A stretch of 35,594 bases of DNA from the NCBI GenBank assembly GCA_009937625.1, contig JAACFA010000006.1:1-35594 (forward strand), given 5' to 3'. Below the pieces are notes generated by a model, which saw nothing but the letters and a program-made list of their open reading frames with translations, was not told the DNA's origin and searched no databases. Positions 1 to 35,594 of this stretch are shown here, piece by piece (within the stretch, counting starts at the first letter, position 1; each line of letters begins with the position of its first letter). Both the position numbers and the translations under genes were made by a program. This DNA is from Gammaproteobacteria bacterium (GTDB taxonomy: Bacteria; Pseudomonadota; Gammaproteobacteria; GCA-001735895).

Positions 1-583
1 CGATCGCCGTTTTCGAAGTAACTGCGCATCAGCAGGCGCCAGCCGGATTCCCCCAGCGGGTCCTGCTTGACCAGCCGTTCGGCGGATTTGATCGCATGGC
101 CGAAGTCGTGGCTGACCAGCTGGGTTTCCGCCAGGTTTAGCAGAATTTCGATGAATTGACGCTTGAAGCGGCTGCGCTCGCTGTCCAGCCATTCCTGGCA
201 GGCGGCATCGCGAATCGCGATACCTTCGAGAAATTCGCCCTGGTAGAGATCGGCCGCGGTAGCTAAAGATTCGTAATCGCCGATGTCTGCCAGGCGCTCG
301 AATTCGAGGACATCGACTTCGATCAATCCCGGTTGCAGGCTGACCGTGCTGCGATCGACCAGTAACGCCAGTTCGGCCGCGTCACCCAGCGATTTGCGGA
401 TCGCGCTCAGGCACTGGCGCAGCGAGTTGCGCGCCTGTTCTTCGCCGCGGTCGCTCCACAGCAGGTTGATCAGGCGTTCACGCGGGTGGCGCAGTCCGGG
501 GGTCAGCGCGAGGTAGGCCAGCAGCACCTCGGCCTTGCGCATCGGCAGAACCGGCCCAGCAATATGAGCTGCAACTTCGACAT
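1..583 (-). CDS. SARP/BTAD-type transcriptional regulator, partial, 5' end frame-disrupted
   Basis: The minus strand is open from the window edge to about 542 and encodes a winged-helix DNA-binding domain (around RERLINLLWSDRGEEQARNS and LRQCLSAIRKSLG) followed by a bacterial transcriptional activator (BTAD) helical domain ending near GWRLLMRSYFENGD. This is the SARP arrangement: an OmpR-like DNA-binding domain, then BTAD, then usually further domains, which lie outside the window. The first ATG in the open frame is at 542 (MRKAEVLLAYLAL). That start would omit the first beta strands of the domain. An ATG at 583, preceded by a GGGGAAG ribosome site, begins MSKLQLILLGRF, the typical SARP N-terminus, but in another frame that stops at 503. 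The two pieces look like one gene with a small out-of-frame deletion near 541-548. It is divergent from the genes to its right. The family and domains are clear; the target genes are unknown. Confidence 0.8.
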
Positions 584-607
584 TTGGCTTCCCCGGAAGC
601 GAATTTT

Positions 608-653
608 CTAAATACTTCTTAACTAAAAATATATACTTATCAAATACTTATAA
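608..653. promoter_or_regulatory. AT-rich divergent promoter region with three phased ATACTT repeats
   Basis: The 584-716 gap between the SARP-type gene and the rightward small ORFs is strikingly AT-rich in an otherwise GC-rich window. ATACTT occurs on the plus strand at 612-617, 633-638 and 644-649. The spacings of 21 and 11 bases place all three on one face of the helix. SARP and OmpR-type regulators typically bind direct repeats with about 11-bp periodicity, so this is a candidate site for the adjacent regulator. Chance occurrence in AT-rich sequence is the main alternative. Confidence 0.4.
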
Positions 654-716
654 AGTTTAATGATTTTTTAATGTTTATTTTGGGCGATTTAACGCGATTC
701 GGCAAGGGAATTAACG

Positions 717-896
717 ATGGCTGACGAGAATGGCAATCGTCGAAACCACAAACCGCAACGAGGCAGTCGAAATGAGAAAAATCAGAAATCACAGAGTCAG
801 CATCGAAAATCCCGCCCTTTTGTTCGCCCGGGGTGTAGAAAGCATTATCAGCGACCCGTTGATCCATCCATCGCGACACGACGCAGGCGAAATTGA
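717..896 (+). CDS. Possible small, very basic protein (59 aa)
   Basis: An ATG at 717 is preceded by a good ribosome site (AAGGGA at 704-709). It opens a 59-codon frame rich in Arg, Lys, Gln, Asn and Ser with almost no hydrophobic residues (begins MADENGNRRNHKPQRGS, ends ATRRRRN). Such a composition would suit a disordered nucleic-acid-binding peptide, but it could also arise by chance from an A-rich reading frame. Third-position base use is less like the neighbouring genes than the competing frame at 730-978, which overlaps it. At most one of the two is likely to be translated. No family is recognised. Confidence 0.25.
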   Translation: MADENGNRRNHKPQRGSRNEKNQKSQSQHRKSRPFVRPGCRKHYQRPVDPSIATRRRRN

Positions 897-978
897 CACA
901 ATACGTCGCGGCGCTAACAAGCAGGAGTCACGCGGCAATCTTTTCAGCACCCTGCTGCGCCAGTTTGCCAATCTTTAA
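730..978 (+). CDS. Small hypothetical protein (82 aa, or 68 aa from an internal start)
   Basis: This frame ends six bases before a perfect rho-independent hairpin, as expected for the last gene of a plus-strand transcript. The start could be ATG 730 or, more likely, ATG 772 (MRKIRNHRVSIENPALL) with GAGG about eight bases upstream. Codon use from 772 favours GC-ending codons (GCC, CTG, CGC, GGC), like the real genes nearby. The product is small and basic with an amphipathic C-terminus (GNLFSTLLRQFANL). I do not recognise a family. It lies divergently next to the SARP-type regulator and may be its target. Confidence 0.35.
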   Translation: MAIVETTNRNEAVEMRKIRNHRVSIENPALLFARGVESIISDPLIHPSRHDAGEIDTIRRGANKQESRGNLFSTLLRQFANL

Positions 979-983
979 ATTCG

Positions 984-1032
984 AAAAAGGGCCGCGGGAT
1001 ATTTTTTCGGAAAATATCCCGCGGCCCTTTTT
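984..1032. terminator. Perfect bidirectional rho-independent terminator
   Basis: Bases 984-1005 and 1011-1032 form a 22-bp perfect stem with a 5-base TTCGG loop. The GC-rich core is flanked by A-tracts on the left and T-tracts on the right, so it can act on both strands. On the plus strand it closes the small gene ending at 978. On the minus strand it would block transcripts entering from the right. It isolates the aldehyde dehydrogenase gene from upstream transcription. Confidence 0.9.
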
Positions 1033-1103
1033 ATTGGCGGTTTGCCAATCTCTGCGAGAAACATGTATCTTATGCCTGCTAAGTAATTCACCGGGAGGCG
1101 AAC

Positions 1104-2618
1104 GTGGGCGTTTTAACCGAATTTGACCATAAGAGTCATACTATTTTGCTGGATGGCGAGTTCCGCCGCAGCGAGGCGACCGAAAGCAGGGATGTTATCG
1201 ATCCCGCCACCGAAAACGTGATCGCCGAGATTGCCGAGACCACTGCCGCCGAGGTCGATGTCGCGGTCGACATCGCTCACGCGGCGTCGAAGAAGTGGTG
1301 GCGCATGAGCGCGCTGGAGCGCTCCGAGATCATGCACGAGGTCGCCAACGACCTGTTGGCGATGAAGCCGCAATTGGCAGAGGCGCTGACGCGTGAAATG
1401 GGCAAGCCCTACAAGGAGTCCGCCGACGAGGTCGACTGGTCGGTGTCGGCGATTCGTTACTATGCCGAAACCGGCCGCACCGACATTGGCCGCGTCATGG
1501 GCCCGGCGGTGGAAGGGCATCTGAACTACACTCTGAAGCTGCCGCTGGGCGTGGTGGTTTCGATTCAGCCGTTTAATTACCCGATGACGCTGCTCGCCTG
1601 GGAAGGCGCCGCGGCGCTTGCCTGCGGCAACGCGGTTATTGCAAAGCCGTCCGAGTACACCTCGATTACCACGCTGATGTTCGCCGAGCCCTTTAACCGG
1701 CACTTGCCGCCCGGCCTGTTCCAGGTGTTGACCGGCGCCGGCGATGCCGGACGTCAGCTGGTGGAACATCCGCGCACCAATATGATCGCTTTTACCGGCA
1801 GCGTACCGACCGGCAAGGCGATTGCCGCCAAGTGCGGTGAGATGATGAAGCCGACTTTGATCGAAACCTCGGGTAACGACCCGTTCATCGTCATGCCGTC
1901 GGCGCCGCTCGACGTGGTCGCGCGCGGCGCGGCGTTTTCCGCCTACATGAACTGCGGCCAGATCTGCGTCTCCGCCGAGCGTTTCTTCGTGCACCAGGAC
2001 GTACACGACGAGTTCGTCGAAAAAATGACCGAGGAGGCGAAGAAGATCCGGATCGGCAATGGCCTGGACAAGGTCGAGATGGGCCCGATGGTCGCGGAAA
2101 AGGAGCGCAGCCGCTACGAAGGCGTGCTGGCACACGCGCAGGAGCAGGGTGCCAAAGTGCAGCTTGGCGGTGGGCGCCCGGACGGGCTCGACAAGGGCTG
2201 GTTCGTCGAGCCGACGATCCTCACCGATTGCAATCCAGAGATGGACATCTTCAATAACGAAAGCTTCGGGCCGGTAGCCCCGATCTGCAAGGTTGAAAGC
2301 TTCGACCAGGCGCTCGAGTATGCCAATAATTCGAACTACGGGCTCGGCGCCTGCCTCTACACCATGGATATGCGCGAGAGTATCCGTGCCTCGGAGGAGC
2401 TCGATGGCGGCATGGTCTGGGTTAACGCACCGCTGCTGGACAACGATGCCGGGCCCTTTGGCGGCACCAAGATGAGCGGCATGGGGCGTCAGCTCGGCCC
2501 CGAGGGTCTGGAGACTTTCCGCAAGACCAAGTTCGTCTGGCTCGATCCGAATTGCGGCACCCAGGACTTCTGGTGGTTTCCGTACGCCGACGACGAGTCT
2601 TACGAACCGGAACAGTAG
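1104..2618 (+). CDS. NAD(P)-dependent aldehyde dehydrogenase
   Basis: A 504-residue cytoplasmic aldehyde dehydrogenase that oxidises an aldehyde to its carboxylate with NAD or NADP. The family residues are present: Asn in QPFNYP, Lys in AKPSEYTS, the FTGSVPTGKAI cofactor motif, general base Glu254, catalytic Cys288 in NCGQICVSAERF, and Glu in NNESFGP. Glu254 sits in ETSGNDPFIV, where most relatives have an ELGG form; the nearest resemblance is to succinate-semialdehyde dehydrogenases. The C-terminus extends past the usual end with an aromatic, acidic tail (DFWWFPYADDESYEPEQ). The GTG start at 1104 is chosen for its GGGAGG ribosome site. The gene stands alone after a terminator. The substrate is not determined; betaine or amino aldehydes are possible given the quaternary-amine genes elsewhere in the window, but this is inference. 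Confidence 0.9.
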   Translation: MGVLTEFDHKSHTILLDGEFRRSEATESRDVIDPATENVIAEIAETTAAEVDVAVDIAHAASKKWWRMSALERSEIMHEVANDLLAMKPQLAEALTREMGKPYKESADEVDWSVSAIRYYAETGRTDIGRVMGPAVEGHLNYTLKLPLGVVVSIQPFNYPMTLLAWEGAAALACGNAVIAKPSEYTSITTLMFAEPFNRHLPPGLFQVLTGAGDAGRQLVEHPRTNMIAFTGSVPTGKAIAAKCGEMMKPTLIETSGNDPFIVMPSAPLDVVARGAAFSAYMNCGQICVSAERFFVHQDVHDEFVEKMTEEAKKIRIGNGLDKVEMGPMVAEKERSRYEGVLAHAQEQGAKVQLGGGRPDGLDKGWFVEPTILTDCNPEMDIFNNESFGPVAPICKVESFDQALEYANNSNYGLGACLYTMDMRESIRASEELDGGMVWVNAPLLDNDAGPFGGTKMSGMGRQLGPEGLETFRKTKFVWLDPNCGTQDFWWFPYADDESYEPEQ

Positions 2619-2689
2619 GCTTGCGGCAGGGGTCCGCGGTCGACGGGCGGGCACGGTGTCCCTATCGGATTCGCCAGTAGTGAAGATGA

Positions 2690-5071
2690 GTGTTCGCAGT
2701 TCGCAGCCATAGATTCGCTATTCGTGCCGGTCTGCTATGCCTGGTCGCGAGCCTGCTTTTGCCCGGATTCGCGTGCGCGCAGGCGGATATGTCGATCGGT
2801 GTGCTCGCGTTCCGCGGCAAGCAGGATGCGATAGATCGCTGGTCCCCGACCGCGCGCTACCTCAGCGAGCGCATCGCGGATTACAGCTTCCGTATCGTGC
2901 CGTTGACCCTCGAGGGCATGCTCGACCACGTGGAGCAGGATCGGCTGGATTTCATTCTGACCAATACCGGCAACTATGTCGTGCTCGAAAATGCGTTCGG
3001 CATCTCCCGCCTTGCCACGCTCAAGGTACGGCACCTGGGCGCTGAATTTACGCAGTTCGGGGCCGTCATTTTTACCCGGCAGGACAATACCGAGTTAAAC
3101 GCGCTGGCAGATATTTCCGGATATTCGATGCTGGCGGTTAGCGAAGAAGCCTTCGGCGGTTTCCAGATGGCCTGGCGCGAATTGCTGGAGGCGGGCATCG
3201 ACCCCTTCGAGGATCTGCGGCTAAGCTTCGGAGGATTCCCGCAGGACGATATCGTGCACGCGGTGCTGGCTGGCGAAGTCGATGTCGGCACGGTGCGCAG
3301 CGGCACGCTGGAGCGCATGGCGGCGGATGGTTTGATCGATATCGACCGGATCAAGGTGCTCGGCGCCCGGCAAAGCGATGTGTTTCCATTTTTGCACAGC
3401 ACCCGGCTGTATCCCGAGTGGCCGTTTGCCAAGGGGCGCAGGACGCCCGAAGCGCTGGCACAGCGCGTCGCGGTTGCGCTACTGGAGCTGGAGCCCGATA
3501 GCGAAGCGGCGGTGCGGGCGTTTTCCGCCGGCTGGACCATTCCGCTGGATTACGGGCCGGTGCACGAACTCTTTCGCGAACTCGAGATCGGCCCTTACGC
3601 CTACCTCAGTAAACCCAGCCTGACCTCCGTATGGCGTGAGTACAAGGGCTGGATAATTTTCAGCCTGGCGATGATGTTGCTGCTGATGGTATTGCTGATC
3701 CTGATCAGCCGGGCGAATCGGCGTATCTCGCAATCCGAATTGAAATATCGAGCGGAAGCCAACCAGCGCAGGCAGGCCCAGGAGTTACTCGCGAGGCACA
3801 AGGAGGAACTCGAGGAGCGAGTCGCGGAACGCACTGCCGAACTGGCCGACGTCAACACCTCCCTGCGCCGCAGCGAGGCTACCCTGCGGGCGATACATGA
3901 CATCACCACCAATCCCGAGTTTAGGTTCGAAGACAAGCTTGCGGGCCTGTTGCGCGAGGGTTGCCGTTTTTTCGAAATGGAGTCCGGCGTCATCTTGAGT
4001 ATCGATGGCGAAAACGACGATTTCCTCGCCCGGGTAGACGTTGGCGCCGATGGTGAACCCGTAGATTACCGTCAGTTGGCGCGGCGTTTGCGCAAGCAGA
4101 TTGCGATCAATCATGATCCGGTAGCGGTTGCCGATCTTCAGGGGCACTGTTTTCAGGGAGATAGCGACGTTTGCGAATCGACCGGCTCAGTGCTCGCAGC
4201 CGACTACCTGATTGACGATGAAACCGCCGGTGTCATCCTGTTTGCGAGTAGCCGCGCGAACCCGAGAGAGTTTTCCGACGTCGATATCGATATATTGCAG
4301 TTGATGGCGCAATGGCTGGGTGGAGAAATCGAGAGGGCCGAGATCAATCGGCGGGCGCAGGAGCACCAGGCGCAACTGGCGCACGTGTCTCGTCTCAACA
4401 CCATGGGCGAGATGGCAACCGGCATCGCGCACGAACTCAACCAGCCGCTGACCGCGATACTCAACTACAGTGGCGGCAGTTTGCGCCTGCTGCAGAAACG
4501 GGGTAACGGTGACAGCGAGCTGCGTCAGGCCATCGTCAATATCGGCAACGATGCCCGGCGGGCGGCCGATATCATCAAGGGGCTGCGCGAGTTTATCCAG
4601 CGAGGCGAACACAGGCGCGAGCGCTTCGTGCTCGAAGATTGTATCGAATCCGCGGTCGAACTACTGCGTCCGCGGTTGCTTCAGCACGAAATCGAAGTCG
4701 ACCTGCGGCGCGTCGAGGCAATCCCCGATATCGTTGCGGACCGATTGCAGATCGAGCAGGTTGCCGTCAACCTCCTGATCAACGCGATCGACGCCGTGTG
4801 TGCCGTCGGTCATGGCCCGAAGAAAATCGAAATTGGCATAACCCGCACCGGTGTCGGGGAAGTTGCGGTGAGCGTTAGCGATAGCGGCGACCTGTTATCG
4901 CAGAGCGTGATCGAACACCTGTTCGATCCTTTTTATACGACCAAGTCGGACGGAATGGGAATGGGGCTTTCGATCAGCCGTTCGATTGTCGAATCACACG
5001 GCGGCACCATAGAATACCTGGTTAACGAGGCACAGCATCCGGCCTTCCGTTTTACATTACCGGTGACATGA
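2690..5071 (+). CDS. TtrS-like sensor histidine kinase with PhnD-like periplasmic domain
   Basis: A 793-residue membrane sensor kinase. In order it has a signal peptide (about 1-31), a PhnD/phosphonate-type periplasmic binding domain (about 33-300), one transmembrane helix (about 321-342), a coiled coil (about 345-395), a GAF-like region (about 400-545), a phosphoacceptor domain with His581 in GIAHELNQPLTAI, and an ATPase domain with NLLINAIDAV and FYTTKSDGMGMGLSIS. This is the layout of TtrS, the tetrathionate sensor, and a FixJ/TtrR-type regulator overlaps its stop codon. The start is GTG 2690; an ATG at 2686 is out of frame and stops quickly. The ribosome site is weak. The ligand is unknown, but the downstream DsrE-family gene favours an inorganic or organic sulfur compound. 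No tetrathionate reductase genes are in view. Confidence 0.88.
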   Translation: MFAVRSHRFAIRAGLLCLVASLLLPGFACAQADMSIGVLAFRGKQDAIDRWSPTARYLSERIADYSFRIVPLTLEGMLDHVEQDRLDFILTNTGNYVVLENAFGISRLATLKVRHLGAEFTQFGAVIFTRQDNTELNALADISGYSMLAVSEEAFGGFQMAWRELLEAGIDPFEDLRLSFGGFPQDDIVHAVLAGEVDVGTVRSGTLERMAADGLIDIDRIKVLGARQSDVFPFLHSTRLYPEWPFAKGRRTPEALAQRVAVALLELEPDSEAAVRAFSAGWTIPLDYGPVHELFRELEIGPYAYLSKPSLTSVWREYKGWIIFSLAMMLLLMVLLILISRANRRISQSELKYRAEANQRRQAQELLARHKEELEERVAERTAELADVNTSLRRSEATLRAIHDITTNPEFRFEDKLAGLLREGCRFFEMESGVILSIDGENDDFLARVDVGADGEPVDYRQLARRLRKQIAINHDPVAVADLQGHCFQGDSDVCESTGSVLAADYLIDDETAGVILFASSRANPREFSDVDIDILQLMAQWLGGEIERAEINRRAQEHQAQLAHVSRLNTMGEMATGIAHELNQPLTAILNYSGGSLRLLQKRGNGDSELRQAIVNIGNDARRAADIIKGLREFIQRGEHRRERFVLEDCIESAVELLRPRLLQHEIEVDLRRVEAIPDIVADRLQIEQVAVNLLINAIDAVCAVGHGPKKIEIGITRTGVGEVAVSVSDSGDLLSQSVIEHLFDPFYTTKSDGMGMGLSISRSIVESHGGTIEYLVNEAQHPAFRFTLPVT

Positions 5072-5703
5072 GCGTGACAGACCAGATTATCGAAGCCGGG
5101 CAAACGGTATTTGTCGTCGATGACGATTTATCGGCGCGCGAATCCCTGTGCTGGTTGCTCAATACCGAAGATATCGCTTCACGGGCTTTCGCTTCGGCAG
5201 AATCCTTCCTCGATCACTGGAATCCCGATTTGACCGGATGTATAACGGTAGACATCCGTATGCCGGGGAAAAGCGGTTTGCAGTTGCAGGAAGAACTCAA
5301 TGCCCGACATAACCTGATGCCGGTGATCGTGTTGACCGGCCATGCCGATGTTCCCGTCGCAATCAGGGCCATGAAGCTCGGGGCTTATGATTTTCTCGAG
5401 AAGCCTTATTCGGACGACGAACTGCTGGCCTGCGTCAAAAACGCGCTAGCGCTGAGTCGGGAAATCGATCACGCCGAAATCGAAATAAGCCGACTGGCGC
5501 GCGCGTTGGAAAACCTCACCGACCGCGAGCGCGAAGTCATGTGCCTGGTAGTGGAAGGCAATACCAACAAGGCGATTGGTGTTCAGCTCGGGATCTCGGA
5601 AAAGACGGTGGAAATTCACCGTGCCAGGGTTATGGAAAAGACCGCGGCCAGGTCGCTTTCCGAACTTGTTCGTATCTGTCTGATACTGAAAGATAAAATT
5701 TGA
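5068..5703 (+). CDS. TtrR/FixJ-type response regulator (receiver + LuxR HTH)
   Basis: A 211-residue cytoplasmic response regulator. The receiver has the acidic pocket at residues 18-20, phosphoacceptor Asp62 (TVDIRMPG), Thr90 in LTGHAD and Lys112 in LEKPYS. The C-terminal LuxR-type helix-turn-helix lies around residues 150-205 (LTDREREVMCLVVEGNTNKA and GISEKTVEIHRARVMEK). ATG overlaps the kinase stop codon (ATGA), so the two are translationally coupled and form one sensor-regulator pair. A near-consensus promoter begins six bases after its stop, in front of the DsrE-family gene, which is a likely target by proximity. Confidence 0.93.
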   Translation: MSVTDQIIEAGQTVFVVDDDLSARESLCWLLNTEDIASRAFASAESFLDHWNPDLTGCITVDIRMPGKSGLQLQEELNARHNLMPVIVLTGHADVPVAIRAMKLGAYDFLEKPYSDDELLACVKNALALSREIDHAEIEISRLARALENLTDREREVMCLVVEGNTNKAIGVQLGISEKTVEIHRARVMEKTAARSLSELVRICLILKDKI

Positions 5704-5708
5704 TACTG

Positions 5709-5737
5709 CTGACATAGGGGTATTCCCTTATTATAAT
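5709..5737 (+). promoter_or_regulatory. Sigma70-type promoter for the DsrE-family gene
   Basis: CTGACA at 5709-5714 (five of six to consensus) is separated by exactly 17 bases from TATAAT at 5732-5737 (perfect). Transcription would start near 5744, about 48 bases before the ATG at 5792. The spacer contains a short inverted repeat (AGGG at 5716-5719, CCCT at 5725-5728), a possible operator. This is the best promoter match noticed in the window. Confidence 0.75.
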
Positions 5738-5791
5738 TCCGAGCTGACTGCAATAAGCTTGGCGCGAGCCAACATTTAACGAGGAGGCAAT

Positions 5792-6274
5792 ATGAAAACG
5801 TTTACAAAACTGGTTATTACTACTTTGCTCTTGTCCAGTTTCATGGTCGCCGGGCAGGTAACTGCCGGCGATTACGGCAAGCAGAAAGTGGTTTACCATA
5901 TCAACTACGATAACCCAAAGGCGCAGGCGGGCGCCTTGCGCAACATCCAGAATCATATCAACGCAGTCGGTGCCGAAAACCTCGATCTCAAGGTGGTGCT
6001 GCACGGCAACGGCCTGGCTATGTTGCTGGAGCCCGAGTCCTTGCCCAACTTGAAGAAATTTAAGCATGCGAATGCGGATGAAAAGATGACTGCCAAAGTA
6101 TCCGACCTGAAGGGCCAGGGCGTTTCATTCCACGTTTGCAACAACACGGTTAAAGGCCGCAAGGTAGACATCGAATCCGATCTTTATGATGTCTCCAAGG
6201 AAGATATCGTGCCCAGTGGTGTCGCCGAAGTCGCCAAGCTGCAGGCCATGGGTTATGCGTATATCAAGCCCTAG
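5792..6274 (+). CDS. Secreted DsrE-family protein
   Basis: A 160-residue protein with a Sec signal peptide (MKTFTKLVITTLLLSSFMVA, cleavage near residue 25) and a DsrE/DsrF-like fold. Recognisable features are KVVYHINYDNPK, VVLHGNGLAMLL, the single conserved Cys116 in FHVCNNTVKGR, and the C-terminal DIVPSGVAEVAKLQAMGYAY. DsrE-type proteins carry persulfide sulfur on a conserved cysteine; this exported group is less well characterised. The start has a strong GAGGAGG ribosome site. Its own strong promoter and a strong terminator bracket it as a single-gene transcript behind the TtrS/TtrR-like pair. A periplasmic sulfur-handling role is inferred from the family and neighbours. Confidence 0.9.
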   Translation: MKTFTKLVITTLLLSSFMVAGQVTAGDYGKQKVVYHINYDNPKAQAGALRNIQNHINAVGAENLDLKVVLHGNGLAMLLEPESLPNLKKFKHANADEKMTAKVSDLKGQGVSFHVCNNTVKGRKVDIESDLYDVSKEDIVPSGVAEVAKLQAMGYAYIKP

Positions 6275-6303
6275 GCTTAATTTCGCTCGATAGCAGAAGT
6301 CTC

Positions 6304-6347
6304 ACTGCCGGCATAGCGTAAACACGCTTTGCCGGCAGTTTGTTTTT
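6304..6347 (+). terminator. Rho-independent terminator after the DsrE-family gene
   Basis: Bases 6304-6319 pair with 6324-6339 (one T-T mismatch) around an AAAC loop, followed by TTTGTTTTT. It lies 30 bases past the stop codon at 6274 and ends the DsrE-family transcript before the thioredoxin-like gene. Confidence 0.88.
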
Positions 6348-6379
6348 GACCAGTCCGATCGAGAGTTACGAGACCACCA

Positions 6380-6869
6380 ATGCCTGTTACCCGAGCCTGC
6401 GGGGGATTCTTTTTGAAGTTGGTTTCAACGGCCATCCTGCTGACATCGACCATTGCCGTAGTCAGCGCATCCTCACCGCTATTTCAAAACCTCAAGACCA
6501 GCGCATTCGAAACCATCGATGATTACCGCCAGCCAGGGAAATGGGTTGTCGTCATGATCTGGGCGCACGATTGCCAGATTTGCGAACGCGAAGTGGGCGG
6601 CGATCGTGCTGGGAATCACGCTCGATGGCGAGGAGAGAAAACAGAGCGCGCTCGATTTTGTCGCGCGCCATGAACTCGAATTCGAAAACCTGATCGGCGA
6701 ACCCGGGGTTGTAGCCGGTTACTACCAGCTCATCACCGGGAGTCGCTGGGTCGGTACACCGAGTTTCCTGATCTTCGCCCCCGACGGCGAATTGATGGCC
6801 AAGCAGGCCGGCGCGGTCGAGGTCGAAATCGTCGAAAATTTTATCACCGCCAATACCCGGCAGCAGTAA
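6380..6869 (+). pseudogene. Secreted thioredoxin-like protein, frameshifted with probable internal deletion
   Basis: The first frame (ATG 6380) encodes a signal peptide (about residues 1-30), then KWVVVMIWAHDCQICEREV with a thioredoxin CxxC (Cys65, Cys68). It then runs into a foreign-looking tail that stops at 6673. The rest of a thioredoxin fold continues in another frame from about 6600 to 6869 (IVLGITLDGEERKQSALDF, then SRWVGTPSFLIFAPDGEL, which holds the expected Thr-Pro loop). The join near 6593-6605 lacks the helix expected after CxxC, so a deletion of perhaps 15-20 codons with frame loss is likelier than a single-base error. Intact, it would be a periplasmic disulfide or sulfur-transfer thioredoxin. 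It sits between the DsrE-family and SoxH-like genes. Confidence 0.8.
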
Positions 6870-6871
6870 AC

Positions 6872-7834
6872 ATGAACGCTTTGTCACGCCTGTTCGGTAT
6901 TCTTATGTTGTGGATTTATTGCTGCTCTGGCCTGGCGGAGGAAAGTATGCCGCCGCCGGTCGACATGACGCCGGTGCAGGTATCGCAGCACGCCTACTAC
7001 GTCCCGGGCGGTACCGGAATAGCAACCGATAATTTCGGATTTGTCTCCAATGCTGCCTTCGTCGTCACCGAATCCGGCGTGATCGTGTTCGATACGCTTG
7101 GAACGCCGGCGCTCGGCGGCAAACTGCTCGCCGCGATACGCTCGGTCAGCGACGCGCCGATCAAACGGATATACATTAGCCACTACCACGCCGACCACAT
7201 GTATGGCAACCAGGCCTTTGCCGACACCGGTGCGGAAATAGTGGCTTCCGACGGCGCCAAACGTTACCTCGAGGGTGAGGTGGCGCAACAGCGGTTGACC
7301 GAGCGCCGCCTGAGCCTGAGTCCCTGGGTCAATGAAAATACCCGTATCGTCCCGCCCGACCGGTATCTGCGGCAAGAGGAGCGCTTCACGCTGGGCGGCG
7401 TCACGATCCGAGTCGTCGACGTTGGCAGCGCGCATTCCGAGGGAGACCTGGCCCTGTTCGTCGAAACCGACGGGGTGCTGTTTTCGGGCGACATCATATT
7501 CCAGGACCGCATACCGTTCCTCGGGACCACGAACTCGGCCGAATGGCTCGAGGTTCTGGAGGAAATGGAGCGCGCCGATGTTGCCGTCATCGTGCCGGGG
7601 CACGGCAAGGCCGCCGAAAATCCGCGGGAAATCGTGTCGCTAACCAAGAACTACCTGGCCTACGTGCGCGCTTCGATGCAGCAGGCGGTTGCGGACTGGA
7701 TTCCGTTCGACGAGGCCTACGAAGCTACCGACTGGGGTGATTTCTTCGAGTATCCCGCTTTCCTCGAGGCCAATCGGCGCAACGCCTACGGCATTTACCT
7801 GTCGCTGGAGCAGGAATCGCTGAAGTCGCAATAG
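6872..7834 (+). CDS. SoxH-like exported metallo-beta-lactamase-fold hydrolase
   Basis: A 320-residue protein with an N-terminal signal peptide (about 1-22) and a metallo-beta-lactamase fold. The metal ligands are visible: His104, His106, Asp108 and His109 in SHYHADHMYG, His188 in GSAHSEGDLALF, Asp in LFSGDIIF and His244 in VPGHGKA. The arrangement resembles SoxH and the quinoprotein-associated zinc hydrolases found in sulfur-oxidation and methylotrophy clusters, whose reactions are poorly defined. The ATG lies two bases after the thioredoxin-like frame, so the two were one transcription unit. It acts in the periplasm if the signal is used. The substrate is unknown; a thioester or polysulfide is possible. 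Confidence 0.85.
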   Translation: MNALSRLFGILMLWIYCCSGLAEESMPPPVDMTPVQVSQHAYYVPGGTGIATDNFGFVSNAAFVVTESGVIVFDTLGTPALGGKLLAAIRSVSDAPIKRIYISHYHADHMYGNQAFADTGAEIVASDGAKRYLEGEVAQQRLTERRLSLSPWVNENTRIVPPDRYLRQEERFTLGGVTIRVVDVGSAHSEGDLALFVETDGVLFSGDIIFQDRIPFLGTTNSAEWLEVLEEMERADVAVIVPGHGKAAENPREIVSLTKNYLAYVRASMQQAVADWIPFDEAYEATDWGDFFEYPAFLEANRRNAYGIYLSLEQESLKSQ

Positions 7835-7870
7835 GCCCTGGGGCTGTTTGTCGAAACGGACGAACGCCGA

Positions 7871-8479
7871 TCAAACCATCATCTCCCACACCACCGGCAG
7901 GATCGAGGCCACCAGCAGCAGCGCCATCACGAAATTGAACAGCCTGAGGTGTTTCGGATCGCGCAGAAAGCGCTGCAGACCGGCGCCGAACACCAGCCAG
8001 ACGCCGGCAAAAGGCAGGGTGATGAACACAAAGCTGATGCAAATGATCGTGACCTGCAGAAAAAAGTTGTCACCCAGCGTGGTATAAGCCGCGAGCGCGC
8101 TGCTGCCCATGATCCAGGCCTTGACGTTGACCCATTGAAACGCCGCCGCCTGCCAGAAGCCGATCGGTTTCGACTGACTGACTGCTTCGGGGCCGGTCAC
8201 CGTGGTCGCGATTTTCCAGGCCAGATACAGCAGGTAGGTGATGCCGATTATCTTGATGATATCGTGCAGGATCGGGTAGAGATGAAACAGTGAACCGAAG
8301 CCGAGTCCGATCAGCGCCAGCATCACCGGGAAGCCGATGCAGATACCGGCGAGATGAGGCAGGCCGCGGCGCACACCGAAGTTCAGTCCAGTGGTGGTCA
8401 GCATGACGTTGTTCGGTCCCGGGGTAACGGCCGCGATGATGCCGAACACGACAAACGAAACAAACAGTTCCGGTTCGAT
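7871..8479 (-). CDS. LysE/RhtB-family amino-acid exporter with a non-standard start codon
   Basis: A membrane exporter of the LysE superfamily with about six helices and the signature AAVTPGPNNVMLTTTGLNFG near the N-terminus. LysE proteins export amino acids or related solutes from the cytoplasm. The full first helix needs a start at 8479, giving 202 residues (IEPELFVSFVVFGIIAAV), but the codon there is ATC. An AGGAG ribosome site lies six bases upstream at 8490-8486, exactly where it should be. No ATG, GTG or TTG occurs upstream before an in-frame stop. GTG 8449 would give 192 residues and cut the first helix. Either ATC is used as a rare start or the start codon is mutated. It faces the Nudix gene divergently and converges on the SoxH-like gene. 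Confidence 0.85.
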   Translation of the reverse strand: MEPELFVSFVVFGIIAAVTPGPNNVMLTTTGLNFGVRRGLPHLAGICIGFPVMLALIGLGFGSLFHLYPILHDIIKIIGITYLLYLAWKIATTVTGPEAVSQSKPIGFWQAAAFQWVNVKAWIMGSSALAAYTTLGDNFFLQVTIICISFVFITLPFAGVWLVFGAGLQRFLRDPKHLRLFNFVMALLLVASILPVVWEMMV

Positions 8480-8713
8480 GAGTAACTCCTGGTCTTTCTT
8501 CTCTGAAGGTTATCCAGCAACGTGGATCGATGTGCTTACGATAGATGATTCGCGGGCACGAGTAAAACGCGTTGCGATCGGCGCTGCAACTGCGGATACG
8601 GCGTTTCGAAGCTGACGAATCGAGAGCGGTCCTGCCGTTAAGGGTAAAGACAATTCGATTTTTAAATCAATGCGGTTAGACTTCGCGATACTTCATGTGT
8701 TTTGGGAAAGCCG

Positions 8714-9232
8714 GTGTCCGTTAGCCACGAACTGCTCGATGTCGTCGACGAGAACGACAATGTTATCGCCGTCAAAACCCGCGGCGAAATTCACGCCAGC
8801 GGGCTGATGCATCGCGCGGTTCATATCCTGCTGTTCAACAGCCGGGGCGAAGTATTTTTACAAAAGCGTTCACTCAGCAAGGATGAGCAGCCGGGAAAGT
8901 GGGATTCGTCGGCTGCCGGTCACGTCGACAGCGGTGAGGATTATCTGGCATGCGCACGGCGTGAAATCGATGAGGAACTGGGCATTGTCGCCACGCAGCC
9001 GTTCGAATTGCTGTTCAAGCTACCGGCCTCGACGCTCACCGGTAACGAGCACTGCATGGTGTATCGATATCAGTTCGACGGCCCGCTGCAACTGCATCCG
9101 GAAGAGATCGATGATGGCCAATGGATCGCTCCTGGCGAGATGGACCGACGAGTCGCCGAACGCGACCCCGAACTGACCGAAGCGGTCAGCCTGATCTGGT
9201 CCAGGTACCGGGAAGAGCATCCAATATTTTGA
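8714..9232 (+). CDS. Nudix hydrolase (YfcD-like)
   Basis: A 172-residue Nudix-family pyrophosphohydrolase. The Nudix box is complete: GHVDSGEDYLACARREIDEE followed by LGI. The N-terminus (ELLDVVDENDNVI) and HRAVHILLFNSRGEVFLQKR are typical of the YfcD and isopentenyl-diphosphate-isomerase-like subgroup, which often has no known physiological substrate. The start is uncertain. GTG 8714 fits homologues (SVSHELLDVVDE), with GGGAAAG only three bases before it; TTG 8702 would add four residues. It is monocistronic and divergent from the LysE gene. Confidence 0.88.
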   Translation: MSVSHELLDVVDENDNVIAVKTRGEIHASGLMHRAVHILLFNSRGEVFLQKRSLSKDEQPGKWDSSAAGHVDSGEDYLACARREIDEELGIVATQPFELLFKLPASTLTGNEHCMVYRYQFDGPLQLHPEEIDDGQWIAPGEMDRRVAERDPELTEAVSLIWSRYREEHPIF

Positions 9233-9320
9233 GAACAGCGCGGTATTAAATTCAGCTATACAATTTCCTGCCCCGGCGCTTTAATAGCGCCCTGGCAATT
9301 GCGGAATCACGGGGAAAGAC

Positions 9321-10025
9321 ATGACAAGAATCGCCTTAATCGTTGGCGTGGGTAGCGGCAACAGCGCCGCCTTTGCACGAGCACTGGCAGCCGAAAACTA
9401 CAAGGTCGTACTCGCGGCACGCAACATCGCCAAGCTCGAGGCCCTGTGTGCCGAGATCGACGCGCACGCCATCAGCTGTGACGCAACATCCGCCGAATCG
9501 GTGGCAAGCTTGTTCGAATCGATGCAGCAGGATGTCGGCACCGCCGAGGTCGTGCTCTATAACCCGAGCGCCTATACCGCGGGATCTATTACCAACCTGG
9601 ATCCAGAGCTGGTGCTGGATTCGATTATGCAGACCGCCTTCGGCGCGTTCCTGGTGGCCCAGCAGGCGGCGCTTGGCATGAAACAACTCGGGCGCGGCGC
9701 GATTTTCTTCACCGGCGCCACCGCGAGCGTCAAGGGATTTCCGAATTTCGCGCCGTTTGCGATGGGTAAGTTCGCGCTGCGCGGATTGGCACAAAGCCTT
9801 GCGCGCGAGCTCGGGCCCGAGAATATCCATGTCGCGCATTTCATCATCGATGGCGGTATCGCCTCACCCGGCCGTGATCTCGACAGTGACGATGCCAGCA
9901 CCAATCCCGACGACGCCCAGCTCGAGCCCGATGCGATCGCGCAAACCTACATGGCAATACTTAAGCAGCATCGCAGCGCGTGGACGCATGAAATTGACCT
10001 GCGGCCCTGGGTAGAGAATTTTTAA
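9321..10025 (+). CDS. Short-chain dehydrogenase/reductase-family protein lacking the catalytic Tyr
   Basis: A 234-residue Rossmann-fold protein of the classical SDR superfamily. The dinucleotide-binding turn is GVGSGNSAAFARAL at residues 9-22, and the NAG-like motif reads LYNPSAYT. The active-site segment reads FAPFAMGKFALRGLAQSLAR. The Lys is present, but the Tyr four residues before it is Phe, so ordinary SDR redox chemistry is doubtful. Relatives with Phe at this site exist as a conserved subgroup, so this is not simple decay. It is preceded by GGGGAAAG and its TAA overlaps the next ATG by one base, which couples it to the ureidoglycolate-lyase-like gene. The function is unknown. Confidence 0.85.
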   Translation: MTRIALIVGVGSGNSAAFARALAAENYKVVLAARNIAKLEALCAEIDAHAISCDATSAESVASLFESMQQDVGTAEVVLYNPSAYTAGSITNLDPELVLDSIMQTAFGAFLVAQQAALGMKQLGRGAIFFTGATASVKGFPNFAPFAMGKFALRGLAQSLARELGPENIHVAHFIIDGGIASPGRDLDSDDASTNPDDAQLEPDAIAQTYMAILKQHRSAWTHEIDLRPWVENF

Positions 10026-10681
10026 TGGCGCAACCCATCGATTATTTATCCCCCGATGTGCCCGCGCAGCTACCCTGGCATGACGTGCCGCTGGTGGTTG
10101 CGACCGAGGAGACGGTCGACGGTTACGGCTGCCTGGTAGACGATCCTGATAATTTCGAAATCGAGATCGTGCAATGGCCGGCCCAGGGCTGGCGTCCGGT
10201 GGACGCCGGTACCGGCGACGAGGGCGGCGTGGTCGAGGGCGTGTTCCACAGCGAGTGGCGGGGCGAGGTGCTGCACGGCAACAACGACGCGGTCAACGGT
10301 AGCTACATACTCGGCTGGTCGACCAATCCCGGTAGCGCCGATGGCAACGTTTCGATGGAGCATCCGCAGCGCGTGTTGCTGTGGCATTTGAATTATCATC
10401 CGGACGGCGGGCAGCTTTTCTACCCGCTCGACAAGCAGCCTTTCGTGGTGCCGCTCGCCCTGCCGGGCGACGACCTCAGGCTCGACCAGATTATCTCGTT
10501 CTGGTGCGATGGTAGCCGGGGACTGTATATCCATCCCGGGATCTGGCACGAGGGCGTGTTTCCGGCAACCCGCGCGCAGTCTTTCAGCGATCGCCAGGGC
10601 AGGGTCCACGCGCGCGTCAGCTGTAACGTCGCGCAGGAATTCGGGGTGTTTCTTAACGTGCCGCTGCAGGCTGGCGATTAG
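10025..10681 (+). CDS. Ureidoglycolate-lyase-like cupin-fold protein
   Basis: A 218-residue cytoplasmic protein whose C-terminal half matches the ureidoglycolate lyase (AllA) pattern: a long beta-rich stretch (LNYHPDGGQLFYPLDKQPF, then VVPLALPGDDLRLDQII) followed by GLYIHPGIWHEGVFP, where AllA has its WHHPLF-type motif. AllA splits ureidoglycolate into glyoxylate and urea in purine breakdown. No other purine-catabolism gene is nearby, and the N-terminal half is diverged, so the true substrate may differ. The start overlaps the SDR stop (TAATG), which suggests that the pair work together. It converges on the thioesterase gene. Confidence 0.75.
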   Translation: MAQPIDYLSPDVPAQLPWHDVPLVVATEETVDGYGCLVDDPDNFEIEIVQWPAQGWRPVDAGTGDEGGVVEGVFHSEWRGEVLHGNNDAVNGSYILGWSTNPGSADGNVSMEHPQRVLLWHLNYHPDGGQLFYPLDKQPFVVPLALPGDDLRLDQIISFWCDGSRGLYIHPGIWHEGVFPATRAQSFSDRQGRVHARVSCNVAQEFGVFLNVPLQAGD

Positions 10682-10726
10682 TCACCGGTCTCGGCTGCTG
10701 TGCAGCGACAGGCGCTGAAAATAAAG

Positions 10727-11182
10727 TTACTTTTTGACCAGGCTGATCTGGCGCCCGACCCAATCGGGTAGCTCGTCGACCTCGGCGGCTTTCAGGCCTT
10801 GCTGGGTAGCTGCCGGCATTTCCGAGCTGCGGCCTTCGCGCGTATTGTAATGCAGGGCCATAAATTCCGCGGTAGCGCAAAGCGTCCCGTCGACCAGCAT
10901 GCGGTGCGCGAACCATATTTTTTTCGCGTCCGAGCCGAGCATCAGGGTTTCGATATCCATCGTCGCCGGCGCGCGCACGTCGTTGAGGTAGCGTAAGTGA
11001 GTCTCCACCGTGTAAATCGCGCATCCGGTTTCGTCGAAGTAATCGGTGCCGATGCCGAAGTGATCCTGCATGATCCAGGTCGTGTTGGTAAAAGGCAGCA
11101 GGTAATAGGCTTCGTTGAGGTGGCCATAGGCATCCGCCCAGCTGTCCTGCATTGGCTCGGAGTGAAACCTGAATACTGTCAT
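10727..11182 (-). CDS. Hotdog-fold thioesterase, betainyl-CoA thioesterase-like
   Basis: A 151-residue single-domain hotdog protein of the 4-hydroxybenzoyl-CoA thioesterase type. The segment DAYGHLNEAYYLLPF is the active-site helix region, with an Asp or His-Asn-Glu constellation. CAIYTVETHLRYLNDV and TLCATAEFMALHYNT strongly resemble the betainyl-CoA thioesterase that accompanies, or is fused to, L-carnitine dehydrogenase. That enzyme releases glycine betaine from betainyl-CoA during carnitine breakdown. Here it stands alone, with no carnitine dehydrogenase or beta-keto-acid cleavage enzyme in the window. The match is by pattern recognition and the substrate remains inferred. Confidence 0.8.
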   Translation of the reverse strand: MTVFRFHSEPMQDSWADAYGHLNEAYYLLPFTNTTWIMQDHFGIGTDYFDETGCAIYTVETHLRYLNDVRAPATMDIETLMLGSDAKKIWFAHRMLVDGTLCATAEFMALHYNTREGRSSEMPAATQQGLKAAEVDELPDWVGRQISLVKK

Positions 11183-11303
11183 GATCCTGGCCCGGAGGTT
11201 GCGAGCGCATCAGTATAACCGATCGGCATGCCGGTTAAACTCGATGATCGCATATCCGCAGTTAGCCGTATTCAATACCGGTATCTAATAGTAGAATCGC
11301 GCG

Positions 11304-12223
<920 letters not shown>

Positions 12224-12227
<4 letters not shown>

Positions 12228-12988
12228 TCAATTTTCAGGCGATCAGGGTTATTTACAAGTACGAGATGCTGCGTGCGTGGAACACGATGTTGCAAACCAT
12301 CGCCTCGCCGGTGATCTCGACCTCGCTTTATTTCGTTGTTTTCGGTGCCGCTATCGGGTCGCGCATCCAGCAGGTCGAGGGAGTACCCTACGCCGTGTTT
12401 ATCGTGCCCGGGCTGGTCATGCTCTCGCTGTCGACGCAAAGTATTGCCAACGCGTCTTTCGGTATTTTCTTCCCCAAGTTTACCGGCACCATTTACGAGG
12501 TAATGTCGGCGCCGGTCTCGTTTTTCGAAATCGTGGTTGGCTACGTCGGCGCCGCGGCTTCGAAATCGTTGATACTCGGCACGATTATTCTGCTCACCGC
12601 CAACCTGTTTGTCGATCTGAACATAGCGCATCCGTTCATCATGGTGCTGTTCCTGGTGCTGACCTGTATTTCTTTCGCGCTGTTCGGGTTCATCATCGGG
12701 TTGTGGGCCACCAATTTCGAGAAGTTGCAGTTGATACCGATGCTGGTGATCACGCCGTTGGTGTTCCTGGGCGGCAGCTTCTACTCGGTAAGCATGCTGC
12801 CACCTGCGTGGCAGACGGTAACCCTGTTTAATCCCGTGCTTTACCTGATCAGCGGATTTCGCTGGAGTTTCTTCGAGGTGGCTGACGTCAGCGTTGCGAT
12901 TAGCCTGGCAATGATCACGCTGTTTCTGCTGATCTGCCTGGTGCTGGTGTGGTGGATGTTCAAATCAGGCTACCGCCTGAAACAATAG
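12224..12988 (+). CDS. yadH: ABC-2 type transporter permease (YadH type)
   Basis: A 254-residue inner-membrane permease with six predicted helices and the ABC-2 permease pattern: [10 protein letters not shown]-like cytoplasmic start, [20 protein letters not shown], and the conserved [20 protein letters not shown] followed by [12 protein letters not shown]. The length matches E. coli YadH. ATGA overlap with the ATPase gene indicates coupled translation and a two-gene operon, closed by a terminator at about 13016-13040. Confidence 0.93.
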
Positions 12989-13015
12989 TGGCGATGGTGA
13001 GGCCTGTATCAGGGT

Positions 13016-13040
13016 AAAAGCCTGGCGGCTTTTGTCTTTA
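13016..13040 (+). terminator. Rho-independent terminator after the ABC transporter operon
   Basis: AAAAGCC (13016-13022) pairs with GGCTTTT (13027-13033) around a TGGC loop, followed by GTCTTT. It is 28 bases past the permease stop codon. The stem is short but well formed. Confidence 0.7.
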
Positions 13041-13101
13041 GGACGATTCTCTCGCCCTGCGTTTATCGCGGCGTTAAGCCGCGTCGAGTTTCCGACGCTA
13101 T

Positions 13102-13139
13102 AAAAAAACCGGTGCAAATCTCTCGATCTACACCGGTTT
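13102..13139 (-). terminator. Rho-independent terminator for the DUF1127 gene
   Basis: AAACCGGTG (13106-13114) pairs with CACCGGTTT (13131-13139). Read on the minus strand the stem is followed by a run of seven T. It lies just downstream of the DUF1127 stop codon. Confidence 0.85.
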
Positions 13140-13160
13140 GGCAAACTGAATTGTCAGAAG

Positions 13161-13406
13161 TTACTGCTGCCAGAAGTACTTGGCGACTTCGGCTTGTACT
13201 TCGTGATTCGACAGGCCGATGTCGTTCAGCATGCGCTCGTTCATCATCGCCAGCAGGCGACGGTCGTTGTGACGACGGATCCAGAGCCGTACGACTGCTT
13301 TGACGTTAACCGCGAACTCTTCGATGCGTTCTATCGCTGCGAAGGTCAGTGCGGCGATGTCCATGTCTTCGATCAGGTGGAAGTGCTTCGCTTTTAAAGT
13401 GCTCAT
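13161..13406 (-). CDS. DUF1127 (YjiS-like) small protein
   Basis: An 81-residue basic protein ending in the DUF1127 signature (RRHNDRRLLAMMNERMLNDI followed by GLSNHEVQAEVAKYFW). Small DUF1127 proteins include RNA-binding regulators linked to phosphate, carbon and stress responses in alphaproteobacteria; the role of this gammaproteobacterial form is unknown. It has an AGGAG ribosome site seven bases before ATG, a TATACT-like element on the minus strand near 13476, and its own terminator, so it is an independent short transcript. Confidence 0.85.
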   Translation of the reverse strand: MSTLKAKHFHLIEDMDIAALTFAAIERIEEFAVNVKAVVRLWIRRHNDRRLLAMMNERMLNDIGLSNHEVQAEVAKYFWQQ

Positions 13407-13786
13407 GGTGTTGCTCCTGTAATAATGCCGCCGGAGATAAACCGGCAGCAGCGTTAATCGATGGTGAGAAGTATAGGTAGCAACGGCAACAGTAACAGAT
13501 TCAGATTAATTGAAATTTATACATAACAGTTTATCGCTACAGATTTAACCAAATAAGCGAAGTGTGAACTGCTTCACAGGCAATTTGTGCGGCGCAGCAT
13601 GCCGCCGCCCCGGCGGTTTTGCCGGTGTGCCGAAATGAGTTTATAAGATACTGAATTTAAAAGAAATAATTTCAGAATCGTGCGACTGGACCGGGGTCTT
13701 CTCGAGGCTTCGAGAAAAGCACTGATCGAGCTTGAATCGAGAAATCCAGGCTCCTTTCAAAACTGTACTGGTCTAACAGTTTTTTC
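13407..13786. other. Intergenic region, no gene seen
   Basis: This 380-base gap is less GC-rich than its neighbours and holds the presumed DUF1127 promoter at its left end. It also contains a CCGG-AGATAAA-CCGG hairpin near 13430-13444 and a 7-bp hairpin (TTCTCGA/TCGAGAA, 13699-13716). An 8-bp stem (13759-13766 with 13776-13783) just past the quinone oxidoreductase stop may slow or end that transcript. I see no convincing coding frame or RNA gene. Confidence 0.5.
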
Positions 13787-14761
13787 CTATATAGTTAGCA
13801 CGGTAGAACCGGTGGTTTCACGCGCCTCGAGCTGGCGATGAGCTTCGGCGCATTGCGCCAGCGGCAGCGTCTGGTTGACGCTGATATGGATCTGACCCCC
13901 GGCGACCGCGTCGATCAGGCGCTCGGCACCCTGCAGCAGCAGCTCGCGGGTCGAGATATGCGTCGCCAACGTGGGCCGGGTGACGTATAGGGATCCCTTG
14001 GGGGCAAGCACCCCGGGGTTGAAGGGCTCGACCGGGCCGCTGGCGTTACCGTAGGTGGCGAGTACACCAAACGGCTGTAGCGAATCCAGCGAAGATTCGA
14101 AGGTGGCCTTGCCGATTGAATCGTAGGCTGCGGCCACGCCCTTACCAGCGGTTATTTCACGTACGCGGCCAGGGATATCTTCGTCACGGTACAGGATAGT
14201 GTGATGGCAACCGTTGGCGCGCGCGAGTTCTGCCTTGGCTTCCGATCCGACGCAGCCGATGACGTTTGCGCCGAGCAGGTTCGCCCATTGGCACAGGATC
14301 AGGCCAACGCCGCCGGCAGCGGCGTAAACCAGGATGTCATCTCCAGCCTGGACTGGATAAGTTCTGAACAGCAGGTAGTGCGCGGTAAGCCCTTTCAGCA
14401 TCATCGCCGCCGCGGTCTCATCGTTGATCGAGTCCGGGATTTTGACCAGTTTGTCGGCGTCGATCAGGCGCGCCTCGGCGTAGGCGCCAAGCGTCATCGG
14501 ATAAGCCACCCGGTCACCCACGGCCAGGCCGTCGACCCCGGCACCGAGCGCATCCACGACGCCGACCGCTTCCATCCCGAGAATCGCCGGCATGTCGCCG
14601 ACCGGGTACATGCCGCTGCGCACATACACATCGATGTAGTTCAATCCGCAGGCGGACTGCTGCAGCCGAACCTGGCCGGCGCCGGGCTCTCCGACCTCGA
14701 TATCTTCCCATTTCAGGACCTCGGGGCCGCCGGTTTGATGAATTCGAATTGCCTTGGTCAT
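13787..14761 (-). CDS. NADPH:quinone oxidoreductase (zeta-crystallin type)
   Basis: A 324-residue zinc-free medium-chain dehydrogenase/reductase. The N-terminal catalytic domain has CGLNYIDVYVRSGMYP and LGMEAVGVV, and the cofactor site is AAAGGVGLILCQWA. Such enzymes reduce quinones or other alpha,beta-unsaturated carbonyls with NADPH. ATG 14761 (MTKAIRIHQTGGPEVLKW) is preferred over an in-frame TTG at 14782 because family members start there. A qor gene is also near hemF in other Gammaproteobacteria such as Pseudomonas, although here it is several kilobases away. Confidence 0.9.
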   Translation of the reverse strand: MTKAIRIHQTGGPEVLKWEDIEVGEPGAGQVRLQQSACGLNYIDVYVRSGMYPVGDMPAILGMEAVGVVDALGAGVDGLAVGDRVAYPMTLGAYAEARLIDADKLVKIPDSINDETAAAMMLKGLTAHYLLFRTYPVQAGDDILVYAAAGGVGLILCQWANLLGANVIGCVGSEAKAELARANGCHHTILYRDEDIPGRVREITAGKGVAAAYDSIGKATFESSLDSLQPFGVLATYGNASGPVEPFNPGVLAPKGSLYVTRPTLATHISTRELLLQGAERLIDAVAGGQIHISVNQTLPLAQCAEAHRQLEARETTGSTVLTI

Positions 14762-14904
14762 GCTGTTACCGCCATTTTTCAAAAAACTGACCTTGCCTGA
14801 TTCCGGTTACGGGATCAAGTACTAGATGGCCTGGCGCCTTCGTCGCTTGCCAGGCGCCGCACAATTGGATATGTTGCGCGCCTTGGAAACAGGCGGATCA
14901 ATCG

Positions 14905-15762
14905 ATGGCTAGACTGCAATTACCCGACTCGCTGGTCAGTGTTGACTGGTTAAAGCAACATCTCGACCACGAAGACCTCATCATTCTCGACTCGAGCTGG
15001 CATATGCCGGCTACCGGCCGCGACGCCTTCAAGGAATGGCAGCAGGAACATATTCGCGGGGCGCGGTTTTTCGATTTCGACGGCAAAATCAGCGATCCCG
15101 ATTCGGAACTGCCCCACATGATGCCGAGCGAAGAGATATTCACCCGCGAAATGCAGGCCCTGGGATTGAACCAGGACAGCGTAGTGGTGGTTTACGACGC
15201 GATGGGCATGTTTTCCAGCCCGCGCGGCTGGTGGATGCTGCGCGCCATGGGCTGCGAAAACTGCGCGCTACTCGACGGCGGGCTGGTGGCCTGGGACGAG
15301 GCAGAGTACCCGATCGAAAGTCTGTCGCGGGAACCGGCTTATACGCCCGGTAATTTCGTCGCCAAATTGGATCCGGACTACGTTGCCGACGCGCAGGATG
15401 TGCTGGCGGCGCTGGATGACGATAAAGTATGCGTCATCGACGCGCGTCCCGAACCCCGCTTCAGCGGCGCAGTGGAAGAGCCGCGCCCTGAACTGCGGCG
15501 CGGGCATATGCCGGGCGCGCTGAACTTGCCGTTCCCGGATATGTTCAAGCACGGATTACTGAAACCGAAGCAGGAACTCAGGGAAATGATCGAGCCGTTG
15601 ATAGGAGACTGCGAGCGCAGCATCCACAGCTGCGGCTCGGGCGTGACCGCCTGCGTGACCGCGTTTGCGGCTTACCATATCGGTTATCGCGGGCTTTCGA
15701 TTTACGATGGCTCCTGGTGCGAGTGGGGCAAGCCCGGTGAACTGCCGGTAGTGACCGACTAA
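14905..15762 (+). CDS. sseA: 3-mercaptopyruvate/thiosulfate sulfurtransferase (tandem rhodanese)
   Basis: A 285-residue protein of two rhodanese domains. The N-terminal domain is inactive (VVVYDAMGMFSSPRGWWML). The C-terminal domain carries catalytic Cys243 in the loop CGSGVTAC, the sequence typical of mercaptopyruvate sulfurtransferase (SseA). It transfers sulfur to cyanide, thiols or other acceptors through a cysteine persulfide in the cytoplasm. It converges on the HAD phosphatase gene, and the two stop codons overlap. Thiosulfate as an alternative donor cannot be excluded by sequence. Confidence 0.92.
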   Translation: MARLQLPDSLVSVDWLKQHLDHEDLIILDSSWHMPATGRDAFKEWQQEHIRGARFFDFDGKISDPDSELPHMMPSEEIFTREMQALGLNQDSVVVVYDAMGMFSSPRGWWMLRAMGCENCALLDGGLVAWDEAEYPIESLSREPAYTPGNFVAKLDPDYVADAQDVLAALDDDKVCVIDARPEPRFSGAVEEPRPELRRGHMPGALNLPFPDMFKHGLLKPKQELREMIEPLIGDCERSIHSCGSGVTACVTAFAAYHIGYRGLSIYDGSWCEWGKPGELPVVTD

Positions 15763-16457
15763 AGCGCCGCGGGTAGCGCCGTGATATCGTCGAAAACAAT
15801 ATCGGCGATGTCTTCGAGATCGCCGCGGGTACTGGTGCCGGTCAATACGCCAACGCAAAGGCCAGCGCCTGCATTACGGCCCATTTCGATATCGTGGCGA
15901 TTATCGCCGACCACGACCACGCTCTCCGCTGCAAGGCCAGTCTGTTCGCAGAATGCCAGCACCATGCCGGCCTCGGGTTTGACGCCGTGCCCACTGTCGT
16001 AGCCCGCCAGGAAATCGAACTGCTGCAAAACGTCGAAGGCTTGCAGGGTATTGACGATACCCTGGTGGCTGTCGGCGGTGGCGACGCCGAGCTTATGCCC
16101 GGCCTGCTTCAACTGTGCGAGCGTGTCGGCCAGCCCGGCAACCGCGGTTGCATGTATCGAACCCTGCTCGTTGAATATCTGGTTGAGGCGCTTGCTGATC
16201 GCGTCGACGTGGTCATGCCTGCCGATCTGGGACGCCCAGGCCCGGGCAATTTGCCGATTGTTGCCGGCCGCTAGCAGGCTGCCGCCGATAAATCGAGACC
16301 GCGCCGGGGCGAAACCGTGCTCGGAAAGCAACTTCCCGGCCAGCCGTTCGTCGCCCTCGGCAAATTCGAGTGCCGCGTGCAGGTAGATCGGCAGCCAGGT
16401 TTTGTTGAAGTCGAGCAGGGTGCCGTCCTTGTCGAAAACAATACCCCGGTATTTCAT
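15759..16457 (-). CDS. HAD-superfamily phosphatase (phosphoglycolate-phosphatase-like)
   Basis: A 232-residue HAD hydrolase. Motif I is VFDKDGTLLDF with the nucleophile and acid Asp pair, motif II lies in GVATADSH, the Lys in HGVKPEAGM, and motif IV is VVGDNRHDIEMGRNAGA. A helical cap lies between motifs I and II, as in phosphoglycolate phosphatases (Gph). It lacks the motif of phosphonoacetaldehyde hydrolase (PhnX). ATG overlaps the stop of the upstream oxygenase gene by one base (TAATG), so it is translationally coupled to the phosphonate-type operon. A role in clearing a phosphorylated side product is possible but unproven. Confidence 0.88.
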   Translation of the reverse strand: MKYRGIVFDKDGTLLDFNKTWLPIYLHAALEFAEGDERLAGKLLSEHGFAPARSRFIGGSLLAAGNNRQIARAWASQIGRHDHVDAISKRLNQIFNEQGSIHATAVAGLADTLAQLKQAGHKLGVATADSHQGIVNTLQAFDVLQQFDFLAGYDSGHGVKPEAGMVLAFCEQTGLAAESVVVVGDNRHDIEMGRNAGAGLCVGVLTGTSTRGDLEDIADIVFDDITALPAAL

Positions 16458-17581
16458 TAGCCGCTCTCGAGTATCCGCAGGCTGCTGTAAAGGCCGTCAA
16501 GGTCGCTATAGGCGCCCTGCAGGTGGCGGCTGCCGCTCGCCAAGTAAGCCTTGCGCGCGTGCAACACCCGCGTGTTGTCGAACAGCAACAATTCACCGGG
16601 CTGCAGTTTGAACACCACCTGCAGTTCTGCGCGTTCCAGGATTTCGGCGTAGTGCCGGTAAGCCGAGTAGAATTGTTGGATCTGATCGGGCGCCAGCATG
16701 ATGGTGTCGATCGAGCGATTGTTAAAGCGCACCTTGATGACTTCGTTGCGATCGTTAACCTCGATTAAGGGAACGCGGGACTGCAGATCGGCGCTGTCGT
16801 CGCGGAAGCGAAAGTTGATCCAGTTATGACTCAGGGTGGCAAAGTGCCCGGGATTTTCCTGGCGCAATATCGTGGCTGCCATGAATCCGTCCTGCAGGAT
16901 CGATTCGCCACCCTCGGTGGAAGACTCCAGGCAATGCAGTAACTGCAATCCGGGTACCGGGTCACGATAGGGATTATCCAGGTGACATCCGAGCCCGAGG
17001 TTGGTATAGGCGAGATTGTTGGGGTCGACCCTGGTGCGCACCTCGAACAGCGGTCCGTAATTGGTTTCGCGCACGAAGCCAAATGTTTCGATCACCTTTA
17101 GTATCTGGCCCGGTTCACAGGGCACCGAATCGAGCAGCACGAAACCATAGTCCCGCACCGCCTGCAGCGCGGCGAGCTTGCTGCGGGCTTGCTCGCAATA
17201 ATTCGGGTAGGCATGGCGCGGCAGCGTCTCGCTGAAGGAGTCGCTGCGCCACAGGAGCTTGCTGGTCTCGCTGCGGTCGTCATATTGGCGATTGAGGCAG
17301 TAACAGTTCCGATACAACCAGTCGGGATCAAATTCCGAGCGGTGGCCGTCCGGGCCGAATTCGACGATCAATTTACCGTCCTCGAGGCTGGCCTTGTCGA
17401 TCGCAATATCGGGTGAAATATCGTTGATATTGAGCAAGCGCTGGCCGTTACCGGGATCGCGGCTGGCGGGCATCTGGCAATGATCTCGCAACCATATGGC
17501 CTGCAGTTCGCTCCTGCCGGCATTCTCCCAGGTGATTGCCAGTTCCCCGGCATCGTAGGATATCTCGCGAATGCGGCTCAT
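16457..17581 (-). CDS. tmpA: TmpA-like Fe(II)/2-oxoglutarate oxygenase (gamma-butyrobetaine hydroxylase family)
   Basis: A 374-residue enzyme of the gamma-butyrobetaine hydroxylase family: an N-terminal DUF971-type domain (WLRDHCQMPASRDPG, about 1-110) and a C-terminal double-stranded beta helix. Iron ligands are His200 and Asp202 (CHLDNPYRDPVPGLQLLHC) and His341 (FDNTRVLHARKAY), with a 2-oxoglutarate-binding Arg near 352. The N-domain keeps only Cys35 of the usual zinc cysteines in that segment. It lies one base after an HD-domain di-iron oxygenase of the PhnZ/TmpB kind. That pairing defines TmpA, which hydroxylates 2-(trimethylamino)ethylphosphonate at C1 next to phosphorus; such proteins were long annotated as gamma-butyrobetaine hydroxylases. 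True gamma-butyrobetaine hydroxylase (carnitine synthesis) is the alternative, but the partner gene argues against it. Confidence 0.82.
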   Translation of the reverse strand: MSRIREISYDAGELAITWENAGRSELQAIWLRDHCQMPASRDPGNGQRLLNINDISPDIAIDKASLEDGKLIVEFGPDGHRSEFDPDWLYRNCYCLNRQYDDRSETSKLLWRSDSFSETLPRHAYPNYCEQARSKLAALQAVRDYGFVLLDSVPCEPGQILKVIETFGFVRETNYGPLFEVRTRVDPNNLAYTNLGLGCHLDNPYRDPVPGLQLLHCLESSTEGGESILQDGFMAATILRQENPGHFATLSHNWINFRFRDDSADLQSRVPLIEVNDRNEVIKVRFNNRSIDTIMLAPDQIQQFYSAYRHYAEILERAELQVVFKLQPGELLLFDNTRVLHARKAYLASGSRHLQGAYSDLDGLYSSLRILESG

Positions 17582-17582
17582 T

Positions 17583-18152
17583 TCACCGTAATAGCTGTGA
17601 CTCGAGTAAGTCCCGGTAGTCGCTAACGGGCTTGATGGTCAGGCCCTTGACCTTGCCATCATCGTCATACAGCCGCAGCCTGACCGCATCCTCGTGATAG
17701 GGCTTGGCTTCGAATGCCTTCACTTCATCGGCGCTCATGGGGCCGCCCTGTACCATCAGCGAATTCACGGAGGCGTCCGACAAACGGCCGAAATATCCGT
17801 CATCGGTCGCGCAAAGATAACGTTTGGCGGCGACATGCAGCCGGATGGGCTCGGTGATTGCGGGCGGATAATATGGCGCGAGGTAGTCCGCGCCCGCTGT
17901 CTCGTGCACATTATCGATGCCGTTTTCGAGCGCCTCGATCGGATGCGCGCCAATAAAATGCCCGATGTCGTGCAACAGGGCCGCGATCACCAGGCTGTCG
18001 GGTGCGTTATCGGCCCGTGCGCAGGCTGCACTTTGTTCCATATGTTGCGACATGCTGACCGCTTCGCCCATATATTCCGCGGCGCCGCGGGTGGCGAACA
18101 ATTCGAGGATGAAGTCGACGATGCTATCGCGTTGCTCACCTGCTGCGCTCAT
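17583..18152 (-). CDS. tmpB: TmpB/PhnZ-like HD-domain mixed-valent di-iron oxygenase
   Basis: A 189-residue HD-domain protein. The expected metal ligands are His37, His61-Asp62 (LLHDIGH), His83, His106 and an Asp near 163. Lys110 in LHVAAKRYLCA matches the phosphonate-binding Lys. Tyr27 and Glu30 (EYMGEAV) match the PhnZ Tyr-x-x-Glu lid, which gates the second iron. Enzymes of this type cleave the carbon-phosphorus bond of 1-hydroxy phosphonates with oxygen. With a TmpA-like partner the expected products are glycine betaine and phosphate. The stop codon lies one base before the tmpA ATG. The start has AGGA seven bases upstream. It is the first gene of the operon. PhnZ proper pairs with a PhnY, which is a different oxygenase type. 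Confidence 0.85.
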   Translation of the reverse strand: MSAAGEQRDSIVDFILELFATRGAAEYMGEAVSMSQHMEQSAACARADNAPDSLVIAALLHDIGHFIGAHPIEALENGIDNVHETAGADYLAPYYPPAITEPIRLHVAAKRYLCATDDGYFGRLSDASVNSLMVQGGPMSADEVKAFEAKPYHEDAVRLRLYDDDGKVKGLTIKPVSDYRDLLESQLLR

Positions 18153-18186
18153 TAACGGGTCCTGTCGATAGTGATGGCTGGCGGTA

Positions 18187-18215
18187 ATTCTGAATTAGAA
18201 ATTGTTTCGAGTAAA
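18187..18215 (-). promoter_or_regulatory. Candidate promoter for the tmpB-tmpA-HAD operon
   Basis: On the minus strand TTTACT (18215-18210) is spaced 17 bases from CAGAAT (18192-18187); each matches four of six consensus bases. It is the best sigma70-like pair in the 97-base gap before tmpB. The match is moderate and a phosphate-regulated (Pho box) element was not recognised. Confidence 0.35.
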
Positions 18216-18249
18216 TCGATTTAGAGCTGGTTTGGCATGGCCGTTGCCG

Positions 18250-18747
18250 CTAATCGCCGTTATTACCGAATTCGAGCAGGTTGATTGCCGCATCAAGCTG
18301 GTGCTGGCTGAAAACCGCGATGCCGTGCTGCCGCAGCATGGCGGCGGTGACGCCGCTGCCGGGTACGGCGTGGCGAGTGAAGCTACCATCGTAAATACGG
18401 CTGCTGCCGCAAGAGGGGCTGGACTCGGTCAGAACTGCTACCGTGATCGCATGCTGATGGCAGATGGCCAGGGCCTGGTTGGCGCCGGACAGGAAATAAT
18501 CGGTGACATCGCTACCGTTTCGGGTTACTACGCTGGCCGCGCCGGCGATCACCGCTGCTCCATCGGCGCCAGAAATTTCCGCCGCGGGGCGCGGTATCGA
18601 CAAGCCGCCGGCAACCTCGGGGCAAAAGCCGACGACGCGACCCTGTTCCTCCAGTCTCGCGAGGCCGGGATGAGACATTGTCTTCGATCGTCCATCGTAG
18701 CGCACCGGGTTTCCCAGCAGGCAGGCGCTTACCAGCAGCTGGTTCAT
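18250..18747 (-). CDS. DUF523 / TudS-like iron-sulfur desulfidase
   Basis: A 165-residue DUF523 protein with the three conserved cysteines: Cys9 (SACLLGNPVRYDG), Cys42 (GFCPEVAGGLSIPRPAAEI) and Cys113 (ESSPSCGSSRIYDGSF). In TudS three such cysteines hold a [4Fe-4S] cluster that removes sulfur from thiouracil-type substrates. ATG 18747 is chosen because homologues begin just before SACLLG; an upstream extension of the frame is not family-like. ATGA overlap with the stop of the ceramidase-like gene indicates a coupled pair. Substrate specificity here is unknown. Confidence 0.9.
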   Translation of the reverse strand: MNQLLVSACLLGNPVRYDGRSKTMSHPGLARLEEQGRVVGFCPEVAGGLSIPRPAAEISGADGAAVIAGAASVVTRNGSDVTDYFLSGANQALAICHQHAITVAVLTESSPSCGSSRIYDGSFTRHAVPGSGVTAAMLRQHGIAVFSQHQLDAAINLLEFGNNGD

Positions 18748-19508
18748 CGCGGCAGGCGTGCCCGGTAACGCAGGTGTCGTAGAAATACCAGGCCGGCGAT
18801 ACCCGAGGCGATGTGCTTCAGGCTGTGCCCGCTGATCAACACCAGCCACTGGTAAATTTCACGGTCGTAAAGCTCGCACAACTTGGCCGCGAGATACCAG
18901 GCCAGCAGCCACCAGATGTCGGAACTGCGGGTATATCGGCCCCGGAAGAGCGCCATGAGGAGAGGGATGCACAGTACTGTCAGATACTGAATCAGCGCAT
19001 AGAAACGCAGGTCTCCGCGTCCGCCGATTTCGCTGTAGTACCAGTAAGCGATGCTCGCGATACCAGCGCACAGCAGTGCCGGGAGCAGCATCCGGCCCGC
19101 CCTGAACGAGACCCGCTCGGCCAGCAGTATCGCGAAGAAAGACATGAACGAGACCGTCATCGCCACCCGGTCCCAGGCGAGCGACAGGTTGTCTGGTGAC
19201 CAGTGATAGTAAATCGAACCGGCGGAAATCAGCACCAGGGAGGTGAAGAATGCCTGGTAGGCGATCCGGAATTGGTCGAGAATCTGCAGTTCTCCGGGCC
19301 GTTGCAGTCGATAAAGACCTTCGATTCCAATCCAGGCAAAGATCAGGTTGGTCAGTACGTTGAGCGCATTGGGAATCGCAAGGAAGCTGTTCTGATCGGC
19401 AAACAGATGATAAGCCGGATCCTGCGGAATACGCGGCGTCAGCAGGGTGGCGATGACCGCGACCAGGCAGATCGCTAGCAGTAAGCTCTGTTTTGCTCGA
19501 ATCGACAT
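18744..19508 (-). CDS. Ceramidase-like (CREST superfamily) integral membrane protein
   Basis: A 254-residue membrane protein with about seven helices. The alkaline-ceramidase-like signature is visible: SAGSIYYHWSPDN with His102, LAWDRVAM with Asp113, and the C-terminal SGHSLKHIASGIAG with His228 and His232. These Ser, Asp and His residues match the zinc site of CREST-family hydrolases, which act on amide bonds in membrane lipids in eukaryotes. The bacterial members have no firmly known substrate. Its stop overlaps the start of the DUF523 gene by four bases. Confidence 0.8.
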   Translation of the reverse strand: MSIRAKQSLLLAICLVAVIATLLTPRIPQDPAYHLFADQNSFLAIPNALNVLTNLIFAWIGIEGLYRLQRPGELQILDQFRIAYQAFFTSLVLISAGSIYYHWSPDNLSLAWDRVAMTVSFMSFFAILLAERVSFRAGRMLLPALLCAGIASIAYWYYSEIGGRGDLRFYALIQYLTVLCIPLLMALFRGRYTRSSDIWWLLAWYLAAKLCELYDREIYQWLVLISGHSLKHIASGIAGLVFLRHLRYRARLPR

Positions 19509-19580
19509 ACGTCAGTTAACGATAGCATCAGGATCCTGTCGATTGAAAGTATCCCGATGCTGTCCGGGAAGCGGGAATCT

Positions 19581-20003
19581 TCAGGCCGGCGGCGGATTCC
19601 CGGTGGACCAGCGTTTGAATCGCTTCCTGCAGTACTGCAGCAGCGAATCATAGTCGGGGAAGTAGAGCTCGAAACCATCCTCGGCGGGAGCATCGTACTC
19701 GCAATAGTCGTTGCTGTGCGAACGGCAAATGGTTGGGCGGTCTTGGTAGATGTTACAGCGGCCGTCGGGCAGCAAATGCTGGCAGCGCGCCTCGAACATC
19801 ACGAACCAGCCGTCGTCATCCTTGTAGGCGCCGACCGCGTTATGCGATACCTGCCACAGCAGGATCTCGAAATCGTATTTCGACTTGGGGGTGTCTATTT
19901 GCTGGGTAACGTAAGTGCAGCACTTGGAGTTGGTGCAGAGATCGCATTTGTTGAACTCCTCGGCCGCACCGCCGACCTCGATATCAGGAAAGTTTTTATC
20001 CAT
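19581..20003 (-). CDS. YkgJ-family cysteine-cluster protein
   Basis: A 140-residue protein with the YkgJ-type metal-binding cysteine pattern: [15 protein letters not shown] at the start, then [20 protein letters not shown] with further cysteines toward CEYD. The family is thought to bind zinc or iron, but its function is not established. The ATG lies inside the end of hemF (8-base overlap), so it is the last gene of the topA-tsaC-hemF-like minus-strand group. It is annotated by motif only. Confidence 0.88.
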
Positions 20004-20910
20004 CTTGAGCCAGCCAGTCCCGTGCTTTCAGATAATAATCGGTTAATTCCGCCTCGGCGCTGCCCGCCGGCGGTTGATAATTATAGCGCCAGTTGACTAC
20101 CGGTGGCAGCGACATCAGGATCGATTCGGTGCGACCGCCCGACTGCAGACCAAACAGGGTACCGCGGTCGTAAACCAGGTTGAATTCGACGTAGCGGCCG
20201 CGACGATACCATTGAAACTGCTTTTCGCGTTCGCCGTAGGCGTCGTCCTTGTGGCGTTCGACGATCGAGGTGTAGGCGGGCAGGTAGTGATCGCCAACGC
20301 TGCGCATGAAGGCAAACGCGGTTTCGAAATCAGGCTCGTTGAGATCGTCGAAAAACAGCCCGCCGATACCGCGCGGCTCGTTGCGATGTTTCAAATAGAA
20401 ATAATCGTCGCACCATTTTTTGTATTCGTTGTAACGCTCGGCACCATACGGATCGCAGGCCTGTTTGGCCACCTGGTGCCAGTGCTTGCAGTCCTCCCGA
20501 AAGCCGTAGTAGGGGGTCAGATCGAAACCGCCGCCGAACCACCAGATCGGTTCTTCGCCGGCTTTGTCGGCGACGAAAAAGCGTACGTTGGCATGCGAGG
20601 TGGGCACGTAGGGATTGTCGGGGTGCATCACCAGCGATACGCCCATGGCGCGAAACTGACGCCCTGCAAGCTCCGGGCGGTGCGCGCTTGCCGAGGCAGG
20701 GAGGTTGTCGCCGAATACTTCGGAGTAGTTAACGCCGCCCTGCTCGAATACGGCGCCGTCGCGCATTACCATGCTGCGCCCGCCGCCGCCCGCCGGGCGT
20801 TGCCACTCGTCGATCTCGAAGCTGGCCTTGCCATCGATATCCTGCAGCGTACCGGTAATGCTTGCCTGCAGCCGCAACAGGTAACTGCTAACGCGTTCGA
20901 CGTCTATCAA
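19996..20910 (-). CDS. hemF: Oxygen-dependent coproporphyrinogen III oxidase
   Basis: A 304-residue cytoplasmic enzyme of haem synthesis that decarboxylates coproporphyrinogen III to protoporphyrinogen IX using oxygen. Typical segments are [53 protein letters not shown] and [20 protein letters not shown]. The length matches the family. The start is TTG 20910 with AAGGAG six bases upstream; TTGA overlaps the tsaC stop, giving coupled translation. An aerobic lifestyle is implied. Confidence 0.97.
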
Positions 20911-21464
20911 GGACTACTCCTTACGGTGATCCCGGTGTCCAGGTATTTTATCTCACTTGGCTGTCCGCTACCCGTGGCAAAACCGGTGACGATGTGGTCC
21001 ACCTCCTGACCGAACTGCTTGCGCATTTGCAGCGCATTGCGAACCGGAGCGCGACCCGCGCGATTGGCGCTGGTCGAAACGATAGGCGCCTCCAGTCGGT
21101 CGCACAGGATTTGCAGCAGGGGATGGTCGGTAATCCTGATCGCGACGCTGGGGAAATTGCCGCGAATCCAGGGCGGACAAAACTCGCTTGCTGGAACCAG
21201 CCAGGTCGTGGGCCTGTCGGCCGGTACGCGAATTGGTTTGAGCTCCTCCGGCTCGGCATCGAGGTAGGCTGCGCAGTACTCGAGCCGGGACGATAACAGG
21301 ATTAGGCCTTTGGCCGGGCTGCGCTGCTTGATTTGCAGGATGCGGGCAACGCTCGCGGCAATTAGCGGGTGGCAGCCAAAGCCCCAGATGGTGTCGGTCG
21401 GGTAACCGAATATTGCACCACGCGATACCTCGTGACTAAAACGATTTAATGCCCAGGGACTCAT
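20907..21464 (-). CDS. tsaC: Threonylcarbamoyl-AMP synthase (YrdC family)
   Basis: A 185-residue single-domain TsaC/YrdC protein. It makes threonylcarbamoyl-AMP for the t6A37 modification of ANN-decoding tRNAs. Visible features are [15 protein letters not shown], the basic [14 protein letters not shown] motif, and [14 protein letters not shown]. There is no C-terminal Sua5 domain, as expected for the TsaC form. It follows topA by 12 bases, and its stop codon overlaps the hemF start. The tsaC-hemF neighbourhood is also seen in Pseudomonas. Confidence 0.95.
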
Positions 21465-21476
21465 GACGGGCAGGGG

Positions 21477-23885
21477 CTAGCTGGTTTCAGCGGTGGCTTT
21501 TTTCTTGGCCGCTTTTTTCTTAGCGGCTTTCTTCTTAGTGGATTTTTTTGGAGCGGCCTTTTTCTTGGCCGCCGCTTTTTTACGTTTCGATTTTGGCAGC
21601 GGGGCGTTCTCGATCAGCTCCTGGCAGGTCTCGAGATCGAGGCTCGCCGGATCCTCGACGTCCTTGGGGATGCGTGCGTTCTTGTTACCGTCGGTAATAT
21701 AAGGTCCGTAGCGGCCGCGCAGAATCTTGATGTCGGTGCCTTCGAACACCTTGATCTCGCGATTGGCGTCGAACTCTTTTTTCTCGGCAACCAGTTCGAG
21801 GGCGCGTTCCAGCGTTATGGTGAAGGGGTCATCGTCTTCGTTTACCTTGAGCGAAACAAACTTGTTGTCGTATTTCACGTAAGGGCCGAAGCGGCCGATG
21901 TTGGCAGAGATTTGCTCACCCTCGGGCGAGACCCCGAGTTCGCGCGGCAGTTTGAACAATTCCAGCGCTTCCTCGAGCGTAATCGTGTCCATTTTCTGTC
22001 CCGGCCGCAGGCCCGCAAAGCGCGGCTTTTCCTCGTCGTCGCGGGTGCCTATCTGCACGAACGGCCCGTAGCGACCCATGCGTACCGAGATCGGCTTGCC
22101 GGTTTTTTCGTCGACTCCGAGCTGGCGTGCCTGGATTGCCTCGTCGCGGCTGACGTTTTCCATCTTGTCGTCGACCTGGGTCTTGAATGACGACCAGAAC
22201 TCTTCCATCAGCGGCAGCCAGTCTTTTTCGCCCCGGGATATCGCGTCGAGCGAGTCTTCGAGCTGCGCGGTGAAATCGTAGTCGACGTATTGCTTGAAAT
22301 GCTGGGTCAGGAAACGCGCTACCACGCGCCCGACATCGGTCGGATAGAAACGCTTGCTCTCGAGCTCGACATATTCGCGATCGAGCAGGGTGGTGATGAT
22401 AGAGGCATAGGTCGAGGGACGCCCGATGCCGTACTCTTCGAGCGCCTTGACCAGCGAAGCCTCGCTGTATCGGGGCGGTGGTTCGGTAAAATGCTGCTCC
22501 AGCCTGATTTCCTTGAGATCGACGATGTCGCCTTCTTTCAGCGGCGGCAACAGGTTCTCCTTGCTGTCATCCTTCTTGGGCTCGTCCTTGTCCTCGATGT
22601 AAACCCGCATGAAGCCCGGGTCGCGGATGGTCGAGCCGTTAGCCCGGAAGCTGTTGTCACTGCCGCAGGCCAGGTCGATTGCGACCGTATCGAGCGTCGC
22701 GTGAATCATCTGGCAGGCCATGGTGCGTTTCCAGATCAGGCTGTAGAGCCTGAATTCGTCGTCGCCGAGGTGTTGCTTGATCTTGAAGGGCTCGTTGCGC
22801 GCGCTGGTCGGACGGATGGCTTCGTGCGCCTCCTGGGCGTTCTTGGATTTGGTCTTGTACTCGCGCGGCGATTCCGGCAGGTTGTTCTCGCCGAACTTGT
22901 CGGCGATAAACTCGCGAATCTCGTTGACCGCATCGTTCGACAACGATACCGAGTCGGTACGCATATAGCTGATGAGGCCGACCTGTCCGGCGCCAATATC
23001 GATGCCTTCGTAAAGCCGCTGCGCGGTGCGCATGGTTCGCTGTGCCCCAAACCCGAGTTTGCGTGACGCTTCCTGCTGCAGGGTGGAGGTCGTAAACGGT
23101 GGTGCCGGGTTGCGCTTGCGCTGTTTCTTTTCGACCCTGGCGACGCGCAGTTTGCCCTGCGCGGCCTCGCTCAGGCGACGATGTGCAGCGTTGGCCTGCT
23201 CCGCGTTGGTAATGGTGAACTGTTTGACTTTCGCGCCGCCAAGCAGATTTAGTTTGGCGCTGAAAGCCTGCTCTTCAAATACGTTGTCGGACTCGATGCT
23301 CCAGTATTCCTGCGGATTAAAGGCCTCGATTTCGAGCTCGCGCTCGACGATCATGCGCAGTGCGGGGCTCTGAACCCGCCCGGCGGATAGCCCGCGCCTT
23401 ATCTTGCGCCACAGCAACGGCGACAGGTTGAAGCCGACCAGGTAATCGAGCGCGCGCCGCGCCTGCTGGGCGTTGACCAGGTCCATCGTGATTTCTCGCG
23501 GATGTTCGATGGCCTCGGAAACCGCCTGCCGGGTAATTTCGTAGAAAGCGACGCGATAGACGCGTTTGTTCTTGATCAGGTTTTTTTCGTTGAGCAATTC
23601 GTACAGATGCCAGGAAATGGCCTCGCCTTCGCGGTCCGGGTCAGTCGCAAGATAGATCGAATCGGCCTTTTTCAGCTCTTTCTTGATGCTGGTGATGTGC
23701 TTTTGATTGCGCTCCACCGGCGTGTAGTTCATCCTAAAGCCATTCTCGGTCTCGACCGCCCCTTCCTTGGGAACGAGGTCGCGCACGTGACCATAGGACG
23801 CCAGTACCTTGAAATCCTTGCCCAGGTATTTTTCGATTGTCCTTGCTTTCGCCGGGGATTCGACGATTACGAGATGGCTAGCCAT
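21477..23885 (-). CDS. topA: DNA topoisomerase I
   Basis: An 802-residue type IA topoisomerase that relaxes negative supercoils. The Toprim domain holds IVESPAKARTIEKYL and YLATDPDREGEAISWHLYEL; the catalytic Tyr lies in GLISYMRTDSVS. The core ends near residue 590 and is followed by two or more short repeats (IGRFGPYVKYDNKFVSLK; GRYGPYITDGNKNARIPK) of the Toprim C-terminal repeat type rather than the zinc ribbons of E. coli TopA. The last 40 residues are a Lys/Ala-rich tail (KKKAAPKKSTKKKAAKKKAA) likely to bind DNA non-specifically. ATG 23885. It follows smg and precedes tsaC. Confidence 0.97.
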   Translation of the reverse strand: MASHLVIVESPAKARTIEKYLGKDFKVLASYGHVRDLVPKEGAVETENGFRMNYTPVERNQKHITSIKKELKKADSIYLATDPDREGEAISWHLYELLNEKNLIKNKRVYRVAFYEITRQAVSEAIEHPREITMDLVNAQQARRALDYLVGFNLSPLLWRKIRRGLSAGRVQSPALRMIVERELEIEAFNPQEYWSIESDNVFEEQAFSAKLNLLGGAKVKQFTITNAEQANAAHRRLSEAAQGKLRVARVEKKQRKRNPAPPFTTSTLQQEASRKLGFGAQRTMRTAQRLYEGIDIGAGQVGLISYMRTDSVSLSNDAVNEIREFIADKFGENNLPESPREYKTKSKNAQEAHEAIRPTSARNEPFKIKQHLGDDEFRLYSLIWKRTMACQMIHATLDTVAIDLACGSDNSFRANGSTIRDPGFMRVYIEDKDEPKKDDSKENLLPPLKEGDIVDLKEIRLEQHFTEPPPRYSEASLVKALEEYGIGRPSTYASIITTLLDREYVELESKRFYPTDVGRVVARFLTQHFKQYVDYDFTAQLEDSLDAISRGEKDWLPLMEEFWSSFKTQVDDKMENVSRDEAIQARQLGVDEKTGKPISVRMGRYGPFVQIGTRDDEEKPRFAGLRPGQKMDTITLEEALELFKLPRELGVSPEGEQISANIGRFGPYVKYDNKFVSLKVNEDDDPFTITLERALELVAEKKEFDANREIKVFEGTDIKILRGRYGPYITDGNKNARIPKDVEDPASLDLETCQELIENAPLPKSKRKKAAAKKKAAPKKSTKKKAAKKKAAKKKATAETS

Positions 23886-23929
23886 TTAATGTAACTGGTT
23901 GACTTGGATAACTAACGAATTTTCGGTTT

Positions 23930-24412
23930 CTAATGAAACACGGCCGGCTGATCTGCAAATACGATATCTTCGTAGTGCATCAGGGCGTTTTCATCCTGCT
24001 CTTCAGAGCTGTTGAACAATACCATCATGACGATCCATTTCAGCTCCTCGATGTCGACTTCGGAATCCGATTCGAGCGCCATGACCCGGTTGATAACCAT
24101 TTCTCGCAGGCGTGGCGTCAAAACGCCGGACTGTTCGAGAAACAGCAGGAAGCCATGGGCGTTGTAAGCCAGGCGAGCGCTTTCCTCGGACGCCAGTATC
24201 CGCATAGCGCTCTCGGACTGGTCGGAAGCCGTGCTGTCTTCGGCCTCGGCCAGTCCATCGAGCCATTCGAAAGCCTTGTCGATTTCCAGCGAATCAAAGC
24301 CGGCGGCACGCAGGTCCGCATCGATGCCGTCACGGTCTTCCGGGAGGTTTTCATCCTGATCCGCGTAGCTCGAAAAAATATACATCAGAACGTCGATAAC
24401 GCCTTCTTTCAT
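23930..24412 (-). CDS. smg: Smg protein (DUF494)
   Basis: A 160-residue acidic protein of the DUF494/Smg family (MKEGVIDVLMYIFSSYAD, then DVEELKWIVMMVLF-like C-terminus reading VDIEELKWIVMMVLFNSSEE). The biochemical role is unknown. It sits between dprA and topA, as in many Gammaproteobacteria. The ATG lies 11 bases after the dprA stop, which is consistent with one operon. Confidence 0.93.
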   Translation of the reverse strand: MKEGVIDVLMYIFSSYADQDENLPEDRDGIDADLRAAGFDSLEIDKAFEWLDGLAEAEDSTASDQSESAMRILASEESARLAYNAHGFLLFLEQSGVLTPRLREMVINRVMALESDSEVDIEELKWIVMMVLFNSSEEQDENALMHYEDIVFADQPAVFH

Positions 24413-24423
24413 GGATACCTCGT

Positions 24424-25524
24424 TTAGATCCTGACGAAGCAGCCGCCAGGTGCCGATTGAATTAAATCATTAAGCTCAAGTACCAGTAGCATGGATGAAA
24501 GCTGGTCGATGGTCAAGCCGCTACGTCGCACAAGTATGTCACAGTTAACCGGGTCGTAGCCGATCGAATCGAGCAGGCGTCGATGCGCCGGATCGACTTC
24601 GATGCTGTCGACACTGGCGACCTCGCAGTTCTCCCCGATGACGAAACTCGCGAGCTGGGTTAGCTCTCGTGTAATGTCTCCCGGGCCCTCGACCAGCGTG
24701 GCCCCATCGCGGATCAGGTCATGGCAGCCGCGCGTTTGCGGATTATGAATCGAGCCGGGAATAGCAAATACCTCGCGGCCCTGTTCGGCGGCGAGGCGTG
24801 CGGTGATGAGCGACCCGCTGCGCTGCGCGGCTTCGACCACCAGAACGCCCAGGGCCAGGCCGCTGATGATTCGATTACGCTGCGGAAAATTCGGGCGCTG
24901 CGCGCTGGTACCGAGCGGGAATTCGGATACGATAAGCCCCTGTTGCCGGATCTGCGCGGCAAGCTTGTGGTGGCGACCAGGGTAGACAAGATCGATGCCG
25001 GTCGCGGTGACTGCCAGGGTACGACCGCCAGCCTGTAGTGCACCAGAATGGGCCTCGCCGTCGATACCCAGCGCCATGCCGCTGGTAACGACCAGGCCAG
25101 CCGCGGCAAGCTGCGCGGCGAAATCGAACGCGGTGCGGGCACCTCCCGGTGTGCACAGGCGGCTGCCGACGATCGCGATTTGTGGTGCCCGTAAAAGCTC
25201 GATATCGCCGCTGGCGTAAAGCAGGACAGGAAAATCCGGAATTTGTCGCAGCAGCGCGGGGTAGCTGTCGTCGTCGTAACAAAGCAGGTGGTTGTTGTCG
25301 GCTTGTGCCCAGGCCAGATCGGCTTTCACCTGTCGATCGTGTCGCTGCCTGGCTCGCGCGATAGCCTTCGGCGCTAGCCCGATCCCGCGCAGTGCGGCGG
25401 GGCTGCTTTTGCGAATAACCGTCGGATCGGCATCGAAGTGCTGCAGCAGTCGTAACAGGGCCGCGCTGCGATTGCCGAAGCTGTGGTAAAGGTGCAGGAA
25501 ATCGGGCAGCAATTCCGTTTGCAT
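24424..25524 (-). CDS. dprA: DNA-processing protein DprA
   Basis: A 366-residue protein that loads RecA onto incoming single-stranded DNA during natural transformation. The Rossmann-like core shows IAIVGSRLCTPGGARTAFDF, TSGMALGIDGEAHSGAL, NRIISGLALGVLVVEA and SGSLITARLAAEQGREVFAI followed by PGS. A C-terminal winged-helix (DprA/WH) domain follows at about 300-366. The N-terminal helical region is complete. Its place between the LysM lipoprotein gene and smg is the usual gammaproteobacterial order. Competence itself is not shown by this gene alone. Confidence 0.96.
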   Translation of the reverse strand: MQTELLPDFLHLYHSFGNRSAALLRLLQHFDADPTVIRKSSPAALRGIGLAPKAIARARQRHDRQVKADLAWAQADNNHLLCYDDDSYPALLRQIPDFPVLLYASGDIELLRAPQIAIVGSRLCTPGGARTAFDFAAQLAAAGLVVTSGMALGIDGEAHSGALQAGGRTLAVTATGIDLVYPGRHHKLAAQIRQQGLIVSEFPLGTSAQRPNFPQRNRIISGLALGVLVVEAAQRSGSLITARLAAEQGREVFAIPGSIHNPQTRGCHDLIRDGATLVEGPGDITRELTQLASFVIGENCEVASVDSIEVDPAHRRLLDSIGYDPVNCDILVRRSGLTIDQLSSMLLVLELNDLIQSAPGGCFVRI

Positions 25525-25626
25525 GTGAGTCTCCAGTTCCGTTTGCAGACCCGGATACTATAGCACCAGGACGATGCCTGGTGCCAGAGAGTCTTGATTA
25601 CCGCCAGGATGGCCTGGCGCGGGGCT

Positions 25627-26826
25627 TCAGGGTGACTCGACGTAATCGTCTTCGGTAATCGGGAAGTCAGATTCCATGATTAACGCGTAACTCATTTTCT
25701 CGAACGAGCGGATGACCATTGCCATGCCGACCTGTTCGTCCGGGAGCTTGACGAGAAAGCGCGGCTCGTCCTCGAGCTTGTCGAGTACCACCTCGCCAGT
25801 ACGACGTATCCGCAGTACGTTGCCGGACTCGAGCCCGTCGCGTTGGCCCAGGTTGATCGCGATGGTCTGGTAAATGCCGGTTTGCGAGATCGCGTCCAGC
25901 AGCGCGACAATTTCCCCGCTAACCTCTGTTTTCGGTGGTCTTGGAACGAAGTCGCGCTCGAAGTTGGTGTTGTCTATCGGCATGACGCGATCGTCGCGCA
26001 GGATTTCGCGATCCGAGTTGGTCACCCTGACCGAGGCCGGGTCGCCGCGCAACAGCAGTTTCGATTCGCCGACATACAGCGCCTGGTAACCGAGCAGCTC
26101 GTCGGTAATCGGGTCATAGAGCGGGCGGTCAGGGCGATAGATCTGGTAGCGGCCGTTGCCGGTCGAGGTGTCAAGTTTGCGTACGTAAAGCTTGTCGTTA
26201 GTGCTGTTGATCAAGTGATTATCGAGACTGGACAACACGTAGGCAGAGTTTTTAAAGGTTTCCTCGTCGACCACCATCGGGCGTTCCAGCAGGTGACGCA
26301 GCGAGTCGATCGGGATCGAGGCGACCGTCGCGTCGATGGCCTGGCTACGAATCCGGGGATTGACCTTGACTATCTTGAGGCCGTCGGAAGTCTGGGACAG
26401 CACCGAACCTTCCTCACCGCGGCTCAGGATCTGTACCCTGCGTTCGCCGCCAATATAAACGATCGCCAGCGTGTCGCCGGGATAAATCAGGTGTGGATTC
26501 TCGACCTGGGGATTTTTGAACCAGATTTCCGGCCAGTACCACGGATCTCGCAGAAACACGGTCGAGATATCCCATAGTGTATCGCCTTCTTGTACAATAT
26601 AGGTTTCAGGGTATTCCGCTTCGTAAACGATAGATTCGACGGGTTCAGGTTCAGGCTGAGGATCGGGTTCAGGCAGCTGGGCCTTTACCACGATTTCTTC
26701 CGGGGCCTCTTCCTCCTCGTACACGACCGCATAGGGCGGTGGTGGTTCGGCGCAGGAGGCTATCAGCATCATGCCCGAGAGCAGAATCAATCCTTTTAGC
26801 AGCTGACTATTGTTTTTGGCAGGCAT
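25627..26826 (-). CDS. LysM-domain lipoprotein
   Basis: A 399-residue predicted lipoprotein: signal peptide with lipobox LIASC (Cys25), an acidic Pro/Glu linker (about 30-70), then a LysM domain starting YIVQEGDTLWDISTVFLRDP and ending at LIYPGDTLAIVYI (about 75-125). The rest, about 270 residues, is of unknown function and conserved in the equivalent gene next to dprA and def in other Gammaproteobacteria. It presumably binds peptidoglycan from the outer membrane. It is divergent from def. GGGG lies near the ATG as a weak ribosome site. Confidence 0.93.
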   Translation of the reverse strand: MPAKNNSQLLKGLILLSGMMLIASCAEPPPPYAVVYEEEEAPEEIVVKAQLPEPDPQPEPEPVESIVYEAEYPETYIVQEGDTLWDISTVFLRDPWYWPEIWFKNPQVENPHLIYPGDTLAIVYIGGERRVQILSRGEEGSVLSQTSDGLKIVKVNPRIRSQAIDATVASIPIDSLRHLLERPMVVDEETFKNSAYVLSSLDNHLINSTNDKLYVRKLDTSTGNGRYQIYRPDRPLYDPITDELLGYQALYVGESKLLLRGDPASVRVTNSDREILRDDRVMPIDNTNFERDFVPRPPKTEVSGEIVALLDAISQTGIYQTIAINLGQRDGLESGNVLRIRRTGEVVLDKLEDEPRFLVKLPDEQVGMAMVIRSFEKMSYALIMESDFPITEDDYVESP

Positions 26827-26859
26827 AAAAACCCCTGAAAATGCGGAACTAATGGACGG

Positions 26860-26942
26860 ATTGTAGCCTAATATTTACCGACTACAAGGTATTTAATGAC
26901 AAAGATACTACGTATAATCATTAACTTGGGATAACTAGTTAT
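26860..26942. promoter_or_regulatory. Divergent promoter region between the LysM gene and def, with 12-bp palindrome
   Basis: The 124-base gap is AT-rich. A perfect 12-base palindrome, ATAACTAGTTAT, lies at 26931-26942, 23 bases before the def ATG. A plus-strand TATAAT at 26913-26918 could serve def, and a minus-strand TACAAT (26865-26860) could serve the LysM gene. Neither has a clear -35 element at the right spacing. The palindrome overlaps the likely 5' leader of def and could be an operator or small hairpin. Confidence 0.4.
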
Positions 26943-26965
26943 AAGGTTTCTTGAAGTATTTTACT

Positions 26966-27472
26966 ATGGCTTTATTAAATATTTTACATTTCCCCGATCC
27001 CCGCCTCAGAACCGTTGCCAAACCGGTTACGGAATTCGATGCGGAGCTCAGGAAGCTGGTCAGCGATATGTTCGAAACCATGTACGAAGCGCCCGGCATC
27101 GGGCTTGCCGCGACCCAGGTCGATCGCCATATCCGTTTACTGGTGCTGGACGTCTCGGAAGGCCGAAATCGCCCGCGCTGCCTGATCAACCCCGAAATAA
27201 TCGAGGCCGATGGCGAAGAGGAAATGGACGAGGGCTGCCTGTCGGTCCCCGGGTACTATGAAAAAGTGCGCCGCGCCGAGCACATTCGTGTGCGCGCGCA
27301 GGATGAAAATGGGCAAACCTCGGAGTTCGAGGCAGAGGGTCTGGAAGCCGTTTGCATTCAACATGAAATGGATCACCTGGAAGGCAAGTTGTTCGTCGAC
27401 TACCTGTCCAACCTGAAACGCAACCGGATTCGCAGCAAGCTGGTTAAACTGCAAAAACAGAAGGCGGGATAG
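26966..27472 (+). CDS. def: Peptide deformylase
   Basis: A 168-residue Fe/Zn enzyme that removes the formyl group from new protein N-termini. All three motifs are intact: [16 protein letters not shown] and HEMDH. ATG 26966 ([15 protein letters not shown]) is chosen over an in-frame TTG at 26951 because family members begin at this point. The ribosome site is weak. It leads the operon def-fmt-rsmB-DUF4390-ntrY-like-ntrX-like-trkA-trkH. Confidence 0.97.
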
Positions 27473-27485
27473 CCTCCCACTTGTC

Positions 27486-28424
27486 ATGCATAAAATTATT
27501 TACGCGGGAACTCCGGAATTTGCCGTTCCGGCGCTGCAGGCGCTGTTGCAAAGCGAGCATCGGGTGGTTGCGGTTTATACCCAGCCGGATCGACCTGCCG
27601 GGCGCGGCCGCAAGCTGCAGGCGAGCCCGGTCAAGACTCATGCGCTCGAGCACGGCCTCGAGGTTTACCAGCCCGAAAATTTCGATTCTGCGCAGGATAT
27701 CGAAGCGCTGGCCGCACTTCAGGCCGATTTAATGGTTGTGGCTGCCTACGGCTTGCTGCTACCGCCAGCCGTGCTCGCTGCGCCGCGTCTCGGGTGTATC
27801 AACATCCACGCCTCGTTGCTACCTCGCTGGCGCGGCGCCTCCCCGATTCAGCAGGCGATTCTGGCCGGCGACCGCGACAGCGGCGTTACCTTGATGAAGA
27901 TGGCGCGGGGGCTGGACAGCGGCGATATGATCGCGAGACGCAGTATTGAAATCGAGGCGCAATGGAGTGCCGGCGATTTGCACGACAAACTGGCACCGCT
28001 CGGCGCCGAACTGCTAATGGCAACCATGGCTGACATCGAAACCGCGCTGCAGCATGCGCAAGTCCAGGACGAAAGCCTGGTGACCTATGCGCCGCGCCTG
28101 GTCAAACAGCAGGCCGAGGTCGACTGGGATAAATCGCTGGACCTGCTGTTACGTGAAATTCGTGCCTTTAATCCGTGGCCGGTTAGCTATACCACGCTCG
28201 AGGGCCAGAATCTGCGCCTGTGGCGGGCGCAGGCCGGCAGGCTGGTCACCGCCGCCGGCCTGCCCGGTGAAGTGGTGGCACACGAGAGCGACGGCATCTA
28301 CGTACGCTGCGGCGACGGGATTGTGCAGGTCACGGAGCTGCAGTTTGCCGGGCGCAATCGATGCGATGCGGCGCAGGCGCTGAATGCCCGAAACCTGAAT
28401 GGCTGCCGGCTCGGCATAGCATGA
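27486..28424 (+). CDS. fmt: Methionyl-tRNA formyltransferase
   Basis: A 312-residue enzyme that formylates initiator Met-tRNA using 10-formyl-tetrahydrofolate. Typical motifs are IYAGTPEFAVPALQAL, the substrate-binding TQPDRPAGRGRKL and the catalytic INIHASLLPRWRGASPIQ. The C-terminal OB-fold domain is complete. It starts 13 bases after def, its functional counterpart, and its stop overlaps the rsmB start (ATGA). Confidence 0.97.
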   Translation: MHKIIYAGTPEFAVPALQALLQSEHRVVAVYTQPDRPAGRGRKLQASPVKTHALEHGLEVYQPENFDSAQDIEALAALQADLMVVAAYGLLLPPAVLAAPRLGCINIHASLLPRWRGASPIQQAILAGDRDSGVTLMKMARGLDSGDMIARRSIEIEAQWSAGDLHDKLAPLGAELLMATMADIETALQHAQVQDESLVTYAPRLVKQQAEVDWDKSLDLLLREIRAFNPWPVSYTTLEGQNLRLWRAQAGRLVTAAGLPGEVVAHESDGIYVRCGDGIVQVTELQFAGRNRCDAAQALNARNLNGCRLGIA

Positions 28425-29731
28425 ACAAGAATGACAATCCCCGCTGGATAGCGCTGCAGGTCATGCTGCGGGTATTGGACGGCGGGCGCTCGCTGGACGA
28501 CGTTTTTAACAGCAGCTGGTTCCAGTCGTTGACCGCCGAGGGGCGCGACCTGGCCCTGAGCCGCGAGCTTGCCTACGGCTTGTGTCGCTGGTACTTCGTG
28601 CTGACGCCGCTGCTCGCGAGCCGTCTGCAAAAGCCGTTGCGCGCCCGCGATCAGGATATCGAAATCATATTGTTGCTGGGGCTCTACCAGCTGCTGGTAT
28701 TGAAAACCGGGGCGCATGCCGCGGTCAATGAAACCGTTAATCTCGCCCAGGTTCAGCAAAAGCCCTGGGCGCGGGGATTGATAAACGCGGTATTACGCAC
28801 GGTGATCCGCGAGAATGTCGAACTCGAGGCTGAAGCCAGGGCGCAGGCTTATCCCGACTGGATACTTGGTCGGATCAGTCGCGACTGGCGCGAGCGGGCC
28901 GACCAGTTGCTAATGCACGGCAACGACCGCCCGCCGCTGACCCTGCGCGTCGATACCCGCCAGTGCGGAGTCGACGAGGTCATTGCGAGACTCGCGGCAG
29001 AGGGTGTCGAGGCCGTCAGACATGACATAGTAGAGAGCGCTATCGAGTTACCGGTTCCCTGCGAGGTCGGCCGACTGCCGGGCTTTGCCGAAGGCATGCT
29101 AAGCGTACAGGATGCCGCCGCGCAAATCGCCGCGGGGCTGCTGGCCTGCAAACCGACAGCGCGCGTGCTCGACGCCTGCGCGGCGCCGGGCGGCAAGGCG
29201 ATGCACCTGCTACAGCAATACGACGGGATCGAGCTCGATTTGCTCGACGCCAGCGAAGCCAGGCTCGAGCGGGTGCGGCAAAACCTGGCGCGTATCGATA
29301 AAATGGCGAACATAGTGGTGGGCGATGCCGGTAAGCCGGAAGACTGGTTTTCGGGCGGGCGCTACGACGCTATACTGGCGGACGTCCCCTGTTCCGCCAG
29401 CGGCGTCATGCGGCGCCACCCGGATATCAAACTATTGCGGCGCGAAAGCGATATAATGCCGCTGCTCGCGTTGCAGCGTAAGATCCTGGATGCATTGTGG
29501 CGCCTGCTGAAACCGGGAGGGGAAATGCTCTACTGCACCTGTTCCATATTCAAGCAAGAGAATGAAGTCCAGATTGCGAAATTCCTGCAGCGCCACCCGG
29601 ACTGCGTCGAGGTGAAAATTTCCGATGTGGCGTGGGGCGAGGCGCGACCTCAGGGACGCCAGATTCTGACCGGCAGTCACAACATGGATGGCTTCTATTA
29701 CGCGTTACTGTCGAAATCGGGTGTCTCATGA
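28421..29731 (+). CDS. rsmB: 16S rRNA (cytosine-967-C5)-methyltransferase
   Basis: A 436-residue RsmB (Sun/Fmu) protein: an N-terminal NusB-like helical domain (about 1-140) and a C-terminal SAM-dependent methyltransferase. The SAM motif is DACAAPGGKAMHL, and the two catalytic cysteines lie in DVPCSASGVMRRHPD and YCTCSIFKQENE. The start is ATG 28421, overlapping the fmt stop; an upstream in-frame extension inside fmt is not family-like. It methylates C967 of 16S rRNA. Confidence 0.96.
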   Translation: MNKNDNPRWIALQVMLRVLDGGRSLDDVFNSSWFQSLTAEGRDLALSRELAYGLCRWYFVLTPLLASRLQKPLRARDQDIEIILLLGLYQLLVLKTGAHAAVNETVNLAQVQQKPWARGLINAVLRTVIRENVELEAEARAQAYPDWILGRISRDWRERADQLLMHGNDRPPLTLRVDTRQCGVDEVIARLAAEGVEAVRHDIVESAIELPVPCEVGRLPGFAEGMLSVQDAAAQIAAGLLACKPTARVLDACAAPGGKAMHLLQQYDGIELDLLDASEARLERVRQNLARIDKMANIVVGDAGKPEDWFSGGRYDAILADVPCSASGVMRRHPDIKLLRRESDIMPLLALQRKILDALWRLLKPGGEMLYCTCSIFKQENEVQIAKFLQRHPDCVEVKISDVAWGEARPQGRQILTGSHNMDGFYYALLSKSGVS

Positions 29732-30318
29732 GCGCATACCCTGCATCGCGGCGCCATGCCCTGATTATCGTCGTGCTGATGCTCGGCCTGTGGTCGATCC
29801 CTTTGCACGCCAAAGACGAGGATCCATTCGTGGTCGATCGTGCCGATTTCAACCTCGATGAGAGCCTGCTGCGGCTCAACCTGCTAATCGATAGCCAGAT
29901 ACCGAGCTACATCCTGATCGCAATCGACCAGGGTTTTGCCGTGCCGCTGATGTTCGAAGTAGAGATTCGCTCCGAGAAAAAATACTGGTTCGACGAAAAA
30001 GTAGTCTCGCTGAAGCAGCAATACCTGTTGCATCACCAGCCGATGCTGGATTCGTTCGTGGTGCTCGACGTCAATACTTCGGAACGACACTACTTCGACA
30101 CGCGCAAAGCAGCGGTGCAATTTACCGAAGTGGTTTACAATTACCCCATGCTCGACATCAACAACCTGGCACCGGACAAGGATTATTACGCACGCGTGCG
30201 ATTTGGCATCGATGCCGAGGAGCTGCCGCTGCCGTTAAAGTCGAGCTCGCTTTGGGATAACGACTGGGATCTGAAAAGCGACTGGTACGAGTGGGAGGTT
30301 GTCCGTCCAGAACCATGA
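29728..30318 (+). CDS. DUF4390 exported protein
   Basis: A 196-residue protein with an N-terminal signal or anchor helix (about 12-31, IIVVLMLGLWSIPLHA) and a beta-rich DUF4390 domain (for example DRADFNLDESLLRLNLLID and KYWFDEKVVSLKQQYLLHH). It is widely found between rsmB and the NtrY-like kinase gene, and probably acts in the periplasm alongside that kinase; the function is unknown. ATG 29728 overlaps the rsmB stop, and its own stop overlaps the next start. An upstream extension in the frame lies inside rsmB and is rejected. Confidence 0.9.
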   Translation: MSAYPASRRHALIIVVLMLGLWSIPLHAKDEDPFVVDRADFNLDESLLRLNLLIDSQIPSYILIAIDQGFAVPLMFEVEIRSEKKYWFDEKVVSLKQQYLLHHQPMLDSFVVLDVNTSERHYFDTRKAAVQFTEVVYNYPMLDINNLAPDKDYYARVRFGIDAEELPLPLKSSSLWDNDWDLKSDWYEWEVVRPEP

Positions 30319-32516
30319 ATAGCACGTTTCGCAATACCGCTTCGATTCTGGCGCTGGTCGTGTTGCTGATGGTTTCGCTCTATACCATCGGCGATGCAAC
30401 CTCGAATTCGGCAACCTTCGGCAAGTACTATAACTGGCTGGTGTTCTTCAATGCCCTGGGGCTGGTCGTGCTGCTGGGCCTGATTGCCTACAATGTTTAC
30501 CGGCTGATCGTGCAGTACCGTCTGAAGGCGATCGGTTCCCACCTGACGGCGCGCATGATCGGGGTATTCGTGCTGTTGACTATAATTCCGGTCAGCGTGG
30601 TTTATTACTTCTCGTTGAGTTTTCTGCATCGAGGTATCGACAGCTGGTTCGATGTCGGTATCGAGACCGCGCTCGAAGACTCGCTGCAGCTTGGCCGCGG
30701 GGCCATCGATCTGCGTAAACGCGATGCTCTGAAAAAGACCCGCGCGATTGCCAGCGAAATCTCAGAAATCGACGATGAAATCCTGGTCGTCTACCTCGAC
30801 GACGTCAGGGAGCAGTCCGTCGCCAACGAGTTAACGCTTTACGATCACACCAACTCCATTATTGCCTCCAGTAGTCTCGATTCGACCGAGCTGCCCGAGG
30901 CGCTGCCCCTAACCGATATTGGCGATCTCGACGCGGATAGTCCCTATTTAAAGCTGGTCGAGGACCCGATCTACGGACTGGCGATGCAAATTGTCGTGCT
31001 GGTGCCGAGCCTGGACGCGACCGAACCCGCGAAAACCCTGCAGGCACAATATCCTTTTACGGATCGCATCAACGAGTTGACGGTCGGGGTGCAGAATGCC
31101 TACGACCGCTACAAGGAACTCGCGGTACTGCGTGATCCGTTGAAGACCAGCTTCACGCTGGCATTGTCCATCATCTGGTTGTTGAGCGTATTGTCGGCAA
31201 TCTGGCTCGCCTTCGTCGCCGCGCGTAAGCTAGTGGCGCCGATCAACGACCTGGTCGAGGGCACCAAGGCGGTTGCCGCTGGCGATTACGAAAGACAGTT
31301 GACGCTGTCAGGCAGCGACGAACTCGGGTTCCTGCTGCGCTCCTTCAATACCATGACTCGCAAGATTTCCCGCAGCCGCGCGATTGCCGAGCAAAGTCAG
31401 CGCATGGAGGCCCTGCAAAAGAATTACCTCGAATCGGTCTTGGAGCATATTACCTCCGGCGTGCTGACGATCGACGAGACCGGCTTTATCAAAAGCGGAA
31501 ACCCGGCGGTCTGTCTGATTTTCGATGTCGACAGCAACTTCTTCTCCGAACTCTACATTGCCGATGTTCTGCGCCAGTACCCGACGCTGGCCCCGTTCTT
31601 CGATGCGGTCAAGGCGCACCTCGAACAGAACGAGGAATGGCAGGAGGAAATCGTCATGTTTGTTCAGGGCGGTAAAAAAATTCTGCGGGTGCGCGGCACC
31701 ACCCTGTTGTCGCAAACCGACGATCGCATGGAGCAGGTCATCGTGGTCGACGATGTCACCGAGCTGATCCAGGCGCAAAAGGAATCGGCCTGGAGCGAAA
31801 TGGCGCGCCGCCTCGCGCACGAGATCAAGAACCCGCTGACGCCGATTCAGCTATCGGCGGAGCGCCTGCAACGCAAGCTCAGCGGTGAAGTCAGCCCGGA
31901 AAAGCAGTCGCTGCTGGACCGCTATACGCATACCATCGTGCAGCAGGTGGAAGCGATGAAGTCAATGGTCAACGCGTTTACCGATTACGCGCGCTCGCCG
32001 ACGCAAAAACCGCAGCTGATCGATATCAACGCGATGCTCGAAGAAATAGCCGTGCTCTATCATGAGGATAACGCCAGGGTAGTGATCGACCTGAAGCTGG
32101 ACCCGACGGTGCCTGAGATCGAGGCCGATGACGTGCGGTTGCGTCAGCTTATTCATAACCTGATAAAGAACAGTCTTGAAACACTCCACGGCGAAGGCTG
32201 GATTCGCCTGATAACCGAGGTGATAGAGACTTCTGGGCGCCGCTGGCTCGAGTTCACGGTGGAAGATAGCGGTCACGGTATCGCGGACGAGGTCGCACAT
32301 ACCCTGTTCGACCCCTACGTCACCACTAAGTCTTCCGGTAGTGGCCTCGGGCTTGCTATCGTGCAAAAAATTGTCGATGAGCACGGCGGCTCGGTGCGGG
32401 TCGGCAAGGCGGCCGATGGTGGCGCAAGCTTCACCGTGCGGTTGCCGTTATCGATCGTCGCCAACGAGGCCGAAATCGATGAGGCCGAACCGATTAAAAC
32501 CAGGATGATGCCATGA
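30315..32516 (+). CDS. NtrY-like membrane sensor histidine kinase
   Basis: A 733-residue inner-membrane kinase. Two or three N-terminal helices (about 10-110) are followed by a periplasmic sensor region (about 115-280), another helix near 285-305, a HAMP domain (KLVAPINDLVEGTKAVAAGD), a PAS-like segment (about 370-480), the phosphoacceptor His502 in RRLAHEIKNPLTPIQLSAER, and an ATPase domain (NLIKNSLETL; LFDPYVTTKSSGSGLGLAIV). The order is that of NtrY. It is translationally coupled on both sides by ATGA overlaps. NtrY-type kinases respond to redox or nitrogen-related cues in other bacteria; the signal here is unknown. Confidence 0.94.
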   Translation: MNSTFRNTASILALVVLLMVSLYTIGDATSNSATFGKYYNWLVFFNALGLVVLLGLIAYNVYRLIVQYRLKAIGSHLTARMIGVFVLLTIIPVSVVYYFSLSFLHRGIDSWFDVGIETALEDSLQLGRGAIDLRKRDALKKTRAIASEISEIDDEILVVYLDDVREQSVANELTLYDHTNSIIASSSLDSTELPEALPLTDIGDLDADSPYLKLVEDPIYGLAMQIVVLVPSLDATEPAKTLQAQYPFTDRINELTVGVQNAYDRYKELAVLRDPLKTSFTLALSIIWLLSVLSAIWLAFVAARKLVAPINDLVEGTKAVAAGDYERQLTLSGSDELGFLLRSFNTMTRKISRSRAIAEQSQRMEALQKNYLESVLEHITSGVLTIDETGFIKSGNPAVCLIFDVDSNFFSELYIADVLRQYPTLAPFFDAVKAHLEQNEEWQEEIVMFVQGGKKILRVRGTTLLSQTDDRMEQVIVVDDVTELIQAQKESAWSEMARRLAHEIKNPLTPIQLSAERLQRKLSGEVSPEKQSLLDRYTHTIVQQVEAMKSMVNAFTDYARSPTQKPQLIDINAMLEEIAVLYHEDNARVVIDLKLDPTVPEIEADDVRLRQLIHNLIKNSLETLHGEGWIRLITEVIETSGRRWLEFTVEDSGHGIADEVAHTLFDPYVTTKSSGSGLGLAIVQKIVDEHGGSVRVGKAADGGASFTVRLPLSIVANEAEIDEAEPIKTRMMP

Positions 32517-33769
32517 ACGCTCGAATTCTCGTGGTCGACGACGAACCCGATATTCGCGTCCTGCTGAAGGATATTCTCGAGGACGAGGGTTATGTCGTCG
32601 ACGTCGCCGAACATGCCAGGGCCGCCAACGAAATCCGTCGCGTTGCGGATCCGGACCTGGTGCTGCTCGATATATGGATGCCCGATGTCGATGGGGTGAC
32701 CCTGCTGAAGCAGTGGAAATCGTCGGGCAACGATCATTGCCCGGTAGTCATGATGTCGGGCCACGGTACGGTGGAAACCGCGGTCGAGGCCACGCGCTAC
32801 GGCGCGATCGATTTCGTCGAGAAACCGCTATCGATGGCCAAGCTGCTGAGCACCGTAAAATCCGCTCTTTCCAGCGCCGAGGAAACGCGCCAGGATGAAC
32901 GCGCCTGGCGCGAAGAGCCCGTTGGCAATAGTCGCATCGTGCAGGCCTTGAAGCAACGCATGCTGGACCTGCGCGAGTCGAACCAGACGGTATTCTTTAC
33001 CGGCGACTCTGGCAGTGGCCGCCGTATCTGGGCTGAATTTCTGAGCGAGACCCAGGGCGGTATGGACGTTTTCGATAACCGGCAGCCCCTTCGCAGCCTT
33101 ATTCCGTTGAAACGCAATCTCTATATCGAGGAGGTTTGCGAACTGGACCGGCAGCAGCAGTCGGCGCTTTACGATTCCATACTGGTTACCAACCGCGATT
33201 CGGATTTCCGCTTCATTATTTCCAGCCGCAGTAGTTACGATGACTTGAGAACCAATGATCAGGTTGATCCGCGACTGGCCAGGATGTGGCTGGATGCGAT
33301 CGTTATTCCCTCGCTGGATGAACATATCGAAGACATCCCCGAGCTGCTCGAGTACTACGTGAACTGGTATAGCGACCACGAGCAGCTACCCTATCGGCAC
33401 TTCAATGTTGCCGCGCAGAACCTGTTACGTAACCATCGTTGGAGCGGCGATATTAGCGAACTCAAGCAGTTTATCAGGGCCATATTGAGCAATAGCGATG
33501 TCGAGTTTATCGAGCTCGACGAAATCGAGCAGACTTTGCATGCACTCGGCGCCGAGCCTGAAATCGATGCCGCAAATCGAATGCAGATTACGATCGATCT
33601 GGGCATGGATCTCAGAGAAGCGAGAGAAGCCTTCGAGCGTGAATACCTGTCTCGGCATCTCGAGCTCAGCGGCCACAATATGGCGGAACTTGCGCGTCGG
33701 GTCGGGCAGGAACGTACGCACCTTTATCGGAAGTTGAAATCACTCGGATTGCAAACCAAAAAACAATAA
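32513..33769 (+). CDS. NtrX-like response regulator with degenerate AAA+ domain
   Basis: A 418-residue regulator. The receiver is intact, with Asp53 in LLDIWMPDVDG and Lys104 in FVEKPLS. The central domain is recognisably of the sigma54-activator AAA+ type but reduced: the Walker A position reads GDSGSGRR (residues 164-171, Lys replaced by Arg), the Walker B position reads NLYIEEVCELDRQQQ, and no GAFTGA sigma54-contact loop is present. A Fis-type helix-turn-helix ends the protein (MAELARRVGQERTHLYRKLK). It probably binds DNA without activating sigma54 polymerase. Its ATG overlaps the kinase stop. Confidence 0.93.
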   Translation: MNARILVVDDEPDIRVLLKDILEDEGYVVDVAEHARAANEIRRVADPDLVLLDIWMPDVDGVTLLKQWKSSGNDHCPVVMMSGHGTVETAVEATRYGAIDFVEKPLSMAKLLSTVKSALSSAEETRQDERAWREEPVGNSRIVQALKQRMLDLRESNQTVFFTGDSGSGRRIWAEFLSETQGGMDVFDNRQPLRSLIPLKRNLYIEEVCELDRQQQSALYDSILVTNRDSDFRFIISSRSSYDDLRTNDQVDPRLARMWLDAIVIPSLDEHIEDIPELLEYYVNWYSDHEQLPYRHFNVAAQNLLRNHRWSGDISELKQFIRAILSNSDVEFIELDEIEQTLHALGAEPEIDAANRMQITIDLGMDLREAREAFEREYLSRHLELSGHNMAELARRVGQERTHLYRKLKSLGLQTKKQ

Positions 33770-33775
33770 GAACTC

Positions 33776-35152
33776 ATGAATATTATTATCTTAGGCGCCG
33801 GGCAGGTTGGCTCGACGGTGGCAACAGAGCTCGCCAAGGAAGAGAGCAACGAAATCACCGTTATCGACACCAACCAGCAAATCCTATCCGAACTGCAGGA
33901 TCGGCTCGATCTGCGAACCATATGCGGCAACGGGTCCTACCCGGGCCTGCTGGACGACGCCGGTGCCGACGATGCCGACATGCTGATCGCTTTGACCAAT
34001 AGCGATGAAATTAACATGATCGCCTGCCAGATCGCCTCGTCGATTTTTCATACACCGACCAAGATCGCGCGTATTCGCTCTCCCGAGTACCTGGGCAGGC
34101 CCGGCCTGTTTGCCGAGGATTCGATACCGGTCGACGTCATGATCAGCCCCGAGTCATTGGTAACCGAGTATATTTACCACCTGATAGAGCACCCGAGTGC
34201 GATGCAGGTGCTCGATTTTGCCAACGGCAGGGTGCAGCTGGTGGCGGTCAAGGCTTATCACGACGGTTTAATGGTTGGGCGCGAGCTCCGAACCATGAGC
34301 GAGGTAGTACCCAAAGTCGACATGCGGGTGGCCGCTATTTTTCGCGAAGGGCAGTCGATTCAGCCATCCGCCGAATGCGTGATCGAGCCGGGAGACGAGG
34401 TTTTCTTCCTCGCCGCGCGCGAGCATATACCGACTGTGATTTCCGAATGGCGCAAGCTCGAAAAGCCGAACAAACGAATCATGCTCGCCGGTGGCGGTAA
34501 TATCGGCGGCCAGCTTGCGTCGATGATGGAAAAGGATTACCAGGTCAAGGTAATCGAGAGGTTTCCGGCACGAGCCAGCGAATTGTCAGCGATGCTCGAT
34601 TCCGCTATCGTTCTGCTCGGCGACGCCGCCAACCCCGATCTGCTACTGGAAGAGAATATCGAGTCCATGGACGTATTCTGCGCGCTTACCAACGATGACG
34701 AAGCCAATATACTGTCCTCGATGCTGGCAAAGCGCATGGGCGCGAAGAAGGTCATGTCCTTGATAAACCGCCCGGCCTATGTCGACCTGGTGGAAAGTGG
34801 TCTGATCGATATCGCGATATCTCCACACCAGGTCACCATCGGCGCGTTGCTGGCGCATATCCGACGCGGGGACGTGGTTGCGGTGCATGCTTTGCGCCGC
34901 GGTTCGGCCGAGGCGATCGAGGCGATTGCGCATGGCGACAAGACGTCGTCGAAGGTGGTGGGCCGGGCGATCGAGGACATCAAGCTACCGGAGGGCGCGC
35001 GTATCAGCGCGATCGTGCGCGGCGACCAGGTGCTTATCGCCCACCATGATACGGTGATCGAATCGGAAGACCACGTCATCCTGTTTCTGACCGACAAGAA
35101 GAAAATCACGGCGGTCGAGAAATTGTTCCAGGTTGGAATAACCTATTTCTAG
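33776..35152 (+). CDS. trkA: Trk potassium uptake regulatory subunit TrkA
   Basis: A 458-residue cytoplasmic protein of two tandem RCK modules, each with a Rossmann nucleotide-binding domain (IIILGAGQVGSTVATELA at the N-terminus; IMLAGGGNIGGQLAS near residue 237) and a TrkA-C domain. It binds NAD(H) and gates the TrkH channel. It starts six bases after the NtrX-like gene and is followed at once by trkH, so the channel and regulator are co-transcribed with the two-component pair. Confidence 0.96.
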   Translation: MNIIILGAGQVGSTVATELAKEESNEITVIDTNQQILSELQDRLDLRTICGNGSYPGLLDDAGADDADMLIALTNSDEINMIACQIASSIFHTPTKIARIRSPEYLGRPGLFAEDSIPVDVMISPESLVTEYIYHLIEHPSAMQVLDFANGRVQLVAVKAYHDGLMVGRELRTMSEVVPKVDMRVAAIFREGQSIQPSAECVIEPGDEVFFLAAREHIPTVISEWRKLEKPNKRIMLAGGGNIGGQLASMMEKDYQVKVIERFPARASELSAMLDSAIVLLGDAANPDLLLEENIESMDVFCALTNDDEANILSSMLAKRMGAKKVMSLINRPAYVDLVESGLIDIAISPHQVTIGALLAHIRRGDVVAVHALRRGSAEAIEAIAHGDKTSSKVVGRAIEDIKLPEGARISAIVRGDQVLIAHHDTVIESEDHVILFLTDKKKITAVEKLFQVGITYF

Positions 35153-35172
35153 CCAGTAATCGACGGTAGAAC

Positions 35173-35594
35173 ATGCAACCACTGGTAATACTGCGCATAC
35201 TCGGGCTATTGATGCTGCTCTCCAGCAGTACCCTGGTACCGCCGATTGTCACCGCCCTGATTTACGGTGACGGTGCGCTGTTGCCTTTTGTAGAAGCCTT
35301 TGGGCTGACGCTGGTCATCGGCTTTCTGCTGTTCCTGCCGGTGCGCCATCATCGCAACGAATTGCGGCTGCGCGACGGGTTCCTCGTGGTGGTGCTGTTC
35401 TGGACCGTGCTGGGCGTGGCCGGTGGGTTGCCGATCTACCTGTCCGGGGTTTACGATATTTCGGTAACCGACTCGGTCTTCGAATCGATCTCGGGCATTA
35501 CCACTACCGGCGCGACGGTGATTGTCGGCATCGACGCGTTACCGCATTCACTGTTGTTGTATCGCCAGGAGCTGCAGTGGCTGGGTGGCATGGG
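35173..35594 (+). CDS. trkH: Trk potassium uptake channel TrkH, partial
   Basis: The N-terminal 140 residues of TrkH before the window ends. Hydrophobic helices begin at MQPLVILRILGLLMLLSSST. The first selectivity-filter loop is visible as DSVFESISGITTTGATVI, with the TTTGAT signature of the Trk/Ktr family. It starts 20 bases after trkA. The remaining helices lie beyond the right edge. Confidence 0.95.
   Translation, partial: MQPLVILRILGLLMLLSSSTLVPPIVTALIYGDGALLPFVEAFGLTLVIGFLLFLPVRHHRNELRLRDGFLVVVLFWTVLGVAGGLPIYLSGVYDISVTDSVFESISGITTTGATVIVGIDALPHSLLLYRQELQWLGGM

Follow-up and report, generated by a model that had tools for sequence, protein, structure and literature searches.

The window, i.e. 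the whole stretch of 35,594 nucleotides analysed here, is a gammaproteobacterial contig that carries three adjacent genes on the minus strand, read in the order HD, oxygenase, HAD:

17583-18152, minus strand: HD-domain gene (TmpB-like), 189 amino acids, Pfam HD.
16457-17581, minus strand: 2-oxoglutarate (2OG) oxygenase gene (TmpA-like), 374 amino acids, Pfam TauD and GBBH-like_N.
16455-16459, minus strand: TAATG, read from the sequence, in which the stop codon of the oxygenase gene overlaps the start codon of the HAD gene.
15759-16457, minus strand: HAD phosphatase gene, 232 amino acids, Pfam HAD_2.

A single base separates the HD gene from the oxygenase gene, and the latter's stop codon has one base in common with the start of the HAD gene. 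The coordinates, the 1-bp gap and the 1-base overlap given in an initial annotation of this DNA were all verified. The TAATG overlap suggests translational coupling from the oxygenase to the HAD gene, and we infer from the sequence that the three genes are co-transcribed. Scans for promoters and terminators gave signals no better than chance. The arrangement itself is not a chance one, since the best matches of the first two proteins among PDB structures are TmpB (6npa) and TmpA (6npb) and sister genomes of the genus share the layout, the usual gene order there being DUF523, tmpB, tmpA, HAD and a convergent rhodanese gene.

The HD protein is predicted to be a TmpB-like mixed-valent diiron oxygenase. 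Its best match among solved structures is TmpB (6npa, 8.5e-45), followed by PhnZ (about 2e-27). The metal ligands common to these two enzymes (H37, H61, D62, H83, H106 and D163), the lid Y27-x-x-E30 and K110 are all present, as the initial annotation had listed them; the ligand motif (H...HD...H...H...D) and the YxxE lid of HD oxygenases have been described (PMC8177086). Of the HD-oxygenase models, the TmpB equivalog model gives the best score, 214.9, which does not reach its cut-off of 300, so we file the protein as TmpB-like and not as an equivalog. In the HD tree, the proteins of the genus are sister to those of Oceanospirillaceae (support 99). This closest TmpB lineage has a gene for an AraC-type regulator ahead of tmpB and, in one locus (L117), a gene for a PhnD-type binding protein next to tmpA.

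The oxygenase gene adjoins the HD diiron oxygenase gene, and its product is well supported by sequence as a TmpA-like enzyme, not a carnitine enzyme. It scores 442.8 bits with the TmpA model NF049936 (cut-off 400), and a sequence search of solved structures returned TmpA (6npb) at 1.7e-96 and gamma-butyrobetaine hydroxylase (BBOX) at 5.7e-60. The oxygenases of the genus form one clade (support 99) inside the TmpB-linked proteins, apart from human BBOX and from BBOX-like plasmid proteins. The initial annotation had set grouping with true BBOX against its own reading, and the tree does not place the oxygenase there. That the protein is nevertheless a true gamma-butyrobetaine hydroxylase for carnitine, next to an incidental HD gene, is extremely improbable: it does pass the cut-off of TIGR02409, but narrowly (421.4 for 414.75) and with a score below that of the TmpA model, its position in the tree is wrong for such an enzyme, it has Arg289 and Asn203, and its linkage to an HD oxygenase with a complete ligand set is conserved.

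The residues of the active site agree with this assignment. The iron ligands form the HxD motif H200-L-D202. TmpA grips the phosphonate through N187, N287 and R288, where human BBOX has just two asparagines (PMC9296572); the aligned residues in the window are N189, N288 and R289, and the protein also has the signature of TmpB-linked oxygenases, N203 and S290. In the numbering of PMC9296572, N187, N201, R288 and S289 occur in 42/42 TmpB-linked oxygenases and in 18/18 proteins of the genus, and N287 in 35/42 and 18/18, respectively. At N187, N201, N286, N287 and R288, human BBOX has N, Y, N, N and A, and two BBOX-like plasmid proteins have N, L, N, N and W. Because some paralogues in the oxygenase family also carry an arginine at position 288, the diagnostic of TmpA is, on the sequences compared, the full residue set and not this arginine alone. 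The initial annotation expected routine annotation to miss a TmpA here, which is outdated: NF049936 calls TmpA above its cut-off, although some plasmid records read gamma-butyrobetaine dioxygenase and the HD protein stays below the cut-off of the TmpB equivalog. We also observed that oxygenase residues 199-203 (window 16973-16987) read C-HLD in 18/18 proteins of the genus, and that nearly all other TmpB-linked oxygenases have HTD.

Taken together, the curated models, the tree, the phosphonate-binding residues, the PhnD neighbour in a sister lineage and the transporters of the same genome make the identity of the pair as TmpA/TmpB well supported. The pair might still be a TmpAB relative whose substrate has shifted, e.g. 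to another N-methylated or a longer aminophosphonate, which we consider unlikely. The TmpA proteins of the genus group with those of SUP05, Marinobacter and others (support 99) in a clade separate from that of the characterised Leisingera TmpA, the sister relation of the two clades being supported at only 77, and show clade-specific changes by the iron (C199, and HLD instead of HTD). Moreover, the two genes have different nearest relatives, Oceanospirillaceae for the HD protein and SUP05/Marinobacter for the oxygenase. Against such a shift, neither the set of phosphonate-binding residues nor the aromatic residues at Y175, Y192 and Y358 have been lost.

We put at about 70% the probability of the following explanation of the whole locus, with its predicted substrates and predicted HAD function. 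Import of 2-(trimethylammonio)ethylphosphonate (phosphonocholine) would be through ABC transporters of the phosphonate family, whose genes lie elsewhere in the genome. The 2OG oxygenase would hydroxylate it at the carbon beside the phosphorus, and the HD diiron oxygenase would split the hydroxylated product into glycine betaine and phosphate. The HAD protein would be a genus resident of the site, most likely a phosphatase that acts in the cytoplasm on a phosphorylated aminoalcohol, e.g. phosphocholine, and the operon as a whole would recover phosphate and betaine from trimethylammonium headgroups. Judging from sequence, the two-enzyme pathway very probably breaks the C-P bond of phosphonocholine, its predicted substrate, to give phosphate and glycine betaine. 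This pathway is already known; its setting is new. We found no phosphonate transporter genes adjacent to the three-gene locus, and uptake had been expected to be encoded elsewhere. Two clusters on other contigs of the same genome agree with this expectation: phnD-phnC-phnE-phnE (L291), in which both permeases score above their cut-off, and phnS2-T2-U2 (L292), which scores 518 bits against a cut-off of 392.75. PhnDCEE and PhnS2T2U2 are candidates for the uptake of phosphonocholine.

Several other loci are worth recording. At 2690-5071 the window encodes a sensor kinase whose periplasmic domain is of the PhnD type; after it come genes for a response regulator (5068-5703) and a DsrE-type protein (5792-6274). 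We considered the kinase as a phosphonate regulator and set this reading aside, as the two genes after it fit the sensing of sulfur compounds better. A ureidoglycolate-lyase-like gene at 10025-10681 of the window resembles one in another locus (L109:7118-13271, G370:C39), where a second HD gene, of the PhnZ family, occurs with phnDCEE-type genes and a PsrA-type Fe-ADH gene. In G190 (L110), tmpAB adjoins genes for an M24 creatinase-type peptidase and a TRAP-type transporter. Plasmid pF045_1 of Pseudomonas aeruginosa (L203:3938-5663) has a gene for a TmpA-like oxygenase below the cut-off, then genes for a divergent HD protein, a choline transporter and a choline dehydrogenase, possibly a further HD-oxygenase pair.

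Among the genomes of the genus that we searched, the HAD gene was found in 26, the HD gene in 24 (in G265, locus L096, as a C-terminal remnant only) and a TmpA of the window type (at least 63% identity) in 18, window included. In one genome (L097, G361:C35), tmpBA has been relocated and adjoins a LysR gene, with a dimethylglycine-dehydrogenase-like (DMGDH-like) gene about 5 kb off. In five genomes (L091-L095, from G395, G379, G387, G383 and G384), one of them that of the Olavius algarvensis Gamma 3 symbiont (L091), an intact HD gene lies directly upstream of the HAD gene, and a search of the whole assembly at E 1e-20 gave no homologue of TmpA. Their dispersed positions in the HD tree suggest that there were several losses. 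The six metal ligands are retained in 5/5 of these HD proteins, and the lid Tyr27 is replaced by His in the Olavius symbiont alone. We rejected a simple decay of the HD gene after the loss of TmpA, since the ratio of HD to HAD divergence is not different (median 1.01 vs 0.92, p = 0.31). Even so, the HD proteins of genomes that lack TmpA more often differ at conserved positions (p = 0.011), and 4/5 of them vs 1/18 have a change at E84 (p = 0.003).

The HAD protein is of the C1-cap type, with D9, D11, T127, K160, D185 and D189 intact (DxD, Thr/Ser, Lys and acidic motif IV). Across 64 relatives, D9, D11, K160, D185 and D189 are found in 64/64, T127 in 86%, and W21 is invariant. The predicted model (mean pLDDT 83.7) folds like phosphoglycolate phosphatases (PGP), and a structure search with it retrieved generic HAD-IA hydrolases, mostly phosphatases. 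Two specific assignments were rejected: the PhnX phosphonatase (TIGR01422 score 43.7, cut-off 220) and the curated PGPs, whose cut-offs lie far above its scores.

The initial annotation had proposed the HAD protein as a third, dedicated enzyme of the TmpAB pathway and had suggested a survey of its conservation with other such pairs. The TAATG overlap and the order tmpB-tmpA-HAD, kept in most genomes of the genus, fit this proposal. However, the gene is core to the genus and separable from tmpBA: G375 and G390 have it but neither HD nor TmpA, and in G361 it keeps its rhodanese neighbour while tmpBA sits on another contig. Outside the genus, no tmpAB locus that the survey examined has it, and the phosphate would already be released by TmpB. 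Presence/absence and synteny thus led us to reject a dedicated role in TmpAB, which now seems very unlikely.

The gene neighbourhoods of the family support a looser claim, that the HAD protein belongs to choline/betaine metabolism. G375, of the same genus, has an operon of MttB-like, DMGDH-like and HAD genes. Elsewhere, the HAD gene adjoins a DMGDH-like gene (G696), closes the series ProX-ProV-ProW-ProW, methyltransferase, choline-kinase-like gene (G202), follows ProXWV (G406) or PhnS2T2U2 (two plasmids), or precedes MttB (Rhodobacteraceae-type genomes). Two ATPases tested beside HAD genes score 568 and 520 for a curated ChoV cut-off of 483.75, and in one locus the downstream gene is above the cut-off of betaine-homocysteine methyltransferase (BHMT). 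Of 45 HAD loci, mostly new and taken from the two orders to which G696 and G406 belong (that of G202 gave G202 alone), about 37 have a same-strand choline-transporter-type (choXWV) ATPase gene no more than 300 bp upstream, in a test made after the choline theme had been seen and on loci that share ancestry. In the HAD tree, 40/84 rows adjoin choXWV-type genes and are spread over several clades. Relatives lying directly behind choXWV-type or PhnS2T2U2 transporters were seen in L294-L338 and in L215, L216, L218 and L261.

With moderate confidence, and with a substrate deduced from gene context, we take the HAD protein to be a phosphocholine-type phosphatase that shares the substrate theme of its neighbours. 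Some contexts count against this: the choline-kinase-like gene in G202 is odd for a phosphocholine phosphatase, the gene lies between waaA and lpxK in Sinorhizobium and relatives (Rhizobiaceae-type genomes), and other relatives have no choline theme around them. It is possible, though on the doubtful side, that the HAD protein is a general housekeeping phosphatase of the phosphoglycolate type which adjoins tmpBA by chance. Its fold, the waaA-lpxK context, its retention in genomes without tmpBA and its pairing with the rhodanese gene would suit such a role; set against it are scores far below the PGP cut-offs and neighbours (choXWV, MttB, DMGDH-like, PhnSTU2) that recur in several lineages. More speculatively, the phosphocholine-type assignment might extend to the family as a whole. 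Its members would be cytoplasmic trimethylammonium-phosphate phosphatases, carried in Alphaproteobacteria behind choXWV choline transporters; a single operon would here serve phosphocholine and phosphonocholine, and the HD proteins that several genomes keep without TmpA might use a hydroxyphosphonate from outside or from another hydroxylase. A literature search for HAD phosphatases in choline gene clusters found none among the papers covered, and the family, apparently without a name, appears to be the new part of a system whose pathway is the known part.

These results extend the use of phosphonocholine to uncultured Gammaproteobacteria of marine sediments and worm symbioses, provide criteria, based on residues and synteny, by which annotation can tell TmpA from carnitine enzymes, and bring to view a widespread HAD family, as yet without a name, that is linked to choline transport.

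Parts of the locus can be compared with known systems. HAD enzymes that act on phosphorylcholine exist: the phosphorylcholine phosphatase PchP of Pseudomonas aeruginosa (PMC3170909), likened here by description, belongs to the HAD superfamily and is choline/betaine-linked like the HAD protein of the window. PchP is exported to the periplasm, whereas the window protein opens with its catalytic motif and has no obvious signal peptide. BBOX shares the fold, the N-terminal domain, the iron ligands and several aromatic positions with the window oxygenase, but the human enzyme has no arginine after the asparagine pair and a tyrosine at the position of Asn203. PhnY/PhnZ, which act on 2-aminoethylphosphonate, follow the same logic of a 2OG hydroxylase and an HD diiron oxygenase with a YxxE lid. 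However, the window HD protein matches PhnZ far less than TmpB (2e-27 vs 8.5e-45), and its partner hydroxylase is of the BBOX/TmpA family. The closest system is TmpA/TmpB of Leisingera caerulea (6npb, 6npa). Compared with it, the window has the order tmpB-tmpA, then HAD, its oxygenase falls in a separate, mostly gammaproteobacterial clade and its HD protein is under the TmpB equivalog cut-off, but the two enzyme families, the catalytic and phosphonate-binding residues and the adjacency of the genes are the same.
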